DNA of 45,848 nt from an uncultured Nocardioidaceae bacterium (GTDB taxonomy: Bacteria; Actinomycetota; Actinomycetes; Propionibacteriales; Nocardioidaceae). The translations under genes were made by a program, and so were the position numbers. This document shows, in pieces, positions 1 to 45,848 of the stretch. Positions within the stretch are counted from its first letter, which is position 1; each line of letters starts with the position of its first letter. The notes under the pieces are model-generated. The model made no database searches, was not told the origin of the DNA, and saw only the letters and a program-made list of their open reading frames with translations. Location of the stretch: NCBI GenBank assembly GCA_902805865.1, contig CADCUK010000025.1, forward strand, positions 4,206 to 50,053. The letters run 5' to 3'.

Positions 1-1902
1 CAGCTGGTGATCACCGAGCTGCCGTACCAGGTGAACCCCGACAACCTCGCGCTGAAGATCGCCGAGCTCGCCGACTCCGGCAAGATCCAGGGCATCGCCG
101 ACGTCAAGGACAACAGCTCCGCGCGCACCGGCCAGCAGCTGATCGTCGTGCTCAAGCGCGACGCGGTGGCGCGGGTGGTCCTGAACAACCTCTTCAAGCA
201 CACCGAGCTGCAGACGAACTTCGCGGCCAACATGCTGGCGCTCGTTGACGGCGTCCCGAGGACCCTGACCCTCGACCAGTTCGTCTCCAACTGGGTCGCC
301 CACCAGGTCGAGGTCATCCAGCGGCGGACGCGCTACCGGCTCCGCAAGCGCGAGGAGGAGGCCCACATCTTCCGCGGCCTCGTCAAGGCGCTCGACGCCC
401 TCGACGACGTCATCGCGCTGATCCGTCGCAGCCCCGAGGTCGACGACGCCCGACGCGGGCTGATCGAGCTCCTCGACATCGACGAGATCCAGGCGAACGC
501 GATCCTCGACATGCAGCTGCGCCGGCTCGCGGCGCTGGAGCGGCAGAAGATCGTCGACCGGCTCCTGGAGATCGAGCGGATCATCGCCGACCTCCGCGAC
601 ATCCTCGACAACCCGGTGCGGCAGCGGCAGATCATCTCCGACGAGCTCGCCGCGATCGTCGACAAGTACGGCAACGACCGGCGCTCGCAGTTCATCGCCG
701 CCGACGGCGACCTGTCGATGGAGGACCTGATCCCCGACGAGGACCTCGTCGTGACGATCACCCGGGGCGGCTACGCGAAGCGCACCCGGGCCGACCTCTA
801 CCGCACCCAGAAGCGCGGCGGAAAGGGTGTCCGGGGCGCCACGCTCCGCGGCGACGACGTCGTCGAGCACTTCATGGCGACCAGCAACCACCACTGGCTG
901 CTGTTCTTCACCTCTGCCGGCCGGGTCTACCGCACCAAGGCGTACAACCTCCCGGAGGCGTCGCGGGACGCCAAGGGCAGCCACGTCGCCGGGCTGCTCA
1001 GCTTCCAGCCCGACGAGAAGATCGCCCAGGTGCTCGCCATCCGCGACTACGAGCAGGCGCCGTACCTGGTGCTCGCCACCCGCACCGGGCTGGTCAAGAA
1101 GACCCGGCTGGGTGACTACAACTCGCCGCGGCAGGCCGGCGTCATCGCGATCAACTTCCGCGACGACGACGACGAGCTGATCGGCGCCGAGCTGTGCGGC
1201 CCCGACGACGACATCCTGCTGATCTCCCGCAAGGGCCAGTCGATCCGGTTCCGCGCCGACGACAACCAGCTCCGGCCCATGGGTCGGGCCACCTCGGGCG
1301 TCAAGGGCATGGACTTCCGCTCGGGCGACAGCATGCTGTCGATGTCGGTGATCCGTTCGCACGCGCAGGACGAGGAGACCGCCCAGCAGTACGTCTTCAC
1401 GATCACCGACGGCGGTTTCGCCAAGCGGACCGCGATCGAGGAGTACCGCCTGCAGTCCCGAGGCGGCCTCGGCATCAAGACGATGAAGCAGGACGACGAC
1501 CGGGGCAACCTGGTCGGCGGCTTCATCGTCATCGACGGTGACGAGGTGCTGTGCGTGAAGCAGTCCGGCCAGGTGACCCGCAGCGCGATCGACGACCACC
1601 TGCGGCCCACGAGCCGCGACACCAAGGGCGTGAAGTTCGTCGGTGTCAGCAACGGTGACGCGGTCGCGCAGGTCGCGCGCAGCGTCGAGTCGAGGCTCGA
1701 GCACAACCTCGAGGCGCTCACCCCGGAGGCGGCAGCGGCGGTCGCCGCGGCCGGGGGTGCGACAATCGAGCCCGTCGACGGCGTACCCCCGAGGCCGCCC
1801 AGCGAGCTCGGACCCGACGACGCGCTCGACGCCGGCGACGGCGAGGGCGCGCTGGACACCACCCCCGAGACCCAGACCGACGCGGAGACAGAGGAGCCCT
1901 GA
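1..1902 (+). CDS. gyrA: DNA gyrase subunit A, C-terminal part (5' end outside window)
   Basis: The reading frame is open from base 1 and continues upstream of the window, so this is the 3' portion (about 633 codons) of gyrA. GyrA is the DNA cleavage/rejoining and wrapping subunit of the A2B2 type II topoisomerase that introduces negative supercoils. The visible part starts in the breakage-reunion domain ([11 protein letters not shown]), continues through the coiled coil and the helical dimerisation region ([16 protein letters not shown]), and ends in the beta-pinwheel C-terminal domain with GyrA-box-like repeats such as KRGGKG and SRGGLG. A charged, Ala/Pro-rich tail of about 60 residues follows the pinwheel. 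The stop overlaps the next start by one base (TGATG), so translation is probably coupled to the DUF3566 gene. Presence of gyrA places the window near oriC. Confidence 0.97.
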
Positions 1903-2519
1903 TGGCCGAACGGCGCACCGAGGACTCAGGATCGGCACGGGGCGGTCAGGAGGAGCTGACCCAGCGCATCAACAAGGCGTACGCCTCCTCCGAGCCCGTG
2001 CGGCGGGACACCGCACCGGCGCAGTCGGGCTCGACCCGGTCCGGCGGCCGCTTCGCCACCGCACTGGGACGCAAGGATTCCACTCCCGCGCCCGCGGCGA
2101 CGACCGGCGCGTCCACCGGGACGACGACCACCAAGTCCGGCCCGAAGCGCGTCCGCAAGGCTCACCTGCGGCTGACCCACGTCGACCCCTGGTCGGTGAT
2201 GAAGACGTCGTTCCTGTTCTCGATCGCCATCGGCATCGTCACGGTGGTGGCGGTCGCCGTCGTGTGGACGGTGCTCGGAGCAGCGGGGATCTGGGAGTCG
2301 ATCGACGCGACCGTGGCCGACGTGGTCGGTGAGACCGGGAGCAGCTTCCGCATCGAGGACTACCTGGGCATGAGCCGGGTCATGGGCTTCACGATGATCG
2401 TGGCGGTGGTCGACGTGGTGCTGGTGACCGTCATCGGCACCCTCGCCGCCTTCCTGTACAACCTCGCCGCTGCGCTCCTCGGCGGCGTCGAGGTCGTGCT
2501 CGCCGAAGAAGACCGCTGA
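1902..2519 (+). CDS. DUF3566 domain integral membrane protein
   Basis: 205-residue protein directly after gyrA, overlapping it by one base. The first about 85 residues are polar, Ser/Thr/Gly-rich and probably disordered and cytoplasmic. A basic stretch (KSGPKRVRKAHLRL) precedes two hydrophobic segments, roughly residues 104–130 and 160–195, separated by an acidic loop. This is the typical form of the DUF3566 family, which in mycobacteria also lies next to gyrA (Rv0007-like position). The family's biochemical role is unknown; its constant link to gyrA suggests a conserved membrane role, but nothing in the sequence shows a catalytic site. Confidence 0.88.
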   Translation: MAERRTEDSGSARGGQEELTQRINKAYASSEPVRRDTAPAQSGSTRSGGRFATALGRKDSTPAPAATTGASTGTTTTKSGPKRVRKAHLRLTHVDPWSVMKTSFLFSIAIGIVTVVAVAVVWTVLGAAGIWESIDATVADVVGETGSSFRIEDYLGMSRVMGFTMIVAVVDVVLVTVIGTLAAFLYNLAAALLGGVEVVLAEEDR

Positions 2520-2603
2520 CCTGCACCGAGAGCAGTCACGCGGCCGTCGAGGCGGCCCTCCGTCCCCGGTCCCCCGGGTTTGGGAGGGGTACGGGCGGTG
2601 AGG

Positions 2604-2609
2604 TAATCT
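2604..2609 (+). promoter_or_regulatory. -10 element for tRNA-Ile
   Basis: TAATCT lies 37 bases upstream of the mature tRNA-Ile 5' end, a normal distance for a tRNA leader. It is one of the few AT-rich hexamers in this GC-rich stretch. No convincing -35 was fixed. Confidence 0.45.
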
Positions 2610-2646
2610 TCCCCGGCGGTCGGGCTCGTCCTGGTCGCCTGCATGC

Positions 2647-2720
2647 GGGCCTATAGCTCAGACGGTTAGAGCGCTTCCCTGATAAGGAAGAGGTCACAGG
2701 TTCAAGTCCTGTTAGGCCCA
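2647..2720 (+). tRNA. tRNA-Ile(GAT)
   Basis: A 74-base cloverleaf. Acceptor strands GGGCCTA and TAGGCCC pair fully, and the D-arm carries AGCTCAGACGGTTAGAGC. The anticodon arm CTTCC-CTGATAA-GGAAG gives anticodon GAT, and the T-arm has the GGTTCAAGTCC core. CCA is not encoded. Isoleucine and alanine tRNAs just downstream of gyrA are a hallmark of this chromosomal position in Actinobacteria. Confidence 0.97.
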
Positions 2721-2749
2721 CCCTCGTCGTACGACCGAAGGGATCCCCG

Positions 2750-2875
2750 ATGAAGAAGCTCCTGCTGCTCGCACTGGGTGCCGTCGGCGCGGTCGTGGCG
2801 GCGAAGAAGTCCCAGGAGGCCAAGCACGAGCAGGCTCTCTGGGCCGAGGCCACCGACAGCGTCAAGCGAAGCTGA
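2750..2875 (+). CDS. DLW-39 family small protein
   Basis: A 41-residue ORF between the tRNA-Ile and tRNA-Ala genes. It starts [20 protein letters not shown], a short hydrophobic segment followed by lysines, then a polar helix with the family LW dipeptide ([11 protein letters not shown]). Length, position and the Leu-Trp feature match the DLW-39 family, named for a conserved motif and a size near 39 residues. It is probably a single-span or membrane-attached peptide; function is unknown. The ATG is the only start that keeps the hydrophobic N-terminus. Confidence 0.85.
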
Positions 2876-2911
2876 CGGACCACCCTCGGGCACGGAACAC
2901 GTGCCCGGCCA

Positions 2912-2987
2912 GGGGCCATGGCGCAATTGGTAGCGCACCTGCTTTGCAAGCAGGGGGTTAGGGGTTCGAGTCCCCTTGGCTCCACCA
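2912..2987 (+). tRNA. tRNA-Ala(TGC), CCA encoded
   Basis: Cloverleaf with acceptor strands GGGGCCA and TGGCTCC (one G·U pair). The anticodon stem CCTGC/GCAGG flanks loop TTTGCAA, giving anticodon TGC. The T-arm is AGGGG-TTCGAGT-CCCCT. The mature body ends at 2984 and the genome encodes CCA at 2985–2987, unlike the tRNA-Ile just upstream. Confidence 0.97.
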
Positions 2988-3198
2988 CGAGAGGCCGCAG
3001 GCCGCGCCGGCTGTCAAGTCGGCCGGAGTAGGCGTACCGTGCAGGACAAGACACGTCCTGGTGCGCGCGCCCGGAGCTGTTCAGGTCCTGGTGGGTTGAG
3101 CACAACAGCCTCCTGGGCCCGCCCCTCCCGCCCAGACCTTGCGGGTCGGGTCGGGGTGCCAGGACCGCCACCGGGCGGGACCGACAGAGAGCCAGCCG

Positions 3199-3855
3199 AT
3201 GCTGAACACCGTCCCCCCTCACCTCGAGGGACTGCTGCGGTCCGGCTGCCTGGCCACGGGGGTCGATGGCGCCGGTCTGTCGATCCTGGCGACCAGCGGG
3301 GCGCGGGAGCCGCTCTACGCCACCGACGACCTGGCGACGCAGATCGAGCGGCTGCAGCTGACCCTCGGCGAAGGGCCGTGTGTCGACTCCTCGAACACCA
3401 GCTCACCGGTGCTGATCCCTGATCTCGCCGATCCGCAGGACCCCGTGGCCAGCCGGTGGCCGGTCTTCCGGGCGGAGGCCAACCGGCTGGGCGCGCGGGC
3501 GATCTTCGCGTTCCCGATCAACATCGGCGCGATCGGGCTGGGTGCGGTCGATCTCTACCGCCTGTCGCCCGGTCCGTTGACGGACCCCCAGCTGAGCAGT
3601 GCCCTCACCACGGTGGACCGGGTCGGTCTCGCGGTGCTCGAGGCACCCGACCAGTACGACGACCCGAGTGCACCAGCGATGACGAGCATGGTCGTCCACC
3701 AGGCCGCCGGCATGGTCATGGCGCAGCTGGACAGCAGCATCCAGGAGGCGATGGTGCGGCTGCGGGCCGCCGCCTTCGCCGAGAACCGGACAGTCAACGA
3801 GCTCGCCGCCGACGTGGTCAACGGCCATCGGCACCTCGCGAAGGAGACAGAATGA
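3199..3855 (+). CDS. GAF and ANTAR domain transcription antitermination regulator (first of pair)
   Basis: 218 residues. Residues about 5–150 form a GAF-type sensor domain ([31 protein letters not shown]). Residues about 160–215 form an ANTAR domain ([33 protein letters not shown]), a family that binds paired hairpins in nascent RNA to prevent termination. The ATG at 3199 begins [11 protein letters not shown]; an upstream in-frame start at 3139 would add 20 Arg/Gly-rich residues and is less likely. The stop overlaps the next start in ATGA, so the two GAF-ANTAR genes form a coupled pair. Ligand and RNA targets are unknown. Confidence 0.88.
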
Positions 3856-4616
3856 ACGTGCCGCCGATCCCAGAGGCGACCGACGCGAGCCCGGACGCGA
3901 TCCTGGCTGAGCAGTTCGTGGTCCTCGCCGACACCCTGGTCGACGACTACGACGTGGTCGACCTCCTCGACCGGTTGGTCCACGCCTGCGTGTCGCTGCT
4001 CGGCGTCGCCGAGGCGGGACTGCTGCTCATCGACCAACGCGGTGGCCTGCAGGTCATGGCGTCGACCAACGAGGCCACGCGTCTGCTCGAGCTCTTCCAG
4101 CTGCAGAGCGACGAGGGTGGTCCGTGTGTCGAGGCCGTGCGGACAGGGCAGCCGGTGTCGGTCGAGGACCTGGGCGAGCCGAACCAGTGGCCGCGCTTCT
4201 CCGAGGCGGCACAGGAGCTGGGGTTCACCTCGATGCATGCCGTGCCGATGCGGTTGCGGGACCAGACGATCGGAGCGATGAACCTCTTCAACACCGACGA
4301 GGCGCCCATCGGCAGCGCGGACCAGCGCATCGCCCGGGCCCTGACAGACGTCGCGACCATCGGCATCCTGCAGCAGCGCACCGTCCATCGTTCGTCGATC
4401 GTGGCCGAGCAGCTGCAGAGCGCCCTCAACACCCGCATCGTGATCGAGCAGGCGAAGGGGTTGCTGGCCGAGTCGGGACAGGTCGACATGAACGCGGCGT
4501 TCGACGCGCTGCGCGTCTACTCCCGCAGCAACGGCCTGAAGCTGAGCGCGGTCGCCGAGTCGCTGGTCCAGCGGGCGATCGCCACCGACGCCGTGCTGGT
4601 CCCCCGCGCAAGCTGA
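3852..4616 (+). CDS. GAF and ANTAR domain transcription antitermination regulator (second of pair)
   Basis: 254 residues, starting at the ATG that overlaps the preceding stop by four bases. It has a GAF domain at about residues 20–175 ([34 protein letters not shown]) and a C-terminal ANTAR domain at about 185–245 ([38 protein letters not shown]). It is more canonical than its upstream neighbour, with the typical VIEQAKG helix. Known ANTAR proteins are RNA-binding antiterminators; the GAF domain may sense a small molecule or redox state. A co-expressed pair of paralogues suggests homo- or heterodimeric sensing, which is inference. Confidence 0.92.
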
Positions 4617-4632
4617 GCGGCTGGTTCGTCGC

Positions 4633-5286
4633 TCAACCGAGGAGCTGGGAGGCGAGCACCGCGGCCTGGGTGCGCCTCTGCATGCCGAGCTTGCTCAAGA
4701 TGCTCGTGACGTAGTTCTTGACGGTCTTCTCGGCGAGGAACAGCTTCTCGCCGATCTGTCGGTTGGTCATCCCCTCGGTGATGAGCTCGAGGATGCGCCG
4801 CTCCTGCGGCGTCAGCGACTGGAGCTCAGCCGGCTCCGAGGTGCCGCCCGATCGCACGCGGTCGAGGACCCGTTGGGTGACGGACGGGTCGAGCAGCGAC
4901 TGGCCCTCGGCGACCTTGCGGACGACGTCCACGAGGTCCACCCCGAGGATCTGCTTGAGGATGTAGCCGGACGCGCCGGCCATGATCGCCGCGAAAAGTG
5001 CCTCGTCGTCGTCGTACGACGTCAGGATCACGGCGTTGATGGACGGGTCCACCGACCGGACAGCGCGGCAGACCTCCACGCCGCTGCCGTCAGGAAGGCG
5101 TCCGTCGAGCAGTGCCACGTCGGGACGGAGCGCCGGGATGCGCGCCTGGGCATCCTTCGCGCTGCCGGACTCGCCGACCACCTCGATGTCGTCGTGCCCC
5201 TCGAACAGGTCCCGGATCCCGCGGCGCACCATCTCGTGGTCGTCGAGCAGGAAAACCCGGATCTTTGCCTCGCCGCTCGACGTCAT
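4633..5286 (-). CDS. NarL/FixJ-family response regulator, DevR/DosR-like
   Basis: 217 residues. Receiver domain (about 8–125) has acidic pair D15/D16, phospho-acceptor D61 (VALLDGRLPDGSG), switch T89 and K111. The LuxR-type HTH (about 150–215) reads LTPQERRILELITEGMTNRQIG and FLAEKTVKNYVTSILSKLGM. The FLAEKTVKNYV…GMERRTQAA-like recognition region strongly resembles mycobacterial DevR/DosR, the hypoxia/NO/redox regulator. No DevS-like kinase is adjacent. It is convergent with the GAF-ANTAR pair, with 16 bases between stops. A -10-like TAGACT lies six bases upstream of the ATG, suggesting a leaderless mRNA. The hypoxia role is inferred from similarity only. Confidence 0.92.
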   Translation of the reverse strand: MTSSGEAKIRVFLLDDHEMVRRGIRDLFEGHDDIEVVGESGSAKDAQARIPALRPDVALLDGRLPDGSGVEVCRAVRSVDPSINAVILTSYDDDEALFAAIMAGASGYILKQILGVDLVDVVRKVAEGQSLLDPSVTQRVLDRVRSGGTSEPAELQSLTPQERRILELITEGMTNRQIGEKLFLAEKTVKNYVTSILSKLGMQRRTQAAVLASQLLG

Positions 5287-5292
5287 CGTCGG

Positions 5293-5298
5293 AGTCTA
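5293..5298 (-). promoter_or_regulatory. -10 element of probable leaderless promoter for the DevR-like gene
   Basis: On the minus strand TAGACT is followed by six bases (CCGACG) and then the ATG. That spacing puts the transcription start at or beside the A of the start codon. No Shine-Dalgarno sequence is present. Confidence 0.5.
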
Positions 5299-5381
5299 GC
5301 CCCGACGAGCCCCGCCGGTGCAGGGTCGCGTGTGACGGAGCCGAACGAGTGAAACCGTCCGCGGCTGGGAACGGTGACGGC

Positions 5382-5621
5382 ATGACTGAAGAGACTGTTG
5401 ACCAGCCCGATGTCGACGAGGCGAAGGTCGCCGCGCTGCAGGCCGTCGTCGACCGACTCGCTTCCTGGCAGGACGGCGCCACGGAGAAGACCCTGCGCCA
5501 AGAGCTCGACGAGGGGCTCGACGAGGCCGGTATCGACGTCACGGACGACGTCCGGGAGCGGATCGTGGAGCACATCCGCTCGGACGCCTCCCACGTCGAC
5601 GCGCGCACCTTCCTGAGCTGA
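5382..5621 (+). CDS. Small acidic helical protein of unknown function
   Basis: 79 residues beginning MTEETVDQPDVDEAKV, strongly acidic, with predicted helices around ALQAVVDRLASWQD and LRQELDEGLDEAGI, and a C-terminal DVRERIVEHIRSD segment. No enzyme motif, membrane span or metal site is visible, and I do not recognise a family. Open frame continues upstream, but those residues are Arg/Pro-rich and antisense to the DevR-like gene, so the ATG at 5382 is the likely start. It is followed within 10 bases by a perfect 16-bp hairpin, consistent with a monocistronic gene. Confidence 0.65.
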   Translation: MTEETVDQPDVDEAKVAALQAVVDRLASWQDGATEKTLRQELDEGLDEAGIDVTDDVRERIVEHIRSDASHVDARTFLS

Positions 5622-5630
5622 CCCGACCCG

Positions 5631-5671
5631 GAACCCCGGCTCGAGCAACCACCTCGCTCGAGCCGGGGTTC
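5631..5671 (+). terminator. Perfect 16-bp stem hairpin, probable terminator
   Basis: Arms at 5631–5646 and 5656–5671 are perfectly complementary (core AACCCCGGCTCGAG), with a nine-base loop, followed by the moderately T-rich TGCTTCTGTC. It lies 9 bases after the stop of the small acidic protein and only 13 bases before the GTG of the next gene. Confidence 0.75.
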
Positions 5672-5684
5672 TGCTTCTGTCATC

Positions 5685-6797
5685 GTGCGCGTCCTCGTCA
5701 CCGGAGCAGCCGGTTACATCGGTGGCCGACTGGTCCCGGTGCTGCTGGAGCGCGGTCACGACGTGGTCGCCTCCTTCTCCTCCGGTCCTCCTGACGGTGT
5801 CCGGGGCAGTCCCGACCGACGGCCCTGGTGGCTCGGTCGCGTCGACGCCGTGGCGATGGACGTGCGCGACGAGACCCAGGTGCGCGAGGCGGTGCGGGAG
5901 GTCGACGCGGTGGTCTACCTGGTCCACGCCCTGGCCGACCGGGAATTCGCCGACCTCGACCGCCGGGGAGCGCAGCTGCTCGCGGCGGCCGCTGCCGCGG
6001 CCGGGGTGGGCCGCATCGTCTACCTCTCCGGACTGGTGCCCGACGTCCCCGAGCGCGACCTCTCGCCGCACATCGCGTCCCGGCTCGAGGTGGAGCGGAT
6101 CCTGGCAGCCTCCGGCGTGCCGACCGTCACCGCCCGGGCCGCGATCGTCGTCGGCAGCGGCTCCACCTCCTTTGAGATCGTCCGCCAGGTCTGCGAACGG
6201 ATGCCGGTCCAGGCGCTCCCGCCGTGGATGTCGTCCCAGGTGCAACCGATCGCGGTCGTCGACGTGCTCGAGGTCCTCGCCGCGAGCCTGGAGCGGCCGG
6301 ACGAGCTCTCCGGCGGCAGCCGCAGCTTCGACGTGGGTGGACCTGACCGGCTCTCCTACGCCGACCTCCTCCGGGTGTACGCCGACGTGGCGCGGCTGGT
6401 CCGACCCCAGCTACCGCTGCTCGTTCCCCGGCCGGCGACCGGCAGCCGCGCGGGGCAGCTGGCCGGGCAGCTGACGGGGCGGGTCACCGGCGTCCCCGGC
6501 GAGACCGTGTCGGCGCTCATGGAGAGCCTCCACCACGACATGGTCTGTCTCGAGGACTCCTTCCGGACCGAGCTGCTCCCGGAGGGCCACCGGCTGCTCG
6601 GCGTCCGGGAGGCGGTCGCGCGGTCGCTGACCAGGCCGCGTGCAGGCGTGCGGGTGGCGGAGCGTGACCCGATGGGACCGCTCCCGACGGACCCGACCTG
6701 GGCCGGCGGCGGGGTCTACCTCTTCGACGGCGAGGCGAGGCACCGGCCCCGCAGCGCGGTCAGCAGGCTGCTGCTCGGCCCGCGGCGCCCCTGGTGA
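5685..6797 (+). CDS. NAD(P)-binding SDR-type epimerase/reductase-like protein
   Basis: 370 residues with a GTG start directly giving MRVLVTGAAGYIGGRL, the glycine-rich dinucleotide-binding loop (G7, G10, G13) of atypical short-chain dehydrogenases. Further Rossmann features are MDVRDETQVREAV, VVYLVHAL and VYLSGLVPD. The middle (FDVGGPDRLSYADLL) is typical of NAD(P)H-binding proteins of the NmrA/complex-I-39-kDa-like SDR group. The canonical YxxxK catalytic pair is not obvious, so it may be a regulator or an atypical reductase. The C-terminal about 100 residues are a less conserved extension. The gene stands alone downstream of a strong hairpin. Substrate unknown. Confidence 0.8.
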   Translation: MRVLVTGAAGYIGGRLVPVLLERGHDVVASFSSGPPDGVRGSPDRRPWWLGRVDAVAMDVRDETQVREAVREVDAVVYLVHALADREFADLDRRGAQLLAAAAAAAGVGRIVYLSGLVPDVPERDLSPHIASRLEVERILAASGVPTVTARAAIVVGSGSTSFEIVRQVCERMPVQALPPWMSSQVQPIAVVDVLEVLAASLERPDELSGGSRSFDVGGPDRLSYADLLRVYADVARLVRPQLPLLVPRPATGSRAGQLAGQLTGRVTGVPGETVSALMESLHHDMVCLEDSFRTELLPEGHRLLGVREAVARSLTRPRAGVRVAERDPMGPLPTDPTWAGGGVYLFDGEARHRPRSAVSRLLLGPRRPW

Positions 6798-6833
6798 GGC
6801 CCTGGCGAGGCCTTGGTGTGCCCCTGGCGAGAC

Positions 6834-7478
6834 TCAGGCACCGTCCTGGGGACGGATGCGCAGCCGGTCCGGGCTCATCCCGTGGTCCAGCCCCCACAGC
6901 ACCGCGTTCGTCCGGCTCGTGACGCCCATCTTGCGGTAGCTGCTGCGGATGTAGGACTTCACCGAGTTGATCGACAGCGACGCCCTGGCGGCGATGTCGG
7001 CGTTGCTGTACCCCTGGGTGATCAGCGCGATGACCTCGGCCTCCCGGGCGGTCAGCCCCTCCTCGCGACCCGGCCAGTCACCCTGGACGGCGGGCCCGCT
7101 GTCCAGGGACGGGGACACGAACCTCTCGCCCTGGTGCACCGCCCGGAGCGCCTCGACCAGCTCGTCGGCGGGCAACGTCTTCGACAGGTACGCCGAGACG
7201 CCCAACGAGAGCGCCGCCTGCACCAGCCGGTCGTCGAGGTTCCAGGTGTAGACCGCGACCCTCTCGACCAGCGGGTTGGCGACCAGCTCCTCGACCGCGG
7301 GGCTGTCACCTTGACCCTGCGCGAAGGTGTCGTAGAGCGCGATGTCGACCTTCTTGCTCACCGGGAGCTGGGCGTCGAGCTCCACGACCTCGATGGCGTC
7401 CGTCGCCGAGTGGAGCATGTCAGCCAGTCCACGGACGACGACCTCGTAGTCGTCGACGATGGCGAGACGGATGGTCAT
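6834..7478 (-). CDS. LuxR/NarL-family response regulator with atypical receiver
   Basis: 214 residues. The receiver-like domain (about 3–118) retains the acidic pair (IVDDYE, D9/D10), a phospho-acceptor candidate D50 (IALYDTFAQGQGD), T78 and K100 (YLSKTL), but the usual MPxxxG loop after the Asp is replaced. The C-terminal HTH (about 142–200) reads LTAREAEVIALITQGYSNADIA and LSINSVKSYIRSSYRKMGV. The DNA-binding role is secure; whether the receiver is phosphorylated is uncertain. No partner kinase is adjacent. TAGGAT six bases upstream of the ATG suggests a leaderless transcript. Confidence 0.88.
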   Translation of the reverse strand: MTIRLAIVDDYEVVVRGLADMLHSATDAIEVVELDAQLPVSKKVDIALYDTFAQGQGDSPAVEELVANPLVERVAVYTWNLDDRLVQAALSLGVSAYLSKTLPADELVEALRAVHQGERFVSPSLDSGPAVQGDWPGREEGLTAREAEVIALITQGYSNADIAARASLSINSVKSYIRSSYRKMGVTSRTNAVLWGLDHGMSPDRLRIRPQDGA

Positions 7479-7517
7479 GTGGTGATCCTAACGGCGTAAG
7501 GCGGTCGACCCGTCGCC

Positions 7518-8333
7518 TCAGAGTCCCTGCAACGCCTCGAGCTCGGTCAGGTCGTGGGCACAGAACACCGTGACCTGGCCATCACCGGGCCGACCGTGCT
7601 GGGCGTGCAGCTCCTGGAGCCGGGCGAGGTTGTCGCGTCGTCGCCGTCCGTCGACGGCGAGCCCGGACTGGTACGCACGCAGCCCCGGCGGGCACGACCG
7701 TGGGGTCTCCTTGTCGCCGGTGTGGAAGTACGCGTCCCCGGCATGCAGCAGCCAACCCCCGCCCGGGCGGCGTACGGCGACGCCGGAGTGTCCGCGCGTG
7801 TGCCCGTGCAACGGCACCATCAGGACGTCCTAGCCGACAGCCTGCACGGCTCCGAAGCCGAACCAGTCGTCGCCGTCGACCGCGTGCTCGACCCAGGCGG
7901 GGTCGTGCTCCCACTGCGCGGGCAGGTAGCGCATCCGCTCCCGTTTCGACGGGTGCCGGGCCGCGTCGAGCTCGTCGCGGTGGACGTGGATCCGGGCCCA
8001 CGGGAAGTCGGCTAGCCCACCGGCGTGGTCGAGGTCGAGGTGGGTGAGGACGATGTCGCGGACGTCCTCGGGGTCGTGACCCAGCTCCTTGACCTGCTCG
8101 AACGCGGCCTCGCGCGGGTCGAGCCGGGCGCCCACCATGCTGACGAACGGCTTGCCGAGCCGCCGACCGTTGTCGGCCACGTCGTCGAGGCCGAAGCCTG
8201 TGTCGACGAGGGTCAGCGAGCTGGGGCCCTCGATCACGAGGCAGTGGGCGACGAGCTTGCGCGGCATGAGTCCGGGCAGCCGGGCTGCAGCCGGGCACAT
8301 CGTCGCGCAGCTGATGTGGTGGACGGACGGCAT
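7518..8333 (-). pseudogene. Metallo-beta-lactamase-fold hydrolase interrupted by an in-frame TAG
   Basis: A single reading frame encodes an MBL-fold protein of about 271 codons from the ATG at 8333 (MPSVHHISCATM) to the stop at 7518. The only break is a TAG at 7830–7832, after residue 167. The N-terminal piece carries the metal motif THLDLDHAGG. The C-terminal piece, in the same frame, carries GHTRGHSGV (third His) and HAGDAYFH (bridging Asp). So all ligands are present but split across the nonsense codon. An ATG three codons after the TAG could restart the second piece. Related proteins include quorum-quenching lactonase-like and glyoxalase II-like hydrolases. It is divergent from the SURF1 gene. 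It could be a real nonsense allele, a recent pseudogene or a base-call error. Confidence 0.8.
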
Positions 8334-8352
8334 CGCAGAATCGTGGCACACG

Positions 8353-8358
8353 TACGCT
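8353..8358 (+). promoter_or_regulatory. -10 element of probable leaderless promoter for SURF1
   Basis: TACGCT followed by six bases and the ATG at 8365. The 31-base gap to the divergent MBL gene leaves no room for a leader with a ribosome binding site, which supports leaderless initiation. Confidence 0.5.
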
Positions 8359-8364
8359 CGAACC

Positions 8365-9228
8365 ATGTCCTCCCGACCTCCCGGGATCCTCTACCTGCTC
8401 ACCCGGCCCTCGATGTTCCTGCTGCACGTGCCCGCGGTCGCCGCCGTGGTCGCTGCGGTGCTGCTGGGGAACTGGCAGCTCGGCGCCTGGCAGATGCACC
8501 GCGAGGACCGGTCGGCCGAGCTGGCGGATGCGGACCCGGTGCCGTTGCAGGACGTCATGGGTCCCGACGACGTCTTTCCCGCCGACGGGGTGGGCCGTCC
8601 GGTGACGCTTGCCGGTGAGTGGCGCCCCGACTCCGTCGTGTACGTCGCGGACAGGGTGCTGGACGGCGACGACGGCTTCTGGATGGTGGTTCCGCTCGTC
8701 ACCTGCGGCGGTCCCGAAAGTGTCTCCGAGAGCGGCTGCGCCGATCCGGCTTCGATGCCGGTCGTCACCGGATGGACCGCCGAGGTCGAGGACGCTCCCG
8801 GTCCCCCGACCGGGGATGCCGAGGTCACCGGTTGGCTGCAGCCGGGTGAGGGAGCCGAGGAGCCTGACGCCGACCCGGCGGACCGGGTGCTGCCGTCCCT
8901 GCGCATCGCGGAGCTGCTGCAACGGGTGGACGAAGACCTCTACGGCGGCTACGTGATCCTGGAGAGCCCCGCCGAGGCACGCAGCGGGCTGTCAGCGGTG
9001 ACCCCTGACTCGTTGCCCGAGGCGCCGACGTCGACGGCGCTGCGCAACCTGCTCTACGGCATCGAGTGGTGGCTGTTCGCGGGGTTCGCGGTGTTCCTGT
9101 GGTGGCGGTGGACCAAGGACGAGGTGGACGCGATGCGCGCCCGCGCGGCCGGGGATGTGAGCCCGGTCTCGGACGACGCGCAGGACGGCTCGGCGGTGCC
9201 GGACGCTCGGATACCGTCGGAGCCGTGA
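8365..9228 (+). CDS. SURF1 family cytochrome oxidase assembly protein
   Basis: 287 residues. A membrane span at about 16–35 precedes GNWQLGAWQMHRED, the family's N-terminal signature. A long extracytoplasmic domain follows, with GRPVTLAGEW and a DDGFWMVVPLVT segment. A second span at about 232–250 (YGIEWWLFAGFAVFLWWRW) is the typical SURF1 C-terminal helix. SURF1 proteins help haem a insertion into subunit I of aa3-type cytochrome c oxidase. The extracytoplasmic part contains two cysteines (TCGG, SGCADP) that may be oxidised. The stop overlaps the next start in GTGA, coupling it to the DUF3817 gene. Confidence 0.92.
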   Translation: MSSRPPGILYLLTRPSMFLLHVPAVAAVVAAVLLGNWQLGAWQMHREDRSAELADADPVPLQDVMGPDDVFPADGVGRPVTLAGEWRPDSVVYVADRVLDGDDGFWMVVPLVTCGGPESVSESGCADPASMPVVTGWTAEVEDAPGPPTGDAEVTGWLQPGEGAEEPDADPADRVLPSLRIAELLQRVDEDLYGGYVILESPAEARSGLSAVTPDSLPEAPTSTALRNLLYGIEWWLFAGFAVFLWWRWTKDEVDAMRARAAGDVSPVSDDAQDGSAVPDARIPSEP

Positions 9229-9593
9229 ACTCGCTGCTGACCGGCTACCGGGTGATGGCCACGGTGGTCGGCGTGCTCCTCGTCGTGCTGTGCCTGATCG
9301 GGCTCCCCCTGCACTGGGCGCACCTCGTGGAGCCGTCCTGGTTCCCTGTCGGCAGCGACGGCGAGCGGCTCGGTGACGCGATCTCGGAGTACCTTGGTGT
9401 GGCGCACGGCTGGCTCTACATGATCTTCGTCTTCGTGACGTTCGCGCTCTCCCGGCGGGCGCAGTGGGACCTCGGCTTCACACTGGTCACGATCCTCAGC
9501 GGGACCGTCCCGCTCCTGTCGTTCTGGGCGGAGCGTCGAGCGACACGGGCCGTGAAACGGCTGCTGGCCGACCCGGTGCCCGCGCACTCCTAG
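9225..9593 (+). CDS. DUF3817 integral membrane protein
   Basis: 122 residues from a GTG that overlaps the SURF1 stop by four bases. It begins NSLLTGYRVMATVVGV and has three hydrophobic segments: about 8–27, a central LGVAHGWLYMIFVFVTFAL, and FTLVTILSGTVPLLSFWAERR. The HGWLYMIF and SFWAERR motifs are characteristic of DUF3817, an actinobacterial membrane family often adjacent to SURF1. Function unknown; the gene pairing suggests a respiratory or membrane assembly role. Confidence 0.88.
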   Translation: MNSLLTGYRVMATVVGVLLVVLCLIGLPLHWAHLVEPSWFPVGSDGERLGDAISEYLGVAHGWLYMIFVFVTFALSRRAQWDLGFTLVTILSGTVPLLSFWAERRATRAVKRLLADPVPAHS

Positions 9594-9603
9594 GAGCGGC
9601 GAG

Positions 9604-9621
9604 CACCTGGCCGGCCAGGTG
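9604..9621. terminator. 18-bp perfect palindrome between convergent genes
   Basis: CACCTGGCCGGCCAGGTG lies between the stops of the DUF3817 gene (+) and the 11-residue-repeat gene (-). Being symmetric, it could end transcription from both sides, although no T-run follows. Confidence 0.4.
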
Positions 9622-9657
9622 ACACGAGGTCGTGCCGTCAGCGCAGTGGAGCGCGGG

Positions 9658-10446
9658 TCACTCCTTGATTTCGATCTTCTCCGCGGGGGAGTCCGGGGTC
9701 GTCGGCTCGTGCGGGGTGTCGGTCGCATCCGAGGCGGCCTCGTCAGGGCTGCCTCCACCGGCGTCGGTGGGGCTGGGCTCGCCGGCCGTGACGCTGACGC
9801 CACCCTGGGGACCGGTCGCCTCGTCGGTCTGGTCATCTGTCTGGGCGGCATCAGCAGCAGCGAGCCCGGCCACGGCGGCGGCGGGAGCGGACGCGGTCTC
9901 GGCGGCCTGCTCGGTCGTGCTGGGGGCGGGCGCCGGGGTCGGGCGACCGGGCGGGGTCGACTGCCACTGGGGCTCGGCGCCGTTGCTCCGCAGCTTCTGG
10001 GCGATCACGGCAGCGGCCGCGCCGATGCCGGCCACCACGAACAGCTTCTTGAGCCGGCCGGAACCCTTCGAGCGCTTGGCGGCAGCGGCGACGACCGCGG
10101 GGGTCGCCTTGTCGGGCAGCGACTCGTCGAGCTTCACCGCGACGGTGCCGGCGAGGTCCGCGAGCCGCTCCTTGGCGTCGCCGACGACCGGGGTGAGCCG
10201 GTCGCGGGCGTCCTCGACCACGGGGGTGAGCCGGCCACGGGCGTCCTCGACCACCGGCGTCAGCCGGATCCGGGCGTCCTCGACGACAGGAGTGATGCGC
10301 TCGCGGGCGTCCGCGACGACCGGCGCGAGGCGCTCACGGGCGTCCTCGACCGCGGGGCCGATGCGGTCCTGCAGGTCACTCGCCTGAACCTTCGCCTGGC
10401 CCACGGCCAGCGCGAGCTTCGACGCGGACTTCTTCTTGGACGCCAT
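9658..10446 (-). CDS. Membrane protein with six 11-residue amphipathic repeats
   Basis: 262 residues from the ATG giving MASKKKSASKLAL, preceded by GGGAG as ribosome binding site. Residues 33–98 are six tandem 11-mers of form V-E-D-A-R-x-R-L-T-P-V, an amphipathic helical repeat with regular prolines, like apolipoprotein/LEA-type 11-mers. A membrane span is likely at 134–150 (KLFVVAGIGAAAAVIAQKL), preceded by a Lys/Arg-rich patch. The last about 100 residues are Ala/Pro/Thr/Glu-rich and low complexity. Frame continues upstream of 10446 but lacks repeat or membrane features. Layout suggests a membrane-anchored protein with a repeat helix lying on a membrane or polymer; I do not recognise a named family. 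Confidence 0.75.
   Translation of the reverse strand: MASKKKSASKLALAVGQAKVQASDLQDRIGPAVEDARERLAPVVADARERITPVVEDARIRLTPVVEDARGRLTPVVEDARDRLTPVVGDAKERLADLAGTVAVKLDESLPDKATPAVVAAAAKRSKGSGRLKKLFVVAGIGAAAAVIAQKLRSNGAEPQWQSTPPGRPTPAPAPSTTEQAAETASAPAAAVAGLAAADAAQTDDQTDEATGPQGGVSVTAGEPSPTDAGGGSPDEAASDATDTPHEPTTPDSPAEKIEIKE
10153..10350 (-). repeat. 33-bp tandem repeat, six copies
   Basis: Six consecutive 33-base units encode the 11-residue repeats. The plus strand shows recurring GGGCGTCCTCGACCAC blocks at regular 33-base spacing. The middle copies are most alike, as expected for expansion by unequal exchange, and the outer ones are degenerate. Confidence 0.85.
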
Positions 10447-10669
10447 CCTCAACTCCCTGTTTCGACTTGTCTGTTGGCGGGCCTCGAGCGCCGGATCGGC
10501 GTCGCGACGGGCGCACGGAATCGCTGCACCACTGCCCATGTCAACCGTTCCCTGCCCATGGGGCAGGAAACCCCATGCGGGGGCGCGTGACAAGATCGGT
10601 GACGGACTGGACCGCCAGGCGGAGACCCCCTGTCCGACCGATCTCAGCAGCGACCCGAAAGGCAGGCCG

Positions 10670-11191
10670 GTGGCCGACACCTACGCAACCCTGAAGACCA
10701 ACCGCGGCGACATCGCGATCAAGCTGTTCCCGGACCACGCGCCGGCGACCGTGCGCAACTTCGTGGAGCTCGCCAACGGTCAGAAGGAGTACAAGGACCC
10801 CACCACCGGCGAGAAGAAGACCGGCAGGTTCTACGACGGGCTGACCTTCCACCGCATCATCGACGGGTTCATGATCCAGGGCGGCGACCCGCGCGGCGAC
10901 GGTCGCGGCGGTCCCGGCTACACCTTCAAGGACGAGTTCCACCCCGAGCTCCAGTTCGACCGTCCCTACCTGCTCGCGATGGCCAACGCAGGTCCGGGCA
11001 CCAACGGGTCGCAGTTCTTCATCACCGTCACGCCGACGCCTCACCTGAACCGGAAGCACACGATCTTCGGCGAGGTCGCCGACGCCGAGGCGCGCGCGGT
11101 GGTCGACGCGATCGCCACCACCAAGGTCGGGCCGATGGACCGGCCGGCCGACCCGGTCGTGATCGAGACGGTCACGGTCGAGGACCGCTGA
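10670..11191 (+). CDS. ppiA: Peptidyl-prolyl cis-trans isomerase, cyclophilin type
   Basis: 173 residues. The GTG start giving MADTYATLKTNRGDIAIKL is chosen because the cyclophilin fold begins there and AAAGG lies about eight bases upstream. Signature FHRIIDGFMIQGGDP is at 60–74 with catalytic R62, and NGSQFFITV at 112–120 supplies the proline pocket. There is no signal peptide, so it acts in the cytoplasm as a protein-folding isomerase. The position between gyrA and crgA matches mycobacterial ppiA. It is divergent from the 11-mer repeat gene across 223 bases that contain a CCTGCCC-ATG-GGGCAGG inverted repeat (10551–10567). Confidence 0.95.
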   Translation: MADTYATLKTNRGDIAIKLFPDHAPATVRNFVELANGQKEYKDPTTGEKKTGRFYDGLTFHRIIDGFMIQGGDPRGDGRGGPGYTFKDEFHPELQFDRPYLLAMANAGPGTNGSQFFITVTPTPHLNRKHTIFGEVADAEARAVVDAIATTKVGPMDRPADPVVIETVTVEDR

Positions 11192-11255
11192 CCCCGACCC
11201 GGCACCCAGACCCAGGTCCTGACCCAGCACCCGACCAGCCGACCGCGGGACATCG

Positions 11256-12155
11256 ATGAGCGACGAGCCGACAGAGGTCGGCAGCGAGCAGCAGCTGACG
11301 CCGACGTGCTACCGGCACGACGGCCGGGAGACCCATATCCGCTGCCAGCGCTGCGAGCGGCCGATCTGCCCTGACTGCATGCGCCAGGCCTCGGTCGGCT
11401 TCCACTGCCCCGACTGCGTCCAGGAGGCAGCCCGCACGACTCGCCAGCCACGCACGGCGTACGGCGGCCGGCGGCGGGGATCGCCGGGACTGGTGACCAC
11501 CACGCTCATCGTGATCAACCTCGTGGTCTTCGTGCTGGTCGCGGCCACCGGCGGCTCCGACGGCTGGCTGCTCCCGCAGCTCGCGCTCATCCCCGTCGGA
11601 GCGGTCTACCTCGTCAACGGACAGCCGGACTTCGTCGAGGGCATCGCCGACGGAGCGGCCTGGCAGCTCGTCACCTCGATGTTCACCCACGTCGAGATCT
11701 GGCACATCGGCTTCAACATGCTCGCGTTGTACGTCCTGGGGCCGCAGCTGGAGATGGTGCTCGGCCGGGCGAGGTTCCTGGCGCTGTACCTCCTCTCCGG
11801 GCTCGTCGGCAGCGCAACGGTCTACTGGCTGGCCCAGGAGAGCTCGGTGACCGTCGGGGCGTCGGGGTCGTTGTTCGGGCTGATGGCGGCGCTGCTCGTG
11901 GTGGCCATCAAGGTCCGCGGCGACGTGCAGGGACTCCTCACGCTGGTCGCGATCAACATCGCGATCACGATCTTCGGACGCGGGTTCATCTCGTGGCAGG
12001 GACACCTGGGCGGGTTCGTGGGCGGGCTCCTCCTCGCCTTTGCGCTGGTCTACGCCCCGCGCGCGAGCCGCACGACCTGGCAGGTGCTCGGCGTCTCGCT
12101 GATCGCGCTGGCGACGGCCGCTGCGGTGGTGGCCCGCACGCTCGTGCTCACCTGA
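11256..12155 (+). CDS. Rhomboid family intramembrane serine protease with N-terminal zinc finger
   Basis: 299 residues. The N-terminus holds a B-box-like zinc-binding module with C18, H21, C30, C33, C38, C41, H50, C51 and C54. Six or seven membrane segments follow from residue 80. Rhomboid hallmarks are HIGFN (H150, N154), catalytic S203 in GASGSLFG and H250 in GHLGGFVGG, giving an intact Ser-His dyad. The family cleaves transmembrane substrates inside the bilayer; the cytoplasmic zinc module is common in actinobacterial members and may bind substrate or partner proteins. It lies 64 bases after ppiA on the same strand. Confidence 0.94.
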   Translation: MSDEPTEVGSEQQLTPTCYRHDGRETHIRCQRCERPICPDCMRQASVGFHCPDCVQEAARTTRQPRTAYGGRRRGSPGLVTTTLIVINLVVFVLVAATGGSDGWLLPQLALIPVGAVYLVNGQPDFVEGIADGAAWQLVTSMFTHVEIWHIGFNMLALYVLGPQLEMVLGRARFLALYLLSGLVGSATVYWLAQESSVTVGASGSLFGLMAALLVVAIKVRGDVQGLLTLVAINIAITIFGRGFISWQGHLGGFVGGLLLAFALVYAPRASRTTWQVLGVSLIALATAAAVVARTLVLT

Positions 12156-12213
12156 CAGCGGGCTGTCCGGATGCCCGTCCGGATGCACTGGGGGCCGCGA
12201 CGGGTTCCGGCGA

Positions 12214-12292
12214 GTTTCCACACCTGGGGAAACACCTGTGGAGAACTACACCCGTGTCATTCGCCCACAGCGAAGTCCACAGTTGTGGAAAC
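12214..12292. promoter_or_regulatory. Cluster of DnaA-box-like 9-mers
   Basis: In 79 bases there are four elements with the TCCACA core. GTTTCCACA is at 12214, TTCTCCACA (minus strand, 12237–12245) fits TTNTCCACA fully, AAGTCCACA is at 12273, and GTTTCCACA (minus strand) is at 12284–12292. The last two form a near palindrome TCCACAGTTGTGGA. The stretch is the AT-richest intergenic part of the window and lies between the convergent rhomboid and crgA genes. It may titrate DnaA; it is too small and wrongly placed to be oriC itself. Confidence 0.45.
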
Positions 12293-12384
12293 CGCTGACA
12301 GGGGGATGCCCCACGCACGGCGCTGCATGCATCCGGTGTCGAGCCGCCTAGACCAGCGTGCCTGTGCGGTCCCCAGCAGTGCGC

Positions 12385-12825
12385 TCACTCCCAGCGGGTG
12401 GCGTAGACGAAGCCGACGGTCATGAAGCCGATCCCGACCAGGAGGTTGTAGTTCCCCAGCTCACGGAACACCGGGATGCTGGCGTCCTGGCTGGTCACGT
12501 AGTAGACGATGATCCACGCCAGGCCGAGCAGGAAGCTGCCGAGCATGCCGACCACGACGCCACGACCGCGTCCGAGGGGGGTCCGCCGGTTCGCTGCGAT
12601 GATGAGCCCCAGGAACAGTGCGCCGAAGCCGATCAGGAAGTTCCAGTCCCCGAGGTCGGCCATCCAGGTCGGCTTGAGGTCGTCGTACACGGCGAAGACG
12701 TAGTAGCCCACCCACGCGATGCCGCCCACCACGAGCAGAGCCGCCAGTCCGGTGCGGACCACCGAGATGGAGTCGGCTGCCGGAGGGGTCTTCTCTCGCG
12801 CGCTTGCACTGCGAGGCTTGGACAC
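12385..12825 (-). CDS. crgA: Cell division protein CrgA, internally duplicated (four membrane spans)
   Basis: 146 residues from a GTG start (MSKPRSASAREK) with AGGAGA upstream. CrgA is a small septal membrane protein that interacts with FtsZ and peptidoglycan synthases in actinobacteria and normally has about 85–95 residues and two membrane spans. Here the C-terminal half (99–144: FLLGLAWIIVYYV … LGNYNLLVGIGFMTVGFVYATRW) is a full CrgA unit. The N-terminal half (31–79: LVVGGIAWVGYYVF … LGDWNFLIGFGALFLGLIIAANR) repeats the same pattern. The result is a four-span fused dimer-like protein. It lies beside the DUF881 gene and the pkn/pbp operon, the expected context. Confidence 0.9.
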   Translation of the reverse strand: MSKPRSASAREKTPPAADSISVVRTGLAALLVVGGIAWVGYYVFAVYDDLKPTWMADLGDWNFLIGFGALFLGLIIAANRRTPLGRGRGVVVGMLGSFLLGLAWIIVYYVTSQDASIPVFRELGNYNLLVGIGFMTVGFVYATRWE

Positions 12826-12972
12826 GGGATCTCCTGATGATCGGGGGCTGTGACCCGCGCCGCCCCCGACGAGAAGTCCGGGCGGGGCAGGTGGATGCGT
12901 CGGTTAGCGTAGTAGGCGGCGGGCACCGGTCCCGCATCCAACCCCGACGCGCGACCGAGGACTTCCCCCCAC

Positions 12973-13854
12973 ATGGACGGCAGCGGCACCCACAGGAAAC
13001 CCGGCGCCCGTGCCGTCCGGTCGTCCCTCACGCACCGCCTCGTCCGGCTGCGTGGTCCACTGGGCGGTCCACTGCGCGGGAGCAGCGGTGCGGATGGCGG
13101 CGGCACCCCCACGCGCGGTCGCAGCCTGGGCTGGCGGCTCGCCACTCCGGTGGCGTTCCTCGGCGCCGGCGCCCTGCTCGTCACGAGCGGGGTCAACTCG
13201 GCGGGCACGGACCTCCGTCCCAGCCAGTACGCCGACCTCGCGGACCTCGCCCAGCAGGAGACCGACCGGGTCGCCGGTCTGCAGGACCGGGTCGCGGAGC
13301 TCACCGCCGAGATCGAGGAGCTCAGCGGGGAGCTCGACAGCGGGACGATGGACCAGGTGCAGGCCGACATCGACGCACTGTCCGGACCCGCGGGGCTGAC
13401 GGCGATGAAGGGGCCGGGGCTCACCGTCACCCTCGAGGATGCGCCCGAGGCGATCCGTGACTCGGTGAGCGACGAGAACGTGAGGGACACGATCGTCCAC
13501 CAGCAGGACATCCAGGCCGTGGTCAACGCGATGTGGGCCGGTGGGGCCGAGGCGATGACGCTTCAAGGGCAGCGGGTGGTGTCGACGACCGGGATCAAGT
13601 GCGTCGGCAACACCGTGCTGCTGCACGGCGTGACCTACTCACCGCCGTACGTCATCTCGGCTGTCGGCGACCCGGACGTGATGCGGGAGAGCATCGAGTC
13701 CAGCCCCTACATCCAGGCCTACCTCGACGCCGTCGAGCAGTGGCGGGTCGGCTGGGACGTCGAGGTCGAGGAGTCGATCGAGGCTCCGGCGTACGCCGGC
13801 ACGACCGACATGAGGTACGCGCGGGCCACCGCGAACGGCTCGGACGGGAGCTGA
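12973..13854 (+). CDS. DUF881 family protein
   Basis: 293 residues. An Arg-rich cytoplasmic N-terminus precedes one membrane span at about 59–76 (AFLGAGALLVTSGVNS). A coiled coil (about 95–125, QDRVAELTAEIEELSGEL) leads into the DUF881 fold with GPGLTVTLEDA, QDIQAVVNAMWAGGAEAM, NTVLLHGVTYSPPYVI and AIG-like AVGDPD. Homologues sit beside crgA in mycobacteria and in the Firmicutes ylx cell-division region. A membrane-anchored extracytoplasmic role in division or envelope maintenance is inferred. The start is uncertain; the ribosome binding site is weak and nearby alternatives would trim the Arg-rich tail only. Confidence 0.88.
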   Translation: MDGSGTHRKPGARAVRSSLTHRLVRLRGPLGGPLRGSSGADGGGTPTRGRSLGWRLATPVAFLGAGALLVTSGVNSAGTDLRPSQYADLADLAQQETDRVAGLQDRVAELTAEIEELSGELDSGTMDQVQADIDALSGPAGLTAMKGPGLTVTLEDAPEAIRDSVSDENVRDTIVHQQDIQAVVNAMWAGGAEAMTLQGQRVVSTTGIKCVGNTVLLHGVTYSPPYVISAVGDPDVMRESIESSPYIQAYLDAVEQWRVGWDVEVEESIEAPAYAGTTDMRYARATANGSDGS

Positions 13855-13863
13855 CCCGGCGGT

Positions 13864-15708
13864 CTACTGCTGACCGGGGGCGTCCTCACGACCCTGACCG
13901 TTCCCCTGGCCGCCGCCACCCGCGCCCTCGGACGGCGTTGCGCTCTCGGTGGGGACCGTCGGAGTCGGAGTCGGGGTCGGGGTCGGGGTCGGGGTGGGAG
14001 TCGCGGTCTCCGACGGGGTCGGTGTCGGCTCCGGCTCCTTGTAGTCCGAGACCCTGATCGAGACCGTCGATCCCCGCGGTGCCGTGCTGAGGCCACCCGG
14101 GTCCTGGCTGAGCACCGTGCCCCGCTCGGAAGGCGTGTCGGCGTCGAAGCTGACGTCGACCTCGAACCCGGCGTCCTCGAGCTCGGCGACCGCCTCGTCC
14201 TCGGTCATCCCTACGACGTTCGGCACCTCGGAAGGGCCGGTGGACACGTAGATCGTGACCGTGGAGCCGGCCTCCACCGACGTGGCGGGCCGCGGGTTGC
14301 TGTCGATGACGAGCCCCTGGGGCTCGTCGGAGTCCTGCTCGACGGCGTCGACGTCGAGGCCGAGGTCGGTCAGCTGGGCGGTGGCGTCCCGCTCGGACTG
14401 GCCGAGCACGTCGGGCACGGTGACCATCTCCGAGCCTGCGGAGATGACGACGTCCACCTCGGACCCCGCGTCGGCGACGTCGCCCGGCTCGGGGTCCTGC
14501 TCGAGCACGCGGCCCTTCTCGACGTCGTCGGAGCTCTCCTGGCTCACCGTCCCGAGCTCCAGCCCCTCGGCCTCGAGCCGGCGCTCCGCAGCCCGCTCGG
14601 TCATGTTCGTGACCTGCGGGACCGTCACCTGCTCGGCCTCGGGAGAGTCGAAGAACTGCACCGCCGCTGCGATGCCGCCGATCAGCAGCGCCAGCAGCAC
14701 CAGCACCAGGACCACGATCGGCCAGCGCTTGCGGCGCTCGTCCTCCTCCGGCTCCGGGTCGGCGGTCGGACGGAAGATCGAGGTCGGCTCGCCCGGGGCG
14801 GGGGCGGCGGGCGCCGCCGCGATCACGGCGGTCGGTGCGTCGACCGGCTGGCCGTCGAGGTAGCGCTGCACGTCGGCCCGCATCTCGTCGGCGCTCTGGT
14901 ACCGGTCCTCCACCCGCTTGGCGAGCGACTTCATCACGATCGAGTCGAGCTGGGGAGGCAGGTCCGGGTCGTGCACGCTCGGCGCCTCGGGCGTCTCCCG
15001 GACGTGCTGGTAGGCGACCGAGAACGGGCTGTCACCGACGAACGGTGGGCGTCCGACGAGCAGCTCGTAGAGCAGGCACCCTGCCGAGTAGACGTCGCTG
15101 CGCGAGTCCACGGTCTCCCCCCGGGCCTGCTCGGGGGAGAGGTACTGCGCCGTGCCGACGACGGCCTGGGTCTGCGTCACCGAGGAGGTGCCCTCGGTGA
15201 TCGCACGGGCGATGCCGAAGTCCATGACCTTCACGTCGCCGGACGGGGTCAGCATGACGTTGGCGGGCTTGATGTCGCGGTGGATGATGCCGGCCCGGTG
15301 GCTGTACTCGAGGGCGGCGAGCACGCCGACCATGATCTCCAGCGCGCGCTCCGGCAGGAGCTTGCGGCCGTCGTCGAGCACCTCGCGCAGGGTGCGGCCG
15401 GGGACGTACTCCATCACGATGTACGGCTGGACGTGCGTCCCGTCGGCGGCCATCTCCTCGCCGGAGTCGTAGACCGCGACGATGTTGGGGTGGTTCAACC
15501 CGGCAGCCGACTGCGCCTCACGGCGGAAGCGTGCCTGGAACGTGGGGTCGCTCGCCAGGTCGACCCGCAGCCGCTTGATCGCGACGGTCCGGCCCAGTCG
15601 GACGTCGGTGCCGCTCCGCACCTCGGCCATGCCGCCGCGGCCGAGCAGGTCACCGAGCTCGTAGCGCCCGCCGACTCGGGCGCCGCCGCCCTGGGTCTCC
15701 TGGTCCAT
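13864..15708 (-). CDS. pknB: Transmembrane Ser/Thr protein kinase PknB with PASTA domains
   Basis: 614 residues, last gene of the operon. Kinase domain (about 16–285) shows the Gly loop GRGGMAEV, K45, HRDIKPANVML with catalytic D145, DFG at 163–165 and the activation loop TSSVTQTQAVVGTAQYLSPE carrying the Thr residues autophosphorylated in PknB. A juxtamembrane linker leads to one span at about 330–350. Three extracellular PASTA units follow (about 360–555: VPQV, VPDV and VPNV), binding muropeptides or lipid II in known relatives. The usual fourth PASTA is missing; instead there is a Pro-Thr repeat and a Gly/Gln/Asn tail of about 55 residues. pknA ends two bases upstream. Confidence 0.96.
   Translation of the reverse strand: MDQETQGGGARVGGRYELGDLLGRGGMAEVRSGTDVRLGRTVAIKRLRVDLASDPTFQARFRREAQSAAGLNHPNIVAVYDSGEEMAADGTHVQPYIVMEYVPGRTLREVLDDGRKLLPERALEIMVGVLAALEYSHRAGIIHRDIKPANVMLTPSGDVKVMDFGIARAITEGTSSVTQTQAVVGTAQYLSPEQARGETVDSRSDVYSAGCLLYELLVGRPPFVGDSPFSVAYQHVRETPEAPSVHDPDLPPQLDSIVMKSLAKRVEDRYQSADEMRADVQRYLDGQPVDAPTAVIAAAPAAPAPGEPTSIFRPTADPEPEEDERRKRWPIVVLVLVLLALLIGGIAAAVQFFDSPEAEQVTVPQVTNMTERAAERRLEAEGLELGTVSQESSDDVEKGRVLEQDPEPGDVADAGSEVDVVISAGSEMVTVPDVLGQSERDATAQLTDLGLDVDAVEQDSDEPQGLVIDSNPRPATSVEAGSTVTIYVSTGPSEVPNVVGMTEDEAVAELEDAGFEVDVSFDADTPSERGTVLSQDPGGLSTAPRGSTVSIRVSDYKEPEPTPTPSETATPTPTPTPTPTPTPTVPTESATPSEGAGGGGQGNGQGREDAPGQQ
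13957..14035 (-). repeat. Pro-Thr coding simple repeat in pknB
   Basis: A GGGGTC-type hexamer repeat on the plus strand codes for alternating Pro-Thr in the extracellular tail of PknB. Copy number is likely to vary between strains because the unit is short and nearly perfect in the middle. Confidence 0.75.
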
Positions 15709-15710
15709 GT

Positions 15711-17366
15711 CTACCTCGTGCCGCCCTTGCCCGGTCTGCCCCCGCCGTTGCCGCCTGCGTTGCTGCCGCCTGCGCCGCCGCCGTTCCCGTTGCCGCCTGC
15801 GTTGCTGCTGCCCGGGCCGTTGCCCGGAGCGGTGCCCGGGCCGTTGCCCGGGCCGTTGCCCGGCCCGTTGCCCGGCCCGTTGCCCGGCCCGTTGCTGGGC
15901 CCATTGTTCTGGGCGTTGCCCGCCGCGCTCGGACCATTGCCCGGCGCGCCGCTCGCGGCGTTGGGTGTGGCGGAGCCTCCCCGGTCCGCCGTCCCGGCGG
16001 CACCGGCCTGCCCCGGACCGCGGTCGGCGCCGGCGCCGGCCGGTCCGGCGGCGTCACCGGACGAGCCTCCTGTCGACGTGGGCTCGGCGCGACGCTGCGA
16101 CCACAGCGTGAGCTCCACGCGGGTGCCGGGCTCGAGGAGCCCGGTGGGGCCGATGGCGGCGACGGTGCCACCGGTCTCCGTTCCCGGGTTGGCACGGCGC
16201 TCGGCAGCGAGGCGGGGACGGAGCCCCAGCTCCTCCAGCCGCCGGACGGCCTCGGCGGCGTCCATGCCGAGGTACTGCGCCGCTCGGACCCGGACGCCGT
16301 CGGGCTCGTCCTGGGACACCGACTCCGTCCCCTGGGGGTCGGCGGGCTCGTCGGTGGACGCCGTCGTCGCCCACACCCCGCCGGAGACGAGCAGGAGGGT
16401 GACGAGCCCTGTCACCAGTCGCCGGGGGCTCAGCGGCGAGGACCGACGACCGGTCCCTGCCGCTGTGGCACCGGTGGGTGCGTGCCCGACCGGTGCGTTC
16501 CGGGCCGGCGAGCTCGCCGAGGCGGGGACCAGGTAGGTGCGGGTCGCCGGGCTCTCGTCACGCAGCGCGGCAGCCATCGCGCCCGCGCTGCGGAATCGGG
16601 CCGACGGGTCCTTCGCGGTGGCGATCTCGGTGATCCGGCGCAACCGCTCGGGGACCGGCACCGGGAACGGCGGCAGGGGTTCGCGGATCTGCATCACCGC
16701 GGTGGCCACCGGCGACTCGGCGGCGAAGGGCTTGCGACCGGTCAGGCACTCGTAGAGCACGATGCCGAGCGCGTACACGTCGCTGACCGCGGTCGCGGAC
16801 TGCCCCTCGGCCTGCTCGGGGGACAGGTAGTGCGGGGTGCCGATCAGGTGACCGGTCATCGTCAGCGAGGCCGCGTGGGCGGCGCGCGCGACGCCGAAGT
16901 CGGTGACCTTGACCTGTCCCTCGACCGTGACGAGCAGATTTCCGGGCTTCACGTCGCGGTGGACGATGCCGATGGCGTGGGCGGCCTCGATGCCCTCGGC
17001 GGCCTGGGCGATCAGCTCGGCAGCCAGGTCCGGGGCGAGGGGCTGGCCACCGGCGAGCAGCGCGGACAACGGCCGGCCCTCGACGAGCTCCATCACGAGG
17101 AACGGCAACGGTGCCCGGCCCTGGTCCGTGAGCTCGCCGTAGTCGAGCACCGACGCGACGTGCGGGTGCTGCAGCGCGCCGGCGTGCCGCGCCTCGGCGG
17201 CGAACCTCTGACGGAGGACCGGGTCCTGGGCCAGCTCCGGCCGGAGGACCTTCACCGCCACCTCGCGGTCGAGGAGCGTGTCGGTCGCCTGCCACACCTC
17301 GCCCATCCCGCCGGCTGCGACCCAGCGGTCGAACTGGTACCTCGGGTGCTGCAGGGTGGCCGTCAC
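15711..17366 (-). CDS. pknA: Transmembrane Ser/Thr protein kinase PknA-like with one PASTA-like domain and Gly-rich tail
   Basis: 551 residues from a GTG that overlaps the pbpA stop in GTGA. Kinase domain (about 10–270) has AAGGMGEVW, K39, VHRDVKPGNLLV, TDFGVAR and GTPHYLSPEQAEG. One span lies at about 314–334 (GLVTLLLVSGGVW). Residues about 355–420 form a single PASTA-like unit (AAQYLGMDAAEAVRRLEELG … LLEPGTRVELTLW). The last about 130 residues are a low-complexity tail with Asn-Gly-Pro-Gly repeats ending GGGRPGKGGTR. Mycobacterial PknA has no PASTA domain, so this form differs. It is likely to phosphorylate division and wall-synthesis proteins with PknB. Confidence 0.93.
   Translation of the reverse strand: MTATLQHPRYQFDRWVAAGGMGEVWQATDTLLDREVAVKVLRPELAQDPVLRQRFAAEARHAGALQHPHVASVLDYGELTDQGRAPLPFLVMELVEGRPLSALLAGGQPLAPDLAAELIAQAAEGIEAAHAIGIVHRDVKPGNLLVTVEGQVKVTDFGVARAAHAASLTMTGHLIGTPHYLSPEQAEGQSATAVSDVYALGIVLYECLTGRKPFAAESPVATAVMQIREPLPPFPVPVPERLRRITEIATAKDPSARFRSAGAMAAALRDESPATRTYLVPASASSPARNAPVGHAPTGATAAGTGRRSSPLSPRRLVTGLVTLLLVSGGVWATTASTDEPADPQGTESVSQDEPDGVRVRAAQYLGMDAAEAVRRLEELGLRPRLAAERRANPGTETGGTVAAIGPTGLLEPGTRVELTLWSQRRAEPTSTGGSSGDAAGPAGAGADRGPGQAGAAGTADRGGSATPNAASGAPGNGPSAAGNAQNNGPSNGPGNGPGNGPGNGPGNGPGTAPGNGPGSSNAGGNGNGGGAGGSNAGGNGGGRPGKGGTR
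15811..15906 (-). repeat. 12-bp repeat coding Asn-Gly-Pro-Gly in pknA
   Basis: About seven near-perfect copies of a 12-base unit (plus strand GTTGCCCGGCCC and variants) encode repeated NGPG in the extracellular tail of PknA. Two synonymous versions of the unit are arranged in blocks, which indicates recent local duplication. Confidence 0.8.
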
Positions 17367-18829
17367 TGGGACACCACCGCCTCCATGACCGCCTTCGCGA
17401 TCGGGGCGGCCAGGCCGCTGCCCGAGATCGCGTCACGGTCCACGCCCGCGTCCTCGACGATGACCGCCACGGCCACCTCCGGGTTGTCCGCGGGCGCGAA
17501 CGACACGAACCAGGCGTACGGCGCCAGGTCGGTGGCCCGCTGGGCGGTGCCGGTCTTCCCGGCGACCTTGATGCCCGGGATCTGGGCGGGGGACGCCGTG
17601 CCCCGGTCCACGACCTCGACCATCATCTGGGTGAGCTCGCTCGCCGACGACGACGACATCGCCTGGTCCGGCATCTCCTCGGGGGAGGTCTTCTCCAGCA
17701 CGCTGAGGTCGGGTGCGCGGACCTCGTCGACGAGGTACGGGACCATCCCCTGGCCGCCGTTGGCGATCGTCGCGCTGACCAGGGCCATCTGGAGCGGGCT
17801 CGCGCGGACGTCGTGCTGGCCGATCGCCGCGTAGGCGACGAGCGGACCCGCGGCGTCCTCGGAGAACGCGCTGGCGGCCTGGCCGCCGAGCCCCTCCAGG
17901 TAGCGCTCGCCGAACCCGAACTTCTCCGCCTGCTCGCGCAGCGCGTCCTCGCCGAGCTCGAGACCGAGCGAGCCGAACGAGACGTTGCAGGAGACCATGA
18001 GCGCCTGCGTGAGCGTCACCCGCTCGCCGCCACAGCTCCCGCCGGTGTGGTTCGGCAACGTGTTGTCGGTCTGCGGCAGCTCGAGCTCGGCGCCGCCCGG
18101 CACCAGGGAGTCGGCGTCGTAGTCGCCGGTCTCCAGCGCGGCGGCGGCGGTGACGAGCTTGAAGGTGGAGCCGGGGGCGTAGGTCTCCTGGATCGCGCGG
18201 TTGAAGAGTGGCTTGTCCTCGGCGGCGTTGAGCTGCTCGTACGCGTCCTGCACCGCGTCGAGGTCGTGGGAGGCGAGGACGTTCGGGTCGTACGTCGGGT
18301 TCGACACCATGGCGAGGATGCGGCCGGTGGCCGGCTCGAGGGCGACCACGCCGGCCTGGGTGTCCGCACCGAGCGCCTGGATGGCGTCGAAGGCCGCGTC
18401 CTGGGCCGCGGCGTCGATCGTCAGCGAGACCGACCCGCCCTCGGGCTCGGTGTTGCTGACCATGTCGACGAACCGGCTCACGAAGAGCCTCTGGTCGCTG
18501 CCGGAGAGGATGTCGTTCTGGTTCGACTCGACCCCGGTGGCGCCGTACACGTAGGAATAGAACCCGGTGAGGTGAGCGTACTTGAACGGCAGCGGGTACT
18601 GCCGCTGGACCTCGAACTGGTCCTCGACCGGCACGCTCTCGGCGACCTGGGATCCCCCCACGAGGATCGCGCCGCGCTCGCGGGAGAACTCCGCGTCGAT
18701 GACCCGCCGGTTGTTGCTGCGGTCGTTGAGGTCGTCGGCCTGGAGGTACTGCAGGTAGCTCGCGTTCAGCAGCAGCGCCACGAACAGCACCATGCAGAAC
18801 ACACCCATCGTGCGGATCGGCTTGTTCAT
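17363..18829 (-). CDS. pbpA: Class B penicillin-binding protein PbpA (transpeptidase)
   Basis: 488 residues starting MNKPIRTMGVFCMVLFVALL at the ATG that overlaps the rodA stop in ATGA. One N-terminal membrane anchor (about 7–24) is followed by the class-B dimerisation domain (ERGAILVGG) and the transpeptidase domain. Active-site motifs are complete: S221-TFK, S280-CN and K425-TG. It cross-links peptidoglycan outside the membrane. Its pairing with RodA, kinases and FHA proteins is the standard actinobacterial wall-synthesis operon. The frame stays open far upstream, through the neighbouring genes, but only this start gives a signal anchor. Confidence 0.96.
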   Translation of the reverse strand: MNKPIRTMGVFCMVLFVALLLNASYLQYLQADDLNDRSNNRRVIDAEFSRERGAILVGGSQVAESVPVEDQFEVQRQYPLPFKYAHLTGFYSYVYGATGVESNQNDILSGSDQRLFVSRFVDMVSNTEPEGGSVSLTIDAAAQDAAFDAIQALGADTQAGVVALEPATGRILAMVSNPTYDPNVLASHDLDAVQDAYEQLNAAEDKPLFNRAIQETYAPGSTFKLVTAAAALETGDYDADSLVPGGAELELPQTDNTLPNHTGGSCGGERVTLTQALMVSCNVSFGSLGLELGEDALREQAEKFGFGERYLEGLGGQAASAFSEDAAGPLVAYAAIGQHDVRASPLQMALVSATIANGGQGMVPYLVDEVRAPDLSVLEKTSPEEMPDQAMSSSSASELTQMMVEVVDRGTASPAQIPGIKVAGKTGTAQRATDLAPYAWFVSFAPADNPEVAVAVIVEDAGVDRDAISGSGLAAPIAKAVMEAVVSQ

Positions 18830-20190
18830 CGGATCCGTACCACCTGGGTCGCGTCGTCCTCGAGCGTCGGCTGGAGCTCCGGCAGCGGGCGCCGGGCGTG
18901 GTCGCTGATCCGCAGCAGCAGCCCGATGACCACCCAGTTCGCCACCATCGACGAGCCGCCGTAGGACATGAACGGCGTGGTGAGCCCGGTCAGCGGGATG
19001 AGCTTGGTGACGCCGCCGATGACGACGAAGACCTGCAGCGCGATGACGATGCCGAAGCCGGTGGCCATCAGCTTCCCGAACCCGTCGCGGCAGATCAGCG
19101 CGGTCCGCAGCGCGCGCTCCACGATCAGCCCGAAGAGCAGGATCATCGCCATCATCCCGGTGAGGCCGAGCTCCTCTCCGACTGCGGCGACGATGTAGTC
19201 GGAGTAGGAGAACGGGATCCGCCAGGGCTCGCCCTGGCCGAGGCCACGGCCCACGAGGCCGCCCCAGGCCATGCCGTAGAGCCCCTCGACGATCTGGCCG
19301 AAGTCGTCGTCGGCGAACGGGTCGATCCAGCCCTGGACCCGGGTCTGGACGTGACCGAAGATCGAGTAGGCGAGCAGCGAGCCGCCGATGAAGAGCGCCG
19401 ACCCGACGACGAGCCAGCCCGGTCGCTCGGTGGCGACGTAGAGCATCACGAGGAACAGGCCGAAGAACAGCAGGCTCGAGCCGAGGTCGCGCTGGAAGAC
19501 CAGGACGCCGAGGCTGATCAGCCACATGCCGAGGATCGGGCCCAGGTCGCGGCCGCGGGGGAAGTCGATGCCGGCCACCCGCCGGCCGGCGAGCGCCAGC
19601 GCGTCGCGGTGCAGCACGAGGTAGCCCGCGAACGCGATGACGAGGGCCACCTTGGCCACCTCGCCGGGCTGGAAGGAGAAGCCGCCCACGCCGATCCAGA
19701 TGCGGGCGCCGTTGATCGTCTTGCCGATGCCGGGCACGAGGGGCAGCAGCAGGAGCGCGATCGCCCCGAAGCCCATCGTGTAGGTGAACGCCTGGAGGCG
19801 GCGGTGGTCGCGGAGGAGGACCAGGACCGCGGCGAAGAGCCCGACGCCGAGGGTCGTCCACATGAGCTGCTTGGCGGACAGCGACGTGTCGGAGGCGAGG
19901 TCGATCCGGTAGATCATCGCCAGGCCCAGCCCGTTGAGGGCGGTCACCACCGGGAGCAGCACCGGGTCGGCGTACGGCGCGGTGAACCGGACCACGAGGT
20001 GGGCGCACACCGCCAGGGCGGCGAGCCACGCCGAGTAGCCGAAGATGTCGGCCGGCAGCTTCTCCTCCACCCCGAGCCCGACCGCGGCGTAGGCGCCGAT
20101 GCCGACGGCCAGCGCGAGCAGGAGGAGGACCAGCTCGGCACCGCGGCGGCGCCTGTGGGTGAACGCAGCTCCTGGGGAACCGCCGCTCAC
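18826..20190 (-). CDS. rodA: RodA/FtsW/SpoVE family peptidoglycan polymerase
   Basis: 454 residues from a GTG overlapping the pstP stop in GTGA, the same junction type as the rest of the operon. About ten to twelve membrane spans. SEDS signatures present are NGARIWIGVGGFSFQPGE, FQRDLGSSLLFFGLF and LTGLTTPFMSYGGSSM, and the catalytic Asp/Glu-bearing loop ending VAAVGEELGLTG. SEDS proteins polymerise lipid II into glycan strands together with a class B PBP, here PbpA encoded next. A short conserved cytoplasmic C-terminus ends QVVRIR. Confidence 0.95.
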   Translation of the reverse strand: MSGGSPGAAFTHRRRRGAELVLLLLALAVGIGAYAAVGLGVEEKLPADIFGYSAWLAALAVCAHLVVRFTAPYADPVLLPVVTALNGLGLAMIYRIDLASDTSLSAKQLMWTTLGVGLFAAVLVLLRDHRRLQAFTYTMGFGAIALLLLPLVPGIGKTINGARIWIGVGGFSFQPGEVAKVALVIAFAGYLVLHRDALALAGRRVAGIDFPRGRDLGPILGMWLISLGVLVFQRDLGSSLLFFGLFLVMLYVATERPGWLVVGSALFIGGSLLAYSIFGHVQTRVQGWIDPFADDDFGQIVEGLYGMAWGGLVGRGLGQGEPWRIPFSYSDYIVAAVGEELGLTGMMAMILLFGLIVERALRTALICRDGFGKLMATGFGIVIALQVFVVIGGVTKLIPLTGLTTPFMSYGGSSMVANWVVIGLLLRISDHARRPLPELQPTLEDDATQVVRIR

Positions 20191-21605
20191 CGGAGCACCA
20201 CCGTGTCGTCTTCGCCGGACCACGAGGAGGCCGCACCCGCCCGGCGGGTGGGGCCGTCCGACGGCTCGCGGGACGGCTCGTCCGAGGGCTTGTCCGACGG
20301 CTTCCTCGTCGGGTCGGCCGACGGGGACCGGCTCGGCTCCCTGGCCGGCCCCTCGGCCTGCTCGTTGAGGTTCTGCACGATCCGCCGGGCGTCCTCGAGG
20401 TCGTCGGCGACGATGCCGTCCTCGACCTTCGTCTGGTTGAACTCCGACAGGTCCGCCACCTTGAGGTCGTCGACCTCGTAGGTGCTGGACAGGTCGATCC
20501 CCGGCAGGTCGAGCTGGACACCGCGGTAGATCGCCACCTGGGGCCCGTCCTCGGCGACGTAGTACTGCTGCTGGCTCCAGAGGTAGCCGCCGGTGAGCAG
20601 CGCCGCGGCCAGCACGAGGAGTGCCGAGATCAGGAGCAGCCTGCGGAGCCCTGTCCGGCGATGAGGCGGTTGAGGCGCGTAGCGCAGCTCCTCGGGGTCG
20701 ACCGGCTCGTCCGGCACCGCGTCCAGCTCGCCGGTGTCCCCGTGGCGCTGGCGCGAGAGGACCCGCCCCAGCTTGCCGCCGCGTCGTGGCTGAGCGGACG
20801 CCGCCCCGACCAGCATCGGCCCGACGGCCGCGGCGGCGCTCGTCTCGGGGTCGTCCGTGCCACCGGCAGCCGTCACCTCGGCGACGATCACCGTGACGTT
20901 GTCGGTCGTGCCGCCGTCGAGCGCTCCCTGCACCAGGGCCACCGCCGCCGAGTCGACGGAGCCGTCCCCGAGCAACGCGGCCATCTGGCCGTCGGTGAGC
21001 GCCCCCGAGCAGCCGTCGCTGCAGAGCAGGATGCGGTCGCCGGTCTGCAGCGGCACCAGGAACAGGTCCGGGTCGGTGTCGTGCACGCCGTCCACCGCCC
21101 GCAGGATGATGTTGCGGTGCGGGTGGACCCGGGAGTCCTCCTCGGTGATGCGGCCCTCGTCGATCAGCGTCTGGACGAACGTGTGGTCCTTGGTGAGCTG
21201 GTCGATCCGGCCGTCGCGCAGCAAGTAGGCACGGCTGTCACCGACGTGCGCCATGCCGAGCTGCTCGCCGTCGAAGAGCGCCGCGGTGACGGTGGTGCTG
21301 GTGCCCTCGAGCTCGCGGTCGCTCTCCACCATCTCAGCAAGGCGGTCGTGGATGCGGTGCACGACGCCGGCCAGGGCCGGGAGCATCTCGTCGGTCGGGT
21401 CGGAGTCGAGCCGCCGCAGGAGGTGCACCGCGGTGGAGCTGGCCACGTCGCCGTACGCCGCTCCGCCGACGCCGTCCGCGATCACGAGCAGGTGCTCGCT
21501 CGCGTAGCCGGAGTCCTGGTTGTCCTTGCGGTGCCGGCCGACGTCGGAGACGGCGGCGTACCTGAGTCGGAAAGGGCCGCGGGGGGCGACGGTGTCGTCG
21601 GTCAC
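20187..21605 (-). CDS. pstP: PP2C-family Ser/Thr phosphatase PstP
   Basis: 472 residues with a GTG start three bases after the fhaB stop. The PP2C domain (about 12–240) contains all metal motifs: VGRHRKDNQDSGY, IADGVGGAAYGD (D44), VGDSRAYLLRDG, LCSDGCSGALTD and TTDNVTVIVAEV. A cytoplasmic linker leads to one span at about 317–340 (LLLISALLVLAAALLTGGYLW), then an extracellular part with Ser-Asp-Lys-Pro repeats at the very end (KPSDKPSDEPSREPSD). It is the general phosphatase reversing PknA/PknB phosphorylation of wall and division proteins. Confidence 0.95.
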   Translation of the reverse strand: MTDDTVAPRGPFRLRYAAVSDVGRHRKDNQDSGYASEHLLVIADGVGGAAYGDVASSTAVHLLRRLDSDPTDEMLPALAGVVHRIHDRLAEMVESDRELEGTSTTVTAALFDGEQLGMAHVGDSRAYLLRDGRIDQLTKDHTFVQTLIDEGRITEEDSRVHPHRNIILRAVDGVHDTDPDLFLVPLQTGDRILLCSDGCSGALTDGQMAALLGDGSVDSAAVALVQGALDGGTTDNVTVIVAEVTAAGGTDDPETSAAAAVGPMLVGAASAQPRRGGKLGRVLSRQRHGDTGELDAVPDEPVDPEELRYAPQPPHRRTGLRRLLLISALLVLAAALLTGGYLWSQQQYYVAEDGPQVAIYRGVQLDLPGIDLSSTYEVDDLKVADLSEFNQTKVEDGIVADDLEDARRIVQNLNEQAEGPAREPSRSPSADPTRKPSDKPSDEPSREPSDGPTRRAGAASSWSGEDDTVVLR

Positions 21606-21608
21606 GGG

Positions 21609-22091
21609 CTACTTCTTAAGCTCGAGGGTCGTCTTGCCGACGCGCACGCGGGACCCGAGCTGGATCGCGGTGGCCTGGGTGATGCGCTGGGAGCCGATGT
21701 AGGTGCCGTTCGTTGAGCCGAGGTCCTCGACGTAGAAGGTGCCGCCCGAGGAGCCGATCCGGGCGTGCCGGGTGGAGACGTAGTCGTCCTCGAGGCGGAT
21801 GGCGGCGTCGGTGCCGCGGCCGATCAGGACGGGGTCACCGTCGAGAGGCGCTGAGGCGCCGGACGCGGGGCCGTCGATGACGACGACCTTGCTCGGGGTG
21901 CCCCTCGGCGGCTTCGAGGGCTTGCGCCCCTCCTTCTGGCTCGCCTTCCGCTCGGCCCGGCTGGGCCCGCCGGCGGTGTCGACGCGGGCGCCGAACATGT
22001 CGGAGCGGATCACCGAGATCGCGCCGAGCACGAAGACCCAGAGGATCGCCAGGTAGGCGAACTTGATGAGCATGAGCGTCAGCTCTTGCAT
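21609..22091 (-). CDS. fhaB: FHA domain membrane protein FhaB (FipA)
   Basis: 160 residues. One N-terminal span (about 7–27: FAYLAILWVFVLGAISVI) precedes a basic linker with ERKASQKEGRKPSKPP. The C-terminal FHA domain (about 68–158) has the phospho-threonine-binding pattern IGRGTDAAIRL, STRHARI and DLGSTNGTYI. FHA domains read phosphothreonines made by PknA/PknB; FhaB is linked to septal FtsZ–FtsQ assembly in mycobacteria. Start and upstream stop share one base (TGATG) with fhaA. Confidence 0.95.
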   Translation of the reverse strand: MQELTLMLIKFAYLAILWVFVLGAISVIRSDMFGARVDTAGGPSRAERKASQKEGRKPSKPPRGTPSKVVVIDGPASGASAPLDGDPVLIGRGTDAAIRLEDDYVSTRHARIGSSGGTFYVEDLGSTNGTYIGSQRITQATAIQLGSRVRVGKTTLELKK

Positions 22092-22813
22092 CAGCCCTCC
22101 TCGCGGGCGAACCGCACGGAGACGTCGGTGCTACCGACCCGGACTGTCGAACCGTCGAGCAAGATGGTCTCCTCGCGGATCCGCTGGCCGTCGACGAGGG
22201 TGCCGTTGGTCGAACCGAGGTCGGCGACCGTCACCTCAGGGGCACCCCCGCTGCCCGCGGTGACGCGGAACTCGGCATGGCGCCGGCTCACGCCGGGGTC
22301 GTTGATGCGGAGATCGGCCTCGGCCCCGCGTCCGATGACCAGCCCGGGCGGCGTGAGGGGATGCCGGGTGCCGTTGACCTCGATCGAGGCCGTCGCCCGG
22401 CCGCTGGGCGCGGGACGGCCGCGGGTGGCGTTCGGGGTGACCTGGGCCGTCGCCTGGCTGCGCACCCGGAACCGCCCGGTGACCAGGTCGCCCTCCTGGG
22501 TGAAGCTGATCGCGACCGGGCCGGCGAAGACGTAGTGCTGCTCGTCCGCGTGCTCACGCAGCATCTCCACCAGCTCGTCGGTCAGCGTCTCGGAGTAGGG
22601 CTGGAGCCGGTCGTGGTCGACCGGGGACAGCTCGATGACGAACGTGTTCGGGACCAGCCGACGGTTGCGCGAGAGGATCTGCGCGGAGTTGTCGACCTCG
22701 CGCTGCAGCGCGGCAGCCAGCTCCACGGGCTGGACCGCGCTGCGGAACGCCTTGGCGAAGGCGCCGGAGACTGCCTGCTCCAGCCGGCTCTCGAACCGCT
22801 GCAGCATGCCCAT
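22091..22813 (-). CDS. fhaA: FhaA: DUF3662 and FHA domain protein
   Basis: 240 residues, first gene of the operon, with a strong AGGAGG upstream of the ATG. The N-terminal DUF3662 domain (about 1–125: MGMLQRFESRLEQAVSGAF, YVFAGPVAISFTQ) is followed by a short linker and a C-terminal FHA domain (about 155–235: VIGRGAEADLRI, GVSRRHAEF, DLGSTNGTLVDG). Mycobacterial FhaA is more than twice as long because of a disordered middle region that is almost absent here. FhaA binds phosphorylated MviN and other wall proteins. Being first it probably sets expression of the whole seven-gene unit. Confidence 0.95.
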   Translation of the reverse strand: MGMLQRFESRLEQAVSGAFAKAFRSAVQPVELAAALQREVDNSAQILSRNRRLVPNTFVIELSPVDHDRLQPYSETLTDELVEMLREHADEQHYVFAGPVAISFTQEGDLVTGRFRVRSQATAQVTPNATRGRPAPSGRATASIEVNGTRHPLTPPGLVIGRGAEADLRINDPGVSRRHAEFRVTAGSGGAPEVTVADLGSTNGTLVDGQRIREETILLDGSTVRVGSTDVSVRFAREEG

Positions 22814-23007
22814 GGCGCCTCCTCTCGCTCGACTCGACCGGTACCGACCTCGGGGGTCACTGTCTCAGGCGGCCCGCCGTGCGCGCACTGCGGCCACTCG
22901 GACGATCCTTCCCCAGCACACGCGCCGATAACGCGCCGACTCGTGTGGGGCGGGGCACACGGAATCGTATCGTCCAGGGCGGTTTGGGCGGCCTCCTGCT
23001 CGTGGGA

Positions 23008-23013
23008 TAGCCT
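23008..23013 (+). promoter_or_regulatory. -10 element for tRNA-Leu
   Basis: TAGCCT, inside GGGATAGCCT, lies 13 bases upstream of the mature tRNA-Leu 5' end. Otherwise the 213-base fhaA to tRNA-Leu gap contains the fhaA ribosome binding site and no clear gene. Confidence 0.4.
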
Positions 23014-23026
23014 TTGGCTGCTTCTC

Positions 23027-23110
23027 GCGCGAGTGGCGGAATAGGCAGACGCGCACGGTTCAGGTCCGTGTGCCCGAAAGGGCGTGGGGGTTCAACTCCC
23101 CCCTCGAGCA
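23027..23110 (+). tRNA. tRNA-Leu(CAG) with one acceptor-stem mismatch
   Basis: An 84-base class II tRNA with a long variable arm (CCC-GAAA-GGG). The anticodon stem CACGG/CCGTG flanks loop TTCAGGT, giving anticodon CAG. The T-arm is GGGGG-TTCAACT-CCCCC. Acceptor strands GCGCGAG and CTCGAGC pair except at 3:70 (G23029 opposite A23107). CCA is not encoded. Confidence 0.94.
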
Positions 23111-23163
23111 CAGACAGACGGACGACGGCGACCGCCTCTAGCGGCGCCACCCGACGGCCGCGG

Positions 23164-24336
23164 TCACTTGGCGAGCTTCGCCCCCACCGCGGCACTGGCC
23201 GTCTCGATGGCCTCCGGCGACAGCACGTGCCCGATGGCCAGCGCCGCCGCTCCGAGCGACCCGGCGCGCTCTCCGACGACCGACGAGACGATGCGCAGGT
23301 GCTCGGTGGCCAGCGGCAACGACCGCCGGTAGACCACCTCGCGGATCCCGGCGAGCAGCGACTCCCCGGCGGCCGCCAGCCTCCCGCCGATCACCACCAC
23401 CGACGGGTTGATCAGGTTGACCAGCGTGGCCACGACCTCGCCGATGTCCCGCCCGGCCTCCCGCACCGCCTGGACGGCGACCAGGTCCCCGGCCCGCACC
23501 AGGTCGACGACCTGGGAGCCGTCGGCCACCTCGGCGCCGGCCTCCCGGAGCCGGGCGGCCAGCGCCGGGGCGGCGGCGAGCGCCTCCAGGCACCCCTCGT
23601 TGCCGCAGCGGCAGACGAGCCCGTCGGCGCGGGTCACCCGCACGTGGCCGAGGTCGCCGGCCGTGCCCTGGGCACCTCGTTGCAGCGTGCCGCCGGAGAT
23701 GATCCCTGCACCGATGCCGGTCGCCACCTTGATGAAGACCAGGTCGGTCACCGACGGCCACTGCGCCTGCTGCTCGCCGAGCGCCATGATGTTGACGTCG
23801 TTGTCGATGAGCACGGGCACCGGGAACCGGCGCTGGACGTGCCCCGGGACGTCGTACCGGTCCCAGCCGGGCATGATCGGCGGATTGATCGGCCGTCCCG
23901 TCGAGTGCTCGACCGGCCCCGGGAGGCCGATCCCGATCGCGGCCAGGTGGCTGAGGTCCCGCCGGTCCTCGGTCAGCAGCTGGTCGACGGTGTCGGTGAC
24001 CCAGCCGAGCACCCGCTCGGGTCCGGACGCGACGTCGAGCTCCGCACCGGCCGAGGCGAGCACCGCGCCGGAGAGGTCGGCGAGCACGGCCTGGGCGTGG
24101 GTGGCGCCGATGTCGACGCCGACGACCACACGGGAGCCAGGGTTGAAGGCGAAGAGGGAGGGCGGCCGGCCACCGGTCGAGGCGCCGTCGCCGTACGGCG
24201 CGACCAGCCCCAGCCTGATCAGGACGTCGACGCGCGCCGCGACGGTCGAGCGGGCCAGGCCGGTCACCTGGGCCAGCTGGGCCCGGGTGCGCGGGCGGCC
24301 GTCGCGCAGCAGCTCGAAGAGGTCGCTGGTCTGCAC
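23164..24336 (-). CDS. ROK family transcriptional repressor
   Basis: 390 residues with a GTG start (MQTSDLFELLRDGRPRTR). A winged-helix DNA-binding domain covers about 1–60 (LAQVTGLARSTVAARVDVL). The ROK domain has the nucleotide-fold loop VGVDIGATHA (residues 72–81), GIGLPGPV, IDNDVN (D180) and the zinc motif with H231, C242, C244 and C249 (CRCGNEGC). ROK repressors such as NagC/XylR types bind a sugar or sugar phosphate to release DNA. It is divergent from the ABC transporter and so is almost certainly its local regulator. Ligand unknown. Confidence 0.94.
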   Translation of the reverse strand: MQTSDLFELLRDGRPRTRAQLAQVTGLARSTVAARVDVLIRLGLVAPYGDGASTGGRPPSLFAFNPGSRVVVGVDIGATHAQAVLADLSGAVLASAGAELDVASGPERVLGWVTDTVDQLLTEDRRDLSHLAAIGIGLPGPVEHSTGRPINPPIMPGWDRYDVPGHVQRRFPVPVLIDNDVNIMALGEQQAQWPSVTDLVFIKVATGIGAGIISGGTLQRGAQGTAGDLGHVRVTRADGLVCRCGNEGCLEALAAAPALAARLREAGAEVADGSQVVDLVRAGDLVAVQAVREAGRDIGEVVATLVNLINPSVVVIGGRLAAAGESLLAGIREVVYRRSLPLATEHLRIVSSVVGERAGSLGAAALAIGHVLSPEAIETASAAVGAKLAK

Positions 24337-24379
24337 GCTGGAAGTGAACCACCGCGGGACTTTCCGCGTCTAGTGTTCA

Positions 24380-24405
24380 ACTTTCGTTTGGTGCTCGACA
24401 AAAGT
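24380..24405. promoter_or_regulatory. Inverted repeat, probable ROK operator
   Basis: Arms ACTTTCGT (24380–24387) and ACAAAAGT (24398–24405) match as an inverted repeat at seven of eight positions, with a 10-bp spacer. The site is AT-rich against a GC-rich background and lies in the 94-base gap between the divergent ROK and ABC ATPase genes, where a repressor controlling both would bind. Confidence 0.6.
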
Positions 24406-24430
24406 ACGTGGTGCGTGTCACAGTTCCCGG

Positions 24431-25987
24431 GTGCAGCCAGTGAACGACGCGCTCCCGACCGCCGGAGGCCCCGCCTCCGAGCCGGGCACCGTGGTGCTCC
24501 GTGGCACCGGGCTGACCAAGCGGTTCTTCGGCAACACCGTCCTGGAGGGCGTGGACCTCGAGCTCCGCGCCGGTCAGGTCCACGGGCTGGTGGGGGAGAA
24601 CGGCGCGGGCAAGTCCACGTTGATGAAGATGCTCGCCGGCGTCCACACCCCCGACGGCGGCACGATCGACCTCGACGGCCAGGAGGTCTCCTTCGGCCAC
24701 CCGGTGCAGGCGCAGCAGGCAGGCGTCTCCACGGTGTTCCAGGAGTTCAACCTCCTGCTCGAGCGGACGATCGCCGAGAACATCTGGCTCGGCCGGGAGC
24801 CCCGCCGGTTCGGACGCGCCGGACCCGTCGACACCGCGAAGATGCGTCGCGACACCGAGGAGCTGTTCGCCGGGCTCGGAGTGCACGAGCTCCGCCCCGG
24901 CACGCTGGTCCGCAACCTGTCCGTCGCCGAGCAGCAGATCGTGGAGATCGCCAAGGCGGTCAGCTTCGACGCCCGGGTCATCCAGATGGACGAGCCGACC
25001 GCCGCGCTCGCCGACCACGAGGTCGAGCTCCTCTACTCGATCATCGAGCGGCTCACCGCTCGCGGCGTCGCGATCCTCTACGTCTCCCACCGGCTCAAGG
25101 AGATCTTCGACCTCTGCCGGACCATCACGATCCTCAAGGACGGCCAGCACGTCACCACCCGCCCGGCGAGCGAGCTCACCGAGGCCGAGCTGGTGCGGCT
25201 GATGGTCGGCCGCCCGCTCACGACGTTCTTCCCCGACAAGCCCGCGGACGCCGAGGTCGGGGAGGTCCGCCTCGAGCTGCGGGACGTGGGCAACGGGTAC
25301 GTCGACGGAGTCTCGCTGCAGGTGCGCGCCGGGGAGATCGTCGGGCTCGCCGGCCTCCAGGGCTCCGGTCGCACCGAGCTGCTCGAGACGGTCTTCGGGG
25401 TTCGGCCTCTCGCACGCGGCAGTGTCGTCGTCGACGGCCAGGAGCTGAAGGTGCGCAGCCCCCGCGAGGGCGTGCGAGCCCGGCTGGCGTTCATCACCGA
25501 GGACCGCAAGGCCAAGGGGCTCGCCCTGAACCAGTCGATCATCGACAACGCGCTCGGGGTGGTGCGCGCGGTGTTCCCCGGGCGCACCGGCAGCGCACGC
25601 CGCGAGATGCCGGGCGTGCTCTCGAATCTCGAGGTGTCCGCCCAGAGCCTGAGCCAGGAGGTGCAGTTCCTCTCCGGCGGCAACCAGCAGAAGGTCGTCC
25701 TCGCGCGCTGGTTGAGCATCGACCCGCTCGTGCTGCTGATGGACGAGCCGACCCGCGGCATCGACGTGGGCGCCAAGCACCGCGTCTACGAGCTGATGCG
25801 CGAGCTGACCCGGCAAGGAGTCGCCGTGCTGATGGTCTCCAGCGAGCTGCCCGAGGTCATCGGGATGTCCGACCGCATCGTCGTGATGCGCGACGGCAGG
25901 ATCGCGGGCGAGCTGCCCGCCGGGTCGAGCGAGGAGACGGTCCTGGCCCTCGCCACGGGTGCGGTCGCCGACGAGGACGTCGCATGA
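24431..25987 (+). CDS. Sugar ABC transporter ATP-binding protein (RbsA/MglA type, duplicated ATPase)
   Basis: 518 residues with a GTG start and no obvious ribosome binding site. Two ABC domains: the first (about 20–255) has Walker A GENGAGKST (55–63), LSVAEQQ and Walker B VIQMDEPTAAL. The second (about 265–505) has the degenerate Walker A GLQGSGRTE, signature LSGGNQQK and LLMDEPTRGIDVGAK. This tandem arrangement is typical of the CUT2/ribose-type importers. First gene of the operon; its stop overlaps the permease start in ATGA. Imported sugar not predictable. Confidence 0.95.
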   Translation: MQPVNDALPTAGGPASEPGTVVLRGTGLTKRFFGNTVLEGVDLELRAGQVHGLVGENGAGKSTLMKMLAGVHTPDGGTIDLDGQEVSFGHPVQAQQAGVSTVFQEFNLLLERTIAENIWLGREPRRFGRAGPVDTAKMRRDTEELFAGLGVHELRPGTLVRNLSVAEQQIVEIAKAVSFDARVIQMDEPTAALADHEVELLYSIIERLTARGVAILYVSHRLKEIFDLCRTITILKDGQHVTTRPASELTEAELVRLMVGRPLTTFFPDKPADAEVGEVRLELRDVGNGYVDGVSLQVRAGEIVGLAGLQGSGRTELLETVFGVRPLARGSVVVDGQELKVRSPREGVRARLAFITEDRKAKGLALNQSIIDNALGVVRAVFPGRTGSARREMPGVLSNLEVSAQSLSQEVQFLSGGNQQKVVLARWLSIDPLVLLMDEPTRGIDVGAKHRVYELMRELTRQGVAVLMVSSELPEVIGMSDRIVVMRDGRIAGELPAGSSEETVLALATGAVADEDVA

Positions 25988-27057
25988 GCGCCGTCACGAG
26001 CCAGGACACCGGCCGCGCCGGAGCTGCTGCCGCCCGGCCGCGCACCCGAGCCGGTCTCAGCTCGACCGCGCTCATCTACCTCGTCCTGGTCGCTGTGGTG
26101 GCCGTCTCCGCGGTCCTCACCGGCATCGAGGGCCGGAACTTCTTCAGCCAGGGCAACATCTGGGGAGTCCTCACCGCGATGAGCGTGCTCGGGCTGATCG
26201 CGATCGGCCAGACGCTGGTCATCCTCGCCGGCAGCCTGGACCTCTCCGTGCCGTACGTCGTCAGCCTGGCCACCCTCGTCGCCGCCGGCGGGATGAAGGG
26301 GCTCGACGGCAACGTCCCGGCCGCGGTGTTCAACACCCTGCTCCTCACCGCCGCGATCGGCCTCGTGATGGGGCTGCTGGTGGCGCTGCTCGACGTCCAC
26401 GGCTTCATCGCGAGCCTCGGCATCGGGCTGGTCATCAGCGGCTACCTCGCCACCAACTACCAGGGCAGCCACGGCGCAGCCGCACCCGACTTCCGGCTGC
26501 TCAGCCGCACCGGCATCGCGAGCATGATCCCGGCCTCCTTCATGGTCATGCTGCTCTGCGCCGTGCTGGTCACGCTGCTGCTGCGCTACACCCGCCTGGG
26601 ACACCACCTCTACGCCGTCGGCGGCAACCGGGCGGTGGCCCGCATGTCAGGTGTCCGCACGGCGACCCCGGTCATCGCGGCGCACGTCCTCTGCTCACTG
26701 CTCGCCGGTCTCGCGGCGCTGCTGCTGGTCTCGCGCACCGGTGTCGGCCTGCCGACGATCGGCTCCCAGGGCCGCTACGACCTGCTCTCGATCGCGGCTG
26801 TCGTGCTCGGTGGGACCTTGCTCGCCGGTGGCAAGGGCAGCGTGGTCGGCACGATCGGCGGCGTCGCGATCTTCGCGGTCCTCGACAACGTCATGGGCGT
26901 CATGCAGGTCAACCCGTTCCTCAAGGACTTCGTGCGAGGACTGGCCATCGTGCTGGCAGTCGCCGTCTACGCCCGCCGCAGCGTCGTACGCCGCCCACCG
27001 CGGTTCGGCCCCGGGACCGCAGCCGCCCCCGCAGGCACCGCGCAGGAGGCCCGATGA
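25984..27057 (+). CDS. Sugar ABC transporter permease 1 (RbsC type)
   Basis: 357 residues from an ATG overlapping the ATPase stop. About eight to ten membrane spans. Family motifs are LAGSLDLSVPYVVSLA, HGFIASLGIGLVISG, YAVGGNRAVARMSGV (the EAA-like ATPase contact loop) and YDLLSIAAVVLGGTLLAGGKGS. It forms the translocation path together with the second permease. The C-terminus is Pro/Ala-rich. It again overlaps the next gene by four bases. Confidence 0.94.
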   Translation: MSAVTSQDTGRAGAAAARPRTRAGLSSTALIYLVLVAVVAVSAVLTGIEGRNFFSQGNIWGVLTAMSVLGLIAIGQTLVILAGSLDLSVPYVVSLATLVAAGGMKGLDGNVPAAVFNTLLLTAAIGLVMGLLVALLDVHGFIASLGIGLVISGYLATNYQGSHGAAAPDFRLLSRTGIASMIPASFMVMLLCAVLVTLLLRYTRLGHHLYAVGGNRAVARMSGVRTATPVIAAHVLCSLLAGLAALLLVSRTGVGLPTIGSQGRYDLLSIAAVVLGGTLLAGGKGSVVGTIGGVAIFAVLDNVMGVMQVNPFLKDFVRGLAIVLAVAVYARRSVVRRPPRFGPGTAAAPAGTAQEAR

Positions 27058-28175
27058 GCACCACGACCGCCCCGAGCCCCACCACGCGCGGGCTCCCGGC
27101 CACCGAGGGCACGCCGGCCCAGCGCATCATCCGGGCGGCGATCACGCCCGGTGGCGCCGTCTTCGTGCTCCTCGCCGCCCTCTTCGTCGCCGTCGTGCTG
27201 TCCAACCCCTCGTTCGGCGAGCCCCCGCAGCTGATCCGGTTCATCGGCAGGACGGCACCGATCGCGATCGCTGCGATGGGCCAGTACTACGTGATCGTCT
27301 CCGGCGAGTTCGACCTCTCGATGGGTGCCGTGGTGGCGACCCAGGTCGTGATCGCCGGCAACTACATCGGGCAGGACGAGGGGCGTGTGCTCCCCGCGAT
27401 CGGGCTGATGCTCCTGGTCGGTGCCGCGGTCGGTGTCGTCAACGGGCTCGCCACCACGCTGCTGAAGGTGCCGAGCTTCATCGTCACGCTCGGCACCATG
27501 CTGGCGCTCGGCGGTCTCGTGGACTACCTCACCGGTGGCGCAGCCACCGGCAACCCGGTCGACACGTTCCGCGAGCTCGGCCGAGGCGGGATCGAGGGTG
27601 TCCCCGTCGTCGACGTGCTGCCGTTCTCGGTCATCATCCTGGTCGTCGTGGCCGTCGGCGGCGTGCTCCTCATGCGCTCGCCCTTCGGTCGCACGCTGAT
27701 CGCCACCGGCGACAACCCTGACGCTGCCGGACTCGCCGGCACCTCGGTGTGGTGGATCAAGACCCGCGCCTTCGTGCTGTCCTCGCTCTCGGCCACGGTC
27801 GCGGGCATCCTGCTCGTCGGGTACGCCGGCGTGCACCCCTCGGTCGGGCAGGGCTACGAGTTCCAGGCGATCACCGCCGTCGTCCTCGGCGGCGTCATCC
27901 TGGGCGGTGGCCGGGGCTGGCTGCTCTCGGCCGCGGCCGGCGCGTTCGCGCTCGAGCTGCTCTTCGCCTTCCTCAACTTCCGCGAGGTCGAGTCGACCTG
28001 GCGGGACACCGTCCAGGGACTGATCATCATCATCGCCGTTGCCGTGGCGGGGCGGGCCTGGACCGTCGGCCGCAGCCCCAAGCAGCCACCCGACCCGCCA
28101 CCTACCACCACCCCCACGACCAGCGCAGCAACACCCAACCCTGCCCGACCGGGCACCGACACAGGAGAACACTGA
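27054..28175 (+). CDS. Sugar ABC transporter permease 2 (RbsC type)
   Basis: 373 residues from an ATG overlapping permease 1. Spans begin near residue 32. Motifs are VSGEFDLSMGAVVA, VPSFIVTLGTMLALGG, IATGDNPDAAGLAG (cytoplasmic ATPase contact) and ITAVVLGGVILGGGRGW. It is a paralogue of permease 1, so the channel is a heterodimer. The last about 45 residues are Pro/Thr-rich and probably disordered. The stop overlaps the substrate-binding protein start by one base, which has its own AGGAGA site. Confidence 0.94.
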   Translation: MSTTTAPSPTTRGLPATEGTPAQRIIRAAITPGGAVFVLLAALFVAVVLSNPSFGEPPQLIRFIGRTAPIAIAAMGQYYVIVSGEFDLSMGAVVATQVVIAGNYIGQDEGRVLPAIGLMLLVGAAVGVVNGLATTLLKVPSFIVTLGTMLALGGLVDYLTGGAATGNPVDTFRELGRGGIEGVPVVDVLPFSVIILVVVAVGGVLLMRSPFGRTLIATGDNPDAAGLAGTSVWWIKTRAFVLSSLSATVAGILLVGYAGVHPSVGQGYEFQAITAVVLGGVILGGGRGWLLSAAAGAFALELLFAFLNFREVESTWRDTVQGLIIIIAVAVAGRAWTVGRSPKQPPDPPPTTTPTTSAATPNPARPGTDTGEH

Positions 28176-29413
28176 TGCGACGGAAGATCTATCGCGCACC
28201 GATGGCGGTTGCCGGGGCAATGCTGCTCGGTGTGCTCGCCACCGCGTGCAGCACCGAGGAGCCCGAGGGCACCAGCACCGAGACCGCCGAGGAGTCACCG
28301 GCGGAGGGCGAGGAGTCCCCGTCGGAGGACTCCCAGGAGTGGTTCGACCAGGCGCTGTACGACACCCAGTTCGAGCAGCGCTCGGCGACGTTCGAGGGCG
28401 ACCCCGCGCAGCCGTGGCTCCAGTACATCGACGGGGAGATGACCGACACGGCTGACTTCGCCGCCCAGGGCGCGCAGAAGGCCTGCTTCGCGAACGCCTC
28501 GATCTCGAACCCGTGGCGCCAGACCGGCTGGATCACCATGAACCAGCAGCTGCAGGTCCTCCAGGACTCGGGTGTCATCTCCGAGATGGAGACCCGCGAC
28601 GCCGGTGACGACGACAACACCCAGATCGCCGACATCGACTACTTCATCTCCGAGGGCAACTGCGACGCCTTCATCATCTCGCCGAACTCGACGGCCGCGC
28701 TGACCGACGCGGTCGAGCGTGCCTGCGACACCGGCAAGCCGGTGGTCGTCTTCGACCGTGGCGTGGAGACCGACTGCGCCACGACGTTCATCCACCCGAT
28801 CGGTGGGTTCGCGTGGGGCATCGACACCGCCAACTTCCTCATCGAGAACCTCGAGGAGGGTGACAAGGTCGTCGCGCTGCGCATCCTTCCCGGCGTCGAC
28901 GTGCTGGAGCAGCGCTGGGCGGCAGCCGAGAAGCTCTTTGAGGAGAACGGCATCGAGGCGGTCGACTACTTCACCGGCGCCGACCCGACCGAGATCAAGA
29001 AGATCATCACCGACGAGCTCTCCAAGGGCGACGTCCAGGGAGTCTGGATGGACGCCGGTGACGGCGGTGTGGCTGCGATCGAGGCGTTCGAGGACTTCGG
29101 CGCCGAGCTCCCGGTGATGACCGGCGAGGACGAGATGAGCTTCATGCGCAAGTGGGAGGAGACCGGGCTGACCGGCCTCGCCCCCGTCTACTCGAACTTC
29201 CAGTGGCGGACCCCGCTCCTGGCGCTCGAGAAGATCTTCGCCGGCGAGGAGGTGCCCAAGGAGTGGGTGCTCCCGCAGTCGCCGATCACCGAGGACGAGC
29301 GTGCCGAGTTCCTCGAGGCGAACGACGGGATGCCCGACGGGCACTACGCGAAGTTCGGTGGCGAGGACCTGCCGGGCTACCCGGAGGTGTGGCAGGAGCG
29401 CCAGATCCCCTGA
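28175..29413 (+). CDS. Sugar ABC transporter substrate-binding lipoprotein
   Basis: 412 residues. A type II signal peptide ends in LATAC with C25 as the lipidated Cys, followed by an acidic Glu/Ser/Thr linker (about 26–52). The mature part is a periplasmic-binding-protein type 1 (ribose/xylose-like) fold: CDAFIISPNSTAALTDAV, KPVVVFDRGVETD, VVALRILPGVDVLEQRW and VWMDAGDGGVAA. It has paired cysteines around residues 100 and 167 and catches the sugar outside the membrane for the upstream transporter. Ribosome binding site AGGAGA lies about seven bases upstream. It is followed by a long hairpin. Confidence 0.93.
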   Translation: MRRKIYRAPMAVAGAMLLGVLATACSTEEPEGTSTETAEESPAEGEESPSEDSQEWFDQALYDTQFEQRSATFEGDPAQPWLQYIDGEMTDTADFAAQGAQKACFANASISNPWRQTGWITMNQQLQVLQDSGVISEMETRDAGDDDNTQIADIDYFISEGNCDAFIISPNSTAALTDAVERACDTGKPVVVFDRGVETDCATTFIHPIGGFAWGIDTANFLIENLEEGDKVVALRILPGVDVLEQRWAAAEKLFEENGIEAVDYFTGADPTEIKKIITDELSKGDVQGVWMDAGDGGVAAIEAFEDFGAELPVMTGEDEMSFMRKWEETGLTGLAPVYSNFQWRTPLLALEKIFAGEEVPKEWVLPQSPITEDERAEFLEANDGMPDGHYAKFGGEDLPGYPEVWQERQIP

Positions 29414-29431
29414 TCTGACACGCATGGCTCC

Positions 29432-29478
29432 GCGGGCCGCGGTCGGTCAGCCGCACGGCTGACCGGCTCGCGGCCCGC
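29432..29478 (+). terminator. Long imperfect hairpin between binding-protein and epimerase genes
   Basis: GCGGGCCGCG pairs with CGCGGCCCGC and an inner GGTCAGCCG pairs with CGGCTGACC, separated by a small internal bulge. No T-run follows, and three CCCACGACC-type repeats come next. This could be a partial terminator or a 3' stabiliser that lets the binding-protein mRNA accumulate. Confidence 0.55.
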
Positions 29479-29541
29479 TCCACCCCACGACCCGTCCCAC
29501 CCCACGACCCCCCACGACCCCCAGCGGAGGAGGACCAGCGC

Positions 29542-30414
29542 GTGAGAGCGATCGGCATCAACACGTGGGTCTGGACGTCGCCCCTCACCGACGCCACAGC
29601 CCCCCAGCTGCTCCGCAAGGTCGCCGGCCTCGGCTTCGACGCGGTCGAGCTGCCGCTCGAGAACGCCGGTGACCTCACCGTCGAGGCGGTGGGCCCGTTG
29701 CTGGAGGAGACCGGGCTCCGTCCGTACGTCGTCGGGGCCATGGGCCCGGGCCGCGACCTCGTCGCCACGTCGTCGGAGACCGTGACCTCCACCCAGGACT
29801 ACCTCCGTGCCTGCGTCGACCTCGCCGCGGGCCTCGGTGCGCCGGCCGTCTGCGGACCGTTCTACGCCGCAACGGGCCGGGTCTGGCGGATGACGCCGGG
29901 CGAGCGCGAGGACGCCTACGCGGAGTGGCGCGAGAACCTGTCGCCGGTCGTCGACCACGCGACGAACCAGGGCGTGCGTGTCGGTGTCGAGCCCCTCAAC
30001 CGCTACGAGACCTCGCTGGTCAACACCGTCGACCAGGGCCTGACCGGCCTGGGGGAGCTGCTCGGCCGCGGAGCCGGCCTGGCACTCGACACCTACCACC
30101 TCGGCATCGAGGAGCGTTCGACCGCGGACGCGATCCGGGCAGCCGGTGAGCACCTCGTCCACGTGCAGGTCTGCGGCAACGACCGCGGCGCACCGGGTGG
30201 GGACCAGACCGACTGGCCGGCGGTCTTCGAGGCGTTGGACGACGTCGGCTACGCCGGCCCCCTCAACATCGAGAGCTTCACCGGGGAGAACGCCACGATC
30301 GCCGTGGCCGCCTCGATCTGGCGTCCCCTGGCCGCGACGCAGGACGACCTGGCCACGGAGGGCTTGTCCTTCCTGAGGGCCCTCACCACCACACGGGAAG
30401 GCGGCACGCGATGA
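29542..30414 (+). CDS. Ketose 3-epimerase-like sugar isomerase/epimerase (TIM barrel)
   Basis: 290 residues, GTG start after GGAGGAGG. The AP-endonuclease-2/xylose isomerase-type barrel keeps the metal ligands and signatures of D-tagatose/D-psicose 3-epimerases: E150 in GVEPLNRYET, D183 in ALDTYHLGIEE, H207 in HVQVCGNDRG and E244 in NIESF. Spacing matches that family closely, so a ketose or keto-sugar epimerase working in the cytoplasm with Mn or Mg is a good call; the actual substrate is open. Stop overlaps the next start in ATGA. Confidence 0.87.
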   Translation: MRAIGINTWVWTSPLTDATAPQLLRKVAGLGFDAVELPLENAGDLTVEAVGPLLEETGLRPYVVGAMGPGRDLVATSSETVTSTQDYLRACVDLAAGLGAPAVCGPFYAATGRVWRMTPGEREDAYAEWRENLSPVVDHATNQGVRVGVEPLNRYETSLVNTVDQGLTGLGELLGRGAGLALDTYHLGIEERSTADAIRAAGEHLVHVQVCGNDRGAPGGDQTDWPAVFEALDDVGYAGPLNIESFTGENATIAVAASIWRPLAATQDDLATEGLSFLRALTTTREGGTR

Positions 30415-31568
30415 GCGAGGTCCCGCGCACGGCCGGCGAGCTGGGAGTGGCCGTCGTCGGCTACTCCTTCATGGGCAAGGCGCACTCGAACGCCTGGCGC
30501 AACGTCGGCGCGTTCTACCCGGGCGTCCCGGCGGTGCGCCGGCAGCTGCTCCTCGGTCGCGACGCCGATGCTGTCTCCGAGGCCGCCGGCCGCTATGGCT
30601 GGGCCGAGTGGGCGACCGACTGGCGCGCCGTCGTCGAGCGCGACGACATCGACGTCGTCGACATCTGCACGCCGGGTCACCTGCACGCCGAGCTCGCGGT
30701 CGCGGCGCTCGAGGCGGGCAAGCACGTGCTCGTCGAGAAGCCGCTGTCGAACACCGTCGCGGAGTCGGAGTGGATGGTCGCCGCCGCGGAGAAGGCACGC
30801 GCGTCGGGGACCCAGTCGATGGTCGGCTTCAACTACCGCCGGGTCCCGGCGCTCGCCCTGGCCCGCCGGCTCGTCCGGGAGGGCCGGATCGGTGCGGTCC
30901 GGGAGGTGCGGCTCAGCTACCTCCAGGACTGGCTCGCCGACGCCGGCGCACCGATGACGTGGCGGCTGCGCAAGGAGGCTGCGGGCTCCGGAGCACTGGG
31001 CGACCTCGGGTCGCACGCGGTCGACCAGCTCGCGTTCCTCCTCGGCGAGCCCGTGACGGCTGTCAGCGGCCGGCTCCGCACCTTCGTCCCCGAGCGGACC
31101 GGCCCCTCGGGCCGTGAACCGGTGACGGTCGACGACGCGGCCTGGGCGACCCTGCACACGCAGTCCGGAGTGGTCGCGTCCCTCGAGGTGTCCCGGGTGG
31201 CCACCGGGCGGAAGAACAGCCTGCAGATCGAGGTGTACGGCTCCGGCGGTGCCCTCCGCTTCGACCTGGAGACGCTCAACGAGCTGTGGGTGCACGGTGT
31301 CGGAGGCACCGACGACGGCGTCTCGGGCTGGACCCGGGTGCTCGTCACCGAGGCCGACCATCCCTACGTCGAGGCCTGGTGGCCTCCGGGGCACGTCCTC
31401 GGCTGGGACCACACCTTCACCTCCCAGGCCGCCGACCTCCTGGGCGCGATCGCCGCCGGGGAGCCGCCGAACCCGTCCTTCGAGGACGGGCTGGCGGTGC
31501 AGCGCGTGCTGGGAGCGATCGAGGAGAGCGCCGCACAGGACGGTGCGACGATCCACCTCGACGGCTGA
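30411..31568 (+). CDS. Gfo/Idh/MocA family NAD(P)-dependent oxidoreductase
   Basis: 385 residues from the ATG overlapping the epimerase stop. N-terminal Rossmann fold (AVVGYSFMGKAHSNAW) with the family hallmark VEKPL at E109–L112. The C-terminal beta-sheet domain contains the GDLGSHAVDQLAFLLGEP helix with the likely catalytic His of the family. These enzymes oxidise sugar or inositol ring hydroxyls, or reduce keto-sugars. Its position between two TIM-barrel isomerases suggests action on the imported sugar or its keto derivative. Confidence 0.93.
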   Translation: MSEVPRTAGELGVAVVGYSFMGKAHSNAWRNVGAFYPGVPAVRRQLLLGRDADAVSEAAGRYGWAEWATDWRAVVERDDIDVVDICTPGHLHAELAVAALEAGKHVLVEKPLSNTVAESEWMVAAAEKARASGTQSMVGFNYRRVPALALARRLVREGRIGAVREVRLSYLQDWLADAGAPMTWRLRKEAAGSGALGDLGSHAVDQLAFLLGEPVTAVSGRLRTFVPERTGPSGREPVTVDDAAWATLHTQSGVVASLEVSRVATGRKNSLQIEVYGSGGALRFDLETLNELWVHGVGGTDDGVSGWTRVLVTEADHPYVEAWWPPGHVLGWDHTFTSQAADLLGAIAAGEPPNPSFEDGLAVQRVLGAIEESAAQDGATIHLDG

Positions 31569-31655
31569 CCACTGACGGCTGACGGGGCGGACCACGAGCC
31601 GACGGCGGACCAGGGCAACGACGATCATTAGGACGATCACCAGACGGAGGCAACG

Positions 31656-32657
31656 ATGACGCGCCGCTTCACGCTGTTCACCGGCCAGTGGGCCGACCTC
31701 ACCCTCGAGGAGGTCGCCGGGCTGGCGTCCGGCTGGGGGTACGACGGGCTGGAGATCGCGGTCTCCGGAGAGCACCTCGACGCCTGGCGCTGGGACGACG
31801 ACGAGTACGTCGAGGAGCGGCTCGACGTCCTCCGCCGCCACGGCCTCGGCCTGTGGGCGATCTCGAACCACCTCAAGGGTCAAGCGGTCTGCGACGACCC
31901 GATCGACGACCGTCACCGCTCCATCGTCGGCCCCCGCGTCTGGGGTGACGGTGACCCGGAGGGCGTCCGGCAGCGCGCCGCCGAGGAGCTGATGCACACG
32001 GCTCGGCTCGCCCAGCGGCTCGGGGTGGACACCGTCGTCGGCTTCACCGGCTCGTCGATCTGGCAGTACGTCGCGATGTTCCCGCCCGTGCCGGCCAGCA
32101 CGATCGAGGCCGGCTACCAGGACTTCGCGGACCGGTGGAACCCGATCCTCGACGTCTTCGACGAGTGCGGGGTCCGGTTCGCGCACGAGGTGCACCCGTC
32201 CGAGATCGCCTACGACTACTGGTCGACCGTGCGCACCCTCGAGGCGATCGACCACCGTCCCGCCTTCGGGCTCAACTGGGACCCCAGCCACATGGTGTGG
32301 CAGGACCTCGACCCCGTCGGCTTCATCACCGACTTCGCGGACCGGATCTACCACGTCGACTGCAAGGACACCCGGATGCGGATCGGCAACGGCCGCAACG
32401 GCCGGCTGTCGTCGCACCTCGCATGGGGCGACCAGCACCGTGGCTGGGACTTCGTCTCGACCGGCCGGGGCGACGTCCCGTGGGAGGACTGCTTCCGGGC
32501 GCTGGCCCGCGCCGGCTACACCGGGCCGATCTCGGTGGAGTGGGAGGACGCCGGGATGGACCGTCTCCAGGGCGCGCCGGAAGCCCTGCAGTTCCTGAAG
32601 CGCTTCGACTTCGAACCGCCCGCGGCATCGTTCGACTCGGCCTTCGACCAGGGCTGA
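31656..32657 (+). CDS. Xylose isomerase-like TIM barrel protein
   Basis: 333 residues, ATG preceded by GGAGG. Metal-ligand set by analogy with the family: E178 (FAHEVHPSEIAYDYW), D209 (LNWDPSHMVWQ), H233 (YHVDCKDTR) and E295 (ISVEWEDAG). A conserved WAISNHLKGQAVCD loop lies near residue 67. This is a longer, different subgroup from the 29,542 epimerase, often found beside Gfo/Idh/MocA and ThuA genes; some members of this superfamily act on keto-sugars, including 3-keto-glycoside cleavage. Cytoplasmic. An 87-base gap separates it from the dehydrogenase gene. Confidence 0.88.
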   Translation: MTRRFTLFTGQWADLTLEEVAGLASGWGYDGLEIAVSGEHLDAWRWDDDEYVEERLDVLRRHGLGLWAISNHLKGQAVCDDPIDDRHRSIVGPRVWGDGDPEGVRQRAAEELMHTARLAQRLGVDTVVGFTGSSIWQYVAMFPPVPASTIEAGYQDFADRWNPILDVFDECGVRFAHEVHPSEIAYDYWSTVRTLEAIDHRPAFGLNWDPSHMVWQDLDPVGFITDFADRIYHVDCKDTRMRIGNGRNGRLSSHLAWGDQHRGWDFVSTGRGDVPWEDCFRALARAGYTGPISVEWEDAGMDRLQGAPEALQFLKRFDFEPPAASFDSAFDQG

Positions 32658-32738
32658 GCACGACGTGACCCGTGCCGCCACCCGTGCCGCCCTGGCCGAG
32701 CAACGTAACCGGCGCACCTGCTGCCGCGTTGAGCACCC

Positions 32739-33719
32739 GTGAAGCAGGACATCGAGATCAGCCGCCGAGCAGTGCTCGCCGGCACCGTCGGTGGAGTGGC
32801 GGTGTTCACCGCCGGGGCACAGGGGTCCTCGGCGGTGGCGGTGCCCCTGGGTCGCGACCGTGCCCGCTGGCTGACCAAGGCCGAGCGCCGCACGCTCCGC
32901 GCGGCCGTCGACCGGGTCGTCCCCGGGGCTGACGAGGACACCGTCCCCGGTGCCGTCGCTGCCCGCTGCCACCTGGCGATCGACGCCCTGCTGGGCGCCT
33001 TCACGGTCTCACCGCCGCGCATCTACGCCGGGGGCCCGTTCTCCGACCGGGGCGGGGCGGAGGACAACGACTTCGCGGAGTTCCTGCCGCTGGACCGCTA
33101 CGAGACCCAGGCCTGGCGGGTGCGCATCGAGGGCTCCCGCGGTCGGAAGCGGTTCGAGCGGAACGGCAAGGTCCAGGGCTACCAGCGCACCTACCGGCTC
33201 GGCCTGGCCGCGCTCGAGCAGTCCGTGCCCGGGGGCTTCTCGCAGGCCCCGGCGCCGGCACGCGACCTCGCGATGCGCGACGACAGCGACCCCAGGATCA
33301 AGGCACTGGTCGACCTGCTCGTCACCCACACGCTCGAGTTCATGTACGGCGCACCGGAGTACGGCGGCAACCGCGACGTCGTCGGCTGGACCACCACCGA
33401 CTTCGAGGGTGACGTGCAGCCACGGGGCTGGACCCGTGAGCAGGTGGAGAACCCCGAGCCCTCCCCGCCCCTCGACCTCGTCGACGACCTGCTGGGCGGC
33501 GTCCTGGGTGGGGCGTCCGCCGGTCTGGCCGCGCCGCTCGTGGCGATGGGCAGCACCGAGACCCTGCACGGCGTGCGCGCGGTCGCCGGCGACCGGTTCT
33601 CGGCCGTGCAAGACGCGGTCGCGAGGCTCGCCGTACCCACGGGTGAGGCGGCCACGCAGCTCGCGCAGATGCAGCGACTCTCCCAGCGGCTCGTCGACGA
33701 GGCCGGGGGTCCCCGCTGA
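32739..33719 (+). CDS. Tat-exported small subunit of GMC dehydrogenase (gluconate 2-dehydrogenase subunit 3 family)
   Basis: 326 residues, GTG start. Twin-arginine signal ISRRAVLAG (R9–R10) followed by hydrophobic VGGVAVFTAGA. The body begins LTKAERRTLRAAVDRVVPGA, a typical subunit-3 opening, and continues with LVDLLVTHTLEFMYGAPEYGGN, the family's most recognisable block. At 326 residues it is longer than many members. Such subunits act as assembly and export partners for GMC flavoproteins. Its stop overlaps the flavoprotein ATG by one base, supporting a stable complex. Confidence 0.87.
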   Translation: MKQDIEISRRAVLAGTVGGVAVFTAGAQGSSAVAVPLGRDRARWLTKAERRTLRAAVDRVVPGADEDTVPGAVAARCHLAIDALLGAFTVSPPRIYAGGPFSDRGGAEDNDFAEFLPLDRYETQAWRVRIEGSRGRKRFERNGKVQGYQRTYRLGLAALEQSVPGGFSQAPAPARDLAMRDDSDPRIKALVDLLVTHTLEFMYGAPEYGGNRDVVGWTTTDFEGDVQPRGWTREQVENPEPSPPLDLVDDLLGGVLGGASAGLAAPLVAMGSTETLHGVRAVAGDRFSAVQDAVARLAVPTGEAATQLAQMQRLSQRLVDEAGGPR

Positions 33720-35428
33720 TGGGCAACGACGCGGTCGTCATTGGGTCCGGGGCTGCGGGCAGCGTCGTCGCGTGGGAGCTCGCACGACAGGGCTGGGACG
33801 TCACGGTGCTCGAGCGCGGCCGCAACCTGCGCCCGGGGCTCGGCGACGAGCCGAGCGGGCAGCTCGACACCAAGTACGGCTCCGACGAGATCAAGGGGTT
33901 CCGTCAGTTCGGCTTCCCCGACCCCGTCCTGGAGCCGTACACGACCCGCACCCAGTCCGAGGCGGCGCAGGGCGTTCCCCGCTCGGCGGTCGGCGCGCTC
34001 GGCCAGCTCGGTGCCGCGGTGGGCGGGACGTCGCTGCACTACAACGCCAAGACGCCGAGGTTCTGGAAGCAGGACTTCACGATGCTGTCCGACCACGGCC
34101 CGGTCGAGGGCGCCCAGATGGCCGACTGGCCGTTCGGCTACGACGACCTCGCGCCGTACTACGACATCGTCGAGCGGCGCGTCGGCGTGCAGGGCGACCG
34201 GGACAAGATGCCGGCCCGCACCCTCGAGCAGTCACCGCGCCGTCAGCAGTTCGTGATGCCGCCCAACCCGACCGGGTACGCCGCTCAGCTGCTCGCCGAG
34301 GGCGCCAGCCGGATGGGCTACGAGGCGTACCCGTACCCCGCAGCGGTCAACTCCGAGAGGTTCGACGGCCGACCCGCGTGCAACTCGTGCGGGATGTGCT
34401 CGGGGTTCGGCTGTCCGATCAACGCCCGCGGCGACGCGCTTGTGTCCTGGTTGAACCCCGCCATGCGCACCGGACGGGTCCGCGTGATCTCACGGGCGTT
34501 CGTGCACCGCATCGAGACCAGCGCCGACGGACGCCGGGCGCGCGCGGTGCACTGGACCGACGTCGCCGGACGAAAGCACCGGCTGCCGGCCTCGACCGTG
34601 GTGGTGGCGGGAAGCCCGATCAACACTGCCCGGCTGCTGCTGCTCTCGCGCAGCGACGCCCACCCCGACGGGCTCGGCAACGGCTCGGGCCAGCTCGGCC
34701 GCAACATGATGTTCCACAACTTCACCCAGGCGGCCGCCCTCTACAAGGAGGACATCAAGCCGCTCCGGGCGCAGTCGACGACGCTGGAGGTCGACGACCT
34801 CGTGGGCCTCTTCACCGGCCCCGAGGTGCAGGCGCTCGGCGTTCCGTACATCGCCGGCGGCATCGTGCAGGTCGGGTCGGGGCTGCCGCCGGCCGGGGCG
34901 TCGCAGATGATCGCCGGGATGCTGGGCTACGGCCAGCCGCTGAAGCAGGCGATGAAGGCCGGCATCCTGCACGCGCGGGTGGCGGCTTCCCAGCTGATCC
35001 ACCAGGACCTGCCCCAGGCCGACAACCGCGTCGACCTCGACCCGAAGGTCAAGGACTTCCTGGGACTGCCCGCCGCGCGCATCACCTACAGCCCGCACCA
35101 GCACGAGAAGGCCGCGGCGATCTACCTCGGTGCCCGCATGCAGGCGATGCACCAGCTCGCTCCGGGCGCGGTGGCTGCGGCCACGCTGCCGTTCCCGATC
35201 CTCAACGACGGCATCACCTACACCGCGCACCTCGCCGGCACGGCCCGGATGGGGACCAACCGCCGGACGTCGGTGTGCGCGCCGTCGGGCCGGCTCCACG
35301 AGGTGGACAACGTGTACGTCGCGGACGCGTCGACCTTCCCGACGTTCCCCGGCTTCAACCCGACCCTGACGATCATGGCCAACGCCCTGCGGATCGCCCG
35401 CGACCTGGGCAACGGCAAGGAGGACTGA
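33719..35428 (+). CDS. GMC oxidoreductase, catalytic flavoprotein (glucoside/gluconate dehydrogenase type)
   Basis: 569 residues. It starts directly with the FAD-binding loop VVIGSGAAGS (G9, G11, G14) and has no signal peptide. VGGTSLHYNAKTPRFW and the C-terminal HLAGTARMG (504–512, catalytic H504) and GFNPTLTIMANA are GMC signatures. A cysteine cluster C221, C224, C227, C232 (CNSCGMCSGFGC) resembles the iron-sulfur region of bacterial FAD-dependent glucose and glucoside 3-dehydrogenases. It probably crosses the membrane folded, as a passenger on the Tat signal of the small subunit. Sugar or glycoside oxidation at C3 is the favoured role; substrate unproven. Confidence 0.9.
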   Translation: MGNDAVVIGSGAAGSVVAWELARQGWDVTVLERGRNLRPGLGDEPSGQLDTKYGSDEIKGFRQFGFPDPVLEPYTTRTQSEAAQGVPRSAVGALGQLGAAVGGTSLHYNAKTPRFWKQDFTMLSDHGPVEGAQMADWPFGYDDLAPYYDIVERRVGVQGDRDKMPARTLEQSPRRQQFVMPPNPTGYAAQLLAEGASRMGYEAYPYPAAVNSERFDGRPACNSCGMCSGFGCPINARGDALVSWLNPAMRTGRVRVISRAFVHRIETSADGRRARAVHWTDVAGRKHRLPASTVVVAGSPINTARLLLLSRSDAHPDGLGNGSGQLGRNMMFHNFTQAAALYKEDIKPLRAQSTTLEVDDLVGLFTGPEVQALGVPYIAGGIVQVGSGLPPAGASQMIAGMLGYGQPLKQAMKAGILHARVAASQLIHQDLPQADNRVDLDPKVKDFLGLPAARITYSPHQHEKAAAIYLGARMQAMHQLAPGAVAAATLPFPILNDGITYTAHLAGTARMGTNRRTSVCAPSGRLHEVDNVYVADASTFPTFPGFNPTLTIMANALRIARDLGNGKED

Positions 35429-35431
35429 CCT

Positions 35432-36343
35432 GTGTGCGCGACGTGTGAGGTGACCCAGAGCACCCTGACCCAGGGCGCCGTGAACCAGAACGCCCTGACC
35501 CGGCGCGGCCTGCTCACCGGTGCCGGGGCCGTCGGTGCCCTCGGTGCGGCTGGGCTGCTCGGCTCGGTCGCCCCGGCGCTCGCCGCCGACACCGGTCGGG
35601 CTCGCGCCGACGAGCGCCGGCTGCTGGTCTTCTCCCGCACCACCGGCTTCCGCCACGCATCGATCGAGGTCGGCGTGGAGACCGTGAAGCAGCTCGGCAG
35701 CGAGCACAGATTCAGGGTCGTCGCGACCGAGGACCAGACGGTCTTCACCCCACGCAACCTCGACCGCTTCGACGCGGTGCTGTTCCTCAACACCACCGGC
35801 AACGTCCTGCAGCCCAAGGGACGCAAGGCGCTGCGACGGTTCCTGCTCGACGGCGGCGGCTGGGCCGGCGTGCACTCCGCCGCCGACACCGAGTACGAGT
35901 GGCCCTTCTACACGCGGATCCTCTCCGGGGCCCGTTTCCTGTGCCACCCGGCCCAGCAACCCGGCGTGATCGTCCGCGAGGCGCCCCGTCACGTCGCGAC
36001 CCGTCACCTCGAGAAGCGGTGGCAGATCGGGCTCGAGGAGTTCTACTCGTTCACCTCCAGCCCGCGCGACCGCGCGAAGGTCCTGCTGAGCATCGACGAG
36101 TCGACCTACCAGCAGGACCCGAACACCTCCCAGCTCCCCAACGAGAACGGCGAGATCCCCGAAGGGGTCTCCGGCGTCATGGGCGACCACCCGATGAGCT
36201 GGCAGCGCCCGCTGGGCGACGGCCTCTCCTGGTACACCGCGCTGGGTCACGAGATCGGCATGTACGCCGACCCGGCGTACCGTCAGCACCTCCTCGGTGG
36301 GCTGCTCACCGTCATCCGGCACGGCCGCCGCAACCGTCGCTGA
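35432..36343 (+). CDS. Tat-exported ThuA-like domain protein
   Basis: 303 residues, GTG start with a strong AAGGAGG eight bases upstream, lying in the end of the GMC gene. Tat signal LTRRGLLTGAGAVG (R24–R25), cleavage likely after ALA at 51. The mature domain is ThuA-like: LLVFSRTTGFRHASIEVG, FDAVLFLNTTGNVL, WAGVHSAADTEYEWPFY and WYTALGHE, giving a class I glutamine amidotransferase-like fold without the usual catalytic Cys. ThuA/ThuB of rhizobia convert trehalose to 3-keto-trehalose-type products, so the position after a GMC dehydrogenase pair fits a 3-keto-sugar pathway. Last gene of the operon. Confidence 0.9.
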   Translation: MCATCEVTQSTLTQGAVNQNALTRRGLLTGAGAVGALGAAGLLGSVAPALAADTGRARADERRLLVFSRTTGFRHASIEVGVETVKQLGSEHRFRVVATEDQTVFTPRNLDRFDAVLFLNTTGNVLQPKGRKALRRFLLDGGGWAGVHSAADTEYEWPFYTRILSGARFLCHPAQQPGVIVREAPRHVATRHLEKRWQIGLEEFYSFTSSPRDRAKVLLSIDESTYQQDPNTSQLPNENGEIPEGVSGVMGDHPMSWQRPLGDGLSWYTALGHEIGMYADPAYRQHLLGGLLTVIRHGRRNRR

Positions 36344-36361
36344 CCGCGTTACCCCGGTCTA

Positions 36362-36400
36362 TGTCCGGATCGGTGCCACCACGCGGCACTGATCCGGACA
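36362..36400. terminator. Bidirectional hairpin between ThuA and P450 genes
   Basis: Arms TGTCCGGATCGGTGCC (36362–36377) and GGCACTGATCCGGACA (36385–36400) pair over 16 positions, with one G·U possible, and a seven-base loop. It lies between convergent genes and can serve both. Confidence 0.75.
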
Positions 36401-36422
36401 GTGATCGCAGGCGGACCCTCGT

Positions 36423-37643
<1,221 letters not shown>

Positions 37644-37674
37644 GGTCTTCCTCCGGGAGGGTGGTGGACGGGTC

Positions 37675-38253
37675 TCAGGCGGCTGCGAAGCCGTGGCGGC
37701 AGCCGAGGAGCCGGCTCAGTCGCTGCGTGTGCGTCCGGCGGTGCCGGGTGGGCGTCCGCTTCTGCTGGAGGCTCGCGACGAGCTCCGCTCCCCGGCCTGC
37801 GCTGCGGGGTGCGGGGTCCGAGAGCGTCGCCAGCCCTGCGGCGACCGCCAGCAGCCGGTGCTCGCCGGTGACGCACCGCTGCGCCACGTCGGTGTCGGCG
37901 TACCGGTCCAGAAGGGTGCGTAGGGCCGGCAGCTGGGTCCGCGTCGCCCGCCACGCCGTCTCGACGGACTGCCGAGGGGTGCCGGTGCCCGTCTCGAGCT
38001 CGAGGTCGACCCGGGCCAGCAGCCGACGCGTCCACACCCCGTGCAGCGCCTCGAGGAGGTCGTCGGGGTCGAGGAAGACCGACGCGAGGGCGTCGTCCCA
38101 GGGCAGCGCCAAACTGCCCGGGCTGCTCAGGCTGCCGTCGAGCCGGGCGAGGACGCCGCGCACGGCGTCCGCGCGGAGGTGGTAGCTCTGCCAGCCACCG
38201 GTCCGACGGCTGCTCTGTCCTGACTGTCCTGACTGTCCTGTCGTGGTGCGCAT
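37675..38253 (-). CDS. Uncharacterised protein upstream of P450
   Basis: 192 residues, ATG with AGGGGAA as a plausible ribosome binding site. The N-terminus is Gln/Ser/Gly-rich (TGQSGQSGQSSRR). The middle is helical with conserved-looking ALPWDDALASVFLDPDDLLEAL and LLARVDLELETGTG, and the C-terminus is Arg/His-rich. No known domain, signal or membrane span is recognised. It lies 31 bases from the P450 on the same strand, so the two are probably co-transcribed. It might be a partner or regulator, but nothing shows this directly. Confidence 0.65.
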   Translation of the reverse strand: MRTTTGQSGQSGQSSRRTGGWQSYHLRADAVRGVLARLDGSLSSPGSLALPWDDALASVFLDPDDLLEALHGVWTRRLLARVDLELETGTGTPRQSVETAWRATRTQLPALRTLLDRYADTDVAQRCVTGEHRLLAVAAGLATLSDPAPRSAGRGAELVASLQQKRTPTRHRRTHTQRLSRLLGCRHGFAAA

Positions 38254-38425
38254 GGTGTTCCCCTGTCGTCCGGCTCCGTTGCCGTTGGTCGCCGTCCGGC
38301 GCCATGTCCCTGACGCTACGAAGGTTCGGAGCCGACGTCTGCGTCCCTGGGGAGGGACTTCACGTGCGCCCCTGGGCGGGGTCCGCCTCCGCCCGTGGGC
38401 GGATGTGCTGCGGTCGACTGCGCCC

Positions 38426-38431
38426 TACGCT
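38426..38431 (+). promoter_or_regulatory. -10 element of probable leaderless promoter for the histidine kinase
   Basis: TACGCT lies seven bases upstream of the GTG at 38439, with no Shine-Dalgarno between. This supports the 38439 start over the in-frame ATG at 38304. Confidence 0.5.
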
Positions 38432-38438
38432 GGTCCGG

Positions 38439-39695
38439 GTGCGGACGGACGAGGTTCTGGCGGGGCTGAAGCGCCGCTGGACGCACGCCGGGTTCCCGAG
38501 CTACCCGGTGTGGATCCCGCTCGTCATGGACGGCAGCGCGGTCGCTGCGGGCGTCGGGTCGATCGTCCAGCGCGTCGGCGAGCATCCCCTGCTCCCGGTG
38601 ACGGCGCTGGTGCTGCTCGCGCTGACGCCGTGGTTGGTCGACTTCGTCGGCGTCTGGGTGCCCTGGTGGGCGTTCGCGGCCCCGGTCATCGGCGGCACGG
38701 CGACGGTGATGGTCGTCTACCCGATGCAGCACGACTTCGCGGTCTACCTGCTCGTCCTGATGGCGGGGCACATCGGAGCCACGGACCGGCTGGCCCGCAG
38801 CGCCGCGGCGACCGCATCGGCCGGCGCCGTGCTCGTCGTGCTCGACCAGATGGGCGAGTTCAGCGGCTCCAAGTTCTGGTTCGCGGCGCTCGTCGTCGGC
38901 TGGGACGTCGGCTTCATGCTCCAGCACCAGCAGCGCGCGATCGAGGAGCAGCAGCGCAGCCACTCCGCCCGCGAGCAGCAGGTGGTGCTGGAGGAGCGGC
39001 AACGGATCGCCCGCGAGGTGCATGACGTCATCGCCCACTCGTTGAGCGTGACGATGCTGCACCTCACCGCGGCCCGGCGGGACCTCGAGGAGGACGGCGC
39101 GGACCACGTCGAGGAGGCCGTCGAGGCCCTGCGCGACGCCGAGCGCGTGGGCCGGCAGGCGATGGCCGACATCAGGCGCACGGTCGGGCTGCTCGGCTCT
39201 CCCGTCCCCGGCCCGGTCGCTCCGGCGCCCGACCTCACCGACGTGCCGGCGCTGGTGCAGGAGTTCCGTGACGCCGGTGTCGACGTGGGCTACCGCAGCA
39301 CGATCGGCGCCGACGTCCTGCCCGCGCCGGTCGGGCTCGGCGTCTTCCGGGTGCTGCAGGAGTCGCTGGCCAACGTCGCGAAGCACCAACCGCACGCCTC
39401 GGTGTCCGTGGAGCTGCACCGGGTGGGCGAGAGCCTCCAGCTGACCGTCGTCAACGACCTCCGTCGCCGCCGCGACGGCCTCGCCGAGGAGCCCGACGGC
39501 CTCGGGTCGGGGTTGCGTGGCATGCGCGAGCGGGCCGAGCTCCTCGGCGGCACGCTCCTCGCCGGCCCCGACGGGAACGGCTGGCGGGTGCAGCTCGAGG
39601 TGCCGCTGGACCGCGGCGCACCGTCCGAGACCGCCGTCGGCAGGTGCCTGCCGTTCGGCGGTCGTTCCCCTGCTCCGGCGGAGGAGCTGTCGTGA
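38439..39695 (+). CDS. Sensor histidine kinase (HisKA_3, DesK/NarX-like)
   Basis: 418 residues from the GTG after a leaderless-type -10. Four to six membrane spans in the first about 165 residues (LLPVTALVLLALTPWLV, FAVYLLVLMAGHIG), then a cytoplasmic helix (QHQQRAIEEQQR). The HisKA_3 phospho-acceptor H195 is in IAREVHDVIAHSLS, and the HATPase_c domain has LQESLANVAKH and GSGLRGMRERAELLGG. It senses an unknown membrane or envelope cue and phosphorylates the regulator encoded next. An upstream in-frame ATG would add 45 Arg-rich residues and is not favoured. Confidence 0.92.
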   Translation: MRTDEVLAGLKRRWTHAGFPSYPVWIPLVMDGSAVAAGVGSIVQRVGEHPLLPVTALVLLALTPWLVDFVGVWVPWWAFAAPVIGGTATVMVVYPMQHDFAVYLLVLMAGHIGATDRLARSAAATASAGAVLVVLDQMGEFSGSKFWFAALVVGWDVGFMLQHQQRAIEEQQRSHSAREQQVVLEERQRIAREVHDVIAHSLSVTMLHLTAARRDLEEDGADHVEEAVEALRDAERVGRQAMADIRRTVGLLGSPVPGPVAPAPDLTDVPALVQEFRDAGVDVGYRSTIGADVLPAPVGLGVFRVLQESLANVAKHQPHASVSVELHRVGESLQLTVVNDLRRRRDGLAEEPDGLGSGLRGMRERAELLGGTLLAGPDGNGWRVQLEVPLDRGAPSETAVGRCLPFGGRSPAPAEELS

Positions 39696-39709
39696 CGGGA
39701 GGTGCCGGC

Positions 39710-40372
39710 GTGAGCGACGAGCTGACCCGGGTGCTGCTCGTGGACGACCAGGAGCTGGTGCGGTCGGGGCTGCGCCGGATCCTCCGCCGCAAGGACGGCT
39801 TCGAGATCGTCGCCGAGTGCGCGGACGGTTCCGAGGTGGAGGACGCCGTGCGCCGGCACCGGCCGCACGTCGTCGTGATGGACCTGCGGATGCGGGACGT
39901 CGACGGGATCGAGGCCACCCGCCGGCTCACGCTGCGCCCGGACTCGCCGCCCGTCCTGGTGCTGACCACGTTCGACGACGACGAGCTGCTCTCGGGCGCC
40001 CTGCGTGCCGGCGCTGCCGGGTTCGTGCTCAAGGACTCGCCCGCGGAACAGCTCGTGCATGCCGTCCGGACGGTCGCCGCCGGCTCCGCCGTGCTCGACC
40101 CTGCCGTGACGAGCCGGGTGCTGGACGCCTACCGGTCGGCCCCGGAGGGCACGACGACCGCCGCCGCACCGGAGTCGCTGACCGCCCGGGAGCTCGACGT
40201 CCTCTGCCTGCTCGGCCGCGGGCTGAGCAACTCCGAGATCGCCGCCGCCCTCTCGATCTCGGAGGTGACCGTGAAGAGCCACATCGGCCGGATCTTCACC
40301 AAGCTCGATCTCCGTGACCGCGCTGCGGCGATCGTGTACGCGTTCGACCACCGGCTCGTGAGCCCGGGCTGA
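39710..40372 (+). CDS. NarL-family response regulator, partner of the upstream kinase
   Basis: 220 residues from the GTG at 39710, chosen because GGGAGG lies eight bases upstream; a GTG at 39692 overlapping the kinase stop would add six residues. The receiver has VLLVDDQE, phospho-acceptor D58 (VVVMDLRMRDVDG), switch T/S and FVLKDSPAEQL. The HTH (about 155–215) reads LTARELDVLCLLGRGLSNSEIA and LSISEVTVKSHIGRIFTKLDL. It forms a standard two-component pair with the upstream kinase. Target genes unknown. Confidence 0.93.
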   Translation: MSDELTRVLLVDDQELVRSGLRRILRRKDGFEIVAECADGSEVEDAVRRHRPHVVVMDLRMRDVDGIEATRRLTLRPDSPPVLVLTTFDDDELLSGALRAGAAGFVLKDSPAEQLVHAVRTVAAGSAVLDPAVTSRVLDAYRSAPEGTTTAAAPESLTARELDVLCLLGRGLSNSEIAAALSISEVTVKSHIGRIFTKLDLRDRAAAIVYAFDHRLVSPG

Positions 40373-40435
40373 CGACTGGGAGCATCCCGAGGTCCACATG
40401 GCCCGAAGTCGCCATGGCGCACCGCCCGGTCGGGC

Positions 40436-40441
40436 TATCCT
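40436..40441 (+). promoter_or_regulatory. Possible -10 for the hybrid signalling gene
   Basis: TATCCT in GGGCTATCCTGC lies about 95 bases before the TTG start. The leader between contains GGAG close to the start codon. Confidence 0.4.
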
Positions 40442-40535
40442 GCTCCCTGGAACGGGGTGGCCAGGCACCGCAGACGCACCGGAAGCGCAGACGCAGCCGC
40501 GATGGCCGGACTGACGGCACGACACGGAGTTTCCA

Positions 40536-43500
40536 TTGCGTAGGTTCCTCGAGACGAGCGGTGAGCTGGGCCAGGACCTGCTCGCCGTCGACTGGGATGC
40601 CACACCGCTGGGTGAGCCCGACAGCTGGCCCTACGCGCTGCGCAACTCCGTGCGGATCCTCCTCACCTCCAAGTTCTCCATGTGGATGGCCTGGGGCCCG
40701 GAGCTGACGTTCCTCTGCAACGAGGCCTACCGGCGCGACACGCTCGGCAAGAAGTACCCCTGGGCGCTCGGCAAGCCGGCCTCCGAGGTGTGGTCGGAGA
40801 TCTGGGACGACATCCACCCGCGCATCAAGACGGTCATGGAGACCGGGGAGGCGACCTGGGACGAGTCGCTGCAGCTCTTCCTGGAGCGCAGCGGCTACGT
40901 CGAGGAGAGCTACCACACCTTCTCCTACAGCCCGCTGGTCGACGACGAGAACGTCTTCCGCGGCATGCTCTGCGTCGTCAAGGAGGACACCGAGGAGGTC
41001 ATCGCCGCCCGGCGGATGGCGACCCTGGGCGCGCTGGGCACCCGGTCCAGCGACCTCAACGAGGCCGAGACGATCGCCTCGGCCTGCCGGCACCTCGCGG
41101 CGAACCCGTGGTCGTTGCCCTTCACGCTCACCTACCTCTTCGAGGACGACGGGCTGACGGCCAGGCTCGCCGGCACCACCGGGTTCACCGGCCCGCACCC
41201 CGCCGCCCCCGACGCCCTCGACGTGCAGGACCCCGAGTCGGTGTGGCCCGCGGACCAGCTGATCCAAGGCGTCCCGGTGGTCGTCGACGACCTGCCCTCA
41301 CGGTTCGACTCGCTGCCCACCGGTGACTGGGTCGATCCGCCGTTCACAGCGGTCGTCGTACCTCTCCTGCAACCGGGTCAGCCGGTGCCCTACGGCTTCC
41401 TCGTCGTCGGCGCGAACCCCTACCGGCCGCTCGACGAGAACTACCTGTCCTTCCTGCGACTCATCGCCGGCCACATCGCCGGCGCCATCACCGACGCGCG
41501 CGCGTTCGAGTTCGAGCGCCAGCGCGCAGAGACGCCCGCCGAGCTCGACCGGGTCAAGACCGACTTCTTCACGAACATCAGCCATGAGTTCCGCACGCCG
41601 TTGACTCTCATGCTGGGCCCGGCCGAGGACGCCCTCTCCGACGAGGTGGAGCCGATGCCGGCGCGGCAGCGGCAGCGGGTCGAGATGGTGCGGCGCAACG
41701 GCCAGCGGCTGCTCACGCTCGTCAACAGCCTCCTCGACTTCTCCAGGCTCGCCTCCGGACAGGTGACCAGCCGCTTCAGCCCGGTCGACCTCGGCCGGTA
41801 CACGAGCGAGCTCGTCGCCATGTTCGCCTCCGCCACCGAGCGGGCCGGGTTGGCGCTGACGATCGAGTGCGAGCCGCTTGCGCAGCCGGTCCACGTGGAC
41901 CCCGACCAGTGGGCCAAGATCGTCCTCAACCTGGTGTCGAACGCGCTCAAGTACACGTTCGAGGGCGGCGTCACCGTGCGGCTGGGTGAGGACGACGGGC
42001 AGGCGGTGCTGTCGGTCACCGACACCGGCACCGGCATCCCGGAGGGCGAGCTCCCGCACCTGTTCGAGCGGTTCCACCGGGTCCACGGCGCCCGGTCCCG
42101 GACCTTCGAGGGATCGGGCATCGGACTGGCCATGGTCGCCGAGCTCGCCGCCCTCCACGGCGGCACCGTCGAGGCGGAGAGCCGGGTCGGGTTCGGCTCG
42201 ACGTTCACCGTGCGGCTGCCGATCGGCACCGCCCACCTGCCGGCCGAGCAGGTCGTCGCCGCGGACGATGCCGAGGCGGACACCGCTCCGGAAGTCGTGG
42301 TGCAGCAGGCCCAGGGCGTGGTCGAGGAGGCGCTGCGGTGGATCGAGACCCCGGACGCCGAGCAAGCTCTCACCGACACCGACGGGCCTGCCGAGACCCA
42401 CGGGCGCGTGCTCGTCGTCGAGGACAACCCCGACATGCGTGACTACATCGCGGGGCTGCTCACCCAGGAGTACGTCGTGCAGACCGCCGTCGACGGCCTC
42501 GACGCGCTCGAGCGGGTCGCCGAGTTCCGGCCGGACCTCATCCTGACCGACGTGATGATGCCGCGGCTGGACGGGTTCGGCTTGCTGCAGCGGCTCCACG
42601 CCGACCCGGCCACGACCGGCATCCCGGTCATCATGCTGTCCGCCCGCGCCGGCGACGAGGGCACCGTCGAAGGGCTCGAGGCCGGGGCCGACGACTACCT
42701 CGTCAAGCCCTTCTCGGCACGCGAGCTCAAGGCACGCATCCGGGTCAACCTGGAGCTCGACCGGAACCGGCGGCTGCGTGAGTCGCTCGAGCGCACCGGC
42801 GAGCTGCTCGACCAGGCCCAGCGGTTGGCGAAGGTCGCCAGCTGGGAGGTCGACCTCGCCACGGACAGGGTCAAGGCGTCCGACGAGCTGTGGCGGATCT
42901 TCCAGCGCACGCAGGAGGACTTCGACCGGAACGGGTTCTCCGGGATGGTGCTGGACCTCGTGGTCCCGGAGGACCAGCGCATCATCGAGGAGGCCTTCGC
43001 CGCGGCGGTGCCCGGCGGCCTGGTCGAGTACGAGGTGCGGATCAGGCCCGCGCCGGGCATCGAGCGGCTGCTGGCCGTCCGCGGGGAGGTCGTGGACGAC
43101 GAGGGCGGCACCGCGCGCCGGCTCCGGGGCTCGATCCAGGACATCACCGAGCAGCGCAAGGCCGAGCAGGCCGTCGCCACCGCGTCGGCGGTCCACGAGG
43201 CCGCGGCGCGCGAGCACTCCATCGCCGACGAGCTGCAGCGCAGCCTCCTCCCGGAGCGGTCGTTCGACCTCGAGCACCTCGACGTAGCGACCTACTACCG
43301 CGCGGGCGTCGAGGGCACCCAGGTCGGTGGCGACTGGTACGACATCATCGAGCTCGGTGCCGGCCGGACCGCGCTCGTCGTCGGGGACGTCATGGGCCGG
43401 GGCGTGAGCGCAGCCGCCGGCATGGGACAGCTGCGTTCCGCCGTACGAGCGTTCGCGAAGCTGGACCTGCCGCCGTCGGAGGTGCTCGAGTACCTCGACG

Positions 43501-44351
43501 GGATCGTGCAGGACCTCGAGGGCGACCAGATCGTCACGTGTGTCTACGCGGTGTTCGACTCCACCGACCAGACCCTGCGCTACGCCAACGCCGGTCACCT
43601 GCCGCTGCTGCTGATCCGCCCGGGCGTCGGGTCGGAGAAGCTCGGCGACGCGGGGCCGCCGCTGGGCGCCGGGTTCTTCGACCAGCTCACCGAGGCGGTC
43701 CAGCTGGACCCGGGCTGCACTGTGGCCTTCTACACCGACGGCCTCGTCGAACGCCGCGAGCGCGACATCGACGCCGGGATCGAGGCGCTCGCCGAGCAGC
43801 TGGAGATGCACGCGGAGACCGAGCTGGCCGGCATGCCGGAGATCCTCGTCGGCGCGCTGCTGCCCGACGGGCCCGACGACGACATCGCGATCCTCGTCGC
43901 CCGGGTCAACCAGGAGCCGTTCGCGGCGGCGGTTCACCACCGCCTCGGCCAGGACGAGCCCGCCGTGGCGAACGCCAGGCGCGTGGTCACCGAGAACCTC
44001 CAGTCCTGGGGCATCCCGGGCGACACGATCGACGAGGCGGTGCTCATCGCGAGCGAGCTCGTCACCAACGCCTTCCTGCACGGCCGGCCGCCGATCGACC
44101 TCCGGCTCCGGAGCAGCGGCAACGAGATCACCCTCGAGGTGCAGGATCGGGCGCCGTACCGGCCTCGGCGACGCCGCGCCCGCGACGACGAGGAGAACGG
44201 CAGAGGGCTGCAGATCGTGTCGATCCTGGCCGACCGCTGGGGCAGTCGCGCCACCGGCACCGGCAAGTCGGTCTGGTGCACGCTGGCGTTCAAGTCCGGC
44301 TCGATGGACGAGAGCGACGGCCAGTCGCGTTCGGTGGGCTCCGACCGCTAG
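40536..44351 (+). CDS. Hybrid signalling protein: PAS–GAF–histidine kinase–receiver–PAS–SpoIIE phosphatase–anti-sigma-type kinase
   Basis: 1,271 residues with a TTG start preceded by CGGAG. Domains in order: PAS-like (about 25–155), GAF (about 165–325), and HisKA with H350 (FFTNISHEFRTPLT) plus HATPase_c with N469 and GTGIPEGELPHLFERF. A receiver follows with D672 (LILTDVMMPRLDG) and K in YLVKPFS, then PAS (about 780–890). The SpoIIE-type PP2C has D933 (QVGGDWYDI), D951 (VVGDVMGRG), FYTDGLVE and PDDDIAILV. Last is an RsbW/SpoIIAB-like HATPase_c with N1178 (ELVTNAFLHG) and GRGLQIVSILADRWG. No membrane span. It joins two-component input to partner-switching output in one chain. No sigma factor or STAS gene is adjacent. 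Its stop overlaps the convergent gene by four bases. Confidence 0.93.
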   Translation: MRRFLETSGELGQDLLAVDWDATPLGEPDSWPYALRNSVRILLTSKFSMWMAWGPELTFLCNEAYRRDTLGKKYPWALGKPASEVWSEIWDDIHPRIKTVMETGEATWDESLQLFLERSGYVEESYHTFSYSPLVDDENVFRGMLCVVKEDTEEVIAARRMATLGALGTRSSDLNEAETIASACRHLAANPWSLPFTLTYLFEDDGLTARLAGTTGFTGPHPAAPDALDVQDPESVWPADQLIQGVPVVVDDLPSRFDSLPTGDWVDPPFTAVVVPLLQPGQPVPYGFLVVGANPYRPLDENYLSFLRLIAGHIAGAITDARAFEFERQRAETPAELDRVKTDFFTNISHEFRTPLTLMLGPAEDALSDEVEPMPARQRQRVEMVRRNGQRLLTLVNSLLDFSRLASGQVTSRFSPVDLGRYTSELVAMFASATERAGLALTIECEPLAQPVHVDPDQWAKIVLNLVSNALKYTFEGGVTVRLGEDDGQAVLSVTDTGTGIPEGELPHLFERFHRVHGARSRTFEGSGIGLAMVAELAALHGGTVEAESRVGFGSTFTVRLPIGTAHLPAEQVVAADDAEADTAPEVVVQQAQGVVEEALRWIETPDAEQALTDTDGPAETHGRVLVVEDNPDMRDYIAGLLTQEYVVQTAVDGLDALERVAEFRPDLILTDVMMPRLDGFGLLQRLHADPATTGIPVIMLSARAGDEGTVEGLEAGADDYLVKPFSARELKARIRVNLELDRNRRLRESLERTGELLDQAQRLAKVASWEVDLATDRVKASDELWRIFQRTQEDFDRNGFSGMVLDLVVPEDQRIIEEAFAAAVPGGLVEYEVRIRPAPGIERLLAVRGEVVDDEGGTARRLRGSIQDITEQRKAEQAVATASAVHEAAAREHSIADELQRSLLPERSFDLEHLDVATYYRAGVEGTQVGGDWYDIIELGAGRTALVVGDVMGRGVSAAAGMGQLRSAVRAFAKLDLPPSEVLEYLDGIVQDLEGDQIVTCVYAVFDSTDQTLRYANAGHLPLLLIRPGVGSEKLGDAGPPLGAGFFDQLTEAVQLDPGCTVAFYTDGLVERRERDIDAGIEALAEQLEMHAETELAGMPEILVGALLPDGPDDDIAILVARVNQEPFAAAVHHRLGQDEPAVANARRVVTENLQSWGIPGDTIDEAVLIASELVTNAFLHGRPPIDLRLRSSGNEITLEVQDRAPYRPRRRRARDDEENGRGLQIVSILADRWGSRATGTGKSVWCTLAFKSGSMDESDGQSRSVGSDR

Positions 44352-44791
44352 GTCGGCCGCACGAACCGCAGGTCCGAGCCGTCCAGCGACGCGAGCCAGT
44401 CACGGGCACGCTTGGCCGAGGCGCGGGACAACCAGGCGTCCTGGACCAGCTCGGCCACCTCGTCCCGGGTCAGCTCACCGATGCGCGAGCCCCGGAGCAG
44501 CACCGAACGGTGGCCGTCGAAGTGCGGGGTGGTGAAGTACGGCGTCGAAGGGTCCGCGACCATCGCCTCCTTGTCCTCCTCCTCGGCCACCCAGAAGACG
44601 ATGACGTCGTCGTACCGCTCCCCGGTGTCGGGGTCGAAGGCGTCCGGACGCCGTCCGCGGAAGAAGACGAACGACTTCCCGCCGACCTGGTAGACCGGTC
44701 GCTCCTCCGGACCGCTCGACGTCACGTGCGGCATCGCCTGAGCCACCTCGTGCACGTCGCTGATGCGCGCCTTGCGTGACCGTCTGCCCAC
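44348..44791 (-). CDS. MmcQ/YjbR family protein
   Basis: 147 residues from a GTG; the minus strand carries TAACCT six bases upstream, suggesting leaderless initiation. Features of the MmcQ/YjbR (DUF419) group are MPHVTSSGPEERPVYQVGGK, FVFFRG, TPYFTTPHFDGHRSVLLRG and ELVQDAWLSRASAKRA, giving a small alpha/beta fold related to CyaY-like proteins, sometimes described as DNA-binding. Function not established. Convergent with the hybrid kinase, sharing CTAG as both stops. Confidence 0.82.
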   Translation of the reverse strand: MGRRSRKARISDVHEVAQAMPHVTSSGPEERPVYQVGGKSFVFFRGRRPDAFDPDTGERYDDVIVFWVAEEEDKEAMVADPSTPYFTTPHFDGHRSVLLRGSRIGELTRDEVAELVQDAWLSRASAKRARDWLASLDGSDLRFVRPT

Positions 44792-44807
44792 GCGTCGAGG
44801 TTAGGTG

Positions 44808-45560
44808 TCAGCGGGCCTCGCTGTCGCCGTCGACCTCGATCTGCTCCTTGCGGACCTCGTCCGAGACGGTCTGCTGCTCGGTCACGGTCTCCTTGTCCAG
44901 CCGCACCCTCTCGACCGGCGTGACGGTCTTGTCGACGACCGCACGCTCCTCGTTGAGGACGACCTCGTGCTCCCGCTCGGTGATCTCCGGTCCGTCGACC
45001 GACTCCGCATAGTTCTCCTCGGTGACCGGCTCGCGGTGCACCACGGCCCGCTCCTTCGAGACCGGGACCGTGACGCTCTCCTGCTCCGTCTCGACCCACT
45101 TCCGGAGCCGCGCCCGTCCGGCCTCCTGGCGCTCCTTGCCGACCTCCAGCTGCTCCTCCGAGCGGGTCATGGCCTGGTCCGTGGTGGGGCCGGACGTGTC
45201 GTGCCCGACCGTGCCGGTCCCCGTCTCCACGTCGGTCCGCCCGTCGCCGTACGCCAAGCCGTAGTAGGTGAAGATCTGCTGCTCCTCCTCCGGCGAGATG
45301 TGACCGTCGGTGTCGACGTTGGGTGCGTTCTTCACCTTGTCCTTGTCGTAGGGGACCGTCACCCCGTCGGCGGTGGCGTCGGCCGCCTCGACCGGGACGA
45401 AGCTCTCGCTCGTCCCGAGCATCCCGGTGCTCACGGTGATGAACTGCGGCTGCTGGGTCTCGTCGTCGAGGTAGACCTGGCCCACCGTGCCGATCTTCTC
45501 GCCGTCGCTGCCGTGCACGGTCTGTCCGATCAAGGACTTGATGTCCTGGGTCCCGAGCAT
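44808..45560 (-). CDS. PRC-barrel and DUF2382 domain protein
   Basis: 250 residues, ATG with GGGAG about seven bases upstream. The N-terminal PRC-barrel (about 3–90) reads IKSLIGQTVHGSDGEKIGTVGQVYLDD-like pattern with FVPVEAAD. After a Gly/Thr linker, the C-terminal DUF2382 region (about 130–245) is highly charged with alternating short strands such as ESVTVPVSKERAVVHREPV and VERVRLDKETVTEQQTV. Such proteins are common stress-associated, possibly envelope- or RNA-linked, proteins in radiation- and desiccation-tolerant actinobacteria. Role unproven. Confidence 0.9.
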   Translation of the reverse strand: MLGTQDIKSLIGQTVHGSDGEKIGTVGQVYLDDETQQPQFITVSTGMLGTSESFVPVEAADATADGVTVPYDKDKVKNAPNVDTDGHISPEEEQQIFTYYGLAYGDGRTDVETGTGTVGHDTSGPTTDQAMTRSEEQLEVGKERQEAGRARLRKWVETEQESVTVPVSKERAVVHREPVTEENYAESVDGPEITEREHEVVLNEERAVVDKTVTPVERVRLDKETVTEQQTVSDEVRKEQIEVDGDSEAR

Positions 45561-45654
45561 CAGTGTTCTCCCTCTTCGCTGCTGGTGTGTCCTCCGTCTC
45601 TCTGTCGACTACCCGCCGAGGCGGCTCTCAACCGTGGCCCCTGCCGGCCGCCCG

Positions 45655-45668
45655 TGAGAGCGCTCTCA
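45655..45668. promoter_or_regulatory. LacI-type operator palindrome
   Basis: TGAGAGCGCTCTCA is a perfect 14-bp palindrome with the central CG typical of LacI-family operators (compare TGGGAGCGCTCCCA-type sites in actinobacteria). It lies 95 bases upstream of the PRC-barrel gene start. A half-site CTCTCA occurs at 45625. Confidence 0.7.
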
Positions 45669-45806
45669 TGCACGGCTCACGGTCACCTCATCTCGCCCGG
45701 TCACTGTCGGGGAGTCAGAAGGAACCGGAGGGGTCGCTGCCAGCACTCTCCATCCACGCATGTGCTCATCCTCGTGGTCGCAGATGGCACGGTGGTGAGG
45801 CCAGGA

Positions 45807-45820
45807 TGAGAGTTCTCTCA
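45807..45820. promoter_or_regulatory. Second LacI-type operator palindrome
   Basis: TGAGAGTTCTCTCA has the same arms as the first site but a TT centre. Centres are 152 bases apart, suitable for DNA looping. The regulated gene may start just beyond the right edge of the window. Confidence 0.6.
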
Positions 45821-45848
45821 CCCGTTGTCGCTGCCGTCGCTTGTTGTC

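Follow-up and report, generated by a model that had tools for sequence, protein, structure and literature searches.

The window analysed here, a stretch of 45,848 nucleotides from an uncultured Nocardioidaceae bacterium, contains a crgA gene whose product carries two CrgA hairpins in one chain (Table 1). In its usual form, CrgA is a single small hairpin with two membrane spans. The gene order at the locus (isomerase, rhomboid, crgA, DUF881, pknB) is that found around single-hairpin crgA in the family, and the usual CrgA setting in the order, a divergent DUF881 gene and then pknB, is present together with pbpA and rodA. Pfam also identifies a PP2C phosphatase gene in the window. Two readings of the 1052-aa frame at 17363-20521 (- strand) were discarded: PbpA makes up only the last part of it, so that it is not a long PbpA, and it is not a PbpA-RodA fusion since RodA (18826-20223) occupies another frame. 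Elsewhere in the window, an open reading frame at 9658-10389 (- strand) matches Apolipoprotein with 41.7 bits, below the cut-off of 90, which probably reflects amphipathic repeats.

Table 1. The crgA gene of the window, the parts of its product and the neighbouring genes (window positions).
Feature	Position	Strand	Basis and remarks
Cyclophilin peptidyl-prolyl isomerase gene, conserved neighbour	10664..11191	+	PF00160 1.7e-46; synteny; start chosen by hand
Rhomboid-family protease gene, conserved neighbour	11256..12155	+	PF01694 1e-35; synteny
crgA, two CrgA hairpins	12385..12825	-	146 aa, GTG start, TGA stop at 12385-12387; ORF and Pfam match of both halves
N tail, short, positively charged, without PES motif	12763..12825	-	residues 1-21; predicted cytoplasmic
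N hairpin, LGDWN kept	12595..12762	-	residues 22-77, helices 22-46 and 61-77; Pfam 39.1 bits
Basic linker ANRRTPLGRGR	12562..12594	-	residues 78-88; predicted cytoplasmic, mean net charge +2.2
C hairpin, LGNYN replacing LGxWN	12388..12561	-	residues 89-146, helices about 88-111 and 126-145; Pfam 63.9 bits
DUF881 gene, conserved divergent neighbour	12973..13854	+	PF05949 9.1e-48; synteny
PknB-type kinase with PASTA domains	13864..15708	-	PF00069 and PF03793
Second Ser/Thr kinase	15711..17366	-	PF00069 2.1e-39
PbpA-type transpeptidase	17363..18820	-	PF00905 and PF21922; upstream end approximate
RodA/FtsW-family gene	18826..20223	-	PF01098 3.2e-73

The full-length protein matches PF06781 (CrgA) with 93.9 bits, the Pfam curated cut-off being 24.8. 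Each half exceeds this cut-off by itself, the N half with 39.1 bits (8.4e-10) and the C half with 63.9 bits (1.6e-17), and at E <= 10 CrgA is the only Pfam family that the N half matches. The two halves also align with each other over residues ~35-77 and ~101-142, with 14 of 42 positions identical and a BLOSUM62 score of 69. This score was not reached by any of 2000 shuffles of the C half with its hydrophobic pattern preserved (mean 29.7, s.d. 5.9, maximum 61), nor by any of 2000 plain shuffles (maximum 52). At the DNA level, 72 of 126 aligned positions are identical, and the duplication is therefore old. The first-pass annotation had described the protein as an internal tandem duplication and had proposed searching with each half, with a match of the N half to an unrelated family pointing to a fusion instead. 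Both searches return CrgA, and the protein is almost certainly an internal tandem duplication. A fusion of CrgA to an unrelated two-span protein has a negligible probability and is ruled out by the score of the N half alone as CrgA and its lack of any other Pfam match at the same threshold.

All six NCBIfam CrgA equivalog models (NF002595, NF001194, NF002597, NF002594, NF002593 and NF002596) score the protein below their cut-offs, the best with 65.9 against 109 bits, and we therefore assign it to the Pfam CrgA family and not to these narrow equivalogs. Two of the NCBIfam models are long (157 and 191 positions) and were considered as earlier descriptions of tandem forms. This was rejected, as both halves match only the C-terminal parts of the models; from the positions of these matches, we take the two models to describe single hairpins that have long tails.

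The AlphaFold2 model of the protein, built on 61 aligned sequences, has a mean pLDDT of 89.7 and a pTM of 0.80. Four long helices (22-46, 61-77, 88-111 and 126-145) are accompanied by a short helix in either loop (53-58 and 118-123), so that one pattern is repeated twice. Four membrane spans, as the first-pass annotation had proposed, are thus predicted by the model, and the charges of the segments are consistent with them: over the 61 sequences, the mean net charge is +2.1 for the N tail, -1.5 for loop 1, +2.2 for the linker and -2.4 for loop 2. Under the positive-inside rule, this alternation would place both hairpins parallel in the membrane and fits an N-in/C-in topology. Within the linker and at its border to the C hairpin, P83, G85, G87, R88 and G89 do not vary across the 61 sequences. 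Both halves are modelled as two-span hairpins with a WN-type motif, of which the C half has the Asn without the Trp.

Residues 24-77 of the window protein match the sequences of the solved CrgA structures 2mmu (E 0.0016) and 9nm2 (E 0.0017), whose chains comprise 101-102 residues. The 9nm2 entry gives two chains that share the same sequence. Foldseek returns nothing at E <= 0.001 and a second structural search returns common helical arrangements only (Z up to 7.6), with no CrgA among the matches listed in either; this says nothing against the CrgA identity of the protein.

In the window genome, which is 82% complete, both PF06781 matches lie in the single open reading frame at 12385-12825, and no second CrgA gene was found. 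Exactly two CrgA matches in one frame are present in five of five genomes of the window genus, and two of its genomes that are single contigs rated 100% complete hold no further CrgA gene. The tandem protein is the canonical CrgA of the cell, internally duplicated.

The same arrangement is widespread among the relatives. A scan of genome contigs for the best 80 of 125 relatives revealed two hairpins in 79 and four in one, which rules out a frameshift or an assembly artefact; the titles of these records are Nocardioides, Nocardioidaceae or Pimelobacter, apart from two titled Actinomycetota only. We call ‘Nocardioides type’ the genera g1, g5, g7, g12, g14, g19, g21 and g24, which supply 80 of the 149 genomes of family f1. 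A tandem CrgA is present in 78 of these 80. Pfam reports two matches in 76, one in two (G010 and G098, both tandem on reading of the locus) and none in two (G067 and G118). Likewise, seven of 78 genomes sampled from the genus around Nocardioides speluncae have a single Pfam match; six of them were read and all are tandem (L190-L195), and in the seventh (G765) the match lies at the contig place of that in G010. Since Pfam overlooks some diverged N hairpins, counts of single CrgAs among unread loci are upper bounds.

Outside the Nocardioides type, family f1 shows a single hairpin in 18 of 18 loci examined, with the exception of genus g20, where both forms occur (of 37 selected loci, 13 are tandem and 24 have a single hairpin). 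A model of the g20 N repeat detected no hidden upstream repeat in any of 63 single-hairpin open reading frames. In other families of the order, f3 and f4 have one CrgA match in 46 of 46 genomes, and genus g27 of family f2 has a tandem CrgA in four of 20 (G253, G309, G321 and G327). Beyond the order, 11 of 355 genomes of the class have two matches, in none of the 11 in the same frame, and among the matches listed for 225 genomes of the phylum outside the class no two share a frame. Family f20 loci L171, L172, L174 and L178 represent genomes with a second, weaker CrgA-like gene elsewhere, around which the four usual CrgA neighbours were not found. In G228 (f2), matches of equal score at 2602-2865 and 4704935-4705198 lie near both ends of contig 1 and are perhaps an untrimmed assembly overlap.

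The survey of relatives, which the first-pass annotation had suggested as a way to locate the origin of the duplication, shows that it is old and common to the whole Nocardioides-type clade. A tree of the proteins that flank CrgA (73 rows) unites the 19 tandem rows of the Nocardioides type (SH-aLRT 99) and places the tandem rows of f2 in a group of their own. Three changes are needed to account for the tandem rows of g20, and five state changes suffice overall. In a tree of the single domains (64 columns), the Nocardioides-type C hairpins form one group, and those of g20 and f2 cluster with the single CrgAs of their own lineages. The simplest reading of these trees is that the tandem CrgA may have been gained three or more times. 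In the Nocardioides type, the head-to-tail copying of one hairpin would date from the common ancestor of these bacteria. A single old duplication in the ancestor of f1 with later losses in many lineages, in place of separate Nocardioides-type and g20 origins, seems improbable. It would account for the position of seven of the nine g20 N hairpins beside those of the Nocardioides type in the domain tree, a placement obtained with 64 columns and long branches, many N hairpins being long branches whose joins are flagged by the program. However, the g20 C hairpins adjoin single CrgAs from g20 itself and from nearby genera, five changes suffice on the flanking-gene tree, and several separate losses would be needed as the other 18 of 18 family rows are single. 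The tandem form of family f2 is separate regardless.

The duplication has gone further in one organism. Nocardioides speluncae YIM ART13 encodes four hairpins in one chain (L085:3731-4579), at the same locus as the window gene and likewise ending in a C-type hairpin but 283 aa long. Hairpins 1-3 resemble each other (22/53 to 27/61 identical) and the window N hairpin, while hairpin 4 resembles the window C hairpin (43/64 identical); by these similarities, the protein is made of three N-type hairpins and one C-type hairpin. Pfam detects three of the four. The AlphaFold2 model is weaker than that of the window protein (pLDDT 73.8, pTM 0.56) and contains eight span-length helices. Among the matches listed for the 78-genome genus sample, no other genome has three in one frame; G797 has three in all and a two-hairpin protein at the crgA locus.

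The WN motif offers a view of how the hairpins have diverged. For the motif and tail counts, 22 loci were dropped as repeats of another locus or second CrgA-like genes; a species drawn from two sources may still be represented twice, and distinct pairs were therefore counted too. Of 53 distinct single CrgAs, 52 have the Trp. The 95 distinct tandem proteins of the Nocardioides type fall into 61 with the Trp in the N hairpin alone, 21 with it in both hairpins and 13 with it in neither; not one has it in the C hairpin alone. With duplicates included, 103 of 104 N hairpins and 102 of 102 C hairpins of the Nocardioides type retain the Asn. Distinct Nocardioides-type proteins share, on average, an identity of 0.55 in the N hairpin and 0.75 in the C hairpin. 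Judged from this conservation, both hairpins remain under constraint. The 13 proteins with Trp in neither hairpin indicate that this residue is not indispensable, and in g20 tandem proteins the Trp is present in both hairpins (9/9), so that a split of roles is not general.

A PES tail motif, which many CrgAs carry, was searched with a narrow pattern over a limited upstream stretch and was found in none of 102 Nocardioides-type tandem proteins and none of 16 g20 single CrgAs; its absence is therefore not tied to the duplication. Inspection by eye shows tails that this count overlooks, namely PESS in L141 and L142 and a PES motif lying farther upstream in L166. The tandem CrgAs of f2 (L145, L165-L168) carry a long tail with a PESK/PESR motif ahead of the first hairpin. 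In Mycobacterium tuberculosis CrgA, FtsZ binding is reported to map to the N-terminal domain. Taken with the missing PES motif, this mapping suggests that the FtsZ contact of tandem CrgA may be different.

The window protein shares with the CrgA of PF06781 (Rv0011c of M. tuberculosis, SCO3854 of Streptomyces coelicolor) the WN-motif hairpin and the family match, and its gene neighbourhood is that of single-hairpin relatives in the order. It differs in its short tail without PES motif and in the missing WN Trp of the C hairpin. The characterised proteins of Streptomyces and Mycobacterium are small and have one hairpin (84 aa for S. coelicolor CrgA), whereas the window protein has 146 aa, two hairpins and four predicted spans; we thus regard it as a variant. 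The family is known, and a tandem CrgA is not mentioned in the open-access literature searched. It may already be visible among the PF06781 domain architectures.

What is reported of CrgA places it at the septum. M. tuberculosis CrgA localises there and binds FtsZ, FtsI, FtsQ and PbpA; over the literature, the partners named are FtsZ, FtsI, FtsQ, PbpA, CwsA, Wag31 and MmpL3, the last two being covered by PMC6656915. The contact with FtsQ may go through the spans (PMC10036325), and overproduction of CrgA inhibits septation in Streptomyces (PMC4255298). The first-pass annotation had envisaged a single-chain pseudo-dimer with altered pairing to FtsZ, PbpA and RodA. In the open-access literature consulted, RodA is not mentioned as a partner beside those named. 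A pseudo-dimer is plausible and topologically possible, since the modelled hairpins face the same way.

We propose that, at the septum, the chain would do the same job as CrgA in the form of a ready-made hairpin pair and would replace a CrgA dimer. Because a hairpin is predicted to start and end in the cytoplasm, its copies would lie parallel with a short basic cytoplasmic linker between them. The C hairpin would provide the conserved core contacts, while the N hairpin, holding the WN Trp often lost from the C hairpin, would make a partner contact. In this way, the two hairpins would split roles formerly common to identical CrgA subunits. For this explanation as a whole, a duplicated canonical CrgA working as a built-in septal pair with divided roles, we see about an even chance of being right.

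Its main rival is the neutral persistence of the N hairpin, with the C hairpin doing all the work and the N hairpin having little role; this is possible though rather unlikely. A hairpin which both begins and ends in the cytoplasm could be added harmlessly. The C hairpins are closer to the single CrgAs than the N hairpins are (mean identity 0.43 vs 0.31) and more alike among themselves, and N hairpins constitute most of the long branches in the domain tree. Yet the N hairpin is present in every Nocardioides-type locus examined and keeps the Asn of the WN motif; of 95 distinct proteins, 82 retain the Trp there, as opposed to 21 of 95 in the C hairpin. These conserved residues argue against mere tolerance. 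Somewhat doubtful as well is a neofunctionalised N hairpin that does not pair with the C hairpin but binds another partner, the chain thus bridging two components of the divisome. The mean identity of only 0.27 between N and C hairpins within one protein is in line with such a change, as is the amplification of N-type hairpins alone in N. speluncae. However, no candidate partner was found, and AlphaFold2 yields one model for the chain (pTM 0.80), read here for its helices.

The built-in pair may also be placed in a wider frame. The tandem form in two other lineages and the four hairpins of N. speluncae imply that fusion has been tolerated or favoured repeatedly. Tentatively, and at less than even probability, the working unit of CrgA could be a homo-oligomer of parallel hairpins that has been hard-wired into one chain at least three times in this order as two hairpins and once as four, the Nocardioides type having divided the WN contact such that only the N hairpin holds the Trp in most species.

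The tandem design is kept across the Nocardioides-type bacteria and seems to have more than one origin. This suggests that the number of spans in a conserved division protein can rise from two to four or eight while the gene stays at its own locus. Natural chains of two or four hairpins, with one-sided loss of a near-invariant Trp, make it possible to mutate the subunit positions one at a time, an option that identical subunits do not offer. Tandem CrgA thereby provides a natural means to test whether CrgA acts in pairs.

Follow-up and report, generated by a model that had tools for sequence, protein, structure and literature searches.

A putative Rv1364c-like partner-switching enzyme with an inserted phosphorelay in an uncultured Nocardioidaceae bacterium

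The window, a stretch of 45,848 nucleotides from an uncultured Nocardioidaceae bacterium, carries a gene (40536..44351, plus strand, as are all features below) whose product of 1,271 residues joins a sensor histidine kinase, a receiver, a phosphatase and an anti-sigma-type kinase in a single chain. The locus raises the question of which protein such an enzyme acts upon, and how a phosphorelay could govern two opposed serine-phosphorylation activities fused behind it. An earlier note, made from the sequence, had read the chain as a novel partner-switching device and left its target unknown.

Domain layout and conserved residues

The reading frame, which begins with TTG and ends with TAG, is real. 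Its start residue is matched exactly by ATG or GTG in 13 of the 14 orthologs checked, which supports the position of the TTG codon, and a likely ribosome-binding site, ggag (40526..40529), lies 6 nt 5′ of it. Nothing was found to support the suggestion that a TTG start means low expression. The Pfam domains follow the order PAS-GAF-HisKA-HATPase_c-REC-PAS-SpoIIE-HATPase_c_2 and all score above their gathering thresholds, the PAS_3 match (residues 779-865) barely so. Among the matches listed for the chain, no NCBIfam model exceeded its cut-off.

The chain opens with a PAS domain (40536..41015; residues 1-160, Pfam PAS_4 at 61-153), the best conserved of its domains with a mean identity of 69% among orthologs. 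A GAF domain follows (41070..41489; residues 179-318; Pfam GAF_2), modeled by AlphaFold2 with a pLDDT of 91. The HisKA dimerization and phosphoacceptor domain (41556..41759; residues 341-408; Pfam) contains H350, the HATPase_c catalytic domain of the sensor kinase (41898..42224; residues 455-563; Pfam) contains N469, D496 and the G-boxes, and the receiver (42408..42743; residues 625-736; Pfam Response_reg) contains D630, D672 and K724. This half is that of a hybrid histidine kinase, with the HisKA His, the HATPase N and G boxes and an in-chain receiver bearing a phosphorylatable Asp. In the AlphaFold2 model, a structure prediction that the earlier note had proposed, a 39-residue helix (42717..42833; residues 728-766) joins the receiver to a second PAS domain (42870..43130; residues 779-865; Pfam PAS_3), and a 34-residue helix (43146..43247; residues 871-904) joins this PAS to the SpoIIE-type PP2C phosphatase (43248..43907; residues ~905-1124, Pfam SpoIIE at 942-1124; D933, D936, D951, D1068, D1115, D1116). 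The last domain is HATPase_c_2, an RsbW/SpoIIAB-type ATPase (43962..44279; residues 1143-1248; Pfam; E1174, N1178, D1204, G1222, G1224). The kinase, receiver, PP2C and RsbW-type ATPase had all been recognized earlier, but the N-terminal PAS, the GAF and the second PAS had been overlooked.

The catalytic residues named at that time, H350, N469, D672, D933, D951 and N1178, were all placed correctly and are essentially invariant across 38 orthologs. In this alignment H350, E351, N469, D630, D672, K724, N1178, D1204 and both G2 glycines are invariant where aligned, D496 is present and likewise invariant, and D933 and D951 are each absent from one divergent row. The metal-binding acids of SpoIIE are Asp610, Asp628, Asp746 and Asp795 (PMC3517971). 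Their equivalents by motif are D933, D951, D1068 and D1115, all near-invariant; the earlier list had the first two and missed D1068 and the D1115/D1116 pair. HATPase_c_2 displays the motifs of an RsbW/SpoIIAB-type kinase, namely the N-box N1178, the G1 residue D1204 and the G2 glycines G1222 and G1224, together with E1174, which is probably the catalytic base. It also shows the lowest conservation among the catalytic domains (32% mean identity), and E1174 is replaced by Ala in four orthologs; kinase activity is therefore not assured in every member of the family. One ortholog (L062) has no match beyond the SpoIIE domain.

Spread of the family and resemblance to known systems

The chain is not unique: relatives occur in 60 of 395 sampled genomes of the same class (~15%, about one in six). 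Full-length orthologs are found across Actinobacteria, including Streptomyces and Mycobacterium, at 41-70% identity, and this spread, together with the conservation of key residues, argues that the fusion did not arise by chance. The 38 aligned orthologs span two deep clades. Orthologs of the Streptomyces type have the same architecture as the window copy, but carry ~125 extra residues ahead of the phosphatase, and their RsbW N-box is closer to the canonical form. A single fusion origin is compatible with the phosphatase halves of the two clades, for which a one-clade topology was not rejected (p-AU 0.155). In S. coelicolor, the counterpart of these proteins is probably SCO7327/OsaD, an identity that we infer from Streptomyces orthologs sharing the fusion architecture rather than from the sequence of SCO7327 itself. 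SCO7327 is catalogued as an orphan, one of three hybrid kinases whose cascades are unclear (PMC9739842), and is believed to help sense osmotic stress (PMC9739823).

The earlier note had described phosphatase and kinase as normally separate proteins. However, Rv1364c of M. tuberculosis has both, and its RsbU-RsbW structure (3KE6) is the best PDB match of the SpoIIE-HATPase_c_2 half by sequence (E 9e-26) and by fold (Foldseek). The PAS of Rv1364c is likewise the only PDB family found for the N-terminal PAS (profile E 4e-8). Like the fusion, Rv1364c (PDB 3KE6, 3K3C, 3K3D, 3KX0) unites an N-terminal PAS, a SpoIIE phosphatase and an RsbW kinase in one polypeptide. Unlike the fusion, it carries its own STAS substrate in the chain (PAS-PP2C-RsbW-STAS) and lacks a histidine kinase, receiver, GAF and second PAS. 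The fusion has a GAF-HK-REC-PAS block in between and no in-chain STAS; the STAS is encoded apart from it, in many relatives by a coupled gene. Read from its sequence, the fusion is best described as an Rv1364c-like partner-switch enzyme into which a phosphorelay appears to have been inserted. It may function as Rv1364c does, but is not counted as a protein of that type. What seems to be new here is the predicted target and the STAS linkage of the relatives, the phosphatase-kinase fusion being already known from Rv1364c.

Other systems resemble parts of the chain. In RsfS/RsfR of M. smegmatis and RsbK/RsbY of Bacillus cereus, a histidine kinase acts through a receiver and a PP2C phosphatase on a STAS protein and thereby on SigF or SigB (PMC10950880); both consist of two proteins, however, and have no kinase fused against the phosphatase. 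The nearest tested analogue is RsfSR, in which receiver-PP2C control of STAS was shown experimentally and phosphorylation of RsfR lowers phosphatase activity (PMC10950880). OsaC of S. coelicolor combines a SigB-binding kinase domain with GAF, PAS and phosphatase domains, but its kinase domain is N-terminal. We know of no histidine kinase and receiver in OsaC, although a review describes it as having both.

STAS and sigma genes beside the relatives and in the host genome

The statement that no STAS or sigma gene is adjacent holds for the window, in which a sensitive STAS profile found no STAS, and for the two closest relatives, but fails for many others. Of 38 orthologs, 29 have an RsbV-type STAS gene no more than 1 kb from the fusion, against a STAS gene density of 0.023 per kb at greater distances; in a second, partly overlapping sample the figure is 20 of 40. 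A first check with short flanks had found STAS genes rare among the closest relatives. With wider flanks and more genomes, linkage proved near-universal in the Streptomyces/mycobacterial type (13 of 15 copies in the 40-ortholog sample) and a minority trait in the window's type (7 of 25, leaving 18 copies unlinked), and the claim of linkage is narrowed accordingly. The fusion stop and STAS start overlap (ATGA or TGATG) in Aeromicrobium, Streptomyces, Actinomadura and Mycobacterium. Every linked STAS examined retains the phosphoserine motif (Asp-Ser), and the two linked proteins that were tested score above the cut-off of NCBIfam for antagonists of anti-sigma factors. Linkage in the relatives thus yields a specific substrate prediction for an orphan hybrid kinase: the target, previously called unknown, is at the family level very probably a STAS antagonist. 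Encoding the STAS with the enzyme is usual in partner switching, not obligatory, and the window copy does not do so. No neighbor common to all unlinked copies was found, and a YjbR gene is common only to the close clade.

In four Nocardioides, a STAS gene, the fusion and a SigB/F-type sigma gene occur together, no other RsbW was found in the flanks of these loci, and these four fusions are exactly those in which E1174 is replaced by Ala. Such loci point to an alternative in which the last domain serves as an anti-sigma factor, holding sigma directly and freeing it once its neighbor dephosphorylates the STAS, kinase activity being minor or lost. Sigma binding has been reported for Rv1364c and for the N-terminal kinase domain of OsaC. 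Nevertheless, E1174 and N1178 are retained in the window copy and nearly all others, and the four sigma-linked copies form one clade, so that their linkage and their Ala substitution count as a single event. In addition, RsbW2 of M. smegmatis phosphorylates STAS but does not bind SigF (PMC7693655), which shows that such a domain can be a kinase only and need not bind sigma, as the earlier note had assumed it would. Direct sigma binding by the last domain is therefore considered unlikely.

Most STAS-linked loci have no sigma gene nearby, as would be expected if the STAS module controlled a non-sigma target. Switches of this kind exist, for instance SiaABC, which reportedly governs biofilm formation in Pseudomonas. 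However, a SigB/F-type gene adjoins the fusion at four loci and the host genome contains a SigF operon, and a non-sigma target is about as improbable as direct sigma binding.

Partners were sought genome-wide by family searches in an assembly that is 82% complete, so some may be missing. The search for STAS/RsbV proteins and SigB/SigF-type factors proposed earlier found both, and the complete lack of STAS that would have spoken against partner switching did not occur. Four STAS proteins are encoded, one of them canonical (contig C96, motif DSTGLG, a phospho-Ser STAS), and contig C86 carries the SigF operon with a SigBFG-family sigma (300 bits). The RsbW proteins beside the C96 STAS and the C86 SigF both lack the kinase N-box Asn. 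The same STAS could be served by other products of this genome, namely eleven further SpoIIE proteins and several further ATPases with an intact N-box; within short flanks, none of these 11 SpoIIE genes was found to have a STAS neighbor.

Proposed mechanism

The STAS linkage and the STAS and SigF of the host genome support the earlier placement of this hybrid kinase, with its PP2C phosphatase and RsbW/SpoIIAB-type ATPase, in partner switching. The fusion is probably a cytoplasmic input or control enzyme of an RsbV/RsbW/sigma circuit, with a relay, a STAS substrate and a partner in trans. The PAS and GAF domains would read signals that set the autophosphorylation of H350, whose phosphate would pass to D672 of the enzyme's own receiver. 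The second PAS and the long helix on either side of it would relay the receiver's state to the phosphatase, and perhaps also to the RsbW-type ATPase; helical-linker control of PP2C dimers has been proposed (PMC12143880). Phosphatase and ATPase would work against each other at the conserved serine in the STAS antagonist, and the phosphorylation state of this antagonist would decide whether it captures the anti-sigma factor and frees the SigB/F-type sigma. Many relatives would have this substrate encoded beside the fusion, often translationally coupled. In the host, the window's enzyme would work in trans. Its likeliest substrate would be the C96 STAS, and downstream of this would stand the pair on contig C86, SigF and an RsbW with a deficient kinase motif.

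Through the STAS linkage, a two-component phosphorelay would be connected with partner switching directly, within one molecule. The fusion also lends itself to testing how a receiver governs a PP2C phosphatase and its opposing kinase in the same chain. Phosphorylation of D672 could gate both outputs. Tentatively, a single aspartyl phosphate at this position might even tune dephosphorylation and phosphorylation of the STAS reciprocally, as a push-pull switch in one chain. One polypeptide could in this way produce an output that is sharp or bistable, and in operons with translational coupling, this coupling would fix the dose of substrate. To our knowledge, no described circuit places a His-Asp relay over both opposing Ser-phosphorylation outputs in one protein.

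Hybrid kinases normally hand phosphate onward, and the fusion is closely preceded by genes for a NarL-type kinase and regulator. The receiver might then be a phosphate sink or feed an external HPt or response regulator, the C-terminal enzymes following the second PAS and not D672. This is rather doubtful: the kinase and regulator were set aside as partners, not being conserved beside the fusion in relatives, and the modeled long helices join the receiver to the phosphatase half. More doubtful still is that the phosphatase is the sole output that matters and HATPase_c_2 a structural or ATP-sensing appendage, which would suit the low identity of this domain and the ortholog that ends its matches at SpoIIE, but not the N-box Asn, G1 Asp and G2 glycines, which never vary among those members of either clade that possess the domain.

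Architecture and conservation of the fusion protein

The fusion gene (40536-44351, + strand) opens with TTG and specifies a protein of 1,271 residues, a frame borne out by translation as the earlier note had read it, and the six residues singled out there (H350, N469, D672, D933, D951 and N1178) all occupy the positions assigned to them. The TTG is probably the right start, since ggag lies 6 nt upstream and the matching residue is ATG or GTG in 13 of 14 orthologs checked. Pfam domains follow in the order PAS_4, GAF_2, HisKA, HATPase_c, Response_reg, PAS_3, SpoIIE and HATPase_c_2.

About 38 orthologs of full length came out of a scan of genome contigs, with sources that include Nocardioides, Aeromicrobium, Streptomyces, Kitasatospora, Actinomadura, Mycobacterium and Pseudonocardiaceae. 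The ortholog tree splits into two deep clades: 20 rows group with the window's copy, and 18 form a Streptomyces/mycobacterial clade. When presence in whole genomes is scored as a match with E < 1e-150, relatives occur in 3/5 genomes of the genus, 25/150 of the family, 60/395 of the class and 11/296 of the phylum; in distant relatives the alignment spans the first 500-900 residues only, within open frames of mostly 1,200-1,500 aa.

H350, E351, N469, D630, D672, S702 and K724 are invariant in the orthologs where aligned, as are N1178, H1182, D1204, G1222 and G1224 of the C-terminal ATPase, while phosphatase residues D933 and D951 are each absent from one ortholog row. Mean identity is 0.69 for the N-terminal PAS, 0.62 for REC, 0.61 for CA and 0.60 for DHp, followed by SpoIIE (0.47), GAF (0.44), HATPase_c_2 (0.32) and the second PAS (0.26). 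Judged by these identities, the tightest constraint is on the sensory PAS and the relay, and the output half differs between clades. Three members are divergent: L062 has no match beyond SpoIIE, the SpoIIE active site of L089 is degenerate and L097 carries about 322 additional residues ahead of the phosphatase.

Against the PDB, the N-terminal PAS profile retrieved only sequences of Rv1364c (E 4e-8), a protein with a palmitate-binding PAS (PMC8694187). For the phosphatase-kinase half, the RsbU-RsbW structure of Rv1364c, 3KE6, is matched at E 9e-26 and is also the top fold match. Bacteriophytochromes are the best fold matches of the PAS-GAF model, with the Rv1364c PAS also among the matches; the bacteriophytochrome resemblance is read as general PAS-GAF likeness. 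In a monomer model of residues 605-1252 (mean pLDDT 84, pTM 0.56), the receiver is connected to the PAS by a 39-residue helix, and the PAS to the phosphatase by one of 34 residues. Helical linkers of this sort have been proposed as a general control of PP2C dimers (PMC12143880).

Linked STAS genes

A STAS gene lies ≤1 kb from the fusion in 29 of 38 orthologs, compared with 0.023 STAS genes per kb of outer flank. Because the STAS profile derives from fusion neighbours, in part from these same orthologs, a second sample of 40 fusion loci was taken from whole genomes, some of them shared with the first. Here STAS is linked in 20/40, with 2 further STAS genes across 304 kb; linkage is found in 13/15 loci of the Streptomyces/mycobacterial type and 7/25 of the window's type. 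Overlap of the STAS start with the fusion stop is seen in Aeromicrobium, mostly as ATGA, and takes the form TGATG in Streptomyces, Actinomadura, Actinokineospora and Mycobacterium. All linked STAS proteins examined keep the Asp-Ser phosphoacceptor motif. The window's genome has 11 other SpoIIE genes, which served as a control: no STAS neighbour occurs beside any of them within flanks of roughly 1.5 kb or less per side. The coupled gene of the relatives likely names the candidate substrate of the fusion.

In the window, a YjbR-family gene (44348-44791, - strand) converges on the fusion and overlaps its stop. L051 and L052, the nearest relatives of the window's copy, also carry this gene 3' of the fusion, and STAS takes that place in others.

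Sigma factors and candidate partners

Four Nocardioides loci (L057, L059, L060 and L085) show the order STAS, fusion, SigB/F-type sigma, with no further RsbW gene found in their flanks; at 228 bits, the sigma of L059 falls slightly below the SigBFG cut-off of 234. Genome G090 of the second sample likewise has STAS, fusion and sigma. Within the first set, only these four loci carry Ala at E1174 of the fused RsbW domain, by position presumably the SpoIIAB glutamate, four residues ahead of the N-box Asn. The substitution suggests that the domain turned into a plain anti-sigma factor in this clade, though as a single evolutionary event it is no proof alone.

The earlier note had proposed looking in the rest of the genome for STAS and sigma partners, and both are present in this 3.09 Mb draft (82% complete; window on contig C25). 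Among its four STAS proteins, the canonical DSTGLG occurs only on contig C96, the C27 protein reads DAAGLG and the remaining two depart from the motif; contig C86 carries an RsbW gene followed by a SigBFG-family sigma. Two RsbW proteins, one encoded next to the SigF gene (C86:4511-4714, - strand; L020) and one next to the canonical STAS (C96:1282-1623, - strand; L009), lack the N-box Asn (EACAI and EACAV, versus EXXXN in kinases). They are therefore probably kinase-inactive anti-sigma factors, resembling in this predicted role M. smegmatis RsbW1 (PMC7693655). The missing Asn implies that different proteins take the kinase and the anti-sigma role in this genome. The C96 serine would therefore need a separate kinase; several N-box-intact ATPases are candidates, the fused domain among them.

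Proposed mechanism and precedents

Most likely, PAS/GAF input would set phosphorylation of H350 and D672, the helices would relay the receiver state to the dimeric SpoIIE phosphatase, and this phosphatase and the kinase would act in opposition on the STAS serine, which would govern sigma release. RsfSR offers direct precedent for a receiver-PP2C protein that acts on a STAS; there, RsfR phosphorylation reduces phosphatase activity (PMC10950880). Rv1364c shows that a single-chain kinase and phosphatase can share one STAS as their target (cited in PMC10950880, PMC7693655).

Fusion of kinase to phosphatase is already known in Rv1364c, and the architecture is common among the genomes searched. The combination of that fusion with an in-chain phosphorelay is new, as is the coupled STAS gene that points to a likely substrate. 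The Streptomyces member, a probable, inferred match, is catalogued as an orphan hybrid kinase (PMC9739842) under the name OsaD (PMC9739823); no functional study was found in the literature searched.

Directly upstream of the fusion, a HisKA_3 sensor kinase (38304-39695, + strand) pairs with a NarL-type response regulator (39644-40372, + strand) in overlapping frames; in relatives this pair is not conserved next to the fusion. Also in the window are a PRC-barrel and DUF2382 protein (44808-45560, - strand) and, by eye only, a cytochrome P450-like frame (36423-37643, - strand).
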